Positions 1 through 64,000 of a stretch of 64,000 nt of DNA are shown here, one piece after another. The notes beneath the pieces are model-generated. The model made no database searches and was not told the DNA's origin. It worked only from the letters and a program-made list of their open reading frames with translations. Both the position numbers and the translations under genes were made by a program. Within the stretch, counting starts at the first letter, position 1, and each line of letters opens with the position of its first letter. The stretch is from positions 1,121,001-1,185,000 of the forward strand of contig NZ_JAQFIL010000001.1 of NCBI RefSeq assembly GCF_029504655.1, in the 5' to 3' direction. This DNA is from Catalinimonas alkaloidigena (GTDB lineage Bacteria > Bacteroidota > Bacteroidia > Cytophagales > Cyclobacteriaceae).

Positions 1-663
1 ATATCCGCTACTGATGTTTAAGGCAAAAAGGATGGAAAGTACACTGCCTAAAGTCAGTACCTGAACGGCTATAGAGTAGAGGCTGCTCGTCCAGTAGATA
101 GATGTAAATTTTGGGAATAAAATTTTTAACCCCAGGTAATACAGCGGAAAGGCGAAAATTATTCCGAGCCAGATCAGCCAGCTCCATGCTTCAATTGAAG
201 CATAAATCTGACTGAAAAATAAGGCGATGAGCGTAAGCAATCCTAATGCTACCACACCACTTACTCTGTCAAGCAAAGAGGCTGTAATCAGACCTCTGGT
301 AGAGACTCCATCTATTCTTCTCAATATTACTATTTTGTATCCATCTCCTCCCATGCCGCCAGGTAAGAACAGGTTATAAAACATGCCTACCATATAGAGT
401 TTGATATTAAAGAAAGTATTGAGATAGAGGCCAATACAGGAAAAAAATGCCTGTAGCCGAATCGCATTAAATAGCTTGGATAAAATAAAGAGCAAAAGCG
501 CTGGAATAAGCCAGGCAATATCTGCTGCTTTCAGAATCTGCCAAACCTCATGAATATTTACTTTTCTAAAAACCAGATAGAGCGCTAATGTTGTCAACCC
601 AAGCTTGAGTAACAGTTTTAGGTATCGCTTATAGGCTTTTTGTGGTACTGGTAGCTTTTCCAA
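1..663 (-). CDS. Flippase-like integral membrane protein (LPG synthase TM / YbhN family), 3' end outside window
   Basis: Reading leftward from about 663 there is an open frame of about 220 codons that runs off the left edge. It is rich in hydrophobic segments and contains the signature LFLPGGMGGDGYK, followed by ILRR and SLLDRVSG. This pattern is typical of the lysylphosphatidylglycerol synthase TM region / UPF0104 family (PF03706), inner-membrane proteins linked to moving or modifying lipid-linked substrates. No ATG is available at the 5' end. A TTG at 663-661 (encoding LEKLPVPQKAYKRYLK) is the best visible start, and the gene would then overlap the end of the upstream GT2 gene by 35 nt. Position as last gene of a GT39-GT2 operon suggests a role with lipid-linked sugars; that role is inferred. 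The start is uncertain. Confidence 0.75.
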   Translation of the reverse strand, partial: MEKLPVPQKAYKRYLKLLLKLGLTTLALYLVFRKVNIHEVWQILKAADIAWLIPALLLFILSKLFNAIRLQAFFSCIGLYLNTFFNIKLYMVGMFYNLFLPGGMGGDGYKIVILRRIDGVSTRGLITASLLDRVSGVVALGLLTLIALFFSQIYASIEAWSWLIWLGIIFAFPLYYLGLKILFPKFTSIYWTSSLYSIAVQVLTLGSVLSILFALNISSGY

Positions 664-1585
664 TAAATACTTCTTTGACGCGATAAGGTGTTTTATTTTG
701 AGATTCAAAGTAGGTACGCATGATGAGCTCGGCCATAAAACCAAAAGTAACCAATTGTATTCCACCAATAACGAGCACTACACCAAGCAGGAGTAATGGC
801 CTGCCCCAGATGTCATGTCCCAGAAATTTCTCAATCAACATATAGAAATTAATGATTGCTCCTAAGAAAAAGGAAATAATCCCCATTGTTCCAAACAAGT
901 GCATGGGTTTTTGTATGTACTTCTGAAAGAATAGCATTAGCATCAGATCACTGACCACCCTGAATGTACGTCCCAAACCATATTTGGATTGGCCGTAAAT
1001 ACGGGGATGATGCCTTACACTCATTTCTGTCACACTTGCCCCCTGCAGCTTGGCCAATACCGGAATAAAGCGGTGTAGCTCTCCGTATAGTCCCAGGTTA
1101 TGAGCAATGTCACTACGAAATATTTTTAAGGAGCATCCGTAGTCACTGATGTATACGCCCGTAAGTTTGCGGATAATCGCATTGGCGATTTTGCTGGGAA
1201 ACTTCCTTAGAATAAAGCCATCTTTACGCTTTTCCCGTTTACCGGCTACCAAACCCCAGCCTTCATTTTCTATCTTATCCAGCATGGCTGGAATGTCCAG
1301 AGGATCATTCTGCAGGTCACCATCCATAGTCACAATATATTCGCCTTTGGCATAATGGATTCCGGCTGACATAGCGGTGGTCTGACCATGATTGCGGTTG
1401 AATACGATGAGTCGCACATTTTCATTGGCATATTTTTTTACCATAAAAACTGTCCGGTCGGTAGAGCCATCATCTACCAGCAAAACCTCATATTCAAGGC
1501 CCTGAAGTGCATCCTCAATGCGTTTCAGTAATGGTTGTACATTGTCTTCTTCGTTATAAAGTGTAATGACCAGCGATAACTTCAT
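629..1585 (-). CDS. GT2 polyprenyl-phosphate glycosyltransferase (DPM1/GtrB/ArnC-like)
   Basis: A 318-residue family 2 glycosyltransferase. The N-terminal GT-A domain shows VITLYNEEDNV, LLVDDGSTDRT and the metal/sugar-nucleotide site TMDGDLQNDP. Two C-terminal hydrophobic segments (about residues 232-258 and 264-290) anchor it in the inner membrane, as in GtrB and ArnC relatives that load a sugar onto a polyprenyl phosphate. The start ATG lies one base past the stop of the upstream GT39 gene, so the two are translationally coupled. The obvious model is that this enzyme makes the lipid-linked donor used by the GT39 enzyme; the sugar cannot be told from sequence. A paralogue with the same architecture lies at 46395-47384. 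Confidence 0.93.
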   Translation of the reverse strand: MKLSLVITLYNEEDNVQPLLKRIEDALQGLEYEVLLVDDGSTDRTVFMVKKYANENVRLIVFNRNHGQTTAMSAGIHYAKGEYIVTMDGDLQNDPLDIPAMLDKIENEGWGLVAGKREKRKDGFILRKFPSKIANAIIRKLTGVYISDYGCSLKIFRSDIAHNLGLYGELHRFIPVLAKLQGASVTEMSVRHHPRIYGQSKYGLGRTFRVVSDLMLMLFFQKYIQKPMHLFGTMGIISFFLGAIINFYMLIEKFLGHDIWGRPLLLLGVVLVIGGIQLVTFGFMAELIMRTYFESQNKTPYRVKEVFIGKATSTTKSL

Positions 1586-1586
1586 C

Positions 1587-3215
1587 TTATTTAAATTTCA
1601 CGAGCTGTAATGTGTCTTCTTTATATTGAAAGTTATACAGGCTTTCATATTTATATCCCTGCTCAGCTAAAATATCCTTATAAGCCATATAATAATGATC
1701 TGGTAAAATTTCCTCCTCAAAATTCAATACCTCTTCGCGTTGCCATTCAATATAAAATACGGTTGTTCGGGAGATCATAGAACCTTCCAATACATGAAGG
1801 GGGGCATTTTTGCTTATACTTACGATTTTGTCCGCATCACGTTTGTCCTGAGCTTCGGAGCTATTCGCTGACCTGATGGGAATTACCGTAAGGTTGAATA
1901 CGATTCTAAACCAGACCAACAGCAATATCAAACTTAATACCCTTCCTGTGGGGAATTTTATATAAAGCCCGAGAATGGCCAGAGCACCACTGCTAGTAAG
2001 TAATGCCACCCACCAAAGTCCGGGTACATTTGCCTGTAAAACAGGTACAAATGGTATTGCCATGCCTGAGGCCGCTACTATGACAATAAGTACCAGAATG
2101 ATGCGGTGTAACAGTTTAACCTTAACTGCTTTGGCTTCATCCCCTGGCAGAAGGAAGTAGTATACCAGCATCATAATAGGAAAAGGGTACAACATGTAGG
2201 TGTAGCGTGCCCTTGCTCCGGGTGATAGCCAGTATAGTAGAAAGTTAGCAATAAAAATGAGAGTGATAAAAGTGATCACTGGCTGCCTTTTAAGCTGATT
2301 AATAAAACCCCTGCGAAACATAAATGCCAATAACAAGCTGGAGGGCATGATGTTGACGAAAGTTGTTAGGGGAAATTCAAAAATATGTGCAACCAGCTTA
2401 AGGAAACCGTTTCCTTCATCTACCGCTGTACGACTGCTGGACTCGGAAAATAACCGCTCAATGAAGCCTGTAGGATCATTATACAAGCTATACGCCCAAA
2501 AGTAGCTGCCTACGAGCAAGAGGAAAAGAAAAATACCTGCAAAATGTGCAGGTAGAAAGAGTTTGCGGAAGTCTCTCCGGTAAATGAACCACGTCAACAA
2601 AGTAATTCCCGTAAAGGCGATAGAAGGTAAACCTTTGGTTAATGTTCCTATGGCAGTAAGCAGATAAACCCAGAGAAATAGTGACCAGAAGCGCTGCTGA
2701 TGGTAGAAATGATATACCGCCAACAGGCTTGCTAATGTGACGAGAGAATAGAAGAGGTCAATTTCTCCGGTAAGCGAAAAATAATAGAGAATATCTACCG
2801 AGACCAAAAAGAATAGCGCTGTGTATATGCCAAAAGATAGGCTGACATATTTTCTGCCAAAAATGAAAATAAGCCCTCCCATTCCCAAAAAGGAGAGTAC
2901 CGAAAAAAATCGTACTGCAAACTCAGCATAGCTACCGAATAGCTTAAAGGAAAGGATAATGAGCCAGTTATAAATGGGAGGTTTATTGTAGTAGAGTGCT
3001 CCTACCTCAGTGGGGACTATCCAGTTTCCCCTAAAAATCATTTCTAAAGCCACAAGTGCCCGGCGCGGTTCTTCATGTTTAAGCGGGTGTACACCCAATT
3101 GAAAAAAAAGCGCAAAAAGAAGCAATACAAATATACTGGCAGCCAGGTACGCTTCATTTCTGCTCAAGTTGGGCAAGGCTTGCTTATTGTGAGTGCTAAG
3201 AGGCTTGCGTGACAT
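1587..3215 (-). CDS. GT39/ArnT-type membrane glycosyltransferase
   Basis: A 542-residue polytopic membrane protein with roughly ten or more hydrophobic segments. The first periplasmic loop (about residues 46-90) carries HEEPRRALVALEMI, GNWIVPTEVG and YNKPPIYNWL. These match the acidic pair and the KPP motif of the PMT/ArnT superfamily (GT39/GT83), which take sugar from a polyprenyl-phosphate carrier and transfer it outside the membrane to lipid A or protein. It is the first gene of a three-gene minus-strand operon with the GT2 enzyme and the flippase-like protein. The acceptor is unknown. Lipid A modification is the commonest role in the family, but protein O-glycosylation or cell-wall decoration is equally possible here. 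Confidence 0.9.
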   Translation of the reverse strand: MSRKPLSTHNKQALPNLSRNEAYLAASIFVLLLFALFFQLGVHPLKHEEPRRALVALEMIFRGNWIVPTEVGALYYNKPPIYNWLIILSFKLFGSYAEFAVRFFSVLSFLGMGGLIFIFGRKYVSLSFGIYTALFFLVSVDILYYFSLTGEIDLFYSLVTLASLLAVYHFYHQQRFWSLFLWVYLLTAIGTLTKGLPSIAFTGITLLTWFIYRRDFRKLFLPAHFAGIFLFLLLVGSYFWAYSLYNDPTGFIERLFSESSSRTAVDEGNGFLKLVAHIFEFPLTTFVNIMPSSLLLAFMFRRGFINQLKRQPVITFITLIFIANFLLYWLSPGARARYTYMLYPFPIMMLVYYFLLPGDEAKAVKVKLLHRIILVLIVIVAASGMAIPFVPVLQANVPGLWWVALLTSSGALAILGLYIKFPTGRVLSLILLLVWFRIVFNLTVIPIRSANSSEAQDKRDADKIVSISKNAPLHVLEGSMISRTTVFYIEWQREEVLNFEEEILPDHYYMAYKDILAEQGYKYESLYNFQYKEDTLQLVKFK

Positions 3216-3809
3216 TCTTACTTGAAGAGCTTAGATATTGTTATTCTGTTATTAGCGCAAAGCTATGAAAATTATGATTGGTCACTTCATCCAAGAGTGC
3301 TTATTTAATTTACTGCCAAACAGAGAACCTTTGGATGCTGACAATACAGTTCACCAATGTAATGGACGATCATACTGTTTAGAACTCATCTCAATATTAT
3401 CCTAGCTCAAACCTAGGGAGCGTACATGTAGCATAGCAATGATGAAGTTGGAATATTTATCAATTTTGGAATGTAATTTTTATTGAAAAAAAGCATTTAT
3501 TTTTTTTGCAAGCTTAGCAACAGTCAAATAACACACTTCTGAAGTAGCAGGATTTTCCTGTTAGAAAAGGAAAAGTTTTATGTCGCTGCTCGACAAGTTA
3601 TCATAGTAAATCGCTGAATAAAGTAGCAGTGCAATGGTGAATATAAACAGGAAGGTAAAAAGGCAAACTTACTTTGAAGTAGAAGATATTTGTTAATCCT
3701 CTATTATTTCACAAAAATTTAATAAAATATATTTGAATATTAATTATCTATACTATATTTTTATTATGTAATATTTGCCAAAAGATTCAACTGACTTTGC
3801 TTGTATATT
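3216..3809. other. Long intergenic region between divergent genes
   Basis: About 590 bases without a convincing coding frame, AT-rich towards the right. It must hold the promoters of the leftward glycosylation operon and of the rightward CapK-like gene. One TAnnTTTG box (TATATTTG, 3728-3735) matches the Bacteroidota -7 consensus about 75 bases before the CapK-like start, but no TTTG was found at the expected -33 spacing. Nothing else recognisable was found. Confidence 0.5.
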
Positions 3810-5117
3810 ATGAAGAGAATACTACAACAGTTTTTTGATAAACAGCTTAGATACAGCCCTTACTTTTATAAAAGGCTCAAAGAAGTTCAGAAACTTGAAA
3901 GCATGAAGCATGCTACCGTGAATAGTTTACTGGAAAAAAAGTTTATTTATTTACTACGTAAAGCAAGCCAGGAATCTGTGTTTTATGCATTGCTTTACAA
4001 AAAACATAAGGTAAATATTGATAAAATAAAGACAGTTGGTGACCTGAAGTACCTTCCCGTCATCACTAAACATGATGTTGTACCTAATAGAGAAGAGATT
4101 TTTATCGGGAGTAAGTTCAACAAATTAAAAGCCAATACGAGTGGCACGTCAGGGTATACAGTAAGAATATATAGAGATTACCAGTCAGTTGTTGAAGAAG
4201 GAGCATATCAATGGGCCCACCGTATGAAGTTTGGCCATTTTCCGGGAATGAAGACTGTAGTGCTGAGGGCTAATCTGAATATTCATGAGAAAGATGTCTA
4301 CGACCCCTTTACTAAGACACTTTATCTGTCCAGTTATCATCTTAAGCAACAAAATGTTGAGTGGTATTATCAGGGAATTAAGGAGTTCGCACCCAATGCA
4401 ATATTTGCTTATCCCAGTTCATTGGAGTCCTTGGCTAACTTTTTTATTCAAGCAGGTAAAAAGCTAAGCATACCTGTAATTTTTACATCTTCAGAAACAT
4501 TATACAGCTACCAAAGAGAAAAGATTGAAAAAGTTTTTTCTTCCCGCATCATAGATTGGTACGGAAATGCAGAGCGTACCATAGCTCTGAAAGAGCAAGA
4601 AGATGGCTTATATGATCAGGTGCCGCTATATTCAATTAATGAATTTGAGCAAGATCATATCATTACCACCAGTCTAATCAATACCAGTTTCCCACTGATT
4701 AGGTACAAAGTAGATGATATCGTGCATCTGGATGAGGTAGGTCCAGAAACGAACGCGGGTAAGCGGGTGAAAGAAATACAGGGCAGGAGTGATGATGTAT
4801 TATTACTACCTGACGGTACACGCATAGGATTACTTTGTGGTGCCTTTGACGGTATAGACCATGTGCTGCTTAGCCAGATTGTACAGGAAGATAATTATAC
4901 TTTCTATGTCAATGTGGTTGTCACTGATGAGTATTGTAGTGATGATGAAGCGCTGCTTAGAAAACAATTAGAAGAGTATATCGGATCAGATTTGCATTAT
5001 ACAATCCGCTACGTGAGTGAGGATCAGATCATCAAGTCTAAATCGGGTAAGTTTAAGCTTATTGTAAACAAAACGCGACAGCCTGGCCAGAACGTTAAGG
5101 CCTCAGTTCTTAATTGA
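3810..5117 (+). CDS. CapK/phenylacetate-CoA ligase-like adenylate-forming protein
   Basis: About 435 residues. The P-loop-like motif KANTSGTSGYTVRI (about residue 108-121) is the Ser/Thr/Gly-rich nucleotide-binding loop of adenylate-forming enzymes. Later segments YPSSLESLANF, TSSETL, WYGNAERT and GRSDDVLLLPDG follow the order seen in the PaaK/CapK branch (PF00501-like core plus a small C-terminal lid). These members often sit in polysaccharide or antibiotic clusters and may activate a carboxylic acid for ligation or reduction. The open frame extends to a TTG at 3801, but ATG at 3810 (MKRILQQFF) is the more likely start. No acyl-CoA pathway genes lie next to it, so the substrate is unknown. 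Confidence 0.85.
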   Translation: MKRILQQFFDKQLRYSPYFYKRLKEVQKLESMKHATVNSLLEKKFIYLLRKASQESVFYALLYKKHKVNIDKIKTVGDLKYLPVITKHDVVPNREEIFIGSKFNKLKANTSGTSGYTVRIYRDYQSVVEEGAYQWAHRMKFGHFPGMKTVVLRANLNIHEKDVYDPFTKTLYLSSYHLKQQNVEWYYQGIKEFAPNAIFAYPSSLESLANFFIQAGKKLSIPVIFTSSETLYSYQREKIEKVFSSRIIDWYGNAERTIALKEQEDGLYDQVPLYSINEFEQDHIITTSLINTSFPLIRYKVDDIVHLDEVGPETNAGKRVKEIQGRSDDVLLLPDGTRIGLLCGAFDGIDHVLLSQIVQEDNYTFYVNVVVTDEYCSDDEALLRKQLEEYIGSDLHYTIRYVSEDQIIKSKSGKFKLIVNKTRQPGQNVKASVLN

Positions 5118-5323
5118 TTGAAAAGCTTGCATTTTCTTCATTATAACAGCTTCAATATTTTAAGCGTATCTTAGCCAGGAAATAATTCTTTAGTTTTCGC
5201 TCTACAGCTGACAGTTAGATAAACTTATTTTTGTCAATCAGGGAATAGCAGATTGAAGCTTCCCCTCATAAAAAAGTTTGGAAATCAACATCAGTTTACA
5301 AGCCTGCTACTCGCAAAATAACA

Positions 5324-5759
5324 ATGAAAGATCTATGCGATACAATTTTAGCGCTCATTGAAGAGGCAAGTAAATATGTAAATGGCTTAGATCAAAACGT
5401 GCTGTCATATAAGGAAAATGAGCTCAAGTGGTAAAAAAGAAATTTTGGGGCATTTGGTTGATTCTGCTATCCGTAATCTTAAGCGTTTCACAGAAGTTCA
5501 GTTTTCCTCTCAACCTTATAGAATTCAAAAATACCAACAAGATGAGCTTTTAAGATCTAATCATTATCAAAATCAAAATTACGAGGAAATATTGACACTT
5601 GGCAGAGGCTAAATCTTCAAATCAGACATGTGCTTGCTTTCTTAGGTGCAGAAGAATTGAACTACAAAACTGTTATAAATGAAACCGTTACGATGGTTGA
5701 TTGAGGACTACGTGGCACATATGCAGCACCATTTAAAGCAGATCAAAGCTGAGAATTAA
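5324..5759 (+). pseudogene. DinB-superfamily protein, broken by three frameshifts
   Basis: Pieces in alternating frames together read as one DinB/YfiT-like four-helix protein of about 145 residues. They are MKDLCDTILALIEEA from 5324, then after a TGG-TAA break SSGKKEILGHLVDSAIRN from about 5421, then LNLQIRHVLAFLGAEELN from about 5609, then LIEDYVAHMQHHLKQ from 5697 to the stop at 5757-5759. The order matches the usual KWSKKEILGHLIDSA, PYxxxxYQQD, LNxHxxHV and LIxDYVxHLxHHL landmarks of the family. Frame shifts therefore fall near 5430, 5605 and 5695. DinB-like proteins are often metal-dependent thiol transferases or of unknown role. An intact but only distantly similar DinB gene lies at 54427-54879. 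Confidence 0.8.
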
Positions 5760-5844
5760 CTGATGATGTGTTCATCAAGTATAGGAATAATCACTTCAAA
5801 TATTTACATTATGTAAGCCACTTTTACTACTTAGGATCAGCGTA

Positions 5845-6483
5845 ATGCATGTTGTATTCATCATAAAACTTCAAAGCCTGCTGCTTACAATATTCTTCAT
5901 TATTGTACTTCCCTATTTTAGTCATGGCCAGCACATAGATATTGATACACTTAAATATAAATTGTGGAGTGCTCATGATTCATTGCAGTGGTCTGATTTT
6001 CAAAAATCCCCGGTGGAGAAAGAACTTAAGTATGGTTTTAGGGCAAAGACGCTTACCTCACTTGTATATTTTTATACACCAGCGCTTTGGCATATTGACT
6101 CCTGCATGAACGTATACGTTGCAGTGAGCAGGCAAAATTCTTTCACTAAAGATACTACAGACAAAATTCTATTAGGACACGAACGCATTCACTTTGATAT
6201 TGCAGAACTATTTGCCCGCTATTTGAGAAAAGAGTTTATCATGCTATCCCAGTCAGATGAAAACACACTTGAACAGTACTTATCATTGAGAGATAGCCTG
6301 TTTCAGTCCGCCAATGTTTTCCAGGACATATATGATGAAGAAACCATGTATGGCCTTAATGCCAGGGAGCAAAAGAAATGGACAGAATACATCGATAAAG
6401 AGCTTGAAACATGGAAGGGGTATACTTTTGATCAAATACCTCAACACTGCAAAAAATACATCACTAAAAATGAAGGGAACTGA
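5845..6483 (+). CDS. Secreted DUF922-like putative zinc protease
   Basis: A 212-residue protein with an N-terminal hydrophobic signal sequence (residues 8-28, ending near FSHGQH), so probably exported. The mature part has SLQWSDFQKSP near the start and LLGHERIHFDIAELFARYLRK in the middle. The HERIH segment resembles the zinc-binding HExxH helix of metallopeptidases, and the WSDF plus HExxHFDIAE pair is characteristic of DUF922 (PF06037) proteins common in Bacteroidota. Proteolytic activity has not been shown for the family as far as I know, so the function is inferred from the motif. It is a single gene with no clear operon partners. Confidence 0.75.
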   Translation: MHVVFIIKLQSLLLTIFFIIVLPYFSHGQHIDIDTLKYKLWSAHDSLQWSDFQKSPVEKELKYGFRAKTLTSLVYFYTPALWHIDSCMNVYVAVSRQNSFTKDTTDKILLGHERIHFDIAELFARYLRKEFIMLSQSDENTLEQYLSLRDSLFQSANVFQDIYDEETMYGLNAREQKKWTEYIDKELETWKGYTFDQIPQHCKKYITKNEGN

Positions 6484-6569
6484 GTACTCGTGGAATTTTT
6501 TGCAATAAATTACTATAGTAGAGGTAAAGTAAAGCTATAATTTTTATTATATATAAAGTACAATTACGT

Positions 6570-7259
6570 ATGCGGATTTTTGCAATCAGTGATATACATG
6601 CTTGCTATCGCACATTTGAGGCACTGCTCCAGAAAATTGACCTGAATAAAGAAGATGAGTTGTACTTATTAGGAGACTATATTGATCGTGGGCCAAGCAG
6701 CAAAGAGGTAATAGAGCTGATCCTAAAGCTTCAGAAAGAGAATTATAACGTTCACTGTCTGCTCGGAAACCATGAGGTCATGATGTTGCATGCGCTACGT
6801 TACCCTCACTCACCCGAAGCACAAAGCTGGCAGCACTGGAATGGGGGAGATAGTACACTGAAAAGCTTCGGAGTAACTTTTGTAAGCGACATTGATGAAA
6901 AGTATATCCGGTTTATGCTGTCTCTCTCATACTATCTGGAAAAAGATCATTTTCTTTTTGTTCATGCCGGATTGAATTTTAAGTTAGCCGATCCGCTGGG
7001 AGATAAAGAAAGCATGTTATGGTCTTTTGATGACCGTCCGAAAGTCAATAAAAAGTGGTTAGGAGATAGGATTATAGTGCACGGGCATCGCATCCATACC
7101 AGAAGTAGAATAAGGCAAAATATCAGCGAACTGGATACATTTCCTGTGCTTGGTATTGACAATGGATGTGTCTATCCCAAAAGAGAATACAATAAACTTT
7201 GTGCAGTAGAATTAAATAATATGGAACTATATTTTCAGAAGAATATTGAAATCCATTAA
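6570..7259 (+). CDS. PP1/PP2A-like calcineurin-type metallophosphatase
   Basis: A 229-residue cytoplasmic phosphoesterase with the full metallophosphatase motif series: SDIHACYRTF (D and H metal ligands), GDYIDRGPSS, LLGNHEVMML, FVHAGLNF and VHGHRIH. The GDxxDRG and GNHE spacing and length match the bacterial serine/threonine phosphatase family (PrpA, PphA, ApaH-like). It may dephosphorylate phosphoproteins or hydrolyse dinucleoside polyphosphates; sequence alone does not separate these. All expected di-metal ligands appear present, so an active enzyme is likely. It stands alone, convergent with the glucosidase gene downstream. Confidence 0.9.
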   Translation: MRIFAISDIHACYRTFEALLQKIDLNKEDELYLLGDYIDRGPSSKEVIELILKLQKENYNVHCLLGNHEVMMLHALRYPHSPEAQSWQHWNGGDSTLKSFGVTFVSDIDEKYIRFMLSLSYYLEKDHFLFVHAGLNFKLADPLGDKESMLWSFDDRPKVNKKWLGDRIIVHGHRIHTRSRIRQNISELDTFPVLGIDNGCVYPKREYNKLCAVELNNMELYFQKNIEIH

Positions 7260-7284
7260 GCTTTACGGCCTATTCTACTGCTAA

Positions 7285-9975
7285 CTAACTTTCTTTTTTT
7301 TGGATGTCCTGCTTTACGAGCTCTTCTAATGTAGCATCATCTTCCATTTCCAAAAGAAGGTTTGCAATAAGGGCTGTCCACCCCGTTTGATGTGACGCCC
7401 CCAAGCCCTGTCCGGTATCACCATCAAAAAATTCGTAAAAAAGGTGATGGTTCTTAAAGTGTGGATCCTCAATATATTGCCGGTACGAGTGATTGGTGTG
7501 GTACCGAAACTTCCCTTCATCATCTCTTTCAAATATTCTCAACAGTCTTTTACTCAGTTCGTTAGCAATTTGCTTTAGGTTGAGCTTTGTGCCTGAGCCG
7601 GTAGGGAATTCATATACGTAAGAGGAGCCATAAAACTTGTAATATTTGCGTAAAGACTGGATAATCAGGTAATTAAGAGGTAGCCAGATAGGACCTCTCC
7701 AGTTGGAGTTGCCGCCAAACATACTGCTGCTGCTTTCACCTGCTTCATATTGAATTACATGTTTACCATGATGCTCAAAAATAAAAGGGTTTTCTTTATG
7801 ATGCTTAGACAAGGAACGTATACCATAATCAGATAAAAATTCATCTTCATCCAGTAAGCGCTTGAGCAGTTGCTCTAACCGGTAAGCCCTGAGTACAGAA
7901 AATAGATATTCATTTTTTTCATTCTTTTCTTCAATTCTGGAGATAAGCGATGCCAGGTCAGGGCGGGTACGGATAATGTTGATTGCGCGGGTTTTAAACT
8001 CATACAGGTGGTCAAAGGCACTCTTATTGAAGATTTCAACGGCAAAAAGAGGGATGATACCTACCAGCGAACGAACCTTAAGTCGCTGCGTGCTACCGTT
8101 CTCCATTTGTATCACATCATAATAAAAAGCATCTTCCTCATCCCACAAAGAGATATCTTTCTCACCTATGTGGTGCATAGCCCAGGCAATATTCAGAAAA
8201 TGACGGAAAAATTTTGCGGCAGACTCTTCGTAAGCATTATTGTGCTTAGCCAGTTCCAAAGACATCCTCAGCATATTAAGGGCAAACATCGCCATCCAGC
8301 TGGTAGCATCTGCCTGCTGCATTTTTCTGATGCCGGGCGGCATTTGGTTACGGTCAAAAACACCAATATTGTCAAGGCCTAAAAAACCGCCTTCAAATAA
8401 ATCAATTCCGTTAACATCTTTTTGGTTGACCCACCAGGTAAAATTCATCAGGAGCTTCTGAAAGGCTCTTTCCAGGAAGTCCCAATCGGGAATACCGCTC
8501 TTTTGTTTATCCTTTTCATATACTTCCCATACTGCCCATGCATGCACGGGAGGGTTTACGTCGCTGAAGTTCCATTCATAGGCGGGAATCTGCCCGTTAG
8601 GGTGCATATAGTACTCGCGTAGCATCAGTTGGAGTTGTTCCTTGGCAAAGTCTGGGTCAACCTGAACAAATGAAGTAGCATGGAAAGCCAGGTCCCAAGC
8701 TGCATACCAGGGGTACTCCCACTTATCGGGCATTGATATGATGTGACGATTGGTAAGGTGCTGCCAGTTAAAGTTTCTTTTATCAAGACGAAAAGGAGGC
8801 TCATCACCAGGTTCTCCAAATAGCCATTTGAATACGTCCAGGTAATAGAACTGCTTGGTCCAGAGTAACCCTCCCAAGGCATTTCTTAATAGTTTTTGGT
8901 GTGCATTTTTTAAATGAGGCGGAGAAAGCTCTTTATAGTACGCTTCACTTTCAAATCTTCTTTGCTGAAATATTTGGTCAAAATCTTTCCAGGGAATATC
9001 CAAACGTTGCTTGCTGAGGCGTACTTTAAAAGTATGCGATTTTCCTGAAGGTATATTTGCCTTAAACCAAATCGCAGCTTTGGTGCCTTTCTTCTCCGGA
9101 TTTACAGATTTACTACCGAGTGTAACATGGTCATTGATCCCATCTTTTACCCAGGGATGTTTATTTTTGGTATTGTAGATGCGTAAGTCATTGCTCTCAT
9201 TTTCACAAAATAACTGCTTGCCTCCATGATGATGCAGATAATAGCTGCCATTTCTGCTGGAGTTAGCCAGTATACAAGAAGGTGAAACTGCTTTGAGCTT
9301 GGGTTTCTGATAGCGCTTGTTATGCTTCCAGTAATTTCTGAACCAGAGGTGAGGGAGTACGTGTATGGGAGCTGCTTCAGGGCCGCGATTATGCACTGTG
9401 ATTTTCATCAGCACATCATCTACTCCAGCTTTGGCGTATTCAATATAACAATCAAAGTAACGGTTATCCTCAAAAGCATCGGTGTCCAGTAGTTCATACT
9501 CAGGCTGCGTGCGATCTCGCTGATTAGCCTCAATTAATTCATCGTAAGGAAATGCCGACTGAGGGTATTTATAAAGATATTTGCAGTAAGAATGAGTAGG
9601 GGAGGACTCCTGATGAAAGTAAAGTTCTTTTACATCTTCACCGTGATTGCCCTGCTGATTAGTGAGGCCAAAAAGCCTTTCTTTGATAATAGTATCTTTC
9701 CCGTTCCAGAAGGCGGGTGCGAAACAAAGAATTTGCTGCAAATCACAAAACCCGGCAATAGCTTCTTCCCCCCAACGATAAGCGATGCTACGTGCCTGAT
9801 CATGTGAAATGCATCCCCATGCATTGCCATCAATGCTGTAATCTTCGCGTACAGTACCCCACTGTCTTTCAGTTATATAAGGTCCCCACTTTTTCCATTG
9901 TCTGTTTTCAGCCGAGTCAAGCAGACGTTCTTTTTCAATACTGATTTTAACATTATGCTTCCGGCTGTCCGTCAT
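7285..9975 (-). CDS. GH63-type (MGH1-like) glucosidase
   Basis: An 896-residue protein without a signal peptide, so probably cytoplasmic. The N-terminal beta-rich region begins RQWKKWGPYITERQWGTVRE, and the C-terminal half is an (alpha/alpha)6 barrel. Diagnostic segments are WEYPWYAAWDLAFHA (containing the likely catalytic aspartate), GGFLGLDNIGVFDR, SSSMFGGNSNWRGPIWLPLN and a C-terminal HQTGWTALIA. This combination is typical of bacterial proteins assigned to GH63 (mannosyl-oligosaccharide glucosidase clan GH-G), which act on alpha-glucosides such as glucosylglycerate- or trehalose-like substrates. The exact substrate is not predictable. The gene is monocistronic, with a 420-base AT-rich upstream region. 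Confidence 0.88.
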   Translation of the reverse strand: MTDSRKHNVKISIEKERLLDSAENRQWKKWGPYITERQWGTVREDYSIDGNAWGCISHDQARSIAYRWGEEAIAGFCDLQQILCFAPAFWNGKDTIIKERLFGLTNQQGNHGEDVKELYFHQESSPTHSYCKYLYKYPQSAFPYDELIEANQRDRTQPEYELLDTDAFEDNRYFDCYIEYAKAGVDDVLMKITVHNRGPEAAPIHVLPHLWFRNYWKHNKRYQKPKLKAVSPSCILANSSRNGSYYLHHHGGKQLFCENESNDLRIYNTKNKHPWVKDGINDHVTLGSKSVNPEKKGTKAAIWFKANIPSGKSHTFKVRLSKQRLDIPWKDFDQIFQQRRFESEAYYKELSPPHLKNAHQKLLRNALGGLLWTKQFYYLDVFKWLFGEPGDEPPFRLDKRNFNWQHLTNRHIISMPDKWEYPWYAAWDLAFHATSFVQVDPDFAKEQLQLMLREYYMHPNGQIPAYEWNFSDVNPPVHAWAVWEVYEKDKQKSGIPDWDFLERAFQKLLMNFTWWVNQKDVNGIDLFEGGFLGLDNIGVFDRNQMPPGIRKMQQADATSWMAMFALNMLRMSLELAKHNNAYEESAAKFFRHFLNIAWAMHHIGEKDISLWDEEDAFYYDVIQMENGSTQRLKVRSLVGIIPLFAVEIFNKSAFDHLYEFKTRAINIIRTRPDLASLISRIEEKNEKNEYLFSVLRAYRLEQLLKRLLDEDEFLSDYGIRSLSKHHKENPFIFEHHGKHVIQYEAGESSSSMFGGNSNWRGPIWLPLNYLIIQSLRKYYKFYGSSYVYEFPTGSGTKLNLKQIANELSKRLLRIFERDDEGKFRYHTNHSYRQYIEDPHFKNHHLFYEFFDGDTGQGLGASHQTGWTALIANLLLEMEDDATLEELVKQDIQKKES

Positions 9976-10299
9976 ATTTGGAAAAATATTACTTTAAAGA
10001 GTAAATCAATCAAATATTGTTAAAAATAACAAATAATATGCATATTTTATTTTTTATTACAATAAAATATTTTGTATGGGTTGTGGACGACTGGTGCTAA
10101 CTATCAGTTTACTCAGATGAAGTGGAAGCTTTAGTATTGGAATTGTGTAGCACAGGTTTTAGCAAAGCTTTTAGTATTCTTAAGTGATGCTGAAACAAGG
10201 GAAGGTTCTGGAAATTATTTCAAATTTCTATGAAGAGAACAAGCATTTGTATGATGCCAATAAGCATTATAAAAAAGTAGAGCCAGTTAACAGCTAGGA
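9976..10299. other. Intergenic region with no recognisable gene
   Basis: The part nearest the glucosidase is very AT-rich and presumably holds its promoter. Between about 10070 and 10295 short open stretches exist in plus-strand frames (for example MLKQGKVLEIISNFYEENKH starting at 10187). I could not assign them to a family with confidence. They may be the decayed end of a gene. Confidence 0.4.
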
Positions 10300-10302
10300 C
10301 AA

Positions 10303-10338
10303 AAAAAACACGGCCTCAAAAATATTGAAGCCGTGTTT
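10303..10338 (-). terminator. Intrinsic terminator of the GPKAKN-repeat protein gene
   Basis: On the minus strand AACACGGCTTCAA, a 4-base loop region and TTGAGGCCGTGTT form a 13-bp stem (one G-U pair), followed by a run of T. It lies about 60 bases past the stop of the leftward small secreted protein gene. Confidence 0.8.
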
Positions 10339-10396
10339 GAATCAAATTAACGTAATGTATTCTGTCAGTTACTTGCTTATGAAATCTTAATCATTA

Positions 10397-10750
10397 CTAA
10401 TGATTTATGCTGTCTTCTCTACTGGCAATTGTCTTTATCTCCTGTCTTTTTATCTCCCAGGGCCTGGTGTTTTTTGCTTTAGGTCCGGTTACTTTTGCGC
10501 GGGTAGTTGAAACATCCACCAGTTGGGCATTTTCAATCACTTCCGGCGTATTTCTCCAGGGTTTCTGATTTTTTGCCGCAGGTCCTTTGGGAGCAACTTC
10601 TGAAGTAAATAGTATAGCAGACTTACTATCTTCATGCTTCCAGTGCTTATAATTTTTAGCCTTCGGCCCTTTCAGGTCATTCCTACTCTGAGCCATGCTC
10701 ATCGTACTCAACAATATTCCGGCAAATAATAATATACTTAGTTTTTTCAT
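10397..10750 (-). CDS. Small secreted protein with three GPKAKN(x)2PW repeats
   Basis: From the ATG at 10750 the product has 117 residues (an upstream ATG at 10777 would add nine). MKKLSILLFAGILLSTMSMAQ is a clear signal peptide with a typical Ala-Gln end. The mature protein of about 95 residues carries three copies of a short motif: KGPKAKNYKHW, KGPAAKNQKPW and TGPKAKNTRPW, spaced by 25-35 residues. It is otherwise polar, lysine-rich and without cysteines or obvious domains. I do not recognise a characterised family. Regular spacing of a Gly-Pro-Lys/Ala and Trp motif suggests a repeated binding element for a partner at the envelope. It is followed by a strong terminator and sits downstream of the two-component pair. 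Confidence 0.7.
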   Translation of the reverse strand: MKKLSILLFAGILLSTMSMAQSRNDLKGPKAKNYKHWKHEDSKSAILFTSEVAPKGPAAKNQKPWRNTPEVIENAQLVDVSTTRAKVTGPKAKNTRPWEIKRQEIKTIASREDSINH

Positions 10751-10852
10751 GATGTAAATCTTTGTATCGTTTGTCAAGTAATTATACGCTTTAAATAACG
10801 CTTTGCAGCTCTAAAAAATATGGTAATTATTTATCCGTATTTATACGGATGC

Positions 10853-11482
10853 TCAGATAAGTTTAAGGTGTGCTGCTTTTTTGATCAGTTCCGCAGTGTT
10901 TTGTACTTTCAGCTTTTTCATCATGTTTACCCGGTGGGTCTCTACAGTACGGGTACTAACAAAGAGCTGGTCTGCTATTTCTTTTGTCGTTTTTCCATTT
11001 GAGACGAGTTTGAGCACTTCCCTTTCTCTTTTGGACAAATTCTTGTGAGGCTCGCCTTCCATAGCCATATTACCAATCATCAATTGAGAAATCTCCTCAT
11101 TAAAATGTTTTTTACCTTCAAATACATTGTGGATAGCTTCAATAAGCTCTTTTTCATCAGCATTTTTAAGTAAGTAACCATATGCTCCGTTTCTTACCGC
11201 TTTTACTACATATTGCCCCTCAGCATGCATGGTAAGTACGATAAACCTGATATTAGGATGGCTGTCATTAGCTTTAAGAATAGTCTCAAGACCATCCGTC
11301 TCTCCCAATGAAATATCAATCAATACTACATGAGGCTGCTTGGATTTCAGGGCATGAAAAAGCTCTTTGGCGGAAGAAGCTTCGCCGATCACATCTATGT
11401 CTTCATCTTTACTGAGCAAAGACACAATCCCCCCCCTAAACAATTGGTGATCGTCCACGATCATGATTTTAATAAAGGCCAT
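10853..11482 (-). CDS. NarL/FixJ-family response regulator
   Basis: A 209-residue two-domain regulator. The receiver domain (residues 1-120) shows the acidic pocket VDDHQLF, phosphoacceptor VVLIDISLGETDG, the switch threonine in VLTMHA and lysine in LLKNA. The C-terminal LuxR-type HTH reads LSKREREVLKLVSNGKTTKE then VSTRTVETHRVNMMKKLKV. The gene starts directly after the stop of the sensor kinase gene, so the two are made together and form a phosphorelay pair. Its targets are unknown. The divergent CBM9/GH43 genes and the small secreted protein gene downstream are the nearest candidates. Confidence 0.95.
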   Translation of the reverse strand: MAFIKIMIVDDHQLFRGGIVSLLSKDEDIDVIGEASSAKELFHALKSKQPHVVLIDISLGETDGLETILKANDSHPNIRFIVLTMHAEGQYVVKAVRNGAYGYLLKNADEKELIEAIHNVFEGKKHFNEEISQLMIGNMAMEGEPHKNLSKREREVLKLVSNGKTTKEIADQLFVSTRTVETHRVNMMKKLKVQNTAELIKKAAHLKLI

Positions 11483-13204
11483 TTAAAAAGGAATTTCAAC
11501 TTCTATACTGGTACCATTTGCGTCTGAGTAGATTACCAGACTGCCATCTACCAGTCTGGCACGCTCCCTCATGTTTCTCAGTCCATTGCCTGGAAGTACC
11601 GTACTCTGATCAAAGCCGGAGCCATTGTCAGAAATGAACAGACTGACATGTTCATCAAACTCTGTCAGAGAAAGTCTGATTTCAGTAGCCTGAGCATGTC
11701 TAATCGCATTGTTAAGTGCTTCCTGAGCGATACGGTACAGCACTATATTTACTTTCTGAGGGATTTTAGATTCTTCAAGTGTATCTTGATTATAACGAAT
11801 ATCAAGGGGTGAACTCTGATCAAGTTGTATCACCAGGTTCTTAATGGCCTCGCCGGCACCAAAGTCTTCCAGTACGCTGGGCATAAGATTGTTGGCCATA
11901 CGCCGGGTTTCTGTTATGGTATCATCCAGCGTTTTCAGTAATTGCTTTTTGTGAGTTTCTTCAAGAGGTATGGCCTGTATTGAAAGTCTCAGGCTGGTAA
12001 GCAGGGGGCCTAGCCCGTCGTGAATCTCTTTAGACAATCTGGAGCGTTCCTGTTCCTCACCATTAATGATTGACTGCTGATTTTCTTTCAGTAACCTTTC
12101 TTCATTTTTCTGGTAGTCTCTGAGTTTTTGTTTCATCTGCAAAAGCGCAGCCCCCAGGGTATCCTCTTCACTGAGTAGTTGATAGTTGGCGCTGAAATTC
12201 CCTTCGCCTATCCTTCCTGCAAATTCTATAGTTTGTTGTAATGCAGTAGTGAGCTTATCCAAAGCCCTGAACATGCCGCCAATTTCGTCATTTCTGTCTA
12301 CATCTTTCTGTGGCTCAAGAATAACTCCTCTGGACATTGTGTTGAGGTATTGTTCCATTCTGAGTATAGGCTTCACCAGTAGCCTCGCCAGTTGGTATGA
12401 CGCCAGAAGCACAAAAGCCAGCATGATGACCAGCATAATGTAAAAATTTCTTCTCAGGCTTTTCAAGGGAAATAGGGCTTCCTGATAATCAATTTCTGAG
12501 AGAATAACCCATTCCAGTCCATTGATGGCTATCTTTTCAAAGGCACTAAATACAGAGACCCCTCTGTAGTCCAATATAATGCCTTCTCCTGTTTCCCCTC
12601 TCAGAGCTCTAACTGCTCCTGAAGTCCTGGCCAGTATCGTTGTGGGGTTTTTGTCAGGAAAAAAACGAGATGTGCTACGCATAGTATAGTCTTCACCTAC
12701 CAGGTAAGACTCACCGCTTTGTCCTAAGCCGGTTCTTTCCAGCAAAATAGATTGTATTTCAGTTAATGTGTCAATACAAACCAAATATTGACCTGAGTTA
12801 TACGCCATAAACGCAAGCGTAGCAAAGCCTTCATCATTCTCCGGGCTTAAGTCCTTGATAAATATATTGCCCTGATTAAGTGTGTCAGGTAGCGTTAGTT
12901 CATATGAATTAATATGCACTGAGCCTGGACTCTTTAAATAAACTACTGAATTAAAAAACTGCTGATTATAGGTTGAATCTGATTGAGCAAGCAGGTGTTT
13001 TATAGCCTCCACGCGGCTGTTGATTACATTTTCTATTTGAACCACTTTAAGTTTTTTGACCGAAGAAAGCTGGAGCAGTACCCGCTCTTTGAGTGCTATT
13101 TCAAACTGTAGATAGAATAAGGTGCTGAAGATTCCGATCACAATACAGGAGAGGGCGGTCATCACCAGGGCCAGCTTATTTTTTATCCTTACATGTCGGA
13201 ACAT
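11483..13204 (-). CDS. NarX/DegS-type sensor histidine kinase with extracellular sensor and HAMP
   Basis: A 573-residue membrane kinase. There is an N-terminal TM helix (about residues 13-31) and an extracellular region of about 220 residues with cache-like features (GESYLVGEDYTMRS, FSAFEKIAINGLEWVILSEI). A second TM helix lies at about 254-272, followed by a HAMP linker, a coiled coil and the HisKA_3 box EERSRLSKEIHDGLGPLL with phosphoacceptor His near residue 393. The HATPase domain has N-box RIAQEALNNAIRHA, G1 box DNGSGFD and G2 box GNGLRNMRERA. Architecture and the adjacent LuxR-type regulator place it in the NarX/LiaS class. The ligand is unknown; the dCache-like domain suggests a small molecule. 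Confidence 0.93.
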   Translation of the reverse strand: MFRHVRIKNKLALVMTALSCIVIGIFSTLFYLQFEIALKERVLLQLSSVKKLKVVQIENVINSRVEAIKHLLAQSDSTYNQQFFNSVVYLKSPGSVHINSYELTLPDTLNQGNIFIKDLSPENDEGFATLAFMAYNSGQYLVCIDTLTEIQSILLERTGLGQSGESYLVGEDYTMRSTSRFFPDKNPTTILARTSGAVRALRGETGEGIILDYRGVSVFSAFEKIAINGLEWVILSEIDYQEALFPLKSLRRNFYIMLVIMLAFVLLASYQLARLLVKPILRMEQYLNTMSRGVILEPQKDVDRNDEIGGMFRALDKLTTALQQTIEFAGRIGEGNFSANYQLLSEEDTLGAALLQMKQKLRDYQKNEERLLKENQQSIINGEEQERSRLSKEIHDGLGPLLTSLRLSIQAIPLEETHKKQLLKTLDDTITETRRMANNLMPSVLEDFGAGEAIKNLVIQLDQSSPLDIRYNQDTLEESKIPQKVNIVLYRIAQEALNNAIRHAQATEIRLSLTEFDEHVSLFISDNGSGFDQSTVLPGNGLRNMRERARLVDGSLVIYSDANGTSIEVEIPF

Positions 13205-13353
13205 CAGACTTACTTATTCTGAAGGGGTTTGAGTAAAAAAACAAATGATTGACAAATGAAAGTGGACAAATCTATAATATTTGTGGAGAAATGTTTGGGA
13301 AAAAAGAATTTTGTTGAAATTTTTTAATGCTGATGAAATAAAAACTGTTTTGT

Positions 13354-13361
13354 TATTTTTG
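13354..13361 (+). promoter_or_regulatory. Possible Bacteroidota -7 box before the CBM9-like gene
   Basis: TATTTTTG fits the TAnnTTTG -7 consensus and ends 55 bases before the CBM9-like start codon. A TTG-containing upstream element exists, but spacing is longer than the usual 19-21 bases, so this is a weak prediction. Confidence 0.3.
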
Positions 13362-13416
13362 CATCCTTAAAATATTTTCTGATATACGACTCATGCGTTA
13401 AACACGCTCAACCTAT

Positions 13417-14499
13417 ATGCTGAGACATCTGACTTTTGTATTTACGCTCCTTATCTTCGCCAGCCCTATGCTACGGGCACAGTCACATATACCCACATTT
13501 GACCCCAAGCAGTACATTTGCTACCAAAGCCTTGATTCCCTGCTTATTGATGGCAAGTTGGATGAGGAAAGCTGGCAAAGTGCCGCCTGGACTGATGCCT
13601 TCATAGATATTCAGGGTGAGCATATGGCCGGGCCGAGGTTCAGAACCCGGGCGAAAATGCTGTGGGATGATCAGTATTTGTACATCGCTGCCTATCTGGA
13701 TGAGCCGCATGTCTGGGGCACGATTACCGAAAGAGATGCTGTCATCTTCCATGACAATGATTTTGAAGTATTTATTGATCCTGATGGAGATACACATTTC
13801 TATTACGAATTTGAGATGAATGCCCTCAATACCATCTGGGACCTGATGCTTACCGCGCCCTACCGTGATGATAAAAATGTGGTGCTCAATGCATGGGACA
13901 TTCGAGGTATCAAGACAGGAGTACATGTAGACGGAAGCCTGAATGATCCTAATGATACCGATCAGGGCTGGTCGGTGGAAATTGCCATGCCCTGGAAGGT
14001 ACTGCTTGAGAAGTCAGAAAGCAGAAAAATTCCTGCAGATGGTGAGTATTGGCGGATCAACTTCTCCCGAGTAGAATGGCAGATAGACATTACAGCTGAA
14101 GGCTATCAAAAGAAGATCAATCCTGATACTGGCAAGCCTTATCCCGAAGATAACTGGGTGTGGACATCACAGGAATACATCAATATGCACCGCCCCGAGA
14201 CATGGGGCTTCCTTGCCTTTTCAGATACTGAGGTTGGGCAGGGAACAGAAAGTTTTACCATACCTGAAGCAGAATATTTGAAATGGGAGCTGAGAAAAGT
14301 CTATTACCGGCAAAATGATTATTTTCAAGCCCATCACAAGTATGCGGATCGGCTAGAGGACCTGAATCTGGAAATCCCTGAGGGACATACGGTTGAAATC
14401 AACGCTCAGCCTACTTATTATGTAGCCCGTCTTAAAACTGCTGATGCGTCAAAAACATGGCTGATCAATGAAAAGGGCAAAGTTTGGAGTATTGAGTAG
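13417..14499 (+). CDS. Secreted CBM9-like carbohydrate-binding protein
   Basis: A 360-residue exported protein with signal peptide MLRHLTFVFTLLIFASPMLRA. Mature segments IDGKLDEESWQSAAWTDAF, TRAKMLWDDQYLYIAAYLDEP, FHDNDFEVFIDPDGD, YYEFEMNALNTIWDLML and GWSVEIAMPW follow the order seen in carbohydrate-binding family 9-like domains (PF06452 and relatives). This family is usually attached to or encoded near glycoside hydrolases, and here a GH43 gene begins 62 bases downstream on the same strand. A joint role in plant or algal polysaccharide use is therefore plausible. No catalytic domain is visible in the C-terminal third, which is charged and poorly conserved. The divergent sensor kinase gene lies 212 bases away. 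Confidence 0.85.
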   Translation: MLRHLTFVFTLLIFASPMLRAQSHIPTFDPKQYICYQSLDSLLIDGKLDEESWQSAAWTDAFIDIQGEHMAGPRFRTRAKMLWDDQYLYIAAYLDEPHVWGTITERDAVIFHDNDFEVFIDPDGDTHFYYEFEMNALNTIWDLMLTAPYRDDKNVVLNAWDIRGIKTGVHVDGSLNDPNDTDQGWSVEIAMPWKVLLEKSESRKIPADGEYWRINFSRVEWQIDITAEGYQKKINPDTGKPYPEDNWVWTSQEYINMHRPETWGFLAFSDTEVGQGTESFTIPEAEYLKWELRKVYYRQNDYFQAHHKYADRLEDLNLEIPEGHTVEINAQPTYYVARLKTADASKTWLINEKGKVWSIE

Positions 14500-14561
14500 T
14501 GTGTAGATGATAAGTGGTACATTTATTTTTTGTAAAATCATAAAGAGTTAATCTAAACCTG

Positions 14562-15610
14562 ATGCGCCAAACAGCACTAAACCTAAGTCTTAATGTATTG
14601 GTCAGTATATTTCTGATCACCTCATGTACCCAGCCCAGTCAGCAAAGCGAAAATGCAGAAACTGATACTGTGGCTGTATCAGGTAATCCTGTATTTGAAG
14701 GCTGGTATGCCGATCCAGAGGGAATCATCTTTGACGATCAATACTGGATATTCCCCACTTACTCCGCGCCATTTGAGGAGCAGGTGTTTATGGACGCTTT
14801 CTCTTCTCCTGATCTTGTCCACTGGACCAGGCACGAAAAAATTATAGATACCAGCCGGGTAAAATGGGCGCAGAAAGCTATGTGGGCTCCTGCGGTGGTG
14901 GAAAACAATGGGAAGTACTTCCTCTTTTTTGGTGCCAATGACATTCAGACTCCGGAAAGGCGCGGGTGGAAAGAGGGCGAGTCATTAACCTACGGGGCAT
15001 AGGTGTTGGGGTGGCAGATCAACCTCAGGGGCCGTATTCCGATTATCTGGGTGAACCATTAATTCCGGAGGTGCATAATGGCGCCCAGCCTATTGATCAG
15101 TTTGTGTTCAAAGATCAGGATGGCAAGCACTACCTGATCTATGGTGGCTGGGGGCATTGTAATATCGCACAGCTCAATCAGGATTATACCGGCTTTATCC
15201 CTTTTGAAGATGGTACTACTTTCAAGGAAATTACGCCTGATAGTTATGTGGAAGGGCCTTTTATGTTTATCAGAGATGGAAAATACTACTTTATGTGGTC
15301 GGAGGGCAACTGGACTGGCCCGGATTACAGTGTTTCTTATGCGATTGCCGACTCTCCCTTTGGTCCTTTTGAAAGAATAGGTACAGTTTTGCAGCAAGAT
15401 CCTGAGATTGCTACCGGAGCCGGGCATCATTCGGTGCTTCACCCTGAGGGAACAAACGACTGGTACATTGTATATCATCGCCGACCGCTGGGCAGAACGG
15501 ATGCCAACCATAGAGTTACCTGCATTGACCGCATGGAATTTGATGAAAACGGAATGATTCAGCCGGTCAGGATTACACAGGAAGGGGTGGTCGCTAATTC
15601 TTTAAGATAA
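14562..15610 (+). pseudogene. GH43-family glycosidase lipoprotein, split by a frameshift near 14950-15000
   Basis: The first frame (14562-15002) encodes a lipoprotein signal with lipobox LITSC, then VFEGWYADPEGIIFDDQYWI, DLVHWTRHEKI and AMWAPAVVENNGKYFLFFGAND. The second frame (open from before 14966 to 15610) continues as GIGVGVADQPQGPYSDYLG, NGAQPIDQFVFKDQDGKHYL, YVEGPFMFIRDGKYYFMWSEG and IVYHRRPLGR. Joined, they make one five-bladed GH43 enzyme of about 345 residues, including the WYADP acid region, the second blade aspartate and the EGPF glutamate. The frames overlap by only about 36 bases and differ by one base, so a single indel explains the break. It could be a real mutation, an assembly error or, less likely, programmed frameshifting. 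Arabinan or xylan side chains are typical GH43 substrates. Confidence 0.87.
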
Positions 15611-16054
15611 ATTAAGCCAAGAGATTTAGCAAAAGCCAGCTGAAATTATTGTGCAAAGCATGTTGCTTTTTTTGATGGTATGTTTGCCTACTGTATCTAA
15701 AATTTTTTTGAAGTCGATAATTATCTATACAAGAACGGGAAGGAACTGCCAAGCCGCCTCAAAAATCAGGTCAGTAAAGCTATCTCATACTTGTATCATG
15801 CTTACAGCCCCTCTCTGTAGGGCAAGATTGTTAGAATGCTAGGTGATGTAGTAAAGCCTGGATGTTTGATGTCAGCGCTGGTTCATTTCCCCTAATGATC
15901 GCCATGCAGGCTGTGGAATATGCAAACATGTTTTTACTTATCTTTGAAGAAGAAAGAAGCGATCAACTTCCGTAGATGGCATGCATTACGCGATAAGCAT
16001 TCCCTACAGGGCTCGGGACATAGGGGTTGCAAAAAAGCATGGAATAGCTTTAGC
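15611..16054 (+). other. Gene-free stretch, possible decayed coding sequence
   Basis: About 440 bases with no intact gene. A plus-strand frame around 15715-15810 reads NYLYKNGKELPSRLKNQVSK and then meets stops, which looks like coding remnant but could not be assigned. The open frame into the following GNAT gene extends back to 15920, but that part reads as non-coding. Confidence 0.35.
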
Positions 16055-16612
16055 ATGATAAAAACAGAACTACTTACTGCCAGGTTAAGCCTAAAAAAGC
16101 CGGTTTGGGAAGACATCATGTCTATTCATCATCTGCATTCACTGGCTGAAACCGATCAGTACAATACTTTGGGTATTCCTCAGCATGTAGAGGAAACAGA
16201 AAATGTTGTCAAAGAGTGGATACAGGCCTATGCGCAGGAACCCGTCAGCTATTATACTTTCGTAATTAGAGAAGTGAATATGAGTATTTCAGCATTTGTA
16301 GGGGTGATTGCGCTCAAATTGGGTAGCCCCAAATACAAAATTGCAGAAGTATGGTATAAAGTACTTCCCCAACATTGGGGAAAAGGCTATGCTACTGAAG
16401 CTTTGTTGTCGCTCATTGATTTTGGGTTTAAGGAACTCAAACTGCATCGTATAGAAGCAGGATGCGCAGTCGACAATCTGGCCTCCATCAGGGTGCTGGA
16501 AAAGGTGGGTATGCAGCGTGAGGGCAGGAAAAGAAAAATACTGCCTCTCAAAAGTGGTTGGTCAGACAATTATGGATATGCCATCCTTGAGGAAGACTAT
16601 ACTGGAAAGTGA
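16055..16612 (+). CDS. RimJ/RimL-type GNAT N-acetyltransferase
   Basis: About 185 residues from ATG 16055 (MIKTELLTARLSLKKP), chosen because homology-like sequence begins there. The GNAT fold is supported by TARLSLKKPVWED at the start, the acetyl-CoA loop region VLPQHWGKGYATEALLSLID and the C-terminal DNLASIRVLEKVGMQREGR typical of the RimJ/RimL subfamily (Acetyltransf_3, PF13302). These enzymes transfer acetyl from acetyl-CoA to N-terminal residues of ribosomal or other proteins, or to small amines. The target is unknown. It is a single gene flanked on both sides by stretches that seem degraded. Confidence 0.88.
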   Translation: MIKTELLTARLSLKKPVWEDIMSIHHLHSLAETDQYNTLGIPQHVEETENVVKEWIQAYAQEPVSYYTFVIREVNMSISAFVGVIALKLGSPKYKIAEVWYKVLPQHWGKGYATEALLSLIDFGFKELKLHRIEAGCAVDNLASIRVLEKVGMQREGRKRKILPLKSGWSDNYGYAILEEDYTGK

Positions 16613-17093
16613 GACTCTCTTTGTGAAGGCTTTAATACCGCAATAGAGTGACCTCATTTTGGAAATGCAGACGCCTGGGCCCGGCAAACCTTAGCTGATC
16701 ATTTGTACAAATCTTCGCATGGCTACAAAGCATCCCTTCAGCATTCATATCCCCGATTCGGCCCATTTTGCAATCAAGGGGGCTACCAAGTGAATTGATA
16801 TTGGACGTTTTACGCCTAAAATGTAATATTCCGCTGTCCTAAAAGTGATGATTTACACGTAAGATTCCTCATAGACAGTATCTACAGGGCTTGTTTTACA
16901 CCTGAAACGGAGGGAGTAGGTATTGCAATTGTCCATTCTGAGCTAAAATATCCTGTTTTAAAGTGAAGTGTTATTTTTTAGGGCTAAGGTGTGGCACTCA
17001 TGCTCTCATTTATGACAAATCTATTGTTACAAACAATCAAGCAGGTTGCGGGTTAGTCTTAATCGATGTAAACCCATAATTATACTGAAAAGA
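16613..17093. other. Gene-free stretch with a short possible gene remnant
   Basis: No intact frame. A short open stretch at 16719-16793 reads ATKHPFSIHIPDSAHFAIKG, which resembles the start of epoxide-hydrolase N-terminal domains, but 25 codons are too few to be sure. The rest, up to the thiol peroxidase start, shows nothing recognisable. Confidence 0.3.
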
Positions 17094-17594
17094 ATGGCTG
17101 AAATAACGCTTGGGGGCAATCCCATACATACCCTTGGTAAGCTTCCTGCTGTAGGAGAACTGGCTCCGGATGCAGTACTTACGAAAAATGATCTAAAAAG
17201 AGTCTCCCTCAAAGATTTTCGTGGTGCTAAACTCGTACTGAATATCTTTCCCAGCCTCAATACTTCAGTTTGTGCTACTTCAGTGAGGGAGTTCAACAAA
17301 AGAGCAGGGGCGTTGGGAAATACCAAAGTGCTCTGTATTTCCCGTGATTTGCCTTTTGCCCAGGCGCAGTTTTGTGGTGCGGAAGGTATAGAAAATGCGA
17401 TCACACTTTCGGACTTTGCTCAGGGAGAGTTTGGAAAAAATTATCACCTGGAAATCATTGATGGTCCTTTCGCAGCATTGCATTCACGTGCAGTAATCGT
17501 AGTAGATGAAGAAGGCAGAATTGTTTAAAAAGAACAGGTAGGAGAGATAGATGAAGAACCTGATTATGATGCGGCTCTTGCTGCCCTGAAATAA
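17094..17594 (+). pseudogene. tpx: Thiol peroxidase Tpx with premature stop codon near the C-terminus
   Basis: From ATG 17094 the frame encodes MAEITLGGNPIHTLGKLP, the peroxidatic cysteine in NTSVCATSVREFN and the resolving cysteine in PFAQAQFCGAEG, as in 2-Cys Tpx enzymes that reduce peroxides with thioredoxin. A TAA at 17526-17528 interrupts the frame after EEGRIV. Directly after it, in the same frame, KEQVGEIDEEPDYDAALAAL leads to a second TAA at 17592-17594, giving the normal Tpx length of about 166 residues. The usual residue at the stop is tyrosine (IVYKEQV), so a single TAT/TAC to TAA change explains it. The truncated 144-residue product lacks the last strand and helix. Confidence 0.9.
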
Positions 17595-17720
17595 ATATGA
17601 GAAACGTCATGCTTAAGTCTGCATACAAATGGTTAAGCAGATTTCTTTACAGACATCTTAGACTATTGCCTTAGCTGAGGCATGCGAATGTACAGTATCA
17701 CGCTTTAATGAACCAATTAC

Positions 17721-19268
17721 ATGAAACTTGCCGCTATAGACATTGGAACCAACTCAATTCACATGGTAATCGCCGAGGCAGCCCATAAAAATAGCTTTCA
17801 GATTATTGATCGTGAAAAAGAGATGGTTAAGCTGGGTGTAGGGGTTTTTTCAACCAATCGCCTGAGTGAACGTGCATTTAAGGAAGGCTTAGAGACCATC
17901 AAGCGTTATGTGCAGTTGGCCGACCAGCGTGGTGCTGATGAAATTATTACCGCTGCTACCAGTGCTACTCGCGAAGCCCATAATGGCAGTGATTTTTTGA
18001 ATGAACTTGTCCGGCAGACTGGTATTTCGCCCGAAGTAATTTCGGGTGGAAAAGAAGCACGGTTGATCTTCAAGGCAGTACGAAACGAAATAGCGCTACG
18101 GGGTGAGAATGCGATGATTATTGATATTGGGGGAGGGAGTACTGAGATAGTTGTTGGCAATGAAAAAGAAATTCTGATGGGCAAAAGCATGAAGCTAGGG
18201 GTACTGCGCCTGCTGGATATGTTTAATGGAGACAATACAGTAGGAGAAGAAGCCCTGGGGGTACTACAGGCACACATTCGTTTTGTAGCCCAAAGCATCA
18301 TGACTGAGGCAAAAGAGATTGGCTTTACCAGGATAATAGGTACTTCAGGAACCATACGAACACTGGGCGAAGCTGCCCATATTGCTGCCGGAGGGAAGTC
18401 CATGAAATCTGTCAATGCTGAAGTAGTTAAGTTGAATGATCTGGACAATCTCACCAAAGAACTACTGAAAATGAAGGCTGAAAAGCGGGCTGAGATCAAC
18501 GCGATAGGGGAGAAGAGGGCAGATGCCATCCATCTGGGCGGAGCCCTGCTGGTCCAGCTACTTCAGATGGCAGGGGTAGAGGAGATAACCTTATGTGATG
18601 CCTCTCTTAGAGAAGGGCTGATATTGGACTACCTGGATAATCATGCACAAAATATCGCTGACTTTCCGGAGTCGCAGGATTTAAGACATCGTTCGGCTTT
18701 CCAACTTGCGCATCAATTTAATGTAGACTGGCAGCAAAAAATTCATGTAGCCTCTCTTTCACTTCAGCTCTTTGACCAGACGCAAAAGTTGCATGAGCTT
18801 GAACATTTTGAAAGAGATATTCTAGAGTACGCATCCTTACTGCACAGTGTGGGGCAGTATATCCGTTTTGAGCATTATCACAAACACTCCCGCTACATCA
18901 TCGCCCATGCCGGTCTGAGAGGTTTTAATGACGAGGAAATTTTGCTTATCAGTCATGTGGCACGTTACCATCGTAAGGCCGAGCCCAAGAAGAAACATAA
19001 GAAGTACAAGAAGCTTTCCAAGCGTCAGAGAAAGGTAGTGAAGGTTTTATCAGCCGTATTAAGAGTGGCGGTAAGCCTTGACCGTACCAAGAATCAACTG
19101 GTAAAAGAAGTAGCCTGTAAGCACGCCAAGAAAAAGCTGGTACTACAAGTAGCAGGACGTCCTGAAAATATGAAACTGGAACTCTGGGCTACCCGCAAGC
19201 ATGTAGATCCGCTGGCAAAAGCACTAAAAAAAGAAGTGTCGGTTGAAGCTATTCCCGGTGACCTATAG
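17721..19268 (+). CDS. Ppx/GppA exopolyphosphatase / pppGpp phosphatase
   Basis: A 515-residue cytoplasmic phosphatase. The N-terminal actin-like fold (ASKHA) has AAIDIGTNSIHMVIAE, DREKEMVKLGVGVF, AATSATREAHNG, the phosphate loop MIIDIGGGSTEIVVG and GTSGTIRTLGEAA. The C-terminal region (about residues 320-515) contains an HD-like domain with LLHSVGQYIRFEHYHKHSRY and SHVARYHRK. The architecture is that of the long Ppx/GppA enzymes that degrade polyphosphate and pppGpp. Which activity dominates cannot be read from sequence. The gene stands alone between two disrupted genes but appears intact. Confidence 0.92.
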   Translation: MKLAAIDIGTNSIHMVIAEAAHKNSFQIIDREKEMVKLGVGVFSTNRLSERAFKEGLETIKRYVQLADQRGADEIITAATSATREAHNGSDFLNELVRQTGISPEVISGGKEARLIFKAVRNEIALRGENAMIIDIGGGSTEIVVGNEKEILMGKSMKLGVLRLLDMFNGDNTVGEEALGVLQAHIRFVAQSIMTEAKEIGFTRIIGTSGTIRTLGEAAHIAAGGKSMKSVNAEVVKLNDLDNLTKELLKMKAEKRAEINAIGEKRADAIHLGGALLVQLLQMAGVEEITLCDASLREGLILDYLDNHAQNIADFPESQDLRHRSAFQLAHQFNVDWQQKIHVASLSLQLFDQTQKLHELEHFERDILEYASLLHSVGQYIRFEHYHKHSRYIIAHAGLRGFNDEEILLISHVARYHRKAEPKKKHKKYKKLSKRQRKVVKVLSAVLRVAVSLDRTKNQLVKEVACKHAKKKLVLQVAGRPENMKLELWATRKHVDPLAKALKKEVSVEAIPGDL

Positions 19269-19308
19269 CGTATCTATGGAATAGTAAAGTGAATACTATA
19301 AACATTAG

Positions 19309-20173
19309 CTACTCTACATCCTGGAGCTTAGCTTTAATGGGTTTTTCTATTTTTTCATGTATTAGCGGCGGATGCTTCCGGTACGGCTGAAAAGGAATCA
19401 TAAGTAAATTAGATAAACGGTCATGCTCTACTACTTTCATATGGGTATCAATGCCATAGTTTAGCATTTTTGTATGCTTTACTTTACGATAAGTACCAAA
19501 AATCCTGTCCCAAAACGCGAAAATATTTCCGTAGTTGGAGTCGGTAAGCGGTTGTTGATAATGGTGATGCACCTTGTGCATATTTGGGGTAATAAATATG
19601 TAGGAGAATAGCCGGTCAGCCTTCTCCGGCATTTGTATGTTAGCATGGGTAAGATGAGCAAACAGTACCGAGAGACTTTGATATAGCATGACAATCCCTA
19701 TCGGCGCACCAATGAGTATAACAGCCAATGCGGAAAACTGTCTCTCCAGGATGATGGCGTAGCCCGGTAGTCACGTCTACCGTAGTATCACTATGATGCA
19801 CCAGGTGGAACTTCCACATCCACCTCACCTGATGCTCCAGCCAGTGAACAAAGTAAGCGCCGATCAGATCCAGGAGCAACACCCCCACTACAATTTGTGT
19901 CCAGAGTGGCAAATCTACCAGATATAACAATCCGATCTGGCGGGAAGAAGTAAAATCAGAAGCCCAGAGGAGTACTCCGGCCAGGCCAAAGCCGATGATC
20001 ATAGTGGTGAGCGTGAAGAAAAGGTTGAGCCCTGCATGTCGCACTTTTTTGTAGCGGAAGCGGAATAAAGGCAATATTCCTTCCAATACCCAGAAGAAAA
20101 CAATCCCCCCTATCAACAGTGAAGCTCTGAAACTAGTGGGAATTTCGGTAAAGAAATTAATCAGCGATTCCAT
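19309..20173 (-). pseudogene. Sterol desaturase/fatty acid hydroxylase family protein, frameshifted
   Basis: The upstream frame (start 20173) gives four hydrophobic segments and the di-iron histidine motifs HWLEH, KFHLVHHSD and GLRHHPGETVFR. It then loses the family pattern. The other frame, open from about 19740 leftward to 19309, continues as LAVILIGAPIGIVMLYQSLS, AHLTHANI, and the last motifs NMHKVHHHYQQP and DSNYGNIFAFWDRIFGT. Together they form one complete protein of about 287 residues with all expected histidine boxes. The break lies at about 19730-19740 and is explained by one missing base or one extra pair. Family members hydroxylate or desaturate lipid chains in the membrane; the substrate here is unknown. 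Confidence 0.88.
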
Positions 20174-20192
20174 AAGGCTTAGGTCTTAGATC

Positions 20193-20219
20193 ATCCTATG
20201 GCTGGAGCTATCATAGGAT
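20193..20219. repeat. Perfect 8-bp inverted repeat between genes
   Basis: ATCCTATG at 20193-20200 is repeated inverted as CATAGGAT at 20212-20219 around an 11-base loop. There is no T-run on either strand, so it is not a standard intrinsic terminator. It could be a weak terminator or an operator. Confidence 0.4.
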
Positions 20220-20229
20220 ATCCAATAGT

Positions 20230-20535
20230 CTACTCGGGTTTAAACCTCAGCTTCTCCAGCATCTCAGGAGAAATACTCTCAGCATAAGCTCCATAAGCGT
20301 CTACCAGTATACCCTTATCTCCTACACTGGTTTTGATCGCATAGAGTACCTCATTATCGTCAGGGTTGCTCATACCTTCAAAGCGGTATGTTTCCTGAAT
20401 TTCAAACTCTTTGGGCCTGTAGTACATGTTTAGGTGTTTACAGTAGATTTTATCTTTTTCCAGGTTAAAATCGTGTTGATAGCCTTCAGTGCGTAGTGCT
20501 TTGATAGCTTCCTGCAAAGTGTCATAACTTTTCAT
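20230..20535 (-). CDS. Small conserved protein of unknown function (about 100 residues)
   Basis: A 101-residue soluble protein with no signal peptide. It contains CKHLNMYYRPKEFEIQETYR, FEGMSNPDDNEVLYAIKT and GILVDAYGAYAESISPEML. I recognise it as a small protein widespread in Bacteroidota that some databases label phosphoribosylpyrophosphate synthetase. It is far too short and lacks the PRPP-binding loop, so that label is not supported. The alternating pattern suggests a compact alpha/beta fold. It is monocistronic, reading toward the disrupted desaturase gene. Confidence 0.75.
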   Translation of the reverse strand: MKSYDTLQEAIKALRTEGYQHDFNLEKDKIYCKHLNMYYRPKEFEIQETYRFEGMSNPDDNEVLYAIKTSVGDKGILVDAYGAYAESISPEMLEKLRFKPE

Positions 20536-20685
20536 AATGATATTAATTGTTTAAGCTATCCTAATATAGCTTTTGTTGAGAATAAATATGGCTAAGTAGG
20601 GTGGAAAAAAGATGAATTTATGGCAAATTCGTGAAGTCTTATGTCAATCTTTCGTTAAATTATAAGCAGTAGAAAACTAACCATC

Positions 20686-21339
20686 ATGCTATTCATCAAA
20701 AGAACTGCTGTATTGCTCGGGTTTGTACTGCTCATTACATCCTGTTATTATACAATTGTAGTACTGGAAGCACGTAATGAAACGCCTCGTATAGTTCAAA
20801 GCATCATAGATTCAGATAAGATCAAACTCAAGTTGGCTGACTTTACTGAACGGCAGATTGATATACTTTTATCCGTGCAGGACCCTAAATTCTATGAGCA
20901 TAAAGGCATTGACCTGAAAACTCCGGGAGCAGGAAAAACTACCCTCGCCCAGGGCTTGTGCAAGTTTTATTATTTTGATGGGTTTAAAAGAGGCTGGGAT
21001 AAGATCAAGCTGATGCTCATCACCCGCTATGCATTTGACCCCCTTGTTACCAAGGATACACAGATGTTACTGATTATCAATGACATCTATCTTGGTTCTT
21101 ATCAGGGGCAGCATATCAGAGGGTTTGAAGATGCAGCTCAGGTATATTTTGACAAAACTTTTAAAGAGCTGAGTGAAGACGAATACATCTCGCTGGTAGC
21201 CATGATACGTCGCCCCAATGGAGATAACATCAAGAAGAAGCCAAAAGAGCACGAGCTTAGGGTGATGCGAGTCAACAGATTTCTAAAGGGAGAGTATACC
21301 CCCCAGGATAACAGTGATCAGTTTTACGACAGAGATTAA
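20686..21339 (+). CDS. GT51-like transglycosylase domain protein lacking the catalytic glutamate
   Basis: A 217-residue protein with an N-terminal hydrophobic segment ending LLITSC (possible lipobox), so envelope-located. The region LLSVQDPKFYEHKGIDLKTP aligns with motif 1 of peptidoglycan glycosyltransferases (normally EDxxFxxHxG), and GAGKTTLAQGLCKFYYF aligns with the motif 2 region GxSTxTQQ. Later, FINxxYLG-like and AAQVYFDKTFKELSEDEYISLVAMI fit motifs 4-5. The catalytic Glu that starts motif 1 is Gln here (VQD instead of VED), and motif 2 is also altered. The protein is therefore either a specialised or a non-catalytic homologue. No transpeptidase domain is present. Confidence 0.75.
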   Translation: MLFIKRTAVLLGFVLLITSCYYTIVVLEARNETPRIVQSIIDSDKIKLKLADFTERQIDILLSVQDPKFYEHKGIDLKTPGAGKTTLAQGLCKFYYFDGFKRGWDKIKLMLITRYAFDPLVTKDTQMLLIINDIYLGSYQGQHIRGFEDAAQVYFDKTFKELSEDEYISLVAMIRRPNGDNIKKKPKEHELRVMRVNRFLKGEYTPQDNSDQFYDRD

Positions 21340-21417
21340 CTTCACCGTTCTGCCACTTCCAATTTTCAGAATGCGTTTTATGTACCTACCTTTGCGCTTA
21401 TTTTGAAATCATAAGCT

Positions 21418-22626
21418 TTGAGTAAAAAAATTATTGTGTGCGGTGGGGGGGCTTCCGGCTTCTTTACAGCGATTAATATTGCCAGTAAACACCCTGATTA
21501 TCAGCTTATATTGCTGGAAAAGACCAATAAGGTGCTGAGCAAGGTCAAGATTTCGGGAGGAGGACGCTGTAATGTGACCAACGCAAGGTCCAAGCCTTCC
21601 GATCTTGTGAAGTTTTATCCCCGTGGACAAAAGAAGTTACATTCCATCTTTAAATCATTTTCTACCAGTGATATGGTGGAGTGGCTGGATAAATCCGGCG
21701 TAAAAACACATACTGAAGCGGACCTGCGGATGTTTCCCGTCAGTAACTCTTCCCAGACTATTATAGATTGCTTTATGGAGGCAGCCCATGAAACGGGGGT
21801 GGAGATCAGAAAAAACTGTGGGCTAACAGGCTTCTCGCAGACTAAGAAGGGATGGAAAGTAGAAACTCAGCAGGGCGAAACATTAGAAGCCGATGCACTG
21901 GTCATTGCGACCGGCTCCGCTCCTTCGGTTTGGAAGATACTGGGGAAGATGGGACTTGCGGTAGAGAAAGCAGTGCCCTCACTCTTTACTTTTAATATCA
22001 AAGATTCCCGGCTGCAGGGCTTGTCCGGGATGAGCTTCGGTGATGTGAGCATACGAATTAGCGGAACCAAATTAGAAGAACAGGGCCCCTTACTGATTAC
22101 CCACTGGGGGTTGAGCGGACCGGCTGTACTCAAGCTCTCAGCCTGGGGAGCCAGGTGGATGGAGGAACAAAAGTACCGGTTTAATGTTCAGCTTAATTTT
22201 CTCCCTACATCCAACTTTGAGCAGTTTCGTGAAGAACTGCTCAGTTTTAAAGCCACTCATCCCGGTCGCAAAGTTAAGAACTTTCAAAAAGAAGAAATTC
22301 CTAAGCGTTATTGGGAGTGCATATTAAGTTTTCTGGACATTAATCCTGATCTTACTTTTGGAGAACTGCCCAACAAAATGATCAACAAGCTGACCGTGGA
22401 GATAATGCAGGCTGGCTTTGAGGTTAGAGGGAAAAGCACATTTAAAGAAGAGTTTGTCACCTGTGGGGGAGTGGCACTCGCTGAAGTAGACTTGAAAACC
22501 ATGGAAGCCAAACGCTTCCCCGGGCTCTACTTTAGTGGTGAAGTGCTGGATATAGACGCCCTTACGGGTGGGTTTAACTTTCAGTCCTGCTGGTCTACTG
22601 CCTGGCTGATTTCTGAAATGATTTAG
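21418..22626 (+). CDS. HI0933/YhiN-family FAD-dependent oxidoreductase
   Basis: A 402-residue flavoprotein. The Rossmann dinucleotide fold IIVCGGGASGFFTAINIA is at the very N-terminus, followed by the family signature KVKISGGGRCNVTNA, LVIATGSAPSVW and the C-terminal FSGEVLDIDALTGGFNFQ. These match the HI0933-like family (PF03486), broadly conserved but of poorly defined function. Translation must begin at TTG 21418, because an in-frame stop lies directly upstream and the GGGASG loop begins only nine residues in. All FAD-contact motifs appear intact. Confidence 0.92.
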   Translation: MSKKIIVCGGGASGFFTAINIASKHPDYQLILLEKTNKVLSKVKISGGGRCNVTNARSKPSDLVKFYPRGQKKLHSIFKSFSTSDMVEWLDKSGVKTHTEADLRMFPVSNSSQTIIDCFMEAAHETGVEIRKNCGLTGFSQTKKGWKVETQQGETLEADALVIATGSAPSVWKILGKMGLAVEKAVPSLFTFNIKDSRLQGLSGMSFGDVSIRISGTKLEEQGPLLITHWGLSGPAVLKLSAWGARWMEEQKYRFNVQLNFLPTSNFEQFREELLSFKATHPGRKVKNFQKEEIPKRYWECILSFLDINPDLTFGELPNKMINKLTVEIMQAGFEVRGKSTFKEEFVTCGGVALAEVDLKTMEAKRFPGLYFSGEVLDIDALTGGFNFQSCWSTAWLISEMI

Positions 22627-22697
22627 TTTGAATAATTATAACTAATAGGATATAATATAGTATTTTTGGGGCTTTAACTTCGTGAAAATGCTATTCT

Positions 22698-23327
22698 ATG
22701 GCTTTCAGGGTACTTATTGTCACTTTTCTTTTCAAATTCATTTCACCCGCTTTTGCTCAGACTGAAGGTATTAAAGTAGGTGCATATTCCAGTTTTTACA
22801 GTTTTATAGAAAATAGACCCATTCCAGGAATATCAGTAAGCATAGTAGAAGCTGATAATTCTAGAGACCGACTTTTTGTCCCATTTACGTTACTTAGATT
22901 TGAAGCCCCTTTTAAAATAAAAAGGAAAGAATATGCGAAGAGTAGACTTTGGGGCTTCTATGATGGAAATAATCTTTACATCAGTTCAAAAAATTATACA
23001 CTATCAACGATAGTAAGATTCAGTAAAATCCTTCACCTGGGCAGATACGCGTATTTCAGAGGAACAGAAGAAATCTCAAATAAGACAAACTGGGCAATAG
23101 GGGGATTAATAGGGACCATACCTATAGGAAGTTATTTTGTGCTCGATATGAGTAATGGAGATGTTTTTCCGCTAACGATAGAAACATTAAAAATTATTTT
23201 GAGAGATAATCCTGATTTGTATCAAAAACTCGAAAAAGACCCAAATGGAGCAAACAATCTGTTAAAGTACATAGAAAAATTTAACAGTTTATTTCGTATC
23301 AAAGAAGAAAGTTATATCAAACAATAA
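22698..23327 (+). CDS. Secreted protein of unknown function
   Basis: A 209-residue protein with a signal peptide (hydrophobic residues 4-20, ending PAFAQ). The rest alternates short beta-like strands, with WAIGGLIGTIPIGSYFVLDM in the middle and an acidic, helical C-terminus. No family is recognised. Base composition is more AT-rich than in the neighbouring flavoprotein gene. It is followed by a decayed gene region. Confidence 0.6.
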   Translation: MAFRVLIVTFLFKFISPAFAQTEGIKVGAYSSFYSFIENRPIPGISVSIVEADNSRDRLFVPFTLLRFEAPFKIKRKEYAKSRLWGFYDGNNLYISSKNYTLSTIVRFSKILHLGRYAYFRGTEEISNKTNWAIGGLIGTIPIGSYFVLDMSNGDVFPLTIETLKIILRDNPDLYQKLEKDPNGANNLLKYIEKFNSLFRIKEESYIKQ

Positions 23328-23439
23328 CTTCTTCAAGGTTTGCGAATGCTTATCAACTACTGTCCCGAGACCTAGCTTCGTGATCAATGCTTCACTCGGT
23401 CTTTGCTCAGCACTTTGTTTCGCATGAAATATTAAAACA

Positions 23440-23937
23440 CTACCTTCCCCAAAGCTTTTTTATGCTCTGTCTCATCTCGGGGATCAGCGGAGGGAGCATG
23501 GCAATATTGAGCAAGGCACCGGCAATGCAATACGTGTATGCCTTCTTCTGCTTAAAGATGATGTTGATCATATAATTGATGCCTCCTGCTACCGAACTGA
23601 TAATAATACCGCCCAGTAGCACGTCAAAAATAGGATGACGGCCGGATTTTTAACTGCCAGCTGCTGAAGCCAGCACAATATTAAGCGCATAAAGTAGCAG
23701 GCTGACTGGGCCATCAGGTACACCTATTACGTAAGCGTCCTTAGCGCCATTAGCTTTCTCGGAGTCAAATATTCTTCCGGGCAAATCAGGCATAGGTCGG
23801 ATCATACCCAACTGGTAAAAAGAGATGATGATAAAGTCAAGCATTCCAAAGCTGGAAAGCAATGCAATCTGTCACCTTCTCTTCAGCGACCTATTTTGAC
23901 CGTGGAGCAGTTCCCGGCGAATGGCGTTGATATTCAT
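23440..23937 (-). pseudogene. Small membrane protein (VKOR-like?) with two in-frame stop codons
   Basis: One continuous minus-strand frame from ATG 23937 to the stop at 23440 is broken only by TGA at 23872-23874 and TAA at 23650-23652. It reads MNINAIRRELLHGQN, stop, IALLSSFGMLDFIIISFYQL, PDLPGRIFDSEKANGAKDAY, VIGVPDGPVSLLLYALNI, stop, then GRHPIFDVLLGGIIISSVAG and FKQKKAYTYCIAGALLNIAM. Four hydrophobic helices, the PD-P-FDS-K segment and the late YC pair resemble a branch of vitamin-K-epoxide-reductase-like proteins, but I hold that assignment with low confidence. Restored length is 165 residues. Because the frame is preserved, these are point mutations (for example CGA to TGA), not indels. 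Confidence 0.65.
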
Positions 23938-24034
23938 CAGTATGAAATTAATGATTAGATTTTTTAAACACCGAGATTGGGCAATTGTTGGGGTAAGCAC
24001 TTCAATGAAAGCACTATGCTTGCATGTCCCAGAC

Positions 24035-24051
24035 TCCCCCAAAGTGGGGGA
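24035..24051. repeat. GC-rich hairpin upstream of the propeller kinase gene
   Basis: TCCCCC and GGGGGA flank AAAGT, giving a 6-bp perfect stem followed on the plus strand by AATTTTAT. It stands out in an AT-rich 230-base spacer and may act as a terminator or leader structure. No gene ends just before it on the plus strand. Confidence 0.45.
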
Positions 24052-24167
24052 ATTTTATATGAATAGCTTCTAAAAATTTCCCAAAGCATTGATATTCTTA
24101 GCATAAGGTTAAAGCTTAGTTCAGGAATCCATATCTTAGTAAACTGTTCAGTATCAGTTAGCTGCTT

Positions 24168-27100
24168 ATGAGATATGTGTTGATTATCATATTTTCCCTG
24201 TGGAGTACACTTGCTTATCCCCAAAGCTATAGCTTCTCTCAGTATGAAGTTGAGGACGGCTTGATTCAATCATCTGTTAACTGCTTTTTGCAGGATCATT
24301 ACGGAAATCTATGGGTGGGAACTTCCGGCGGACTGAGTAGTTTTGATGGCAAAGAATTTGTTAACTATGGTTTACAGGATGGCCTTGCCGGGACTGAAGT
24401 CTATGACTTGTATCAGTATGGCGACTCACTGCTCATTGGCAATAACCAGGGGCTTGCTGTGTTTGATGGTGCTACATTTCATAATTTTGAAATTACTGAC
24501 AGTAGTGGACAGGTACTGAAAGTAAACCTCATCTTTAAGGATCAGCAAGGTCAGTTGAACCTGATCCTGTCAGAACAACGCTTGGCTGTATTTTACGGTA
24601 ATAATGTTCAATATAAAGGTAAGCTTACCGATGAGCATATTTCTGCCGTAGCCATCGACGCTCAGGGACTTCCCTGGCTGACTACCTATCAGGGCAATTT
24701 ATTCACGCTTGAGGATGGACAGCTTATACATAGAGCTTCCAGCCCTCATCAGGACTTTCATTTTGCAGACCTAATCTTTGACGATCAACAGCGACTATGG
24801 GTAGCTGGTGTGTACTATGGCTTTCTCACATATGATTCAGCCAGCGCGCAGCTTCAAAAGTTTCCGCTGGATTTACCAGACATCGGGCGAACCTTCAAAA
24901 TGTCTCTGGACCGAGAAGGAATGATGTGGGTAGGCACCTCCGGCGGCACCTATTGCTTTGATCCGGAAAGTGCTGAAATTGATCATAAGAGTTTTGCTTT
25001 TGAGGGTTCAATCGTTAGAGATATTTACCAGGATGATGAAGGAAATCTTTGGTTTGGTTCTTTTGGTGATGGTTTTTACAAATTTAAAGGCAGGCTGTTT
25101 ACCAAGTTGAGGCACGAAGAAGGGTTAAGGGGAAAAACCTTTATGGCTGTCATGAAAGACAGCAGAAATAGATACTGGTTTGGTTCCTATGGTGGAGGAG
25201 TAGACTTCTTACATGAACGAGATGTTGACAATTTTAACGTAGAAAATGGGCTGAGCAGTAATTTTGTCTCCAGCCTGGGAGAAGATAGTCTGGGCGGCAT
25301 CTGGATTGGTACCTTCAACGGGCTGAATTACTATGACGGAAAAACTATTGCGTACTTTGGTGAGAAAGAAGGGCTGCCCTCAGCGGCAGTCTATGCTATT
25401 TTCAGGGACAGCGACCAACGCATGTGGTTTGGCACCAAGAGCGGAGTCGTTTATTTGAAAAATGGAGCATTTCATCCTTTGATGGACGATCAGGGTAAAG
25501 CTTTTGATGAGCCTGTTATGATCATGCAGGCCTGGAAAGATGATGCCTACCTCTTTGCTTCCGGCAAAAACATTTATCAGCTTAGAGGAGAGCGTGTTTC
25601 CCTGTTTTTATCTTCTGAGACCTTTGATCAGGGGCATATCATCGCCCTTGCGCAGGACCAAAAAGGGCAGTTATGGATAGCCACAGTGAATGGTCAGTTA
25701 TTTCGTTATCAGCCGGAAACACAAGAAGTACTTCACTTGAACAAGCTCTACGATATCCCCGGTAGCCTGATCTATTCTATGATTTTTGCTGATGATGGAA
25801 GTTTACTGCTGGGCACACAGAGAGGGATCAACCGCCTGTTTTTTTATGAGGATGGTAGCCTCGCCAAGCTACAACACTATGGAAAAAATGAGGGCTTTCT
25901 GGGGGTGGAAGCCAATGCCAATGCCATCCTCAAAGAGGATGATGGAAGCGTCTGGTTTGGTACTGTCAACGGTATGTACCGCTATAACCTTCAGGAAGAG
26001 CAGGAGAGTTTTGAGCAGATCAGACCGCATTTGACGGGGCTTCGACTGTTCTATGAAAATACCAACTGGAAACGCTTTACCGATTCCGTGAGTAATTGGT
26101 ATAGCATACCTAATCAACTGAGTCTGTCCTATAAACACAATCACCTCATGTTTACCTTTAAGGCAGTAAGCCTTGACAAACCGGAACAGGTGATGTATAG
26201 CTTTATACTGGAAGGCTACGAAGAAGACTGGTCTCCGGCAACCGAGCGCTCAGAAGCAGTGTACCCCAACTTACCTCCCGGGGAGTATACTTTTAAGGTA
26301 AAGGCAAGAAGTCCGGGAGGAGTCTGGTCAGAGGAGCCGGTAACTTATGCTTTTATAATCAATCCACCGTACTGGCAGACCTGGTGGTTTTATCTGATTT
26401 GTCTCTTGCTCTCCATTCTCCTGATTCGTCTGTATATCTTCTTAAATTTAAGACGTGAACGTGAACAGAGAGTACAATTGGAACTGGAAGTAAAAGGGCG
26501 AACACGTGAGATACAGGCACTGAATAGCTCATTGGAGAAAAGGGTAAAAGAAAGAACTGCCGAACTGGAGCTTACCAACAAAAAGTTTGAGGTAGAGTTT
26601 GAACTACGCAAACTTGACCAGGAGAAACTGGCTCAGCGGGAAAGAGAATATCGTCAGCTGGTGAATAACCTGCGGGAAATTATTTTCAAGACTGACACCC
26701 GAGGAAGGCTTACCTTCCTAAATGACCGCTGGCAGGAATACATGGGTTACCAGTCTGCTGAGTCTGTGGGCAGGCAGTTCACAAAATATCTATATGGGCC
26801 TGAGTTAGAAAAAGAACGTTATATTCAGGTCTTTGAGTCCATCATCGCCAAGGAGCTGCCCTACTTTGAGGCTGAGCTTCGCATGACGCGTAAAGATGGT
26901 GATAAGTTCTGGGCAAAGGTGTCAGTCAGAATTGAGTATGACGAAGATGGAGAGATCATCGGAACCAATGGTAGTTTGGTAGATATAGACCAACGCAAAA
27001 AAGCAGAGTTTGCCCTTAAGGCCAGTGAAGACCGCTATAAGTTCCTGATTGAAAATACCCAGGATATCATTACCCTGCAGTCGCTGAACCTGATCTATTT

Positions 27101-28037
27101 TTATGCCTCGCCTCGTATTTTTGAAGTGGCCGGCCACGAGCCGGAAGATATTATTGGCAAGTCCAGTATGGACTATCTGCATCCTGATGATGTAGAGGGC
27201 TACCTTAAGCTGAAAGAAGAGGTGGTCCGGCTAAAACACAGCAAAGGAATGGTAGTCCGCTTCCTGGATGGAAGTGGTGAATACCGTTGGTATGAAACCT
27301 TCCTGAAACCAATTTTTGACGAAAATGGAGAGCTGCGCAATTTCATTTCTTCCAGCCGTGATGTAACTGAAAAGGTGGAGCTCTCCAAAGAGATTGAAAA
27401 GGTTCGTAAAAAAGTAGCGCAGGATTTCCATGATGAGATGGGGAACAACCTGGCCAGTATCTCAGTACTCTCTCAGATTATCCAGAATAAGCTGGGGCAA
27501 CAGAGCAATGGCGTAGAAACTTTGCTTAACAAAATTGATGTAGCATCTAAAAATCTTTTCAGTGGTACTCGGGATTTTATCTGGGCAATTGATCCTAAAA
27601 ATGATAACTTAAAGGAAGTGTATTTTAACCTGAAAGATTTTGCAGAGGAGCTATTTGACAATACCGGTATTAACTTCTATGCCAGCTTTGACCAGGAAGA
27701 TGAAGACATACGTTTAAAATTACCTTCTGGCTGGAGCCGTCAGCTGGTACTGATTTTTAAGGAAGCCTTTACCAATGCACTCAAGTATTCCAACGGAAGC
27801 TGTGTGAGCATGTGTTTTTATGTAGATAATGAATCATTTTGCATACAGGTCAAAGACAATGGTCAGGGGTTCTCCTTCAAAAATGAGAATAACTTCCGAG
27901 GTATAAAAAATATGCGTGACCGTGCCAGCAAGATAAAAGCCCGTTTTGATATTCAATCTATAGCAAAAGATGGCACATCGGTAGTTTTAAAGAAAAAAAT
28001 CACCCAATTTGGGTTAGTCAATCTTGAGGCTAAATAG
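24168..28037 (+). CDS. Two-component regulator propeller histidine kinase with two PAS domains
   Basis: A 1289-residue sensor. After a signal peptide (ending AYPQS) comes a periplasmic double beta-propeller built from repeated NLWVGT/SGGLSSFDG-type Reg_prop blades (about residues 25-655), then a Y_Y_Y domain (VKARSPGGVW). One TM helix follows (about 735-757), then a coiled coil, PAS 1 (about 830-945) and PAS 2 with PAC (about 950-1070). The kinase core has phosphoacceptor DFHDEMGNNLASIS (His near 1087) and ATPase boxes DNGQGFSF and GIKNMRDRA. Unlike SusCD-linked hybrid systems it has no receiver or AraC HTH, and it relies on the regulator gene 39 bases downstream. Such propellers commonly sense carbohydrate fragments; the ligand is unknown. 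Confidence 0.93.
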   Translation: MRYVLIIIFSLWSTLAYPQSYSFSQYEVEDGLIQSSVNCFLQDHYGNLWVGTSGGLSSFDGKEFVNYGLQDGLAGTEVYDLYQYGDSLLIGNNQGLAVFDGATFHNFEITDSSGQVLKVNLIFKDQQGQLNLILSEQRLAVFYGNNVQYKGKLTDEHISAVAIDAQGLPWLTTYQGNLFTLEDGQLIHRASSPHQDFHFADLIFDDQQRLWVAGVYYGFLTYDSASAQLQKFPLDLPDIGRTFKMSLDREGMMWVGTSGGTYCFDPESAEIDHKSFAFEGSIVRDIYQDDEGNLWFGSFGDGFYKFKGRLFTKLRHEEGLRGKTFMAVMKDSRNRYWFGSYGGGVDFLHERDVDNFNVENGLSSNFVSSLGEDSLGGIWIGTFNGLNYYDGKTIAYFGEKEGLPSAAVYAIFRDSDQRMWFGTKSGVVYLKNGAFHPLMDDQGKAFDEPVMIMQAWKDDAYLFASGKNIYQLRGERVSLFLSSETFDQGHIIALAQDQKGQLWIATVNGQLFRYQPETQEVLHLNKLYDIPGSLIYSMIFADDGSLLLGTQRGINRLFFYEDGSLAKLQHYGKNEGFLGVEANANAILKEDDGSVWFGTVNGMYRYNLQEEQESFEQIRPHLTGLRLFYENTNWKRFTDSVSNWYSIPNQLSLSYKHNHLMFTFKAVSLDKPEQVMYSFILEGYEEDWSPATERSEAVYPNLPPGEYTFKVKARSPGGVWSEEPVTYAFIINPPYWQTWWFYLICLLLSILLIRLYIFLNLRREREQRVQLELEVKGRTREIQALNSSLEKRVKERTAELELTNKKFEVEFELRKLDQEKLAQREREYRQLVNNLREIIFKTDTRGRLTFLNDRWQEYMGYQSAESVGRQFTKYLYGPELEKERYIQVFESIIAKELPYFEAELRMTRKDGDKFWAKVSVRIEYDEDGEIIGTNGSLVDIDQRKKAEFALKASEDRYKFLIENTQDIITLQSLNLIYFYASPRIFEVAGHEPEDIIGKSSMDYLHPDDVEGYLKLKEEVVRLKHSKGMVVRFLDGSGEYRWYETFLKPIFDENGELRNFISSSRDVTEKVELSKEIEKVRKKVAQDFHDEMGNNLASISVLSQIIQNKLGQQSNGVETLLNKIDVASKNLFSGTRDFIWAIDPKNDNLKEVYFNLKDFAEELFDNTGINFYASFDQEDEDIRLKLPSGWSRQLVLIFKEAFTNALKYSNGSCVSMCFYVDNESFCIQVKDNGQGFSFKNENNFRGIKNMRDRASKIKARFDIQSIAKDGTSVVLKKKITQFGLVNLEAK

Positions 28038-28076
28038 GAAGAATTTACGTTACACTAGTAAGAGCGTATACAGACT

Positions 28077-28706
28077 ATGAATGACCATACGAACAGAATA
28101 ACCATCGTTGAAGACAATGAGGTGGTGAGGGATGGCTTTGCCTTACTCATTGACAGTGTGAGCGAGCACCAGGTTGTCAGCACTTATGACAATTGTGAAG
28201 ACGCACTAAAAAACCTCAAAAAAGACCGACCAGACATCATTTTGATGGACCTGGAACTGCCAGGGATGCATGGCGTAGAGGGTACGCGTCGTATCAAAAA
28301 ACAGCTGCCTGAAGTCAATATCATTGTAATCACCGTTCATGCCAATAGTGAACTGGTTTTTCAGGCTTTATGTGCCGGAGCTTCGGGTTACATCACAAAA
28401 AATGCCGGACATAACAAACTCCTGGATGCCATCGCTGAAGTTCAGAAAGGTGGTGCGCCTATGAGCAGCCAGATCGCTCGTATGGTCGTGCAGTCCTTCC
28501 AGAAAAATACAGACTCACCACTTACCGCCCGTGAGACTGAAGTCTTGGAGTTGTTAGCCAAAGGGAAAAGCTATACGGTAATCGCCGATGAACTCTTTGT
28601 GCATAAAGAAACCATCAAGTCACACATCAAAAATATTTATACCAAGCTCCAGGTAAACAGTAAAGCTGATGCTATAGAAAAGGCGCTCAGAGATCGCCTG
28701 ATTTAG
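28077..28706 (+). CDS. NarL/FixJ-family response regulator, partner of the propeller kinase
   Basis: A 209-residue regulator. The receiver shows VEDNEVVRDGF, phosphoacceptor ILMDLELPGMHG, VITVHA and YITKNA. The LuxR-type HTH is LTARETEVLELLAKGKSYTV plus VHKETIKSHIKNIYTKLQV. It starts 39 bases after the kinase stop and is certainly co-transcribed with it. Its targets cannot be read directly. The next rightward transcription unit is the SusC/SusD locus 1.8 kb away, which makes that locus a reasonable candidate for regulation, though this is inference. Confidence 0.95.
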   Translation: MNDHTNRITIVEDNEVVRDGFALLIDSVSEHQVVSTYDNCEDALKNLKKDRPDIILMDLELPGMHGVEGTRRIKKQLPEVNIIVITVHANSELVFQALCAGASGYITKNAGHNKLLDAIAEVQKGGAPMSSQIARMVVQSFQKNTDSPLTARETEVLELLAKGKSYTVIADELFVHKETIKSHIKNIYTKLQVNSKADAIEKALRDRLI

Positions 28707-28830
28707 CTGTCCTATACACAGCAGTATTGCTATACTTTGGTTAAATAAAAAACCTGAATACTTAGTTTAAGCTTAGAAAGCTTGTCCAGAAGCTGTTGCT
28801 GGTATAAAATGGCCGCCCATCCAATTCTTA

Positions 28831-29838
28831 TCATAATTGCTCTTGGCGAGCTTCATCTTTTACCAGCATAGGGCTCCAGCCTAGGTGCTCTCGGATGTAA
28901 AACGTATTGTGGGCGTAGTCCAGTACCACACAAAACTGCTTCAGGAGCGCATTGCCTATGATGCCATCACGGTATGAGATAGTAGCTTCATCGGCCTTAT
29001 ATGCCTTAAAGGTTGGGAAAAAAGTATTTACTTTAAAAAGCTTTCTTTTACCAAGCTTCAGCATAGGTAAGTTACTACTACTTCCGGTGATACTCCCACT
29101 GTAGCCAAACCCCAGCCGCTCAAATTTTGGCGAACTTTCCTCTATGGAAGTATTGTCATAAATGAGCAGGTGATGGTTAAATCCCGTGTCTATCATCAAA
29201 TTTAGCATATGTATTTCATCATTCCATCGGGCTTCAGACCGGACGATAGGTCGGCTCATCACCACCTGCATAGGGTGAGGTGAAAAAGTGTTTTCTTCCA
29301 GAAAGCCAGAGCCCTCATGTAGGCGGATGACTTGGGTGAGGTAGTCTATTTCTACAGCAAAACTGCGGAACAATGAAGCTCCAATGATGCCATGGATGGT
29401 AGTTCCCTTAAGTTTTAACCGTGCCAATGGGTTATTTTGCAGAACAACCGCCCCCATCTGCTTGGCATAAGCGTCCCCCACTTGTATGCTAATACAGCTG
29501 ATCACAGTGCCTTCCACTGCTTTTCCACGGCCTGCACCCTGAAAATGTATTTTTCTTCCCAAGTGAAGTTCCAGGTCTTTTACATAACGTTCGTGCAAAA
29601 TCACGGGTGAGTTGGTACCTGTATCTACTAAAAAATTAAGGTCTTTCTCTCCATTGATATTTACGGGTACGATGATGAGGTCGTTGATTAAGCGAAATGG
29701 GATCTCGGTATATGGCAAGCCATTTAACAAGCTAAATATTTTACTGTTTGGCTCAGTCATCGCCTTAGTCTGGAGTACAATGATAAAGCTCAGGATGAAT
29801 AGCATCCATTTTCTGGGGAGGGTTAATGCTATGCTCAT
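28831..29838 (-). CDS. Secreted retropepsin-like aspartyl protease family protein
   Basis: About 335 residues from ATG 29838, chosen because a good signal sequence (KWMLFILSFIIVLQTKA) follows; an ATG at 29874 would add twelve residues. Two catalytic-type triads are visible: NFLVDTGTNSPVIL near residue 70 and NLMIDTGFNHHLLIY near residue 215. Each is followed by a hydrophobic flap-like stretch (IHGIIGASLF and RDGIIGNALL). This double arrangement is typical of the bacterial aspartyl_protease/PDZ-less group common in Bacteroidota, where one chain carries both halves of the active site. The substrate is unknown. It may be an envelope or periplasmic protease. Confidence 0.85.
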   Translation of the reverse strand: MSIALTLPRKWMLFILSFIIVLQTKAMTEPNSKIFSLLNGLPYTEIPFRLINDLIIVPVNINGEKDLNFLVDTGTNSPVILHERYVKDLELHLGRKIHFQGAGRGKAVEGTVISCISIQVGDAYAKQMGAVVLQNNPLARLKLKGTTIHGIIGASLFRSFAVEIDYLTQVIRLHEGSGFLEENTFSPHPMQVVMSRPIVRSEARWNDEIHMLNLMIDTGFNHHLLIYDNTSIEESSPKFERLGFGYSGSITGSSSNLPMLKLGKRKLFKVNTFFPTFKAYKADEATISYRDGIIGNALLKQFCVVLDYAHNTFYIREHLGWSPMLVKDEARQEQL

Positions 29839-29938
29839 GTGGGTGAATTTTGTGATATCAAAATACATGCACACGGGCTGGCATACTATCGCTTCATATT
29901 GGGGAATCTTGTATTACAGGTCTCACCCGGATTAGGGG

Positions 29939-30513
29939 GCGGATAGTCACAAAATGATCTCACAGAAAGAATATGCCCGTTTTTGCCCCCTCTTTTGCGG
30001 TATAAATACAAGTTTATTTTTACCCCAAGCATAGGTATAATGAGCAACCAAAAGGCATTAATCAGTAAGCTTGGAAAGCAAATGACCAGAAATGAGTGAA
30101 AGACGTCTACCTATGTCTGGGGGATAAATTTCTTAGGCAGAAGTATAGTTTTGAGGCTTGAAATTTTTTGTGCATTCTCATTAAGTCAAATTTCTGACCT
30201 GAAAACAGGAGGAATCACAAAAGCGGATTACCAATAATATTCTCCTTGTACAACATACGACTGACCTTTATAAACTCACTCATATTATCTTAAAAAGTAA
30301 CATTTCAAATTGATTTTTTGAACTTCATTTCTCCTTCCAAAAAACCCTTAAAATGGGGTATGGGTAAGCCTGTTTTATTTTGTAAAATTTGTAAAATATT
30401 GAATTTCAATTGTTAAAAATCATCACACTACTGTGAAAACTGATACTGTCTCCTACAAAAGAACAGCTCATTTCAAAACAGGTGATGCTTACCTCAACTA
30501 AACATTTTTTTAT
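29939..30513. other. Upstream region of the SusC/SusD locus
   Basis: About 575 bases without coding potential. The 200 bases before the SusC start are strongly AT-rich (several TTTTG and AAATTTG runs), as expected for a regulated Bacteroidota promoter. I found only near-matches to TAnnTTTG, so no promoter is called. No anti-sigma, ECF sigma or AraC gene lies in the gap. Confidence 0.5.
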
Positions 30514-33500
30514 ATGAAAGTAAAATTCTACATGCTAATGATACTGTTGGCTGCAGGGGTTTTTAGTGCTTTTTCACTGATGGCCCAATCCACAGTGTCC
30601 GGTAAGATAACTTCTTCGGAGGATGAAAACCCGCTGCCGGGTGTAAACATCATCGTGAAAGGGACTACCATTGGAACTGTGACTGATATAGATGGTAACT
30701 ATCGTATCAACGTTCCGGAAGGAAAAAACACATTGTCGTTTTCATTCATCGGTTATGTCTCGCAGGATGTACCGGTAAACGGACGCAATGAAATCAATGT
30801 CGTATTAAATTCTGATGCGCAGCAACTTTCTGAAGTTGTTGTTACTGCCGTAAACATTGAGCGTGAAAAAAGAGCCCTAGGCTATGCAGTAACTGACCTT
30901 GATGGTGAAAAGATAGCACAAAAGGCAGAGCCTGATCCGGTTAGGGCATTACAGGGAAAAGTACCAGGCGTTAACATCATTGGTGGGGGTGGGGCGGTCG
31001 CTGCCGGGACGAATATTACCATACGTGGAAATTCATCATTACTAGGTAACAACCAGCCGCTATTTGTGGTAGATGGTGTGCCTTTTGACAATTCTACCTT
31101 TCAGACAGGAAGCTTTTCTCAGGGAGGAACTACTTCTTCCAACCGTTCTTTTGACCTTGATCCTAATAACATTGAGTCTATGACTGTACTTAAAGGAGCG
31201 GCTGCTTCGGCACTGTATGGGTCCAGAGCGGCGAATGGGGTGATAGTTATTACGACCAAGGCGGGGCGCAAAGGTACAAGCAAAGGCTTGGAAGTAACTT
31301 ATAATGGTTCTTACTCCGTTGAACAGGTGTCAAATTTGCCCGATTACCAATTCCAGTATATGCAGGGCAACAACTTTAAATATGTAGATGGAAATTTTGG
31401 TACCTGGGGTGCTCCCTTTGATACCAACCATCCCGCCTGGCAGAATCCCTTAAACGCAGACCTGATTTTGGGTACCGATGATCAGGGGAGGGCATTAGTA
31501 GCGCACCCTTACGATCGCTATCCTGATCGTTTTCCTAATCTGGTGGAGGCTACCGTTCCTATTGAGGGATATAATACACCTGAGGCATTTTTCAGGAATG
31601 GATATGTTTTTGAAAATGCGGTAACGGTCTCTGCCGGTAACGAAAAAGCCAATTTTACTGCCGGTGCTTCCCGAACGACAAATGAAGGAATTGTGCCAAA
31701 CAATTCTGTGACACGTACCAGCGTCAATGTAGGAGGTAACGCAACTTTGGAGAACGGAATCTTTATCAATGGAAGTATTAACTATGTAAATACTGACCTC
31801 ACTTCTCCTCCCATCACAGGTTTGGGAACCGCTGGTACCAGTGTCAACGAGCGCCTGCTTTTTACGCCACCCAATGTAAATGTAGCAGGCTATCCTATAC
31901 AGGATGCGGAAGGAAACAGTGCATTTTATCGCCCTGATAATGACAACCCCTACTGGTTGGCACGTTATGCTCCTCACACTTCCAAGGTAGACCGCTATTA
32001 CGGTAAGGTATCAGTAGGCTATGACCTCACTGACTGGTTGACCGTACAATATCAGGCAGGATTTAATGCTTACACTGACCGTCGGCTGAATGTAATTCCG
32101 GCAGGTAGTAGCCAGTGGCCGGTAGGGCTAATGACCTCCGATGATATAGCACGTTCCGAAATAGATGGCAACCTTCTTCTGACTGCAAATACCAATCTCA
32201 CAGAGGACATTGGGCTGAAGGTAATTGCCGGACATAATGCGAATCAGCGCACAATAGAAAGACAATCTTTTCAGGGTACCGGTATCATTGTCAGGGGAAT
32301 TCATGATATGGACAATCTGCAAACAGTGATCCCTAATCGTGGGGGTTTTGAAAGAGTCCGCTATCAGGCGCTATTCGCCGATGTGGGGCTGTCCTATAAA
32401 AACTGGGCATTTTTGAACCTGGTAGGGCGTAATGACTGGCACTCAGGACTGCCCGAAGATGAGCGGAGCTTTTTCTACTCAGGGGTGAGCGGCTCTTTTG
32501 TACTTACTGATGCGCTGGAGATAGAGTCAGGCTTTCTTGATTTCGTAAAAATAAGAGCAGGTTTGGCTACCTCAGGAAACGACCTTGACCCTTATCTGAC
32601 CCGTACCGTGTTTGTGACTAATTCCGCGTTAGGAAATAACATCGCCAGATTGGAATATCCCTTTAATAGTGTGAATGTACAGTCCTTGAGCAATCAGATA
32701 GGTAATGCTGACTTAAAACCTGAATTTACTACAGAGTTTGAAGTGGGGGCGGAAATTAGGCTGCTGGATAACCGGATCGGGATTGATTTCACTTACTACG
32801 ATCGCTGGACGAGGGATCAGATCGTGCCTATTGATGTGGCTCCATCTACCGGATACTGGACATCTATCGCGAATATAGGTCAGGTAAGTAATACCGGGGT
32901 TGAAGTGGGATTAGACCTTACGCCAATTCGTACCAGTGGCGGGTTTAGCTGGAACATCTTCTCTGCCTTTACCAAAAACAAAAATACAGTAGACGAAATA
33001 GGCAATGGCCTGACAGAGATTTTTGTCGGTGGTTTTGGTAATGCTGTCAGGATCGTACATCGCGAGGGAGAGCCCTATGGCCAGATTTTAGGTTCAGTGG
33101 CAGCACGCCATACTGATGGCCAGTTGCTGGTAGATCCCGGCACCGGTAAGCTGATTGAAAAGACAGAGTTTGAAATTATCGGTGACCCTAATCCTGACTT
33201 TATCCTGGGCGTAACCAATACGTTCAGCTGGAAAGGACTTTCACTCAATGTGTTGGTTGACTGGCGTAAGGGAGGCGATATGTATTCAGACTCTTATACG
33301 CAGATATTTGGTCGCGGACTGACTACCGAAACCATACCTGATGGCCCCAGAGGCAGGGAAGTAACTTTGGTTATTCCGGGAGTATTAGGCGACCCCAGCT
33401 CACAGGAAGCCGTACTGGATGAGAACGGACAGGTGATTCAGAATGGCACGCAGCTAACGGTAAACGACTGGTTTTTTATCAATTCATTTGGAAGTGCCGG

Positions 33501-33819
33501 TCCGGAAGAGTTTGCGGTGTTTGATGCTTCTACGATACGCCTTAGAGAGGTTACCCTTTCTTATGAACTTCCCAACGGACTGCTGGAAAGAACGCCCTTC
33601 GGCTCTGCCAGTATTGCGTTTACCGGCCGCAACCTGTGGTACGAAGCCTATAATTTCCCTAAAAGCCTGAACCTGGACCCTGAGACAAGCTCTCTGGGTG
33701 CGGGCAATGTGCAAAACCTGGGCGCTAGCTCAGATGGTTCAGGAAACGCTCAGGGGATAGACTTTGGCGTAATTCCCACTACCCGTCGTTTTGGAGTAAA
33801 CCTTCGCTTAACTTTCTAA
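30514..33819 (+). CDS. SusC/RagA-family TonB-dependent outer membrane transporter
   Basis: An 1101-residue outer-membrane protein. After the signal peptide (ending SLMAQ) comes a CarboxypepD_reg-like domain (TVSGKITSSEDENPLPGVNI, about residues 27-100). The TonB-box region QLSEVVVTAV and the plug domain follow, with VRALQGKVPGVNIIG, TNITIRGNSSLLGNNQPLFV and NGVIVITTKAG. A large 22-strand beta-barrel ends in the aromatic VNLRLTF. It works with the SusD-like lipoprotein 10 bases downstream as a TonB-powered pedal-bin importer for glycans or peptides. No N-terminal signalling extension (STN) is seen, so regulation via FecIR-type anti-sigma is unlikely. The cargo is unknown; no degrading enzymes flank the pair. 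Confidence 0.97.
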   Translation: MKVKFYMLMILLAAGVFSAFSLMAQSTVSGKITSSEDENPLPGVNIIVKGTTIGTVTDIDGNYRINVPEGKNTLSFSFIGYVSQDVPVNGRNEINVVLNSDAQQLSEVVVTAVNIEREKRALGYAVTDLDGEKIAQKAEPDPVRALQGKVPGVNIIGGGGAVAAGTNITIRGNSSLLGNNQPLFVVDGVPFDNSTFQTGSFSQGGTTSSNRSFDLDPNNIESMTVLKGAAASALYGSRAANGVIVITTKAGRKGTSKGLEVTYNGSYSVEQVSNLPDYQFQYMQGNNFKYVDGNFGTWGAPFDTNHPAWQNPLNADLILGTDDQGRALVAHPYDRYPDRFPNLVEATVPIEGYNTPEAFFRNGYVFENAVTVSAGNEKANFTAGASRTTNEGIVPNNSVTRTSVNVGGNATLENGIFINGSINYVNTDLTSPPITGLGTAGTSVNERLLFTPPNVNVAGYPIQDAEGNSAFYRPDNDNPYWLARYAPHTSKVDRYYGKVSVGYDLTDWLTVQYQAGFNAYTDRRLNVIPAGSSQWPVGLMTSDDIARSEIDGNLLLTANTNLTEDIGLKVIAGHNANQRTIERQSFQGTGIIVRGIHDMDNLQTVIPNRGGFERVRYQALFADVGLSYKNWAFLNLVGRNDWHSGLPEDERSFFYSGVSGSFVLTDALEIESGFLDFVKIRAGLATSGNDLDPYLTRTVFVTNSALGNNIARLEYPFNSVNVQSLSNQIGNADLKPEFTTEFEVGAEIRLLDNRIGIDFTYYDRWTRDQIVPIDVAPSTGYWTSIANIGQVSNTGVEVGLDLTPIRTSGGFSWNIFSAFTKNKNTVDEIGNGLTEIFVGGFGNAVRIVHREGEPYGQILGSVAARHTDGQLLVDPGTGKLIEKTEFEIIGDPNPDFILGVTNTFSWKGLSLNVLVDWRKGGDMYSDSYTQIFGRGLTTETIPDGPRGREVTLVIPGVLGDPSSQEAVLDENGQVIQNGTQLTVNDWFFINSFGSAGPEEFAVFDASTIRLREVTLSYELPNGLLERTPFGSASIAFTGRNLWYEAYNFPKSLNLDPETSSLGAGNVQNLGASSDGSGNAQGIDFGVIPTTRRFGVNLRLTF

Positions 33820-33829
33820 AGGCATAGAC

Positions 33830-35434
33830 ATGAGAACAATAAACAAATATACATTATTAGTACTGCTCATCTTTGTTTTCAGCGCCTGTGGTGAAGATTG
33901 GCTGGATATCAACCAGGACCCCAATAATCCGCAGGATGGTACATTGAACCTGATTTTACCTGCGGCTCAGTCAGCCAAGGCATTTCGTATGACAAGAGAC
34001 ATCAACAAAAATACGATGGTATTTACCCGGCAGATTTACGACCTCAGTGAAAGCCAGTACACTCAGGACCCTACTACTTATTCTAATGACTATGATGGGC
34101 TTTTTGCCAATTCGTTGAAGGAAATGCAGGAAGTCATTGAGCAGGGAACTGAGCAGGAAGCCTGGAACTATGTAGGCGTGGCAAAGATCATGAAAGCCCA
34201 TACCTACTCCATTATGGTTGATCTGTGGGGGGACCTGCCATTCTCTGAGTCATTAAACGGAGAAGAAGTACGCTCTCCGGAGTTTACCTCTGCCAATACC
34301 ATTTACGATGCGCTCCTCACGCTCATAGATGAAGCCCTGACTGATCTGGAGAAAGAGTCTACCCTAACATTGGAAGGGGATTTGATTTATGGAGGTGACC
34401 TGGAGCAGTGGACAATGGCTGCCAATACGCTCAAACTCAGGCTTTATCTGAACCTCAGATTAGTTGATCCACAGAGAGCAACCACTGGTATCAACACATT
34501 GATCAGTGGAGGGAATTTGATTACCGACAATGCAGATGACTACGAATTTCAGTTTGCCAGTTCATTGACACCTAACAATCGCCATCCACTTTATCAGATA
34601 GAGTATGTGGATGGAGATAAGGATTATTACATGAGCAACTATTTTATGTATAACCTGATCAAAAAAGCAGACCCTCGTCTGCCGTTTTATATCTACCGCC
34701 AGGGAAGTGATGACGAGCTGGATTTTGAGACTACCCCTTGTAGTAACCGTACCGACTGTGTATACGGGCTGCTCAGCGCTACTGACTTGGGGGAAGCGGG
34801 AGAAGGCTACATCGGCAGGGATCACGGAGATCCTTCCGGCATCCCCGGTGACAATGAGATCAGGGCTACTTTTGGGGTGTATCCGATTGGTGGGGAATAT
34901 GATGATAATGAGCGGGATGAAGCCGGTCAGGGTGATGGTGGACAAGGAGCAGGCATAATTCCCTACCTCAGCAATGCTATGCGGGCGTTTATGCTGGCAG
35001 AAGCTAAAATTACATTGCCTGGCGTAACAGTAGGTGAAACCGTAGAAGCCTATTTGGAAGAAGGGATACGTGCCTCCATGGGAAAGGTAGAGGCAATAGG
35101 CCTGGCACTGGATGAAGATGCCGAGCCTATGGATGAAGATGCCATTGATGCCTATGTCGCTGATCGTCTACAGGAGTTTAGTGATGCAGAGGGGAATAAT
35201 CTCAAACTGAATGTAGTGATCAAAGAGAAATATTATTCACTCTTTGGCAATGGTATGGAAGCTTTTACCGATCTCCGCAGAACCGGTTTTCCTGCTGATT
35301 TGCCAAATAGCCTTGCTCCGGCAGCTCCATTTCCATTGCGCTTGCCCTACTCTATCACTGAGTTAAATACCAACAGTAACGCGCCATCACCTCCTCCGGC
35401 TTTGGACACACCGATATTTTGGGATATCAACTGA
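33830..35434 (+). CDS. SusD/RagB-family lipoprotein (SusD-like_2 type)
   Basis: A 534-residue lipoprotein with signal and lipobox LIFVFSAC, followed by GEDWLDINQDPNNP, the characteristic start of SusD-like_2 proteins (PF12771). The rest is helix-rich with TPR-like pairs. C-terminal elements IKEKYYSLFGNGMEAFTDLR and SITELNTNSNAPSPPP are typical of the family, where the protein is complete with its substrate-facing domain. It lies 10 bases after the SusC stop and forms the lid of that transporter on the cell surface. An insert rich in acidic residues around residues 340-370 (DDNERDEAGQGDGGQGAG) may bind calcium. Confidence 0.95.
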   Translation: MRTINKYTLLVLLIFVFSACGEDWLDINQDPNNPQDGTLNLILPAAQSAKAFRMTRDINKNTMVFTRQIYDLSESQYTQDPTTYSNDYDGLFANSLKEMQEVIEQGTEQEAWNYVGVAKIMKAHTYSIMVDLWGDLPFSESLNGEEVRSPEFTSANTIYDALLTLIDEALTDLEKESTLTLEGDLIYGGDLEQWTMAANTLKLRLYLNLRLVDPQRATTGINTLISGGNLITDNADDYEFQFASSLTPNNRHPLYQIEYVDGDKDYYMSNYFMYNLIKKADPRLPFYIYRQGSDDELDFETTPCSNRTDCVYGLLSATDLGEAGEGYIGRDHGDPSGIPGDNEIRATFGVYPIGGEYDDNERDEAGQGDGGQGAGIIPYLSNAMRAFMLAEAKITLPGVTVGETVEAYLEEGIRASMGKVEAIGLALDEDAEPMDEDAIDAYVADRLQEFSDAEGNNLKLNVVIKEKYYSLFGNGMEAFTDLRRTGFPADLPNSLAPAAPFPLRLPYSITELNTNSNAPSPPPALDTPIFWDIN

Positions 35435-35464
35435 AGCCAAATTTTCCACTAAGATGAAACTAAG

Positions 35465-36397
35465 ATGAAGAAATATAATATAGTAGCACTTTGTATAGGG
35501 GTATTGGTCTCCTTGAATGCCTGTGAAGAAGAGCGATGGGGAAATATCCCCAATTTGAATGAAAATGTTGGAGCTATTACGCTCATAGATGTCAATGAAG
35601 AGAAGTCTTTTTTCAACGCGCTGAATGCCCTGGAAGGGCAGGAGGTAGAATTTGAAATAGACGTAGATGGCTTTGATGAGACCGATGTAAACACGGTAGA
35701 TATTGAACTGACTTTTACAGAGAAAGACGCCACTACTGATGCCGAAGGTAATCCTGCTGATCTGGCTTATGATCCTGTATTGCTCAAAACGGTTAACACC
35801 TTTCCTTCTACAGTAACTGTTACTGTTGAAGAAGTAATTGCCGCAATTCAGGCGTTTAAACCGGAGTTTACCGTAAAAGACCTTGAGGTGGGAGATAATT
35901 TCAACCTTACTTTCCCAATTAATACCGCTGACGGCAGACGGTTGACCACCGCCCTGAACTCAGACTTATGTCAGGAACCGGTACAGCCCTCATTTGGAGG
36001 TTGTAATGTGACCTGGAGTGTATCCTGTCCTTCCGAAATTCCTGAAGGGACGTATACCGCGGTCACGGATGCTACTTCTACCGATCCCTGTTGTACGGTT
36101 CCACTGGAAGGTTATACATATGAAGTTACCTTAACCGAAGAAGCTCCCGGTGAATATGCGCTGAGTGATATCTACGGTGGAATTTACATTGAATGGTATG
36201 ACGTATACGGCGCTGATAGTGAAGAAAAGCGTACGCTGACAGACGTGTGCAACACCCTTTCAGCATCCTTTAATGATATATTTGGAGGTGGAGTCACCAT
36301 CACCGGCACGTATGACCCTACAACAGGTAGTATTCAACTGGAAGGTAATAATACGTTTGGGGACGTGTGGTCAACTACCTTGACACCAGATGAATAA
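35465..36397 (+). CDS. Cysteine-containing surface lipoprotein, third gene of the SusCD locus
   Basis: A 310-residue lipoprotein with lipobox SLNAC right after a short signal sequence. The mature chain is very acidic and beta-rich. The N-terminal half (to about residue 160) looks like one Ig-like domain. The C-terminal half has about seven cysteines, including a CC pair (TDPCCTVP) and DLCQEP, FGGCNVTW and SVSCPSE, suggesting disulfide bonds. It has no recognised family but occupies the place of SusE/SusF-like or surface glycan-binding proteins, 30 bases after the SusD stop. The role is inferred as an accessory ligand-binding lipoprotein. Confidence 0.75.
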   Translation: MKKYNIVALCIGVLVSLNACEEERWGNIPNLNENVGAITLIDVNEEKSFFNALNALEGQEVEFEIDVDGFDETDVNTVDIELTFTEKDATTDAEGNPADLAYDPVLLKTVNTFPSTVTVTVEEVIAAIQAFKPEFTVKDLEVGDNFNLTFPINTADGRRLTTALNSDLCQEPVQPSFGGCNVTWSVSCPSEIPEGTYTAVTDATSTDPCCTVPLEGYTYEVTLTEEAPGEYALSDIYGGIYIEWYDVYGADSEEKRTLTDVCNTLSASFNDIFGGGVTITGTYDPTTGSIQLEGNNTFGDVWSTTLTPDE

Positions 36398-36423
36398 TCA
36401 TATCTGCCTGTCAGACAAGTTAT

Positions 36424-36532
36424 ATGGAAAACTATACTACGGTACATTTCTGGTTTGTGTCTCACAGACCAGGGCATAGCCGTGGGCTTGTGTCTCACAG
36501 CCCATTTGTACCGTAGTATAATGGAAAACTAT
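36424..36532. repeat. Compact inverted-repeat element with two internal hairpins and flanking 12-bp direct repeats
   Basis: Outer arms TATACTACGGTACA (36433-36446) and TGTACCGTAGTATA (36507-36520) are perfect 14-bp inverted repeats. Inside are two hairpins built on the same core TTGTGTCTCACAG. The first (36450-36472) has a perfect 10-bp stem and loop TCT; the second (36483-36504) has a 9-bp stem with one bulged T and loop TCT. The direct repeat ATGGAAAACTAT flanks both sides (36424-36435 and 36521-36532), overlapping the arms by three bases, which resembles a target duplication. The element may be a MITE or REP/BIME-type palindrome. It sits between the Cys-rich lipoprotein gene and the terminator. 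Confidence 0.75.
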
Positions 36533-36598
36533 GTCTAAGCTATCGCAACGAGGAGATATTTATCTACTGATTAGCTTTGACAAGTTCAAATCAAATAT

Positions 36599-36634
36599 TG
36601 AAAAAGGAAGCCCCGGAGTTTCCTTTTTTCTTTT
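36599..36634 (+). terminator. Intrinsic terminator after the SusCD locus
   Basis: AAAAAGGAA at 36601-36609 pairs with TTCCTTTTT at 36620-36628 around GCCCCGGAGT, and a T-rich tail follows. It lies about 200 bases after the third gene of the locus and 20 bases before the next gene start. Confidence 0.7.
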
Positions 36635-36653
36635 CAATACAAATTTGAGCATC

Positions 36654-37376
36654 ATGAAAACCTTTTTATCCTTATTAATTGTCGCAATAATTTATTCTTC
36701 GGCATATGGGCAACTTGATCCGGGTATTGAGTCTGGAATTTTCCGTTTGGAGAAGGGTACATTTGACAGCCATCAGCTCATGATTGGCAGGAAGCTTCCT
36801 CCCCCGGAGGTAGAGGGAACTTACTATCTCAGCGAAAATTGGCAGGAGGGTAGTTTTGTAATGAAAGACGGAAGAAAGTCAGCCAGGTATCCATTAAGAT
36901 ATGATGTTGAAAATGCGTTACTGGAGATTGACTGGAACGGACAAATTAAAGTGGTCGGAGAAGAACTACTCACTTTATTTATGTGGAAAAATAGTGAGAC
37001 AGACAAAACGCAGACCTTCATCAATGGACAGCGGTTTACTTATGCAGGAGCTGCTTTGTCAGGCTTCCTAGAGCTAATTTATAGTGGCTCAGACACCTTA
37101 CTCTTAAAAACAGAAGCTTATATCAAAGAACCCACCTATGTAGAAGGTTTGGACATGGGAAAAAGAAGCGCTGAAATTCATAAGCGTGACATATTTTATG
37201 TATGTCAGGATGCTAAACTTACTGAAATTAAAAGGCGAAAAGATGTACTAAACGCAGTTGAGCCCTCACAACGCCAGGCGGTCAGGGATTTTATGAAGAA
37301 ATCAAATGTAAAACCAGACAGCAGGGAAGGGCTAAGCAGTCTCTGGCAGTTTTATGAGTCGGAAGTTCAGCCCTAA
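36654..37376 (+). CDS. Secreted protein of unknown function
   Basis: About 240 residues from ATG 36654 (MKTFLSLLIVAIIYSSAYGQ, a clear signal peptide). The frame is open further upstream, but it crosses the terminator hairpin there, so the upstream start at 36531 is rejected. Mature features include ESGIFRLEKGTFDSHQLMIG, PPPEVEGTYYLSENWQEGSF and a C-terminal charged helix. No cysteine pairs or known catalytic motifs are seen. The family is not recognised. Separation from the SusCD locus by a terminator suggests independent expression. Confidence 0.7.
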   Translation: MKTFLSLLIVAIIYSSAYGQLDPGIESGIFRLEKGTFDSHQLMIGRKLPPPEVEGTYYLSENWQEGSFVMKDGRKSARYPLRYDVENALLEIDWNGQIKVVGEELLTLFMWKNSETDKTQTFINGQRFTYAGAALSGFLELIYSGSDTLLLKTEAYIKEPTYVEGLDMGKRSAEIHKRDIFYVCQDAKLTEIKRRKDVLNAVEPSQRQAVRDFMKKSNVKPDSREGLSSLWQFYESEVQP

Positions 37377-37669
37377 GCAGTAGAATAGAGAGGAAGCTGG
37401 TTTTTCCAGAATTAAAACGAACTAAAATTCTGATTCTTAAAAAAAGCTGTGCCCCATCGTAACAAATGCGCCAAGCATTTTAAGCGAATTACAGTCTGAT
37501 TTTGTAAAATCGTTAGATAATCACCCTGGTTTTTGGCAAGAGTTCTAAAAATTACCACAAAGTAGGGGATAGCGTTTTGCGTCTTAAACCGCAATATTTG
37601 TAAAGTAACCTTCAAAAAAACGAATACAATTTTTGACTTTTTTTATTAACCCAATTAACACCACAGCCC

Positions 37670-37972
37670 ATGATTAGAATTAATTTTAGAGAGGACGAAG
37701 TTGAAGCCCTCAAGTTTGAACGCTATCACAATGCGAGTGCCCGTATCCAGCAAAAAATGGAAGCATTGTACCTGAAAAGCAAGGGCCTGCCTCATAATGA
37801 AATATGCCGTATCTGTGAGATATCAAAAACCACTTTGATTACTTATCTGAGAGAGTACCAGAAAGGTGGAATAGACAAGCTGAAATCTGAAACCAAGTAC
37901 AAAGGTAGAGTGAAAGAAGTAAAACCTACCCGTATGGGATACAAGTATATTTCTGAGCAGGCTTATGCCTGA
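37670..37972 (+). mobile_element. IS630-type transposase remnant (N-terminal HTH half only)
   Basis: A 100-residue frame, MIRINFREDEVEALKFERYH, then QQKMEALYLKSKGLPHNEIC and RICEISKTTLITYLREYQKG. This matches the N-terminal winged-helix/HTH part of IS630-like transposases, which are normally near 340 residues. The conserved DDE catalytic part is missing. The frame diverges and stops at 37970, directly before the convergent acyltransferase gene. The preceding AT-rich 290 bases (37377-37669) may include the element's left end, but no terminal inverted repeat pair could be fixed. Confidence 0.65.
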
Positions 37973-37979
37973 AGCCCGC

Positions 37980-38849
37980 TTAGGCTTTAGTAGAAGCAGG
38001 TATCTCTGGTGCCTGCTTTTTTTGTTTCCAGCGGTTATGTGACCATAACCATTCCGCAGGGCGTTCCCGGATCGCCTCCTCAATCAACCTCACATACTGT
38101 TCAGTGATATAATGCGCATCCTGTCTGAAAGGAGGCGCATCTATCACTTTGAAATCTATGCTATAGTACCCACGCTTGATACGCTTCATATTGACCACGA
38201 AGGCCGGTCGCTTCAGCTTATGCGCAATACGTTCAGGTCCTTCATAAAAGCCTGTTTCCTGGTTTAGAAAACTGGTGTAGTGTTGATACTGACTGCTTTT
38301 TGCCCTTTGGTCGGCTACCATAGCGGTAATGCTGACTTTTTTTTGTAGCATCATACTTCGGAAAGAAGTGCGTTTTTCTATGGGCGTGGCCCCGAACCTG
38401 CCCCTGATTTTTCGCATGAGCTGGTCAAAAAAGTTGTTTTTCAGGCGCATATAGACAGCGTCAATATGAAAGGGTAACTGTGCGCTGCATGATACCAACA
38501 TCCATTCCCAGTTTCCCTGATGGGAAGAAAGTCCGATGACTGACTGACCTTTTTCAAAGAAAGGAGTGATAGCTTCGGGATTAAGCAACTGTACTCTTCG
38601 GTTGAGGTCTTCTTTTGAAATCGTTAAGGTTTTTACACATTCTACCACTACATCCCCCAAATGACGGTAGAACTGATTTTTGATCTGATGGAGCTCCTTT
38701 TCAGTTTTTTCAGGAAATGAAGCGCTGAGGTTTTTGAGAATTACCTGTTTGCGGTAACCCACCACATATCTCAGCAAAAAATACATAAAGTCTGAGATCA
38801 GATAGAGTACCGGAAAAGGTAAGTGCGATATGAGTTTAAGGAAGATCAT
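37980..38849 (-). CDS. LpxL/LpxM-like lysophospholipid acyltransferase
   Basis: A 289-residue membrane-associated acyltransferase (lipid A biosynthesis acyltransferase family, PF03279). The N-terminus has a hydrophobic anchor. The acceptor motif HX4E is visible in SSHQGNWEWMLVSC, and later signatures MVADQRAKSS and RPAFVVNMKRIKRGYYSIDF follow the family pattern. LpxL/LpxM enzymes add a secondary acyl chain to Kdo-lipid IVA; Bacteroidota homologues may act on lipid A or on ornithine/other lipids. It is convergent with the IS630 remnant and diverges 93 bases from the epimerase-CBS gene. Its location next to a Kdo-type operon supports an LPS role. Confidence 0.88.
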   Translation of the reverse strand: MIFLKLISHLPFPVLYLISDFMYFLLRYVVGYRKQVILKNLSASFPEKTEKELHQIKNQFYRHLGDVVVECVKTLTISKEDLNRRVQLLNPEAITPFFEKGQSVIGLSSHQGNWEWMLVSCSAQLPFHIDAVYMRLKNNFFDQLMRKIRGRFGATPIEKRTSFRSMMLQKKVSITAMVADQRAKSSQYQHYTSFLNQETGFYEGPERIAHKLKRPAFVVNMKRIKRGYYSIDFKVIDAPPFRQDAHYITEQYVRLIEEAIRERPAEWLWSHNRWKQKKQAPEIPASTKA

Positions 38850-38942
38850 AAAAAGCAGGCGAAATTATAGGTAATCAACGGAAAATGCTGAACTTTGCGG
38901 CATAAAATTTAAGCATAAAAGTATAAGCAAGAGGATAAAGCA

Positions 38943-39950
38943 TTGAAAATTTCCGCATCATTATATTCAAATAAAGTTAAGTCGCTGGAAGAACTGGTAA
39001 AAGAACTGGATGCGCTTAATATTGATTCCTTTCATATTGATTGCAACGATAATCCGGCAGTCTTTGATGATATCGCACAGATCAGGAAGATCAGTGGTAC
39101 ACCCATTGACCTGCATATCATTTCTTCGGAGCCAGAGAAATACCTGGACCAGATTGTACGCCATGAGATAGAGTACGTGCAATTTCAGTATGAGGATATG
39201 CGAGGGAAAAATTTCAGCCTCCCGAAAAACCGTACGCAGTATGGTCTGGCGGTGGTTTCAGATACGCCGCTGGAAATTTTTGAGCAGTATCAGGATCAAT
39301 ATTCCTTTATTCTGCTGATGACGACCACGCCCGGCCAGAGTGGAGGTGTCTTCCGGAAAGACAATTTTAACCGCATTCGCAGATTTGGAAAGATGTTTCC
39401 CGCTAAGAAAATCCATGTGGATGGTGGAGTGAATGATGAAGTCTCTTTTATCCTGAGAAGTATGGGCGTAGATTCTGCGGTATCCGGTTCTTTTTTGGTC
39501 AATCATACCTCTATGGGCGCCGCCCTGATGGGACTTAAAATGCAGGACGTAAGCTCTCACTACCAGGTAAAAGATATAGTCATTGACAAAGAAAATCTTC
39601 CGGTACTGGACATTAACACCTGCACTTTCCCTGAAGTGCTCCAAGCCATAGAAAGCTTTGACCTTGGCTTTACTTTGTTTACAGATAATAGCCAAAAACT
39701 CGCTGGAATTGCGAGTAATGCTGATGTGAGAAGAGGGTTACTCAATAATATTGAAGATTTCAACCAAACCCGTGTGGCTGATGTAGTAAACACTACACCC
39801 ATAAGCATACGGGAAGAGGCCACTATTTCTGATATGCTGGCTTTGGTCACCAGTAAATCATTTCCTATTTTGTTTTTGCCGGTAGTCAACGCAAACCAGC
39901 AACTTACCGGCGCGGTAACATTTAATAACCTAATCAGAGGAGAAGTATGA
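38943..39950 (+). CDS. Ribulose-phosphate 3-epimerase-like TIM barrel fused to two CBS domains
   Basis: A 335-residue fusion. Residues 1-205 form an RPE-like barrel with the metal ligands of that family in place: FHIDC (His and Asp of HxD), IDLHIIS (His), VDGGVN (Asp), together with the phosphate-loop region TTPGQSGGVF and VSGSFLV. Residues 215-335 contain a CBS pair (ITSNADVRRGLL-like IASNADVRRGLL and AVTFNNLIRGEV). RPE domains are rarely fused to CBS; KdsD arabinose-5-phosphate isomerases carry a CBS pair on an SIS domain instead. The stop overlaps the start of the DAHP synthase gene. A pentose-phosphate isomerisation or epimerisation step regulated by nucleotide binding is inferred. Confidence 0.85.
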   Translation: MKISASLYSNKVKSLEELVKELDALNIDSFHIDCNDNPAVFDDIAQIRKISGTPIDLHIISSEPEKYLDQIVRHEIEYVQFQYEDMRGKNFSLPKNRTQYGLAVVSDTPLEIFEQYQDQYSFILLMTTTPGQSGGVFRKDNFNRIRRFGKMFPAKKIHVDGGVNDEVSFILRSMGVDSAVSGSFLVNHTSMGAALMGLKMQDVSSHYQVKDIVIDKENLPVLDINTCTFPEVLQAIESFDLGFTLFTDNSQKLAGIASNADVRRGLLNNIEDFNQTRVADVVNTTPISIREEATISDMLALVTSKSFPILFLPVVNANQQLTGAVTFNNLIRGEV

Positions 39951-40948
39951 TTATTCATCTGAAAGAAAATATAGACGAAATTGAAGCGGTTAAGCTTGCG
40001 GAGCAAAGCAGGTCAGCTTATTACAAAAAGCACGGTCAGTATGTGCTGATCACCTCCTCTTCGGATAAGGAACTTCCTGCTGCCCTGGAATCTGTTGCCG
40101 ACGAATATTTTGTGATGAGCAGTGATATTCAACTGGCGAGCAGGCAGTATAGAGCGCAGGTACGGGAAGTTCAGGTAGGAAAAAACGTGCAACTGGGTGG
40201 TGCTCATGATAATACCCTGCTAATCACCGGCCCCTGTTCTATTGAGTCCAAAGAGCAGATTACCCAAAGTGCGAACTTACTGAAAGAGCTGAACATCACT
40301 ACGCTGCGTGCCGGTTGCTTTAAGCCCAGAACCTCGCCCTACTCTTTTCAGGGATTAGGGATGGAAGGCCTGCGAATGCTGGCTGAAGTACGCGAAGAGT
40401 ACGGACTCAATATTATTACTGAAGTAAGAGATGCCACCCATGTAGATGCGGTCATTGAATATGCGGATATTGTACAGGTAGGCTCCAAGGCTATGTATGA
40501 TCAGGGGATTTTGAGGACTTGTGGCAAAGCGAACAAACCGGTACTGCTGAAAAGACATTTCGGGGCTACTTTGCAGGAGTTTGTACAGGCTGCCGAGTTT
40601 ATTCTTTCCGGAGGTAATGAGCAGGTGATGCTATGCGAAAGAGGGATTCGTACCTTTGAAACCAAAACCCGTTTCTCCTTAGACTTATGTGGAGTAGCTT
40701 ATCTGAAAGAACACACCAACCTGCCGGTAGTGCTTGATCCCAGCCATGCAATGGGGATTGCTTACGGTATTCCTGATTTGACGCGTGCCTGTGTAGCGAT
40801 GGGTGTGGATGGGCTGCTGATAGAAACGCACCCTACGCCTAAAACCGCCAAGTCCGATGCTGCGCAGCAACTTAATCATGATGAGTTCCGTGCCTTGTAT
40901 CGCACCCTTGAGCCCATTGCCGGAGCAATAGGAAGGAGAATTATATAG
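39947..40948 (+). CDS. DAHP synthase type Ibeta-like (3-deoxy-ald-2-ulosonic acid phosphate synthase)
   Basis: A 333-residue enzyme. Residues 1-70 resemble the ferredoxin-like regulatory domain of Thermotoga-type DAHP synthase. The TIM barrel carries ITGPCSIESKEQ, RAGCFKPRTSPYSFQGLG, KPVLLKRHFGAT, MLCERGIRTFE and VLDPSHAMG, which are the PEP- and metal-binding motifs of the KdsA/AroF(Ibeta) family. KdsA itself would have a FGGNCVIES-type motif, so DAHP synthase is the better name. It condenses PEP with erythrose 4-phosphate (AroF) or a related aldose phosphate. It is coupled to the upstream epimerase-CBS gene by a 4-base overlap and lies 107 bases before KdsC. Confidence 0.88.
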   Translation: MIIHLKENIDEIEAVKLAEQSRSAYYKKHGQYVLITSSSDKELPAALESVADEYFVMSSDIQLASRQYRAQVREVQVGKNVQLGGAHDNTLLITGPCSIESKEQITQSANLLKELNITTLRAGCFKPRTSPYSFQGLGMEGLRMLAEVREEYGLNIITEVRDATHVDAVIEYADIVQVGSKAMYDQGILRTCGKANKPVLLKRHFGATLQEFVQAAEFILSGGNEQVMLCERGIRTFETKTRFSLDLCGVAYLKEHTNLPVVLDPSHAMGIAYGIPDLTRACVAMGVDGLLIETHPTPKTAKSDAAQQLNHDEFRALYRTLEPIAGAIGRRII

Positions 40949-41055
40949 TATAATGCGATGCAACACTTTGTTTTAAGGTTCTTATCCTGACCAAAACCAT
41001 AACACTAAGAACTAACGCACTAAAAACTATAAGCACCCAGAACTTTTTTAAACTC

Positions 41056-41541
41056 ATGTTCCTAGAACTCCGCCACATCAAACTTATAGTATTGGATATT
41101 GATGGTACACTTACCGACGGAGGTGTATACATCACCGAGAATGGAGATGAATTCAAAAAATACAATACCAAAGATGGGATGGCCATCAAGCGTCTGATCA
41201 AAAAAGGAATACATATCGCTTTCCTGAGTGCCAGCAGTAGCTTAAGAACGGTGACCAAAAGAGCGGAAATGCTGGGCGTAAAATATTGCTATGTTGGTAA
41301 CCACCCTAAAACCGAAGTGCTACATTCCTGGCTAGAAGAGCTGAAGCTTGAGCTGTCACAGGTACTTTTTATGGGAGATGATATAAACGACCTGGAAATT
41401 ATGAGGAAAGTAGGAGTGTCTGCCTGTCCGGCGGATGCAGTTCCGCATATCAGAGAAGAAGCTAAAATCGTGCTCTCCCGCAAAGGAGGGGATGCCTGCT
41501 TCCGTGAATTAGTTGACCTTTATTTTCCTCTGTTGGATTAG
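41056..41541 (+). CDS. kdsC: KdsC-like 3-deoxy-D-manno-octulosonate 8-phosphate phosphatase
   Basis: A 161-residue HAD phosphatase of the small KdsC class. Motif 1 is VLDIDGTLTDGGVY, motif 2 is FLSASSS, motif 3 is the KTEVL lysine and motif 4 is LFMGDDINDLEIM. ACPADAVPHIREEA near the end is typical of KdsC and of the CMP-sialate synthetase-associated phosphatase. It dephosphorylates a 3-deoxy-ulosonate phosphate, normally Kdo 8-phosphate on the way to LPS inner core. With the DAHP/KdsA-like synthase upstream it forms a plausible two-step route to a deoxy sugar acid. The hairpin terminator downstream ends this unit. Confidence 0.9.
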   Translation: MFLELRHIKLIVLDIDGTLTDGGVYITENGDEFKKYNTKDGMAIKRLIKKGIHIAFLSASSSLRTVTKRAEMLGVKYCYVGNHPKTEVLHSWLEELKLELSQVLFMGDDINDLEIMRKVGVSACPADAVPHIREEAKIVLSRKGGDACFRELVDLYFPLLD

Positions 41542-41591
41542 CATTTTATTTGTATCTTTCTGATGAGGATTTTTTTGCATCGGAAAACAAT

Positions 41592-41614
41592 AAGCATGAG
41601 ATTCATGCTTTTTT
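41592..41614 (+). terminator. Intrinsic terminator after kdsC
   Basis: AAGCATGA (41592-41599), loop GAT, TCATGCTT (41603-41610) and a TTTT tail. It is an 8-bp perfect stem about 50 bases after the kdsC stop. Confidence 0.75.
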
Positions 41615-41674
41615 ACAATAGTAAATCGTCTCTATGATTTCCGGAGGCGTAGCTTTACCGCTAACTTATCGCTA

Positions 41675-43846
41675 ATGAGTTTTGTATATCCGCAGTTTTT
41701 GTGGGGGTTGTTGGCTTTGAGCATCCCCATTATTATACATTTATTTAATTTCAGAAGGACCAAAAAAGTATATTTTAGCAATACCTTTTTTCTAAGAAAT
41801 GTAAAAGAAACAACCACTTCCAAGCTGAAGGTGAAGCATTTGCTCATTCTTCTTGCCCGCTTACTCTTTATCACTTTCCTTGTGCTCACTTTTGCACAGC
41901 CTTTTCTTCCGGGAAAAGAAAGTGCTGATAGCGGCAACAACGCCGAAAAAATGGTTTATATCTATATGGACAATTCTCTGAGCATGTCGTCAGAATTGAG
42001 TTCCAATGCACGGGCGATAGATCAGGGTGTCAATTATATTGAAGAGATTCTTGCTCTCTACCCCCGCAATACGCAATATAAATTTTTGACCAATGAGTTT
42101 GGTAATTTCTCAAGGGTACCCAAGAGCAGTGACGAACTAAGTGAACTGATTGCTGAAGTAGAACTGAGCGGTGTCATCAGGAGCGGTAGTGAAATACTGA
42201 ATAAAATACAAAGCGATATCAGTAGCAGTGCATTCGGACAGGAGACTGATGCGCAAGCTGATATTTATGTGATCTCTGATTTTCAACGTTCTACTTTTGG
42301 TGACCCTGAAGCATTTACTGAAGATACTACCCATAACATTAAACTGGTACCTATCAGCAGCAGCTTTGAATCCAATGTGTTTGTAGATTCTATCTACCTG
42401 GCCAACCCATTCGTACTGGCTGATGAGGCTAATGAACTGGCGGTAACCCTAAAGAATGATGGTAACGAAGACATAACTGATCAGATCGTCAGACTGCTTA
42501 TCAATGAAGAACAGGTAGCCAGCGCCAGCCTTAATATTCCTTCCGATGCCAGTGGCACAGTACGGTTCAGCCTGAATTTTCCCCTGCAGCAAAACAATCG
42601 TAGTCAGATCGTTTTTGATGACTATCCGGTAACTTTTGACAATGAGTTCTATTTTACCCTAAACCTGGGAGATAAAATTTCAGTGCTGGAAATTAAATCT
42701 GAACAACTCAGCGTTCAGGATAGTAGCTCAGTAGCCAAAGTTTATGCTAATAAGAGCATATTTGATCTCCAGTCCTTTGGAGTGGGAAACCTGGATTATA
42801 GTCTGATAGAAAGCTCAGACTTAATCGTGATGAACGAAATCGGGAACACAGGCGATGAGGCTAACCGGGCGGTTATTCCCTACCTGCGCGAGTACATCAG
42901 TCAGGGCGGGCACATCATGTTTATTCCCCCCTCCAGTGGTGATATATCCCTACTGTCTGAGATTACCGGCAATACAGGAATATCGGCAGAGCGCATCGTA
43001 GTTCCTGACTCAGTAGATGTGGATCGTCCTCCGCTCGCAAATCTGGACATGGCGAATCCTTTCTACGATGGTATGTTTGAAGGTGAAACTGAAAACTTTG
43101 TAATGCCTTATGCTGAGAAGATTCTTCAACACAATCTCCAGGGAGAAGCTTTACTCAACTATCGTACTGGTGAACCATATTTATTGAATCTCAGTAAGCG
43201 CTACATCATGGCTGAAAATGGCTCTTCTGACCAGATTTCTTTTTTCTCCACACCATTACGAGATCCTGTTACCAATATACACCGCCATGCGATTTTTGTG
43301 CCTGTGATGTATCGGCTGGCATCCCGAAGCAAATCCATGAACAATCAGTTATATTATTATGTAGATAATCCGGTAATCGCCCTGGAGACGGCAAGTTTTA
43401 ACAATGAATCTTCAGATGAGCAATCTGATGGTCCTGACCGCAGGTATCTTTATAAACTTATCAGGGAGGGAGAAGAAGTAATCCCCTCGCAGCGGATGAT
43501 CAGTGGTCGTCTGCTTATGGAAATTCCTCAGGGAGTAATTCAGGCAGGCTTTTACGAACTTGTGCGGGTAGAGGAGAGTGCTTCCGGTGAGGGAAATCCT
43601 GAGCCCCTTACGACACTTTCTTTCAATATTGATGAAAATGAGTCACTGATCATGCAGTATGATGTGAGTGACCTGGAGGATATTTTTGAGAACTCCGCCA
43701 ATGTCAATATTTATGAAGCAGAAAATGTAGAGGCATTTGCAGGTATGATTCGTAGTGAGCAAACCAATACCGCACTCTGGAAATATACTTTGCTCATGGC
43801 ATTATTATGTTTGCTGACGGAAATATTACTCATCAGATTTCTGTAG
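41675..43846 (+). CDS. BatA/vWA-domain membrane protein
   Basis: A 723-residue protein. The N-terminal aerotolerance regulator (BatA, PF07584) signature FLWGLLALSIPIIIHLFNFR is followed by RTKKVYFSNTFFLRNVKE and a second TM helix (LLFITFLVLTFAQPFLPG). A vWA domain begins at VYIYMDNSLSMSSEL with an intact MIDAS-type DxSxS. A long extracytoplasmic part and a final TM helix (LMALLCLLTEILLIRFL) complete it. Such proteins occur widely in Bacteroidota, sometimes with the MoxR-Bat cluster. Here it stands alone after kdsC and before the dihydroorotase-like gene. The function is not established; a scaffold role at the inner membrane is likely. Confidence 0.87.
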   Translation: MSFVYPQFLWGLLALSIPIIIHLFNFRRTKKVYFSNTFFLRNVKETTTSKLKVKHLLILLARLLFITFLVLTFAQPFLPGKESADSGNNAEKMVYIYMDNSLSMSSELSSNARAIDQGVNYIEEILALYPRNTQYKFLTNEFGNFSRVPKSSDELSELIAEVELSGVIRSGSEILNKIQSDISSSAFGQETDAQADIYVISDFQRSTFGDPEAFTEDTTHNIKLVPISSSFESNVFVDSIYLANPFVLADEANELAVTLKNDGNEDITDQIVRLLINEEQVASASLNIPSDASGTVRFSLNFPLQQNNRSQIVFDDYPVTFDNEFYFTLNLGDKISVLEIKSEQLSVQDSSSVAKVYANKSIFDLQSFGVGNLDYSLIESSDLIVMNEIGNTGDEANRAVIPYLREYISQGGHIMFIPPSSGDISLLSEITGNTGISAERIVVPDSVDVDRPPLANLDMANPFYDGMFEGETENFVMPYAEKILQHNLQGEALLNYRTGEPYLLNLSKRYIMAENGSSDQISFFSTPLRDPVTNIHRHAIFVPVMYRLASRSKSMNNQLYYYVDNPVIALETASFNNESSDEQSDGPDRRYLYKLIREGEEVIPSQRMISGRLLMEIPQGVIQAGFYELVRVEESASGEGNPEPLTTLSFNIDENESLIMQYDVSDLEDIFENSANVNIYEAENVEAFAGMIRSEQTNTALWKYTLLMALLCLLTEILLIRFL

Positions 43847-44000
43847 GACAGGCTGAGTCATTATTTTTTATAAAAAAAGCGACCAAGTCAAATGCCAGCC
43901 ACTTGAATAGAAGCAGCACTTCTTCTTAAGTTTGTTCTGCAATCAGATAATCCGTAAAATTGTCCGAAATCCGGAAATCAAAAGCGCTGATCTTTTTATC

Positions 44001-45302
44001 ATGAATGTACTGCTTCGGTCCGTAAAGCTTATACACCCAAGTTCTTCCTTGCACCAAAAAGAAGTAGACCTCCTTATTCAAAATGGAGTCATCAAGCAAC
44101 TTGCTCCCGCAGGTGAAGTCAAGCTCACTGACGATAGCATAGAAGTAATAAATGCCAGCGGAAAAATGGTTTCGGCAGGTTGGTTTGATATGCAGGTTAG
44201 CTTTGGTGACCCCGGAGAGGAGCATAAGGAAGACTTACTAAGCGGCGCTGCTGCTGCTGCTGCTGGTGGATTTACCGAACTTGCACTACTACCCAACACT
44301 TCTCCTGTAGTGCAGAGTAAGAGTGATATTCGCTATCTGATCAGCGATCTAGAAGAGCCGGTCAAGATTCATCCCATAGCTGCAGTGACCCGTGATGCTA
44401 AAGGGGATGAGCTGACTGAAATGATTGATCTTCATCATGCAGGTGCTATAGCGTTTTCGGACGGGCTAAATCCGCTCTGGCATACGCAAGTAATGCTTAA
44501 AGCATTGCAGTACATGCAGAAGATGGATAGCTTACTGATCAACCGACCGGAAGATTTGCACCTGACGCAGTATGCGGATATGCACGAAGGGCTTCAGAGC
44601 ACCATTCTGGGCATGAAAGGGATGCCTGTGCTGGCAGAAACGCTGGCTATTGAAAGAGACCTCAGGCTTCTGGAATATGTATCGGAAATGTCAGTAGGTG
44701 CCTCACCCAGATTGCATTTTAGCAACATATCTTCGGCCGCAGCGGTAAAACTGATCAGAGAAGCCAAACAGAAAGGGCTGGCGGTAAGCTGCGACGTGGC
44801 AGCGCATCAATTGTACTTTACTGACCAAGCGCTTTCGGAATTTGATACCAACCTTCGGGTAAACCCTCCTTTGCGGACAGAAGAAGATCGTCAGGCATTG
44901 ATTGAGGGTATTATTGACGGAACTATTGATACGATTGTCTCTTCCCATCAGCCTCACGAAGAGGAAAGCAAAAAGTGTGAGTTTGAACTTGCTGCCTTTG
45001 GGATGAGTGGACTGCAGACGGTACTTCCTATTCTATCGCAGGTCTTTACTGCTGAGCAGTTGCTGAATATAGTGCTGGACAAAATGATTACAACACCACG
45101 TGCATTACTGAAAATTGAGCCTGTTAAGATTGAAGAAGGTGCGGAGGCGAACCTTACTTTATTTGACCTGGAAAGTGGCTGGACGTTAAACGATAAAAGC
45201 AATCGTTCCAAATCCAGAAATTCACCATTCTGGGGACAAGCATTAAAAGGAAAAGTATGGGGAACGTTCTACCAAAACCGCTATCGTACAGATATATACT
45301 GA
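44001..45302 (+). CDS. Dihydroorotase homologue without catalytic residues (PyrC-like pseudoenzyme)
   Basis: About 433 residues from ATG 44001 (MNVLLRSVKLIHPSS); the frame opens earlier, but the family begins here. The overall layout of an amidohydrolase is kept: GKMVSAGWFDMQVSFGDPGE, AAAAGGFTELALLPNTSPV, GLAVSCDVAAHQLYFTD and TIVSSHQPHEEESKKCEFE. The HxH metal motif (normally DLHVHLREPG) is DMQVSFGDPG, and the TDHAPH aspartate site is SSHQPH. Metal binding is therefore lost. Such inactive dihydroorotases act as partners of aspartate transcarbamoylase in some bacteria. It heads an operon of two DUF4199 proteins and two GT2 enzymes, in an order I have seen in other Bacteroidota. Confidence 0.88.
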   Translation: MNVLLRSVKLIHPSSSLHQKEVDLLIQNGVIKQLAPAGEVKLTDDSIEVINASGKMVSAGWFDMQVSFGDPGEEHKEDLLSGAAAAAAGGFTELALLPNTSPVVQSKSDIRYLISDLEEPVKIHPIAAVTRDAKGDELTEMIDLHHAGAIAFSDGLNPLWHTQVMLKALQYMQKMDSLLINRPEDLHLTQYADMHEGLQSTILGMKGMPVLAETLAIERDLRLLEYVSEMSVGASPRLHFSNISSAAAVKLIREAKQKGLAVSCDVAAHQLYFTDQALSEFDTNLRVNPPLRTEEDRQALIEGIIDGTIDTIVSSHQPHEEESKKCEFELAAFGMSGLQTVLPILSQVFTAEQLLNIVLDKMITTPRALLKIEPVKIEEGAEANLTLFDLESGWTLNDKSNRSKSRNSPFWGQALKGKVWGTFYQNRYRTDIY

Positions 45303-45305
45303 GGA

Positions 45306-45869
45306 ATGGCTAAGCAATCAATTATGAAGTCCCCCTATTTAATTTTGCCCTTAAAATATGGAGTAGCCGGGGGAGTTTTGTCAATAATATTGTTTTTTAT
45401 TGTTTTGGTAGTAGGAGGCAACCCATTGATTTCGAACCCTCTGGACTTTATTGTAAATTCTGTAATACTTCTAGTGTTTATTATTTTCAGTATCAGAGAA
45501 TTTAAAAAGATTTATAATTCAAACACACTTCATTTTTGGCAAGGTATCAATGTTGGTTTTTTTACAGCCATCATTATTGGGTTCACAACTTCTTTTTTTA
45601 TATATATTCACCTGACTTATATAAATCCTGAACTGTTAGCTTCTTACAGAGCAATAATTAGTGAGCAGTTAGCTACCAATAAGGAAGGATTCGTTGAACA
45701 GTTTGGAGAAGAAGTATATAATAAATCTTTACAAGATAATGAAAGTGTTACACCATTGAAGTTGGCTTTAGATGAGTTGATTAAGAAGAAATTAGTGATC
45801 GGCTTTTTTATTACTACCATCATCTCGGTGGTAATGCGACAACAACCTCTAACCAAAAAATCTAACTAA
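45306..45869 (+). CDS. DUF4199 membrane protein (first copy)
   Basis: A 187-residue protein with four TM helices: GVAGGVLSIILFFIVLVVGG, DFIVNSVILLVFIIFSIREF, GINVGFFTAIIIGFTTSFFI and LVIGFFITTIISVVM. The arrangement of a soluble loop with repeated NPELL and EGFVEQFGEE between helices 3 and 4 is the DUF4199 (PF13858) pattern. Its function is unknown. It lies 3 bases after the dihydroorotase-like stop and 1 base before the second DUF4199 gene, so it is certainly in the same operon. Its codons are more AT-rich than those of the second copy. Confidence 0.85.
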   Translation: MAKQSIMKSPYLILPLKYGVAGGVLSIILFFIVLVVGGNPLISNPLDFIVNSVILLVFIIFSIREFKKIYNSNTLHFWQGINVGFFTAIIIGFTTSFFIYIHLTYINPELLASYRAIISEQLATNKEGFVEQFGEEVYNKSLQDNESVTPLKLALDELIKKKLVIGFFITTIISVVMRQQPLTKKSN

Positions 45870-45870
45870 A

Positions 45871-46395
45871 ATGAATCACGATCTTAAATACGGATTGATT
45901 CTGGGAATTATCAGCATCGTTATTTCTGCCTCCATTCTTATCATTGATTATACTTTACTAGCCAGCGCGTGGTGGATCGGGCTTGTCAACATCGCAATTA
46001 CTGTGGGTATACTTATTTACGCAGGTTATCAGCTGAGATCAGAAAATGAAGGTGTACTTTCATTCAAAGATGCGTTTATGTCTACCTGGCTCATCATCGT
46101 GATTGCGGGTGCTATGGCCACGATATATAGTATCATACAGTACCATCTCATCACTCCGGAACTTCCCGCCCTGATTCAGGAGTCTATCATCAACCAGTCG
46201 GCTGCAATGATGGAAAGGTTTGGTGCTGACGACCAGACCATAGACGAAATGGTAGCCGAACTTGAGTCTGATAATTCATTTAGTGTAAACAATCTGCTGC
46301 TCAGCTTTTTTTATACCAGTATACTGGGTGGTGCGGTGCTGGCCATGATCATCGGACTCATTGTGAAGAAAAAACCGGAAGCAGATTTTAGATAA
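45871..46395 (+). CDS. DUF4199 membrane protein (second copy)
   Basis: A 174-residue four-helix membrane protein (GLILGIISIVISASILIIDY, IGLVNIAITVGILIYAGYQL, WLIIVIAGAMATIYSIIQYH and a C-terminal helix ending MIIGLIVKKKPE). It is a diverged copy of the preceding gene with the same loop layout (LIQESIINQSAAMMERFG). Its stop overlaps the start of the GT2 gene by one base (ATAATGG), showing tight coupling. A role with the two glycosyltransferases at the membrane is plausible, but no activity is known. Confidence 0.87.
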   Translation: MNHDLKYGLILGIISIVISASILIIDYTLLASAWWIGLVNIAITVGILIYAGYQLRSENEGVLSFKDAFMSTWLIIVIAGAMATIYSIIQYHLITPELPALIQESIINQSAAMMERFGADDQTIDEMVAELESDNSFSVNNLLLSFFYTSILGGAVLAMIIGLIVKKKPEADFR

Positions 46396-47384
46396 TGGAA
46401 ATCAATCAGAGGAAAGACATATCCGTAGTAGTTCCGCTTCTCAACGAAGAAGAGTCTCTTCCTGAACTGTGCGCGTGGATTGATAGCGTAATGCAAGCCC
46501 ATGAACTACGCTACGAGATATTGCTGATTGATGATGGAAGCCGGGATCGTTCCTGGGAGGTAATCATAGATATTGCCAAGATGAACCCCAACGTGGAAGG
46601 TATTCGCTTTAACCGAAATTACGGTAAGTCAGCAGCTCTGAATACGGGCTTTGAACATGTAAAGGGAGAAGTAGTAATCACCATGGATGCCGACCTGCAG
46701 GATAGCCCTGATGAAATACCGGAGCTGTACCGTATGATCAAAAAAGAGGGGTACGATATGGTTTCCGGCTGGAAAAAGAAAAGGCATGACCCGCTGAGTA
46801 AGACTATCCCATCTCTGTTCTTCAATTATGTTACCCGCAAAATTTCAGGAATCAGGCTGCATGATTTTAACTGTGGATTGAAAGCTTATGATATTCACGT
46901 AGTTAAAAATTTGGAACTGTACGGGGAAATGCACCGCTATATTCCTATGCTTGCCCAGCGCCATGGTTTTGACAAGATCGGAGAAAAGGTAGTGGAACAC
47001 CGTGCCCGAAAATACGGCAACTCTAAATTTGGCCTAGAAAGGTTCATTTACGGTTTTCTGGACCTGCTTTCTATTTCTTTCGTTTCTAAATTTAAGAAAA
47101 GGCCCATGCATTTTTTTGGTACCATGGGTACCTTGAGCTTCTTCTTCGGAATCATAGTCACCATCGGCCTGATCGCTGATAAACTTTATAAGTTAAATAC
47201 TCATCTGCCAGTAAGAGAAGTTACAGACCAGCCATTGTTTTATCTGGCATTGGTAGCAGTTATCGTTGGGGTGCAGTTGTTTATGGCTGGTTTTGTAGCC
47301 GAAATGCTCACCATGAATTCTGAGAAAAAGAATGATTACATCATCTCTGAAAAAGTAAGTTTCCCTCGTAATAAAGTATTCTGA
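46395..47384 (+). CDS. GT2 polyprenyl-phosphate glycosyltransferase (GtrB/DPM1-like)
   Basis: A 329-residue enzyme with GT-A motifs VVPLLNEEESLPEL, LLIDDGSRDRSWEV, KSAALNTGFEHVKG and TMDADLQDSPDEIP, and two C-terminal membrane segments (about residues 236-262 and 275-303). It is a paralogue of the gene at 629-1585, sharing the RPMHFFGTMGTLSFFFG-type C-terminal start. It transfers a sugar to undecaprenyl phosphate or a related lipid carrier on the cytoplasmic face of the inner membrane. It overlaps the upstream DUF4199 gene by one base and precedes another GT2 gene by one base. Confidence 0.93.
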   Translation: MEINQRKDISVVVPLLNEEESLPELCAWIDSVMQAHELRYEILLIDDGSRDRSWEVIIDIAKMNPNVEGIRFNRNYGKSAALNTGFEHVKGEVVITMDADLQDSPDEIPELYRMIKKEGYDMVSGWKKKRHDPLSKTIPSLFFNYVTRKISGIRLHDFNCGLKAYDIHVVKNLELYGEMHRYIPMLAQRHGFDKIGEKVVEHRARKYGNSKFGLERFIYGFLDLLSISFVSKFKKRPMHFFGTMGTLSFFFGIIVTIGLIADKLYKLNTHLPVREVTDQPLFYLALVAVIVGVQLFMAGFVAEMLTMNSEKKNDYIISEKVSFPRNKVF

Positions 47385-47385
47385 T

Positions 47386-48390
47386 ATGTTTTTTTCCCTG
47401 ATCATTCCGGTATACAACAGGCCGGAAGACATGCAGGTAGTGTTAGATGGGCTGAGCCGACAAAGCTACAACCACTTTGAAGTAATTGTGGTAGAAAGTG
47501 GCTCTGAAATCAAATCAGATCAGGTCGTAGCCGCTTTTAAAGACCGACTGGATATACACTATTACCTCAAAGGGAATGATGGACAAGGCTTTTCCAGAAA
47601 TTATGGCCTTGCCAGGGCAAAAGGAGATTACCTGATCATTCTGGACTCTGACATCATTATACCCTCTCACTATCTTCAAAGTGTATACGATTACCTGAAA
47701 CACGATTATCTGAATGCCTTTGGGGGGCCGGATAAGGCTCATACATCATTTACTACAGTTCAGAAAGCTGCTGACTTTGCCCTTACATCCTATCTTACTA
47801 CCGGAGGAACCCGGGGCAGAAAAAAAGGGGCCGGTACGTATTACCCCCGTAGCTTTAACATGGGGATGTCTCGTGCGGTGTATGAAAAAACCAAAGGCTT
47901 TGCCTTACCCAATTGTGGAGAGGATATTGAACTCAGCATTCGCATTCAAAAGTGGGGTTTTAAGACAGGCCTTATTCCAGATGCTTATGTATATCATAAG
48001 CGAAAGGACACGCTTGGTGGTTTTTTAAAACAAATGGAATGGTTTGGCAAATCACGCATCAATCTGTACCGAATTTATCCGGAAAGTCTGAAGCTAATGC
48101 ATTTGCTACCGCTGGGTTTTTACCTTTATACGCTATTGATGCTCGTGCTACTTATAGTATTACCAATGTTAGGCTTTTCAATGCTTACCGCATTCTTCAT
48201 CTATTTTGTAGCGGTATTTGTTGAGGCAATGCTGCGCTATCAATCTATTAAAGTAGCAGCCTTCAGTATTTGTACTTCGGCATCGGTTTTTATAGGATAC
48301 GGATATGGTCTGATCAAGTATTTTTTTCTTCAGAAAGCTCCCTATACCAACTTCCCTGACATTTCTCAGCAGCCAAATGCGAACATTTAA
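47386..48390 (+). CDS. GT2 family glycosyltransferase with C-terminal membrane helices
   Basis: A 334-residue enzyme of a different GT2 subclass from its neighbour. N-terminal motifs are LIIPVYNRPEDMQVV, VVESGSEIKSD and RNYGLARAKGDYLIILDSDI, a DxD-type metal site. The chain continues with FNMGMSRAVYEKTKGFALPN and CGEDIELSIRIQ, an EDxEL acceptor-site motif, followed by DAYVYHKRKDTL. Two or three hydrophobic segments near residues 235-320 anchor it. The acceptor is unknown. It is the last gene of the dihydroorotase-like/DUF4199 operon. Confidence 0.9.
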   Translation: MFFSLIIPVYNRPEDMQVVLDGLSRQSYNHFEVIVVESGSEIKSDQVVAAFKDRLDIHYYLKGNDGQGFSRNYGLARAKGDYLIILDSDIIIPSHYLQSVYDYLKHDYLNAFGGPDKAHTSFTTVQKAADFALTSYLTTGGTRGRKKGAGTYYPRSFNMGMSRAVYEKTKGFALPNCGEDIELSIRIQKWGFKTGLIPDAYVYHKRKDTLGGFLKQMEWFGKSRINLYRIYPESLKLMHLLPLGFYLYTLLMLVLLIVLPMLGFSMLTAFFIYFVAVFVEAMLRYQSIKVAAFSICTSASVFIGYGYGLIKYFFLQKAPYTNFPDISQQPNANI

Positions 48391-48435
48391 CCTGAGTTGC
48401 TGTTTACTACATAAGAAATAAAAAATTTTTTAACT

Positions 48436-49023
48436 ATGAAAAAGACAATTTTTGTTTATATTTTTAGCTTCTTTTTATTAATTTTCATCATAAGTGCTTG
48501 CGATAGCAGTTCCACTAATGAAACGAGTGATCAAACTGCTGAAAGTGCTTCTGATACGGTTCTGGTAGAAAGTGCTGATGAAGAAATGGCTGCCAGCGGA
48601 GTTGATTTAGTGTTGTTAGCTTTTATGAATAACCGCTTGCAATACTATATGAGCGATCTCGCAGCGAAAAAAGCAAGTGCTGAAGAAGTACGCGAACTTG
48701 CTCAGTCAATCAACAACGTTGAGGAAGATGCCAGAGTGAAGCTTGAGGAACTTGCGCAGGCAACGGAAACAGATTTGCCTGAAGCCATCGGTGCTGGTCA
48801 AAAGATGAAGATTGATAGTATTGATGCTTTACCTCAGGAGCAGTTTGACCAAGCTTACCTGACAGAGGTAGTTGAGGAATACAAAGAAAATGTTGAGCGC
48901 CTGAACGAGCTGATCATAGAGGAAGAAGATAACCCTATAGTAGCTGGTTTAGTGGCAGATATAAAAGATTACCATGAGGAGCAAATGGAAAAAGCAGTCT
49001 CCTTATTGGAAGAATTAAGTTAA
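48436..49023 (+). CDS. DUF4142-family lipoprotein
   Basis: A 195-residue lipoprotein with signal and lipobox FIISAC, then a Ser/Thr/Glu-rich linker and a helical domain of about 145 residues with pairs of heptad-like helices (LQYYMSDLAAKKASAEEVRE, NNVEEDARVKLEELAQA). The pattern VxLLAFMNNRLQxxxSxLAxKKAxxxEVRxLAQxI fits DUF4142 (PF13628), a ferritin-like four-helix family of unknown function common in Bacteroidota. It is monocistronic, with a strong terminator after it. Confidence 0.82.
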   Translation: MKKTIFVYIFSFFLLIFIISACDSSSTNETSDQTAESASDTVLVESADEEMAASGVDLVLLAFMNNRLQYYMSDLAAKKASAEEVRELAQSINNVEEDARVKLEELAQATETDLPEAIGAGQKMKIDSIDALPQEQFDQAYLTEVVEEYKENVERLNELIIEEEDNPIVAGLVADIKDYHEEQMEKAVSLLEELS

Positions 49024-49049
49024 TTTTGGTTTTACTCTTTTTGTGGTTT

Positions 49050-49084
49050 AAAGCCGGCCTTCACGTGGAGGCTGGCTTTTTTTA
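49050..49084. terminator. Terminator between the DUF4142 gene and rmlC-like gene
   Basis: AAAGCCGGCCT and AGGCTGGCTTT enclose TCACGTGG and are followed by TTTTT on the plus strand. The stem (11 bp with a G-T pair) sits between two convergent genes and can serve the DUF4142 gene. The minus-strand gene ends inside its 3' edge. Confidence 0.8.
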
Positions 49085-49612
49085 TGGTTGAAAGTCAGGA
49101 TGATTTTGGTCTTTTTCAGATACAATGGGCTGATCGGTTGGCCATTCTACATTGAAGTAGGGGTCATTCCAGCGAATGCCTCTTTCTTTGCCTGGTGCAT
49201 AAAAGTTTGAGACCAGATAATACGCTTCAGTGTGATCTTCAAGCGTAATGAAAGAATGAGCAAAATGTTCAGGTACGTACAATGCCCTATGGTTTTCATC
49301 TGATAGCTCTACTGCTACGTATTGGCAATAAGTCGGTGAGTCCTTGCGCAGGTCAATGATGACATCCAGTAACTTACCTTTAACACATCTTATGGTTTTT
49401 GCCTCTTCAGCTCCTTCTACCTGATAGTGAAAGCCCCTAAGGGTGTGCTTTTTTTCTGAACGGGATAAGTTAGCCTGAGCGACAGTAGGATTTAGGCCAT
49501 GCTCTTTGTACTCATTGGCACAAAATGCACGCGAAAAAAATCCTCGCTCATCACCTATTTTTTTTAAGTCTAGAATATATGCTCCGGCTAATTTGGTCTC
49601 TGTAAATATCAT
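49082..49612 (-). CDS. dTDP-4-dehydrorhamnose 3,5-epimerase-like (RmlC family)
   Basis: A 176-residue cupin. It shows ILDLKKIGDERGFFSRAFC at the N-terminus, the catalytic-base histidine in HTLRGFHYQ, LLDVIIDLRKDSPTY, EHFAHSFITLEDHTEAYYLV and GIRWNDPYFNVEWP. All RmlC active-site elements (His, Asp, Tyr) appear present. RmlC epimerises C3 and C5 of a 4-keto-6-deoxy nucleotide sugar. Here the partner operon encodes CDP-sugar synthesis, so the natural substrate may be a CDP-4-keto-6-deoxyglucose. It is the last gene of the minus-strand operon, 57 bases from the SDR upstream. Confidence 0.9.
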   Translation of the reverse strand: MIFTETKLAGAYILDLKKIGDERGFFSRAFCANEYKEHGLNPTVAQANLSRSEKKHTLRGFHYQVEGAEEAKTIRCVKGKLLDVIIDLRKDSPTYCQYVAVELSDENHRALYVPEHFAHSFITLEDHTEAYYLVSNFYAPGKERGIRWNDPYFNVEWPTDQPIVSEKDQNHPDFQP

Positions 49613-49669
49613 TCCTTAAGTTATTCTTCTTATCTAAAATAATATCATAAGTCAGTTCTCTGATATGTA

Positions 49670-50668
49670 TTACTGGATCAGGCTCAATCTCTTGGCCAGC
49701 GTTTTGAGACGGACAAACTGATCGCCATCAAAATCTTTGGCACTGAAGTGATGCTCAATCAGCTTATCAAAAAGCTCCTGCATACCTTTTTGCAGATCGT
49801 ATTCCAACTTAAAATCTGGCAGTAAAGAATAGAGTAAATCAAAATTCACTTTATAGTTTCTCGGATCTTCACCAACTTCCCCCGTGTAGACGATTTCGGC
49901 ATCAGGAAGTAACTTCTGTACCTGATCTGCGACATCGCGAACCTGATAATTCTCACTGTTTGCTCCGATATTAATGATACGGTTGTGCATTTTATCTTTT
50001 GGTGCTTCCGCCAGAGCGACGAAAGCATGAGCAATGTCTTTGCAGTGGATCAGTGGACGCCAGGGTGACCCATCACTTTTGATGGCGATATTGCCTTTAG
50101 ACACAGCGCATGCCAGGAGGTTATTCACTACCAGATCTATGCGTAGCATGGGGGAGTAGCCATAAGCCGTAGCATTGCGTAAAAAAACGGGTGAAAAGTT
50201 TTCATCGGCCATGGCTCCAATACGCTTCTCTGACTCAATTTTGGATTTGGCATAAGCAGTTAGTGGGTTGACCGGGTCATTTTCGTCCATGTCCAGCTTG
50301 GCGCCTTTTCCGTAGATAGAACAGCTACTGGCAAAGAGAAAGCGAGATACGCCCGTACTTTTGGCTAGCCTTGCCAGGCGCACGCTTCCCTCCAGATTGA
50401 TCTGGTAAGTAAGTTCTGGATCTACATCCCCCATAGGGTCGTTGGACAGAGCGGCCAGATGCATGACTGCGTCATGGCCACGAAGATCCTCTTCCTGCAC
50501 TTCCCTCACATCTTTAATCAGCTCATGGTCGGGTTTTTCATATGCTTCCCAGGCGCAGCCTTCGTAGAGGTTGATGTCACAGCCGGTAACTTCATGCCCT
50601 TTGGCCTTAAGCAAACTTATAAGGTGGGCACCTATGTATCCATTATGTCCGCTTACAAATATTTTCAT
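49670..50668 (-). CDS. NAD-dependent nucleotide-sugar epimerase/dehydratase (extended SDR)
   Basis: A 332-residue extended short-chain dehydrogenase. NAD-binding loop VSGHNGYIGAHLISLLKAKG; ADP-ring site LAALSND; catalytic SSCSIYGKG and YAKSK; C-terminal substrate region LRNATAYGYSPMLRIDLVVN and WRPLIHCKDIAHAFV. These are intact for an NDP-sugar 4-epimerase or 4,6-dehydratase-type enzyme. It overlaps the start of the next SDR gene upstream by four bases (ATGA), so it is in an operon with the cytidylyltransferase. Its exact reaction (reduction, epimerisation or dehydration) is not defined by these motifs. Confidence 0.9.
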   Translation of the reverse strand: MKIFVSGHNGYIGAHLISLLKAKGHEVTGCDINLYEGCAWEAYEKPDHELIKDVREVQEEDLRGHDAVMHLAALSNDPMGDVDPELTYQINLEGSVRLARLAKSTGVSRFLFASSCSIYGKGAKLDMDENDPVNPLTAYAKSKIESEKRIGAMADENFSPVFLRNATAYGYSPMLRIDLVVNNLLACAVSKGNIAIKSDGSPWRPLIHCKDIAHAFVALAEAPKDKMHNRIINIGANSENYQVRDVADQVQKLLPDAEIVYTGEVGEDPRNYKVNFDLLYSLLPDFKLEYDLQKGMQELFDKLIEHHFSAKDFDGDQFVRLKTLAKRLSLIQ

Positions 50669-51606
50669 GAATTAGAATTTAACATTTTGAAAATGTTTTT
50701 GGCTTCTTCCTTAAAACGCAGCTGAACTTCATACTCATAACAGGATTGTAGCTTTTGCGCACTTACCTTCAAGTCATCAGGATAGACTGTTTGGTCTTCT
50801 CGATTAATTTTGATGGGAAGCACCTTACCATACATTTCCTGGTAGGCCTCTCGTACCTGCTCAGCTACATACAGCATGGTATAGGTTTCCTCTCCGGCAA
50901 TGTTAAAGTAATCGTTTGGAGCAGGGCGCTCCAATGCTTCCTGCACAATTTTACAAACATCGCCCATCCAGATAAAGTCACGTGTAGCCTGCCCGTTTGA
51001 TTTCAGTACAATCTGCCCTTCGGTAGCAGCCATTCTTGAAAGGTCATTCAGTACCAGGTACCATTTAGAAGAATCATGGTCTTTGGGGCAACCATAGCTA
51101 TTTGTCAGCCTGAATATGGTATAAGGTATATGATGTGTACTGAAGAACTGCTTGACATAGTATTCGGCAAAAAGGTGCGTACTGCCATAGTCATTTTTGG
51201 GTTCGGTGGGTGTCTCTTCAGTAATCAGCCCACTTCTCTGTCCATATACCTGAAAAGTAGAGAAGTATATAAAGTTTTTCAGTGCTTTATCCTTAAAATA
51301 ATCCAGCAGGTTTCTGGTGCCCAGCGCATTGACCAATAGTGCATCTTTGGCAAAGTTGTCTTTAAAGTAGTCATTGACACTGGCAGTATGTACTACATGG
51401 TCAAAAGTATAAGGACTTAACTGCTGTTGACAGGACTTGGCATCCGAAATGTCACAAGTGATGAAAGTGAAGTTCAGATCCTGAAATATCGGTCGCTTAC
51501 GACTGGCGAGTACAAATACATTCATATCGGTATAACGGCAGAAGTAATCGGTAAGCCAACTGCCCAGATTGCCAAGACCACCGGTGATCAAAAGGTTTTT
51601 ACTCAT
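50665..51606 (-). CDS. SDR family nucleotide-sugar enzyme with YxxxH in place of YxxxK
   Basis: About 313 residues from ATG 51606 (MSKNLLITGGLGNLGSWL); an upstream frame to 51678 is out of family. NAD-binding ITGGLGNLGSWL, HTASVNDYF and YFSTFQVYGQRSGLITEE are clear. The catalytic segment is NDYGSTHLFAEYY, in which the usual YxxxK lysine is histidine. The rest includes FRLTNSYGCPKDHDSS and a C-terminal region with QTVYPDDLKV. The lysine normally lowers the tyrosine pKa and binds NAD ribose, so this enzyme may be altered or use His instead. It lies 10 bases after the cytidylyltransferase gene and is probably the second enzyme of the pathway. Confidence 0.85.
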   Translation of the reverse strand: MSKNLLITGGLGNLGSWLTDYFCRYTDMNVFVLASRKRPIFQDLNFTFITCDISDAKSCQQQLSPYTFDHVVHTASVNDYFKDNFAKDALLVNALGTRNLLDYFKDKALKNFIYFSTFQVYGQRSGLITEETPTEPKNDYGSTHLFAEYYVKQFFSTHHIPYTIFRLTNSYGCPKDHDSSKWYLVLNDLSRMAATEGQIVLKSNGQATRDFIWMGDVCKIVQEALERPAPNDYFNIAGEETYTMLYVAEQVREAYQEMYGKVLPIKINREDQTVYPDDLKVSAQKLQSCYEYEVQLRFKEEAKNIFKMLNSNS

Positions 51607-51616
51607 CTTATATTGT

Positions 51617-52393
51617 TTACCAGATTTTCCAACGAGGACTATCTGTTTCCCACATATCTTCCAGCATACGTTTATCACGAAGGGTATCCATACACTGCCA
51701 GAACCCTTTGTGTTTGTAGGCTACTAATTGTCTGTCACGTACCAGCATGTTCAAGGGTTCCCTTTCAAACATAGTTTCATCTCCTTTGATGTAATCCAGC
51801 ACCTTAGGTTCACAGACAAAAAAACCGCCGTTGATCCAGCCTCCTTCTCCTTCTGGTTTTTCCTCAAAGCTATTGACCGTCATGTCTTCTCCGATCCTCA
51901 TGGCCCCAAATCGGCCTTCGGGCTGTACAGAGGTCATAGTGATCATTTTATCGTGCTTTTTATGAAAGGACAACAAAGCATTAATATCAATATTGGAAAC
52001 ACCATCACCATAGGTAAACATGAAAGGCTCGTCCTGATTGAGATAAGGTTGAGCACGTTTCAGCCTTCCACCTGTCATAGTCTCCAATCCGGTATTAACC
52101 AGCGTTACCTTCCAGGGTTCCTCATTGCTCTTACTGTGTGTTTCAATTTTATTATTGGCGATGTCTATGGTAACATCATTTTGATGCAGGAAGTAATTGG
52201 CAAAATATTCTTTGATCACATACCCTTTGTATCCCAGCAGGATGACAAAATCATTGAATCCGTAGGAAGAGTAGATCTTCATAATATGCCACAGGATGGG
52301 TCGCCCACCAATTTCTACCATGGGCTTGGGTATCAGATGTGTTTCTTCGCTCAAACGTGTGCCAAACCCTCCGGCCAGTATTAATACTTTCAT
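51617..52393 (-). CDS. Glucose-1-phosphate cytidylyltransferase (RfbF-like)
   Basis: A 258-residue nucleotidyltransferase. N-terminal LAGGFGTRLSEETHLIPKPM is the signature of glucose-1-phosphate cytidylyl/thymidylyltransferases; the RfbF subfamily marker is the PKPMVEIGGRPILWHIMKIY run. Further motifs are NDFVILLGYKGYVIKEY, FTYGDGVSNIDI and EEKPEGEGGWINGGFFV. It makes CDP-glucose from CTP and glucose 1-phosphate, the entry to CDP-3,6-dideoxyhexoses and related CDP sugars. No CDP-glucose 4,6-dehydratase of standard type follows, so one of the two downstream SDR proteins must take that place or it is encoded elsewhere. Confidence 0.92.
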   Translation of the reverse strand: MKVLILAGGFGTRLSEETHLIPKPMVEIGGRPILWHIMKIYSSYGFNDFVILLGYKGYVIKEYFANYFLHQNDVTIDIANNKIETHSKSNEEPWKVTLVNTGLETMTGGRLKRAQPYLNQDEPFMFTYGDGVSNIDINALLSFHKKHDKMITMTSVQPEGRFGAMRIGEDMTVNSFEEKPEGEGGWINGGFFVCEPKVLDYIKGDETMFEREPLNMLVRDRQLVAYKHKGFWQCMDTLRDKRMLEDMWETDSPRWKIW

Positions 52394-52449
52394 ACTTGTT
52401 TTATTATGGTATCCATAAATGACAAAACTCTTATTCTCTCTTCTTCAAT

Positions 52450-53226
52450 TTACTTTTGTGCCTCAAGCTTCTCGCAGAAGTAAATGGTTTCGCTATCCAT
52501 TAACGCATGCCATTTAACTACAGCCGCAGGTAATGTTCGTACATAATCATCTTCAGTCACTTTAAAACCTGCTTTTCGCAAACGATCTGCGTAATCAAGT
52601 CCATACATACGTACATGATCACGTTGTCCGAAGGCCTTCTCCCGCTCCACCGGATCAGTAATTGTAGGGTCTTCTTTGGTAATCGGGAAATTATAAACAG
52701 GTGATTGTATAATGGCCCACCCCCCTGGTCTGAGTACTCTGTAAAGCTCGCTCATGCAGCGAATATCGTCATCAACATGCTCCATCACATGATTACAAAA
52801 AACAATATCAAACGAACTGTCCTCAAAAGGTACATCATGCAGATCCATCTTTACTTTTGCCCAGGGAGACTCCAGATCTGCAGTAATGTATTCCAGGTTG
52901 GGCATTTTTTCAAAACGGTGGATAAAACAAATTTCAGGAGCTACGTGGAGCACCTTATGTTTAGCTGAAAAAAAATCAGTTTTATTTTTTAAAAATAACC
53001 ACATCAGACGGTGCCTTTCCAGTGTTAATGAGCTGGGGCATAGTGCATTAGGTCGGGTTTCAATTCTTCCATAGGGTAAAAACCTGCGATATTTTTTCTC
53101 ATCTACCGGACATTGGACATTGTTTCCCCGATAAAAAAACGCTATAATGTTGAGAAATTTCTGCCCGAAACGCTGCAAATACTTGCGAGGTATGTAACGT
53201 ATGGCCCAGCGGATCAATTTTTTCAT
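52450..53226 (-). CDS. Class I SAM-dependent methyltransferase
   Basis: A 258-residue protein. After a basic N-terminal helix, HKVLHVAPEICFIHRFEKM is the variant SAM-binding motif I, LEYITADLESPWAKVKMDLH covers motif II, and FDIVFCNHVMEHVDDDIRCM with LYRVLRPGGWAIIQSPVYNF covers motifs IV-VI (Methyltransf_11). It is the first gene of the CDP-sugar operon, 56 bases before the cytidylyltransferase. A sugar C-, O- or N-methyltransferase for the finished nucleotide sugar is the likely role. The motif I glycine-rich loop is unusual (HVAPE rather than DVGCG), but this variant occurs in related glycan clusters. Confidence 0.88.
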   Translation of the reverse strand: MKKLIRWAIRYIPRKYLQRFGQKFLNIIAFFYRGNNVQCPVDEKKYRRFLPYGRIETRPNALCPSSLTLERHRLMWLFLKNKTDFFSAKHKVLHVAPEICFIHRFEKMPNLEYITADLESPWAKVKMDLHDVPFEDSSFDIVFCNHVMEHVDDDIRCMSELYRVLRPGGWAIIQSPVYNFPITKEDPTITDPVEREKAFGQRDHVRMYGLDYADRLRKAGFKVTEDDYVRTLPAAVVKWHALMDSETIYFCEKLEAQK

Positions 53227-53352
53227 GGCACAAATATAAGCCTGTTTACCTACTTATGAAGGGCTTGAATTGATTTGTAAGGATAAGTTTTAGCTAAGGA
53301 ACTATTATTGTTAAGATTGTATTCTCTATACTTGTAATTCTTTAAGAAGAAT

Positions 53353-53604
53353 ATGCTTATGAAAACCTATAAGTTTAAAACTAACATTAATTGTGGCGGC
53401 TGTGTTGAAACCGTTTCATCGTACCTAAACAACTCCCAGGAAGTATTACAATGGGAGGTAGATACGGAAAACGAGGACAAAGTTTTGACCGTCATGGGGC
53501 AGGAGTCCCTGGAATCAAGAGATGTCGTGGATATTATTAATCTGGCCGGCTTCTCTGCAAAACCACTAAAGAAAGGAATTTTAACTAAAATCTTCGGAAG
53601 TTGA
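53353..53604 (+). CDS. HMA-domain metallochaperone-like protein
   Basis: An 83-residue ferredoxin-like protein. The metal-binding loop is NINCGGCVETVSSYL (CxxC), and the rest (EVLQWEVDTENEDKVLTVMG, VVDIINLAGFSAKPL) matches the heavy-metal-associated fold (PF00403), as in copper chaperones. A second ATG two codons in (53359) could equally be the start. It is a short monocistronic gene ending before a near-perfect terminator. No copper ATPase is nearby. Confidence 0.85.
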   Translation: MLMKTYKFKTNINCGGCVETVSSYLNNSQEVLQWEVDTENEDKVLTVMGQESLESRDVVDIINLAGFSAKPLKKGILTKIFGS

Positions 53605-53627
53605 TTTTAGTAACATGTACAGAACAA

Positions 53628-53663
53628 ATGAAAAAGGACGACTGCGAAGTCGTCCTTTTTCAT
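53628..53663. terminator. Strong bidirectional terminator
   Basis: AAAAAGGACGACT and AGTCGTCCTTTTT form a perfect 13-bp stem with loop GCGA, located between the HMA gene (plus) and the ATE-like gene (minus). A-runs and T-runs on both sides let it serve both strands. Confidence 0.9.
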
Positions 53664-54425
53664 TTAATGGTAAATTTCTGGCCTTGATTTAAATAAGTCG
53701 TTGTTTTTCTCCTCATCATCGCTTTTGCAAAGCGCTTTAAGTAAACTTGTATCGTTATTCCATTTGCTTCCGTCAAAGAATTCAGCGCCTTTGTGATCTC
53801 TCACTTTGTACAATGATTTCTCTCTGTAACAGGTACCAATGTAAACATGAGCCAGATTTTGTTCATGTGCCCAGTTAATGACTTTCCACATCATCCATTT
53901 TCCTAAAGAGTGTGAGCGCATGTATTCGGTATCGTAAAAAGAGAACCAATAATGGAGCATATCACCTTCCATCACAGTAAAAACATAACCAAAGACCTTC
54001 TCATTAGAACAGAAAGTGATAATATGGGTAAGCATATCCCTGTTTAGCACATACTGCAAGCGTTCGGCTTGCATAGCGCCTCCCGAGAAGCGTTCTTCGG
54101 CATAATCGGAGCAAAACTGACGGAATGTTTCGTCCTGAAAATCAAAGTTTTCTTTTTTATACACTTCCATACTAATATCAAGAGGCTCTATTTTGCGGTT
54201 TACCCGACGATTTTCAGAACTGTTTTTAAATTCCTGTAAGTTGACTCTCAGACTTCTGGCAAGGTAAAAAGTATCTTCTTCCAGGCTGGTATTTCCTGTA
54301 TAGGGAAGAAATCCTTTTGCATAAATTTCAGGAAGCTCTTTCTGAGCCTCTTTGATGCAATATACCGCGTAAGAAAAAGTGTAAGTTGAGTAATCCGTTT
54401 TGTATTCGGAGAATAGTGTTTTCAT
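53664..54425 (-). CDS. Arginyl-tRNA-protein transferase-like / GNAT-fold protein
   Basis: A 253-residue cytoplasmic protein. The segment AKGFLPYTGNTSLEEDTFYL followed by ARSLRVNLQEFKNSSENRRV is the ATE/Bpt pattern of aminoacyl-tRNA-protein transferases (ATE_C, PF04377). The C-terminal half (GYVFTVMEGDMLHYWFSFYD, WAHEQNLAHVYIGTCYREKS) has the GNAT-like core. The bacterial Bpt enzymes transfer Leu from tRNA to Asp/Glu N-termini for ClpS-mediated proteolysis, but this divergent Bacteroidota group has not been tested to my knowledge. It is translationally coupled to the DinB gene (1-base gap). Confidence 0.7.
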   Translation of the reverse strand: MKTLFSEYKTDYSTYTFSYAVYCIKEAQKELPEIYAKGFLPYTGNTSLEEDTFYLARSLRVNLQEFKNSSENRRVNRKIEPLDISMEVYKKENFDFQDETFRQFCSDYAEERFSGGAMQAERLQYVLNRDMLTHIITFCSNEKVFGYVFTVMEGDMLHYWFSFYDTEYMRSHSLGKWMMWKVINWAHEQNLAHVYIGTCYREKSLYKVRDHKGAEFFDGSKWNNDTSLLKALCKSDDEEKNNDLFKSRPEIYH

Positions 54426-54426
54426 T

Positions 54427-54879
54427 TCAGTTTTCGTCTCTTTTGTAAAAAATATAATCTGTCACAGGCGGCTCCATACCATTTTCACGAATCAGTGTAG
54501 CCACTTGTCCTCTGTGGTAAGTAGAGTGATTGACTATGTGCAGCAGAATGTCCCTGATGGTATTTTGATAAGTGTTGCCCTTTGAGTTAGTATAATTAAT
54601 TACTTTGTGCAGATCGTTTGCCTCCTGCAGTAGTTGTATAGATCGGGAATAATTGTCTTCATTAACTTTTGCAAAGCTATTGATCACATGGATTTCCCAA
54701 ACGTCAAAAATGGGGGCTTCATCTTTTATTCGGGCTAGCCAGATATGGTGTGCATTGATGATATGACTAAAAAGTTTAATGCCTTTTTCTACATTAAAAT
54801 TATTTTCAGTAAAGCTGCGAATGAATAATTTGTTCGCATACTGGTTGTAGTCAAATAAACTTTTTAAGGTGGTGTCCAT
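54427..54879 (-). CDS. DinB-superfamily protein
   Basis: A 150-residue four-helix bundle. The pattern LFDYNQYANKLFIRSF with INAHHIWLARI and, near the C-terminus, LLHIVNHSTYHRGQVATLIRENG supplies the three metal-binding histidines of DinB/YfiT (PF05163/PF12867). The function is unknown; family members are candidate metal-dependent thiol transferases or damage-induced proteins. It forms an operon with the ATE-like gene. The broken DinB gene at 5.3 kb belongs to another subgroup (DUF1569/DinB_2-like). Confidence 0.88.
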   Translation of the reverse strand: MDTTLKSLFDYNQYANKLFIRSFTENNFNVEKGIKLFSHIINAHHIWLARIKDEAPIFDVWEIHVINSFAKVNEDNYSRSIQLLQEANDLHKVINYTNSKGNTYQNTIRDILLHIVNHSTYHRGQVATLIRENGMEPPVTDYIFYKRDEN

Positions 54880-54971
54880 TTCAAATATGTTTATATAAAC
54901 AAAGATAATAGCTCAAACCAGTGGGAAAAAATTTCTGAACTCACGAATTTATTTTTCGTTACTATCAGTTA

Positions 54972-54979
54972 TATATTTG
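54972..54979 (+). promoter_or_regulatory. Likely -7 box of the cysH-like gene
   Basis: TATATTTG matches the Bacteroidota TAnnTTTG -7 consensus 45 bases before the GTG start at 55024. A TTTTTCG sequence about 15-20 bases upstream could be a degenerate -33 element. It is in the divergent gap between DinB and cysH. Confidence 0.4.
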
Positions 54980-55023
54980 TTATCTCACATTTAATTTTCC
55001 CATCACTAACAGAGGAGTATATT

Positions 55024-55680
55024 GTGAAATTTGAGCAGATTCAACAACAATTGGGTAAATACAAGCAGGAGGGGAAAAAGGTATTCACTTCATCATCTTT
55101 TCAGACACACAGCCTGGTACTTTTGCATATACTTAGCCGAATTGATCGCAGCATTCCTATTTATTTTCTCAATACCGGTTATCATTTTCCAGAGTCCGTA
55201 GCTTTCGCGGAAGAAGTCGCTGAAAGTTTTGGACTAAGTCTGGTCAGGCTAAACCCCATAGTACCCAAGCATCAGCAGAAAGATGCCGAAGGCAACCTTT
55301 TATTTACTTCAGACCCTGATTATTGCTGTTACCTCAATAAAACTCAGCCTATGGATGCAGTTTTGCGTGAGTATGATGTTTGGATCAATGGTATTCGCGC
55401 TGAGCAAAGCCGAGTGCGTCAGGCTATGAAAATAGAACAGGCAGCCCCTCATGACGTCATCCGATTCCACCCTATGCTGGACTGGACTATTCAGGAAATA
55501 TTTGCCTACATTCGTGAGTATGACCTGCCTCGTCATCCCTTGGATGCCAAGGGGTACGCAAGCATTGGATGTGAGCCTTGTACCAAAAAGCCTGATCCTG
55601 ATATGCAGGAGAGAGAGGCGCGCTGGTATGGTATGAACAAAACGGAATGTGGACTTAATACAGATCTGGTAAAATCTTAA
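55024..55680 (+). CDS. cysH: APS/PAPS reductase (CysH family, iron-sulfur type)
   Basis: A 218-residue sulfonucleotide reductase. The substrate loop SSSFQTHSLVLLHIL, IPIYFLNTGYHFPESV, and the [4Fe-4S] cysteines CC (DPDYCCYLNKTQP) plus CEPC (SIGCEPCTKKPDPDM) define the APS-reductase branch, as in assimilatory CysH of many bacteria. It reduces adenylyl sulfate to sulfite with thioredoxin. The C-terminal catalytic cysteine motif (ECGLN) is present (KTECGLNTDL). Start is GTG 55024, preceded by a rare clear Shine-Dalgarno (AGAGGAG, 55011-55017). The SDR gene follows after 3 bases; no cysDN or sulfite reductase is in the window. Confidence 0.92.
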   Translation: MKFEQIQQQLGKYKQEGKKVFTSSSFQTHSLVLLHILSRIDRSIPIYFLNTGYHFPESVAFAEEVAESFGLSLVRLNPIVPKHQQKDAEGNLLFTSDPDYCCYLNKTQPMDAVLREYDVWINGIRAEQSRVRQAMKIEQAAPHDVIRFHPMLDWTIQEIFAYIREYDLPRHPLDAKGYASIGCEPCTKKPDPDMQEREARWYGMNKTECGLNTDLVKS

Positions 55681-55683
55681 TAT

Positions 55684-56619
55684 ATGAATGTTTTAGTAAC
55701 TGGAGGTGCCGGCTATTTAGGCACACAATTGGTTGCGCAACTGGTAAATGACCCCGCTGTTTCTCGTATTATTGTTTATGATAATCTATCACGAGATAAC
55801 TTTCACTTATTTTTAGGTCACCCTTTTACTGATAAAAGCACTAAAGAGCTTAAAATTGATTTTGTACACGGTGAGCTTTTAGATACCCGTAAGCTGCGAT
55901 CTGTAGTTAAAGATGCTGACATTGTGTATCATTTGGCGGCAAAGGTTGTTACACCTTTTGCTACTACCGATGGACATGCTTATGAGCAGACAAATCATTG
56001 GGGCACAGCTGAGCTAGTCTATGCTATAGAAGAGTCTTCGAAGGTACAAAAGTTGATTTATCTAAGCAGTACCTCAGTATATGGTTCTTCTGAGACCCTG
56101 GTGGATGAAAATACCCGGCCCAATCCCCAGACAATATATGGAATCTCTAAGCTTAGGGCTGAGGATCATGTCAAGCGTATGTTTACCAAGATACCTACTT
56201 ACATCATGCGCTGCGGCAATGTATATGGATATAACAAAAGCCTACGCTTTGACGCTGTGATCAATCGCTTTATGTTTGAGGCCAATTTTAAAAGACGCAT
56301 CTCCATACATGGTGATGGAAAGCAAAGAAGAGCATTTGTCAATGTGCAGCGGGTAGGGGAGGTGCTGGGCGCTTTGCTTCATACCGACATGCCCTCAGAT
56401 ATCTATAATCTCGTGGATAAAAATTTCCAGATCCTGGACATCGTGGATGTGGTAAAGGCCATTTATTTTGATCTGGAGTTTATTTTTGTCAATCGCCATC
56501 TGGGGCTTAGGGAACTCTCTGTAGATACAGAACTAAAACTTTTTAAGTATCTGCCTGAATGGGAAGAAGCTTCCTTATTAGATGAAATGGAAGAGTTTAA
56601 AACCCGCTTTTCATTTTAG
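55684..56619 (+). CDS. Nucleotide-sugar epimerase/dehydratase (extended SDR)
   Basis: A 311-residue extended SDR with VTGGAGYLGTQLVAQLV (NAD loop), YHLAAKVVTPFATTDGHAY, STSVYGSSETLVDENTR and the catalytic YGISK. C-terminal MRCGNVYGYNKSLRFDAVIN and DGKQRRAFVNVQRVGEVLGA are substrate-side motifs. All catalytic residues are intact. It sits 3 bases after cysH, an unexpected pairing for sulfate reduction and nucleotide-sugar metabolism, and ends before a terminator. The sugar is unknown. Confidence 0.9.
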   Translation: MNVLVTGGAGYLGTQLVAQLVNDPAVSRIIVYDNLSRDNFHLFLGHPFTDKSTKELKIDFVHGELLDTRKLRSVVKDADIVYHLAAKVVTPFATTDGHAYEQTNHWGTAELVYAIEESSKVQKLIYLSSTSVYGSSETLVDENTRPNPQTIYGISKLRAEDHVKRMFTKIPTYIMRCGNVYGYNKSLRFDAVINRFMFEANFKRRISIHGDGKQRRAFVNVQRVGEVLGALLHTDMPSDIYNLVDKNFQILDIVDVVKAIYFDLEFIFVNRHLGLRELSVDTELKLFKYLPEWEEASLLDEMEEFKTRFSF

Positions 56620-56640
56620 TTCTTTCCCGTAAAAAAACAT

Positions 56641-56676
56641 AAAAAAAAGGAGGTCTAATCCTCCTTTCTCTTTTTA
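56641..56676. terminator. Terminator between the SDR gene and the bacilliredoxin gene
   Basis: AAAGGAGG (56646-56653), loop TCTAAT and CCTCCTTT (56660-56667), flanked by an A-run on the left and a T-rich tail on the right. It can serve both convergent genes (cysH-SDR unit and SUF operon end). Confidence 0.8.
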
Positions 56677-56690
56677 TTGGTCATTACTTT

Positions 56691-57107
56691 TTAGCAAAAC
56701 TCGTTGAATACATCAATAAGATGTTCGGCAATCATTTCTGCCGGACGGCCTTCTATATGATGTCTTTCTACAAAGTGAACCAGTTCTCCATTTTTAAAGA
56801 GTGCGATTGAAGGAGAGGAAGGAGGGTAGGGCAAAGTAAATTCACGCGCTTTCTCCACTGCTTCTTTATCTACCCCTGCAAAAACGGTAGTAAGGTGATC
56901 AGGTTGCTTTTCACTATGCTGCAAAGCATATTTTACCCCTGGACGGGCGGCACCGGCAGCACATCCACACACTGAATTAATTACCATTAAGGTGGTGCCT
57001 TTGTGTTCACTCAAATGCGTTTCAACCTCTTCTGCTGTCTTAAACTCCTGAAATCCTGCTACGGTCAGGTCTTCGCGCATGGGTGCTACTAATTGTTCTG
57101 GATACAT
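56691..57107 (-). CDS. Bacilliredoxin (BrxA/BrxB, DUF1094 family)
   Basis: A 138-residue thioredoxin-fold protein. The family signature SVCGCAAGAARPGVKYAL supplies the CGC active site. PPSSPSIALFKNGELVHFVE carries the cis-proline region and RHHIEGRPAEMIAEHL the C-terminal helix (PF06491). BrxA/B of Bacillus remove bacillithiol from protein thiols. It is the last gene of the SUF operon, 30 bases from the DUF59 gene. Placement suggests thiol redox or cluster-linked duty for iron-sulfur assembly or repair. Confidence 0.93.
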   Translation of the reverse strand: MYPEQLVAPMREDLTVAGFQEFKTAEEVETHLSEHKGTTLMVINSVCGCAAGAARPGVKYALQHSEKQPDHLTTVFAGVDKEAVEKAREFTLPYPPSSPSIALFKNGELVHFVERHHIEGRPAEMIAEHLIDVFNEFC

Positions 57108-57137
57108 ATCTTGTCTTATTTTACTTTAAATAAAAAA

Positions 57138-57473
57138 TTACATAAACCCTAATTCCAACTTAGCTGCCTCAGACATCATATCCTGAGTAAAAGGAGGGTC
57201 AAAGGTAAGTTCAACTTTAACATCTCCTATACCTTCTATAGCCTTTACTTTTTGTTCTACCTCAGCGGGAATGGTCTCAGCAGCAGGACAAGCCGGAGAA
57301 GTGAGTGTCATCAGTATATATACGTTATTAACCGGATAAGTACTGATCTCGTAAATTAATCCTAACTCATAAACATCTACCGGAATTTCAGGATCATATA
57401 CGGTTTTAATTGCATTGATAACCTTGTCCCTCAAACTTTCCGTTGTTGAATTTTCTGTAGTATCTGTGCTCAT
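57138..57473 (-). CDS. DUF59/MIP18-family iron-sulfur assembly protein (SufT-like)
   Basis: A 111-residue protein with the DUF59 core (PF01883): VINAIKTVYDPEIPVDVYEL, GLIYEIS, VYILMTLTSPACPAAETIPA and FDPPFTQDMMSEAAKLELG. The reactive cysteine in SPACPA is present. Proteins of this family (SufT, MIP18, PaaD-like) help mature iron-sulfur proteins. It lies between sufE and the bacilliredoxin gene and is clearly in the SUF operon. Confidence 0.92.
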   Translation of the reverse strand: MSTDTTENSTTESLRDKVINAIKTVYDPEIPVDVYELGLIYEISTYPVNNVYILMTLTSPACPAAETIPAEVEQKVKAIEGIGDVKVELTFDPPFTQDMMSEAAKLELGFM

Positions 57474-57482
57474 AATATTTAA

Positions 57483-57932
57483 TTACTTGGTTGCTTCAAT
57501 ACGATCTTTTTGTACTAAGGCAAATAGCTTGATCTGCTTAATCATGGCAGCAAATCCATTGGAACGCTGCGTACCAATAAAGCGGTTCATTCCGATTTTG
57601 TCTATAAAGTAAAGATCAGCGTCCAGGATGTCTTTTACCTTTTGATGATCAAAAATACGTACTAACAAACTTACTAACCCTTTGGTAATCGCAGAATTAC
57701 TATCAGCCTTGAAATGCAATCTGTCGTCTTCAGCTTCAGGTACTACCCAAACTTTTGACTGGCAGCCTTTAATAATATTATCTTCAATTTTGTACTTCTC
57801 CTCCAATTCGGGTAGTTTCTGACCAAGCTCCATAATATAAAAGTTAGTCATTTCCTGATCGCCCTCTAGAAGAGAAAACTCTTCAATAATCTCATCTTGT
57901 ATTTCGCTTATCTTCTCCGCCATATTAAGCAA
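57483..57932 (-). CDS. sufE: SufE sulfur acceptor protein
   Basis: A 149-residue SufE. The sulfur-accepting cysteine lies in NIIKGCQSKVWVVPEAED, and the C-terminal FIDKIGMNRFIGTQRSNGFA is the family motif (PF02657). It takes persulfide sulfur from SufS and stimulates its activity. The start is 10 bases past the DUF59 gene start end and 55 bases from the sufS stop, so the genes are co-transcribed. Confidence 0.94.
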   Translation of the reverse strand: MLNMAEKISEIQDEIIEEFSLLEGDQEMTNFYIMELGQKLPELEEKYKIEDNIIKGCQSKVWVVPEAEDDRLHFKADSNSAITKGLVSLLVRIFDHQKVKDILDADLYFIDKIGMNRFIGTQRSNGFAAMIKQIKLFALVQKDRIEATK

Positions 57933-57987
57933 TTATGCTTTCACTAATAAACTTAAGCTTTTGTTTACGCTTATCGTAATTAACAGC

Positions 57988-59250
57988 TTATTTACGCATC
58001 ATTTTTACAATTCTATGTATACCTTCCAGCATACTATCAATTTCCTCTCTAGTATTATAAACAGAAAATGAAGCCCTGGCCGTTCCTTCAATACCATACC
58101 AATCCATAAGGGGTTGAGTACAGTGGTGTCCAGTACGGATGGCTACACCACGGGCATCCAGCATTTGTCCCAAATCAAAATGAAAAATGTCTTCCACAAC
58201 AAAAGAAACCACACTTACCTTTGTTGAAGCCGTTCCGATAATTTTTAGTCCTTCAATTTTTTCTAATTCCTGCTGGGCATACGTTAACAGTTCCTGCTCA
58301 TAAGTATGTATTTGTGGCTTTCCAATTTTTTGAACGAAGTCAATTGCCTGCTTAAAAGACACAACTCCGGCTATATTGGGGGTCCCTGCCTCAAACTTGT
58401 AAGGAATATCGTTGTAGGTGGTATGCTTAAAACTTACGTTGCTGATCATTTCCCCACCCGATTGGTAAGGAGGCATCTTTTCCAGCAACTTTCTTTTGCC
58501 ATAAAGCACCCCTACACCTGTAGGCCCGTACATTTTATGTGCAGAAAGTGCATAAAAGTCACAATTTAGTTTTTGAACGTCAATCTCCAAATGAGCTGAT
58601 GCCTGAGCACCATCTACTATCACTACCGCATTCTGCGCATGTGCCAGCTCAATGATTTCCTGCACAGGATTAATTGTTCCCAAGCTATTAGAAGCGTAGA
58701 CAACACTGACGATTTTAGTTTTTTCGCTAAGCAGCTTGCGGTATTCATCCAATATAATTTCTCCCTGCTCATTTACCGGAATGATCTTCAGCTCAGCTCC
58801 TTTTTCTTCACACAGGATTTGCCAGGGAACAATGTTGGAATGATGTTCCATTGCTGAAATGATGATTTCATCACCCTCTTTCACAAAGGCTCTCCCGTAT
58901 GAAGATGCTACAAGATTGATACTGTCAGTAGTACCTTTGGTAAAAATGATTTCTTCAGCCTCGCGAGCACCTAAAAAATTTTTTAAGGACTGTCTTGTAG
59001 CTTCAAAATCCGCAGTAGCCCTTTCTGCCAAAGTATGTATGCCTCTGTGAATGTTTGCGTTATCGCGCTTGTAATAATGGTTCAGCGCATCTATAACCTG
59101 TTGAGGCTTCTGAGTAGTAGCAGCATTGTCAAAATAAACCAGGGGTTTACCATTAACTTCTTGACTCAGCACAGGAAACTGCTTACGCACTTCCTGTACG
59201 TCAAAAGCTGTACTCAAGGTATCGATATGTTGAGACGAAGTATCGCTCAT
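57988..59250 (-). CDS. sufS: SufS cysteine desulfurase
   Basis: About 420 residues from ATG 59250 (MSDTSSQHIDTLST); the frame extends upstream into sufD by 20 codons but this start is preferred. PLP-binding lysine is in DFYALSAHKMYGPTGVGVL, substrate contacts in FDNAATTQKPQQVIDAL and ISAMEHHSNIVPWQ, and the catalytic cysteine in IRTGHHCTQPLMDW. It converts cysteine to alanine and donates persulfide to SufE. The start codon lies one base away from the sufD stop. Confidence 0.95.
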   Translation of the reverse strand: MSDTSSQHIDTLSTAFDVQEVRKQFPVLSQEVNGKPLVYFDNAATTQKPQQVIDALNHYYKRDNANIHRGIHTLAERATADFEATRQSLKNFLGAREAEEIIFTKGTTDSINLVASSYGRAFVKEGDEIIISAMEHHSNIVPWQILCEEKGAELKIIPVNEQGEIILDEYRKLLSEKTKIVSVVYASNSLGTINPVQEIIELAHAQNAVVIVDGAQASAHLEIDVQKLNCDFYALSAHKMYGPTGVGVLYGKRKLLEKMPPYQSGGEMISNVSFKHTTYNDIPYKFEAGTPNIAGVVSFKQAIDFVQKIGKPQIHTYEQELLTYAQQELEKIEGLKIIGTASTKVSVVSFVVEDIFHFDLGQMLDARGVAIRTGHHCTQPLMDWYGIEGTARASFSVYNTREEIDSMLEGIHRIVKMMRK

Positions 59251-59251
59251 A

Positions 59252-60598
59252 TTATAGCTCTTTTTCCAAACGCTTACTGATCTCCTGTTCAATAACCTCC
59301 AGAAGTGCATCAGTTTTGATGTGTTGAATTACATCTCCGGCAAAAGCTTTGAGCAATACAGCTCTGGCCTGGGTTTTGCTCAGGCCGCGCGTTTGAAGAT
59401 AAAACATTTGCTCTGCATCCAATTGCCCAGTAGTAGCACCGTGAGAACACTTTACATCATCTGCCCAGATTTCCAACTGGGGTTTGGTGTCAATAGAGGC
59501 CTCATCAGTGAGCAGAATATTAGCATTGGACTGAAAAGCATTGGTCTTTTGTGCGTTGGGACGCACAAAAATCTTCCCGTTAAATACACCTTTAGACTGA
59601 TCATCCATAATACCTTTGTACAGCTCATTGCTAAAAGCATTAGGTTTTTTGTGGTCTACAGAAGTGTGATTGTCCACATGGCTTTGACCATCTAACATAT
59701 AGAGGCCATACATATGCGATTCGCAGTATTCAGCATCCAGTACAGCATTTATATTATTACGGATCATGGCTCCTTTGAGTGAAATACTGGTACCGTGGAA
59801 ATGACTATTCTGTGCTTGTAATATCTGCGTGGTGCCTGTATGATAAGCTGCGTCACTTTCGTTTTGATATTTGCAGTAGTGTAGATGGGCAGCATCCTTG
59901 AGCACAACCTCTGTAACAGGATTATTATAACTGGATGATTTTCCAAAAGTATGGAATATCTCAATCAGCTGAGCTTGCGCGTTTTCTTCTACTACAAACA
60001 GGTTACGAGGATGCGCTATCACATTATCTGTACTGGCATCACTGAAAAAATAGGTGATGACAGGTTTCTCAGTAGCTTTATTTTTTGGGACATGTAAAAA
60101 AACACCGTCATCAATCATTGCCGTGTTAAGCGCAATAAAAGGGTCACTATTCACATCAGCTTGCTTACCGAGATACGCACTTAGCTCTTCATTTTGCTCT
60201 TCAAATGCTTGTTGAAGTGTCAGAAGAGTTATTCCGTCACTCAAAGAGACATTTGTAGATAGTGATTCTATAAAATGACCATTGACAAATACTAAATGAT
60301 TTGCTTCTACATCTACTAAATTCTCCTTAACCTGTTTCTCCAGCTCAGCAGAAATTTTGGGAGTAGGAGATGGCGTTACATCCAAACTATTGAACTGCTT
60401 CTCTAACTGCCGAGTGATAGGGGTATACTTATATTCTTCTTCTTTTTTAGCCGGCAAACCTTTGGCAGCAAAGCTCTCTATGGCTTCCTGGCGCAGGGAG
60501 GCAAGGGCATTATTTGAAGATTGCTTATCTGACAGACTATATTGCTCAATAAAAGCAGATGTCAAATCTGTCTTTTTACTTTTTGTTACCTGACTCAT
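59252..60598 (-). CDS. sufD: SufD scaffold component
   Basis: A 448-residue SufD, the beta-helix partner of SufB. The N-terminus has KGLPAKKEEEYKYTPITRQ, and the C-terminal half FSNELYKGIMDDQSKGVFNG, with RPNAQKTNAFQSNANILLTD, KPQLEIWADDVKCSHGATTG and FYLQTRGLSKTQARAVLLKA, is diagnostic. With SufB and SufC it forms the BC2D scaffold for new iron-sulfur clusters. It lies between sufC and sufS in the operon. Confidence 0.95.
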   Translation of the reverse strand: MSQVTKSKKTDLTSAFIEQYSLSDKQSSNNALASLRQEAIESFAAKGLPAKKEEEYKYTPITRQLEKQFNSLDVTPSPTPKISAELEKQVKENLVDVEANHLVFVNGHFIESLSTNVSLSDGITLLTLQQAFEEQNEELSAYLGKQADVNSDPFIALNTAMIDDGVFLHVPKNKATEKPVITYFFSDASTDNVIAHPRNLFVVEENAQAQLIEIFHTFGKSSSYNNPVTEVVLKDAAHLHYCKYQNESDAAYHTGTTQILQAQNSHFHGTSISLKGAMIRNNINAVLDAEYCESHMYGLYMLDGQSHVDNHTSVDHKKPNAFSNELYKGIMDDQSKGVFNGKIFVRPNAQKTNAFQSNANILLTDEASIDTKPQLEIWADDVKCSHGATTGQLDAEQMFYLQTRGLSKTQARAVLLKAFAGDVIQHIKTDALLEVIEQEISKRLEKEL

Positions 60599-60627
60599 AG
60601 CTATGCTTTATAAGTTTGATAAAAAAT

Positions 60628-61389
60628 TTAAGCAACAGCCTGATCGGCGATTTCTTTAATCCAGTCATATCCTTTGTCTTCAAGTTCAAGAGCAAGCTCT
60701 TTGGTACCTGATTTTACTATTCTTCCGTTATAAAGGACATGCACATAATCAGGAATAATGTACTCAAGAAGTCGCTGGTAGTGGGTAACTACGATAGTAG
60801 CATTATCTTTATTTTTAAGCTTATTGACACCATTTGCTACAATACGAAGCGCATCTATATCCAGACCAGAGTCTGTCTCATCTAAAATGGATAATTTAGG
60901 CTCTAACATTGCCATCTGGAAAATCTCATTTCTTTTCTTTTCTCCTCCGGAAAAGCCTTCATTTAATGAACGGTTCAACAAAGACTGATCAATATCTACC
61001 AATTTCATCTTTTCTTTCATCGTCTTAAGAAAAGATACGGCATCCAGAGGGTCCAGACCTTTGTGCTGTCTAATCTGGTTGATAGCTGTTTTCAGAAAAT
61101 TAGTGGTGCTCACACCAGGAATTTCAACCGGGTACTGGAAGGCAAGAAATATGCCTTCACGCGCACGCTCTTCAGGATCCATCTCCAGAAGGTCATTGCC
61201 AAGATATTCTATGCTACCCTCAGTAACTTCAAAATCCTCTCTTCCGGCCATAACTGAAGCCAGAGTACTTTTGCCAGAACCATTAGGCCCCATGATGGCA
61301 TGGACCTCACCGGCTTTTACTTCCAGGTTAATACCCTTCAGGATATCTTTATCTTCTATTTTTGCTTTAAGGTTATTTATCTTCAGCAT
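60628..61389 (-). CDS. sufC: SufC iron-sulfur assembly ATPase
   Basis: A 253-residue ABC-type ATPase without membrane segments. Walker A is MGPNGSGKSTLASVM, the ABC signature is LNEGFSGGEKKRNEIFQMAM, Walker B is PKLSILDETDSGLDIDAL, and TIVVTHYQRLLEY holds the H-loop. The SGGEKKR form is typical of SufC rather than transporters. It powers conformational change in the SufBCD scaffold. Confidence 0.96.
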   Translation of the reverse strand: MLKINNLKAKIEDKDILKGINLEVKAGEVHAIMGPNGSGKSTLASVMAGREDFEVTEGSIEYLGNDLLEMDPEERAREGIFLAFQYPVEIPGVSTTNFLKTAINQIRQHKGLDPLDAVSFLKTMKEKMKLVDIDQSLLNRSLNEGFSGGEKKRNEIFQMAMLEPKLSILDETDSGLDIDALRIVANGVNKLKNKDNATIVVTHYQRLLEYIIPDYVHVLYNGRIVKSGTKELALELEDKGYDWIKEIADQAVA

Positions 61390-61480
61390 CTTCCAACTTG
61401 TGTATGTGTATATAGTATAAACAAAATCAGAAGGAAACCACCTTCTGATTTGATAAAATATCGAGATTAATAATGTTTGA

Positions 61481-62926
61481 TTAGCCTACGCTACCCTCTA
61501 ATGTAAGCGCCAGAAGCTTTTGTGCTTCCACTGCAAACTCCATGGGCAGCTGATTTAATACTTCTTTACAGTACCCATTAACAATCAGGGCGACAGCATC
61601 TTCTTCACCTATGCCTCGCTGATTACAGTAGAAAATCTGGTCCTCGCCGATTTTAGAAGTAGTGGCTTCATGCTCTATCTGAGCAGTATTGTTATCAGAC
61701 TCTATATAAGGAAAGGTGTGCGCACCACATTGATCACCCATCAATAAAGAATCGCACTGGGAGAAGTTACGCGCGTTATCTGCACGTTTCATTACTTTTA
61801 CAAGTCCACGGTAGCTGTTCTGGCTATGCCCAGCTGATACTCCTTTGGATACGATACGGCTCTTAGTATTTTTACCGATATGTATCATTTTGGTGCCGGT
61901 ATCAGCCTGCTGATAGTTATTTGTAACTGCCACAGAATAAAACTCTCCGATGGAATTGTCACCTTTCAGAATACAGCTTGGGTATTTCCAGGTCACAGAA
62001 GATCCGGTTTCTACTTGTGTCCAGGAAATTTTAGAATTGTCTCCTGAACAGATGCCACGCTTGGTTACAAAATTATAAATTCCACCTTTACCATTCTTGT
62101 CACCGGGATACCAGTTTTGTACGGTAGAATATTTGACTTCAGCATCTTTAGCGGCATAGATTTCTACTACTGCAGCATGTAACTGATTCTCGTCACGCTG
62201 AGGAGCGGTACAACCTTCCAGATAACTAACATAAGAACCCTCTTCGGCTACGATAAGCGTACGCTCAAACTGTCCGGTATTAGCCGCATTAATACGGAAG
62301 TATGTAGACAATTCCATAGGACATCTTACTCCTTTGGGAATGTAGCAGAAAGATCCATCGCTAAACACTGCTGAATTTAGCGCGGCAAAATAATTATCAT
62401 TCTGAGGGACAACTGACCCAATATACTTCTTTACCAGTTCAGGGTGATTATGAACAGCTTCGCTGAATGAGCAGAAAATAATTCCCAGATCGCCGAGCTT
62501 CTCCTTAAAAGTAGTAGCTACTGAAACACTGTCCATTACCGCATCTACTGCCACACCGGTAAGCCTTTTTTGCTCTTCCAGAGAGATACCAAGGCGTTTA
62601 AACGTATCAAGCAATTCCGGATCAACCTCTTCTAAACTCTTCGGTTTAACCTTTTGCTTAGGTGCTGCATAATAAATGATATCTTGGTAATCAATTTCAG
62701 GATATTTTACATTATGCCAGCTAGGCTCCTTCATGGTAAGCCAATGACGATAAGCTTTTAGGCGCCATTCCAAAAGCCATTCAGGTTCTTCCTTTTTAGC
62801 AGAAATAAATCTTATAATATCTTCGTTGAGACCTTTGGGAGCTGAATCAGATTCAATATTAGATTCAAAGCCATACTTATAATCTGAGTTGGTAAATTCC
62901 TCAAGAATCTGGTTGTCCTTACTCAT
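61481..62926 (-). CDS. sufB: SufB scaffold component
   Basis: A 481-residue SufB, first gene of the SUF operon. Family marks are [100 protein letters not shown] and [20 protein letters not shown]. The cysteine expected in the cluster site (EGCTAP) is present. It receives sulfur from SufSE and builds the nascent cluster with SufC and SufD. The 180 bases upstream separate it from a codirectional Lrp-type regulator. Confidence 0.96.
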
Positions 62927-63106
62927 AGTTAATTATTGGTAAACAAATATTTCTAAAGACTTGTACATATGGTTAACACGCAAAAAAATTAAACGTTTCC
63001 ATACGTGTCAAAATTTGACTGTAAATTGCTGGAGTGGACGTTTTTCCACTAATTACTTATTTGGAACGAATTTAAACAAGCAGTGTTACAGTTCAAAATT
63101 TATTAT

Positions 63107-63574
63107 TTATTCACCAAGCTGAATATGACGGTTGAGGCTTTCTTCGAGAGAGATAAGCGTTTCAGTACGCACGATTCCATCAATTTTTTGGATTTTGTCG
63201 TGCAAAACTTCTCTGAGATGTTTGGTATCCCGACAATGGATTTTGATGAAGATACTGTAGTTACCAGTAGTATAGTGAATCTTAACTACCTCAGGGACTT
63301 TCTTAAGTTCATCCACCACTTGGTTGTACAAAGAACTTTTTTCAAGGTAAATTCCCAAAAAAGCTGTAATATCGTAGCCAAGTTTTGAGTAATCCATATT
63401 GAGGGTAGTGCCTCTCACAATGCCCATCTCTTCCATTTTGCGCATGCGGACGTGAACAGTTCCCCCGGATACGTATACTTTTTTGGCAATTTCAGTGTAA
63501 GGAATTTTTGCATCTTCAGATAGTAGTGCAAGGATTTTGAGGTCGATGTTATCAATTTCTAAATTTTTGCTCAT
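63107..63574 (-). CDS. Lrp/AsnC-family transcriptional regulator
   Basis: A 155-residue protein. The N-terminal HTH (LKILALLSEDAKIPYTEIAK, VSGGTVHVRMRKMEEMGIVR) and the C-terminal RAM domain (ITAFLGIYLEKSSLYNQVVD, VKIHYTTGNYSIFIKIHC) match feast/famine regulators, which form octamers and bind amino acids. It lies upstream of and on the same strand as sufB, with a 180-base gap. It could sense cysteine or a related amino acid for SUF expression, but this is inference and the gene may be independent. Confidence 0.93.
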   Translation of the reverse strand: MSKNLEIDNIDLKILALLSEDAKIPYTEIAKKVYVSGGTVHVRMRKMEEMGIVRGTTLNMDYSKLGYDITAFLGIYLEKSSLYNQVVDELKKVPEVVKIHYTTGNYSIFIKIHCRDTKHLREVLHDKIQKIDGIVRTETLISLEESLNRHIQLGE

Positions 63575-63701
63575 TTTGATGGGGCAAATTAGGTTTGGTT
63601 TAATTTTAACTGCTTAAAATTACGACATATATAAATTTTAATCAAATTTATTAAATTTTTTTTAAGTTGAAAGATTAAATCTTAATTTAGCAAATGAACA
63701 G

Positions 63702-63719
63702 AGAGATAAACGAATCTCT
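63702..63719. repeat. Short hairpin just upstream of the tRNA-like RNA
   Basis: AGAGAT (63702-63707) and ATCTCT (63714-63719) enclose AAACGA. It lies 10 bases before the tRNA-like RNA and may mark the transcript 5' region or a processing site. Confidence 0.4.
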
Positions 63720-63729
63720 TATATCACAC

Positions 63730-63847
63730 TGTAGGGTGATGAAACTGGCAGACATGCCCTCCCGTCTCGAGGGTGGAGACAACGGAATAAACGCTGATCT
63801 ATATTAGCGCTAACCGCTCCGTGGAGGTTCGATTCCTCCCCCTACAG
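63730..63847 (+). ncRNA. Atypical tRNA-like RNA with giant structured variable arm
   Basis: The 118-nt sequence folds as a cloverleaf. TGTAGGG (63730-63736) pairs perfectly with CCCTACA (63840-63846), and C63729-G63847 could add an eighth pair. The D arm is ATG-AAACTGGCAGA-CAT (63739-63755), as in tRNA-Leu. The T arm is GGAGG-TTCGATT-CCTCC (63823-63839). The anticodon arm would be CCCTC-CCGTCTC-GAGGG (63757-63773), but position 33 is C, not U, and the centre would be GUC. The variable arm (63775-63820, 46 nt) folds on its own: GGAG/CTCC, CGG/CCG, then CGCTGAT/ATTAGCG with loop CTAT. CCA is not encoded. Alternatives are a degenerate tRNA-Leu gene, a bacterial Y-RNA-like mimic or an unknown RNA class. 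Class is certain only as tRNA-like. Confidence 0.75.
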
Positions 63848-63877
63848 CACTTCATTTTTTGGGTTAATGTTGTTTTC

Positions 63878-63909
63878 AAAAAAGGCCATGAGTTTTCATG
63901 GCCTTTTTT
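63878..63909 (+). terminator. Strong terminator 30 bases after the tRNA-like RNA
   Basis: AAAAAAGGCCATGA and TCATGGCCTTTTTT form a perfect 14-bp stem around GTTT and end in T6. With no other gene on this strand upstream, it most likely ends the tRNA-like transcript. Confidence 0.9.
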
Positions 63910-64000
63910 GGTATATAACTACCACTTAAAAATCCACTTAAACCAGTTTTTTGCAATCCTTCCGAATTATAATCATTCCATTAGAAAATTTTAAATAATA
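63910..64000. other. Right edge of the window, no gene seen
   Basis: The last 90 bases are AT-rich and hold no open frame or RNA that I can recognise. Confidence 0.5.

Follow-up and report, generated by a model that had tools for sequence, protein, structure and literature searches.

In Escherichia coli, the AsnC gene lies divergent from asnA, and in staphylococci non-proteinogenic tRNA-Gly is used in cell-wall bridges. The E. coli pair, like the locus described here, sets an AsnC-family regulator divergent from an asparagine-making gene, in the present case a putative one whose product is an RNA. Staphylococcal tRNA-Gly is a tRNA withheld from translation as an amino acid carrier, as the present RNA would be, although the amino acid, the structure and the purpose differ.

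tRNA-dependent asparagine synthesis is described for Deinococcus and Bdellovibrio, and the accessible text of that study (PMC4206432) offers several points of likeness, i.e., GatCAB in the apparent absence of AsnA and AsnB, a substrate with U1-A72, and aspartate, here by proposal, loaded first. However, in that route a non-discriminating AspRS loads tRNA-Asn itself, which decodes, in contrast to the separate RNA with an Asp anticodon found here. Other unusual tRNA-like genes, some clustered and some inactive in translation in E. coli, are the allo-tRNAs and selC* tRNAs. In the accessible text on them (PMC7609411), allo-tRNAs have 8/4 or 9/3 acceptor branches, whereas the acceptor and T stems of the present family are 7/5, which places it outside that group. 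No earlier description of the RNA was found among the papers listed in searches of an open-access library.

Anatomy and detection of the RNA

The window, i.e., the whole stretch of 64,000 nucleotides that was analysed, contains the following features.

63107..63574, minus strand: AsnC-like member of the Lrp/AsnC family of regulators, divergent, 155 aa, start about 155 bp upstream of the RNA
63730..63847, plus strand: tRNA-like RNA, 118 nt, discriminator G63847 counted in
63730..63736, plus strand: 5' strand of the acceptor stem, TGTAGGG, with U1-A72 and G2-C71 invariant in 128/128 homologues of alignment A2 (see below)
63739..63755, plus strand: D arm with a 3-bp stem and a Leu-type loop with GGCAGA, position 20a being A
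63757..63773, plus strand: anticodon-type arm, loop CCGTCTC, read as C32 C33 G34 U35 C36 U37 C38
63775..63820, plus strand: long variable arm with the helices GGAG/CTCC and CGG/CCG, both with covariation
63792-63809, plus strand: hypervariable apical hairpin of the variable arm, distal to the two covarying helices
63823..63839, plus strand: T arm, GGAGG-TTCGATT-CCTCC
63840..63847, plus strand: 3' strand of the acceptor, CCCTACA, and discriminator G73 (G73 in 128/128), CCA not encoded
63854..63876, plus strand: downstream element ATTTTTTGGGTTAATGTTGTTTT, with like sequence 3' of a number of other copies
63878..63909, plus strand: terminator-like palindrome AAAAAAGGCCATGA-GTTT-TCATGGCCTTTTTT, then T's

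The arms named in the preliminary description (acceptor, D, T and variable arms, an anticodon-type stem with the loop CCGTCTC, and no CCA) are all present at 63730-63847; the observation of a tRNA-like RNA is confirmed, and the interpretation given to it is partly supported. The anticodon-type stem has 5 bp, the acceptor 7 bp plus a possible C63729-G63847 pair, and the variable arm 4, 3 and 7 paired positions. The terminator claimed for the RNA is also there as a palindrome followed by T's, though a terminator scan did not list it among its predictions, perhaps because A/T flanks lengthen the stem into the T run.

ARAGORN called no tRNA in the whole window, and Rfam gave no tRNA or tRNA-Sec match in 62500-64000 even at E up to 10. 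One copy of the RNA in the window's genome reached 25.5 bits, vs. a cut-off of 29 for RF00005. The RNA family is unrecognised by Rfam and ARAGORN.

The window RNA folds better than 200/200 of its shuffles (z −3.2). Its minimum-energy fold retains the acceptor, the T arm and parts of the variable arm, and a GTCTC/GAGAC hairpin replaces the anticodon and D stems. This competing hairpin had been proposed as a possible switch, which agrees with the energy model for the window copy but not with the family, where 11/122 of the members tested have the hairpin exactly and 56/122 could form it if G-U pairs are allowed. A conserved switch is therefore not supported as a family trait, while the window copy may still have one.

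Distribution and covariation of the RNA family

By blastn, the RNA had matches in 39 of 59 genomes, namely that of the window and those of 58 relatives. Alignment A1, which comprises 33 copies not fitted to a covariance model, was the source of the covariance model R1; its 27 pairs form in 96.2% of cells, and 8 of them are changed on both sides. The search with this fold, which had been suggested beforehand, gave R1 matches in 69/395 genomes of a class-wide sample (own genome counted, E<=1e-14), and the variable-arm helices covary. In the order, 212/291 genomes matched at E below 1e-17 (counted by eye), with 73 weaker matches besides, possibly normal tRNA-Leu or short forms.

Alignment A2, fitted to R1, draws on 91 loci chosen among the better-scoring ones; their 133 matches comprise 128 distinct members. 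Its cells pair in 98.2% of cases, and 16/27 pairs have changes on both sides, vs. 2-4 in slid controls and a mean of 7.0 in shuffles. In the CGG/CCG helix, the outermost pair is open in 31/121 cells. The tRNA-like RNA family is real and conserved, and its pairing goes beyond chance. Like a canonical tRNA, it has a cloverleaf with intact stems and the T and D loop motifs. By eye it resembles tRNA-Leu in the type of D arm, the class II variable arm and the GT preceding the T stem, but differs in U1-A72, in G73 instead of A73, in lacking a Leu anticodon and in its 46-nt variable arm.

Genomes carry several copies, in places as tandems. A pattern scan of named genomes that demands GTCTC in the loop listed 80 loci of 120 stretches, and the carriers among the matches listed include Chitinophaga, Dyadobacter, Algoriphagus, Cyclobacterium, Echinicola, Fulvivirga, Neolewinella, Niabella and others. 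A phage collection gave just short matches, in Streptomyces and Arthrobacter phages, and no phage origin was seen.

Some features vary between copies. An element like ATTTTTTGGGTTAATGTTGTTTT follows many of them (63854-63876 in the window; also L005, L008, L021, L023, L025 and L071), and a different version, TTTTGGGTTTATTGTTAATTGACT, stands behind copies of another group. At the locus L034 (G009:C13), 15 blastn matches lie inside about 6 kb; three of these are long, and the other twelve span the T arm, the acceptor and the downstream element only. The apical hairpins of the variable arm form classes with the conserved loops CGAGCTCG, GGGTTGACCAC and AACCGGACTAT (L014, L019 and several of L051-L068; L029, L084, L088, L096 and L106; second copies in several of L054-L067). 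Some of these hairpins are palindromic and could form kissing dimers.

Aspartate and amidation marks

The accessible text of PMC9976931 names G73, G34, U35, C36 and C38 as strong aspartate identity determinants, and describes G1-C72 and G2-C71 as strictly conserved in bacterial tRNA-Asp, with G1-C72 crucial to Asp identity. According to the same text, the amidation of Asp-tRNA-Asn is conferred by U1-A72, and tRNA-Asp carries the antideterminants G1-C72 and U20a; U1-A72 is likewise the GatCAB signal in the accessible text of PMC4206432. Each of U1-A72, G2-C71 and G73 occurs in 128/128 members of A2, so that G1-C72 is replaced throughout. Position 20a is A in 128/128 (pattern read as the second base after GG), i.e., U20a is absent from every member. 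Among the 126 members with a 7-nt loop, U35, C36 and C38 are found in 126/126 and G34 in 114/126, leaving 12 loops with another base at 34. All five strong determinants are present in the window copy. With these and U1-A72, the RNA joins Asp identity with the GatCAB determinant, and both antideterminants are missing.

The loop departs from that of a decoding tRNA at positions 33 and 37, which we take to be required for decoding. Of the 126 loops, 120 have U at position 37, 3 have C and 3 have G, so that a purine is missing in 123/126, and position 33 is U in 89, G in 29 and C in 8. Instead of the U33 and purine 37 of a canonical tRNA, the window copy has C33 and U37. The loss of U33 stressed in the preliminary description thus applies to the window copy but not to the family, in which 89/126 members have U33; its doubt that the RNA decodes is probably right, the general anomaly being a base other than A at 37.

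The tRNA-Asp of the window's genome has the loop CTGTCAC and G1-C72. The commonest loop of the family, CTGTCTC, differs from it at 37 only, and the window copy also at 33. In that genome, 35 distinct tRNAs were seen when 150 of 370 candidates were scored, and those starting with U1 are tRNA-Asn and tRNA-Gln only; for tRNA-Arg CCG, U1 comes from the ARAGORN boundary alone, which lies one base before that of Rfam. The genome has normal tRNAs for five Leu anticodons, three Ser anticodons and Asp GTC, and the idea that the RNA supplies a missing Leu, Ser or Asp tRNA was rejected on this ground. Ile-GAT and Ala-TGC are absent among the 35, a list that is incomplete with 150 of 370 candidates scored.

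Six weak or odd class-level matches (G541, G672, G048, G594, G435 and G474) were inspected singly. Two of them, G541 and G672, are ordinary members. G048 (L329, G048:C23:55338-55414) represents a short form, which has no long variable arm; its loop, CTATCTC, has A at position 34, and it retains U1-A72, G73 and U35 C36 U37 C38, though it folds no better than its shuffles (z 0.02). G594 has C33 and A38, the loop of G435 no longer contains GTC, and in G474 the loop is of another kind and the acceptor doubtful; these three departures show that the identity rule has exceptions among weak members.

The AsnC-like regulator and its partners

Against NCBIfam, the divergent regulator scores best with AsnC (169.6 bits), followed by LrpA (89.7) and Lrp (56); the score is the best of the NCBIfam models listed but lies below the curated cut-off of 227 for AsnC NF008384. 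When the neighbours of 87 loci (duplicates among them) were clustered, one group brought together 46 Lrp/AsnC proteins encoded upstream of the RNA in divergent orientation. At E<=2e-48, a threshold chosen by hand, an AsnC-like relative is found in 67/69 RNA-positive vs. 22/326 RNA-negative genomes of the class sample (p 1e-53), and at E<=1e-25 in 67/69 vs. 60/326 (p 2e-37); these p-values, like the others below that count single genomes, ignore phylogeny. The two RNA-positive genomes without a regulator at E<=1e-25 are G474 and G672. In 45/67 RNA-positive genomes, the AsnC-like gene is divergent and within 1.2 kb of an RNA copy. The pair also occurs in 50/80 of the named loci listed, 71 of which have at least 900 bp upstream. 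The motif TAnnTTTG, which we take to be the consensus of the Bacteroidetes promoter element, lies within 80 nt upstream of the RNA in 29/43 loci, vs. 2.4 in shuffles, at distances of 22-72 nt.

The 22 genomes with the AsnC-like gene but without the RNA show what can take its place. In 8/22, the divergent gene is an asparagine synthetase, namely AsnB in five (G416, G566, G589, G668 and G679) and the AsnA-type PRK06462 in three (G487, G532 and G642), and in the other 14/22 some other gene lies beside AsnC. A search for a hidden RNA upstream of AsnC in 14 of the 22 gave one variant and one possible remnant; the remaining 8 were inspected for the neighbouring gene only. The variant (L269 1271-1382, minus strand, in G444) has the acceptor and T arm of the family, with D and anticodon arms replaced; it adjoins an AsnC-like gene, and its genome has AsnB. 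The possible remnant is in G480 (L271). Very probably, the RNA family belongs to asparagine metabolism.

Asparagine synthetases and GatCAB

Gene content was compared in a hand-chosen panel of 80 genomes, i.e., 40 of the 69 RNA-positive genomes, all 22 RNA-negative genomes with AsnC, and 18 of the 304 with neither; the counts below follow this order. E. coli-type AsnB over cut-off is found in 0/40, 10/22 and 7/18, the AsnA-type NF005054 in 0, 3 and 0, and AsnA TIGR00669 in 2 (G066 and G649), 2 and 3. Any dedicated synthetase is thus present in 2/40 RNA-positive vs. 21/40 RNA-negative panel genomes (p 3e-6). The other 38/40 RNA-positive genomes lack proteins over cut-off for NF006949, NF005054 and TIGR00669, though TIGR01536 paralogues exist.

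GatCAB, scored by gatB alone, shows the reverse pattern, with gatB in 40/40, 15/22 and 6/18 (21/40 of the RNA-negative genomes). AsnRS is present in 79/80 panel genomes, G419 being the one without, and GlnRS in 24, 6 and 13. Where both AsnRS and GlnRS are present, GatCAB has no necessary decoding role. Among the GlnRS-positive panel genomes, gatB is found in 24/24 with the RNA vs. 1/19 without it (p 3e-11), and counted by family in 8/8 vs. 1/12 (p 7e-5). In family f61 both states occur and switch together: the RNA-positive G397, G430 and G543 have gatB and no dedicated synthetase, and the RNA-negative G358, G460 and G567 carry AsnB but lack gatB. In the window's genome, gatB, asnS, glnS and aspS are all present, and no protein exceeds the cut-off for any of the three dedicated synthetases. 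Among the RNA-negative panel genomes, 13 carry gatB but lack a dedicated synthetase, and another 6 are without either, which means that absence of a known Asn route is not rare here.

The one GlnRS-positive genome that has gatB without the RNA, G330 (L334, G330:C19:17761-21121), encodes GatB and a second AspRS as a fusion in a single frame of 1120 codons, with RDHG in the anticodon-binding region of that AspRS. A His at this site is presumably the mark of a non-discriminating AspRS, and the fusion may perhaps be a covalent transamidosome for asparagine. In an alignment of 30 AspRS sequences, which left out the G330 fusion, this His is absent in 15 RNA-positive and in 15 RNA-negative sequences; a non-discriminating AspRS was rejected as a mark of RNA-positive genomes because the site does not separate the groups.

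The absence of dedicated synthetases carries the caveat that Bacillus-type AsnB paralogues exist in RNA-positive genomes. An AsnB-superfamily match at E<=1e-30 is found in 36/40 of them, with none in G046, G065, G320 and G609. All 7 paralogues tested (of 8 fetched; 595-637 aa) pass TIGR01536, and 6 of the 8 lie among glycan genes by eye (L338-L343). The two outside glycan genes, in the window's genome (L336, G000:C1:1675803) and in G059 (L337), could be asparagine synthetases. In L336, the TIGR01536 amidotransferase paralogue at 7804-9717 is followed by LepA-like and FolD-like frames (by eye). In the accessible part of PMC7311316, the GapMind table has Echinicola vietnamensis among the bacteria capable of synthesizing all 20 amino acids, and the RNA is present in another Echinicola (L143). 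Neither the work on GapMind nor that on the gut microbiome provided a direct test.

Proposed function of the RNA

Conservation, covariation, identity positions, synteny with the regulator and co-occurrence with gatB are established here, as is the presence of asparagine synthetase genes at the RNA's place in some RNA-negative relatives. The reading that accounts for most of these facts, and is moderately probable, is that the RNA is a dedicated tRNA-like carrier for asparagine synthesis by AspRS and GatCAB and does not decode; the preliminary description could well be right in naming a non-canonical tRNA or a mimic of the substrates of tRNA enzymes among the options. The divergent AsnC-like regulator would control the RNA, which would be processed like a tRNA and receive CCA. 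AspRS would then load aspartate by reading G34 U35 C36, C38 and G73, and GatCAB would read U1-A72 and amidate Asp-RNA to Asn-RNA. Lacking A at position 37, and in some copies U at position 33, Asn-RNA would be kept from decoding Asp codons, and the asparagine released from it would be supplied to AsnRS. Besides the exceptions and the AsnB paralogues given above, three points speak against this scheme. By our estimate, spontaneous hydrolysis of Asn-RNA would hardly be enough for the proteome, so that catalysed release would be needed; the RNA does not have the G1-C72 of bacterial Asp identity; and the long variable arm might clash with AspRS, whose usual substrate is a tRNA with a short variable arm.

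The main rival is a regulatory tRNA mimic under AsnC, which would titrate or sense AspRS, GatCAB or asparagine, or base-pair through its loops, with no carrier role. The placement beside a divergent AsnC-like regulator and the near-invariant TCTC of the loop suit it, as does the competing hairpin favoured by the energy model in the window copy, and the hypervariable apical hairpins with their copy-specific classes and the tandem copies resemble sibling regulatory RNAs. However, a mimic alone leaves unexplained why gatB is kept in GlnRS-positive panel genomes only with the RNA (24/24 vs. 1/19) and why synthetase genes replace the RNA beside AsnC in some relatives, and we regard it as rather unlikely. 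The RNA could also be charged with serine, or in some other way, and serve as a carrier in a reaction outside the ribosome, since it has G73 and a long variable arm, both of which are among the SerRS recognition elements in the accessible text of PMC7609411. This reading is improbable, given that the short form in G048 has no long arm yet keeps U1-A72, G73 and U35 C36 C38, and that the D arm and the variable-arm junction are Leu-like by eye. SerRS is not known to read the anticodon, and the near-invariant G34 U35 C36 C38 would be left unexplained.

That the RNA, for all its odd variable arm, does decode, be it as an Asp isoacceptor or as a missense suppressor, is suggested by the GUC anticodon in 114/126 members and the canonical-looking T and D loops, but is very improbable: the window's genome already has a normal tRNA-Asp GUC, purine 37 is missing in 123/126 members and U33 in 37/126, and neither ARAGORN nor Rfam calls the RNA. 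A decayed tRNA-Leu or a relic of a mobile element would agree with the Leu-type D arm and the multiple, in places tandem, copies per genome. This origin is scarcely credible when compensatory changes preserve the helices across 128 distinct members, which bears out the preliminary view that the RNA is no decayed tRNA, and when synteny with the regulator extends across families.

Implications

Read as an asparagine carrier, the RNA would have consequences beyond the window. It may be, with the chances evenly balanced, that in a large part of the Bacteroidia free asparagine is made on a dedicated, translation-incompetent tRNA that replaces a synthetase under AsnC control, and that GatCAB is retained for this. 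Such a carrier would explain why GatCAB is kept in many Bacteroidia that have AsnRS and GlnRS, and would provide an asparagine route without AsnA or E. coli-type AsnB; in the accessible text of PMC4206432, 18 genera have all three enzymes but no Asn synthetase, and the Bacteroidetes are one of the clades to which they belong. Apart from its function, the RNA represents a widespread family beyond the recognition of Rfam and ARAGORN. If the mechanism is true, an amino acid would be made on an RNA that exists for that purpose only, a case relevant to the idea that tRNA-dependent amino acid synthesis is left over from the growth of the genetic code.
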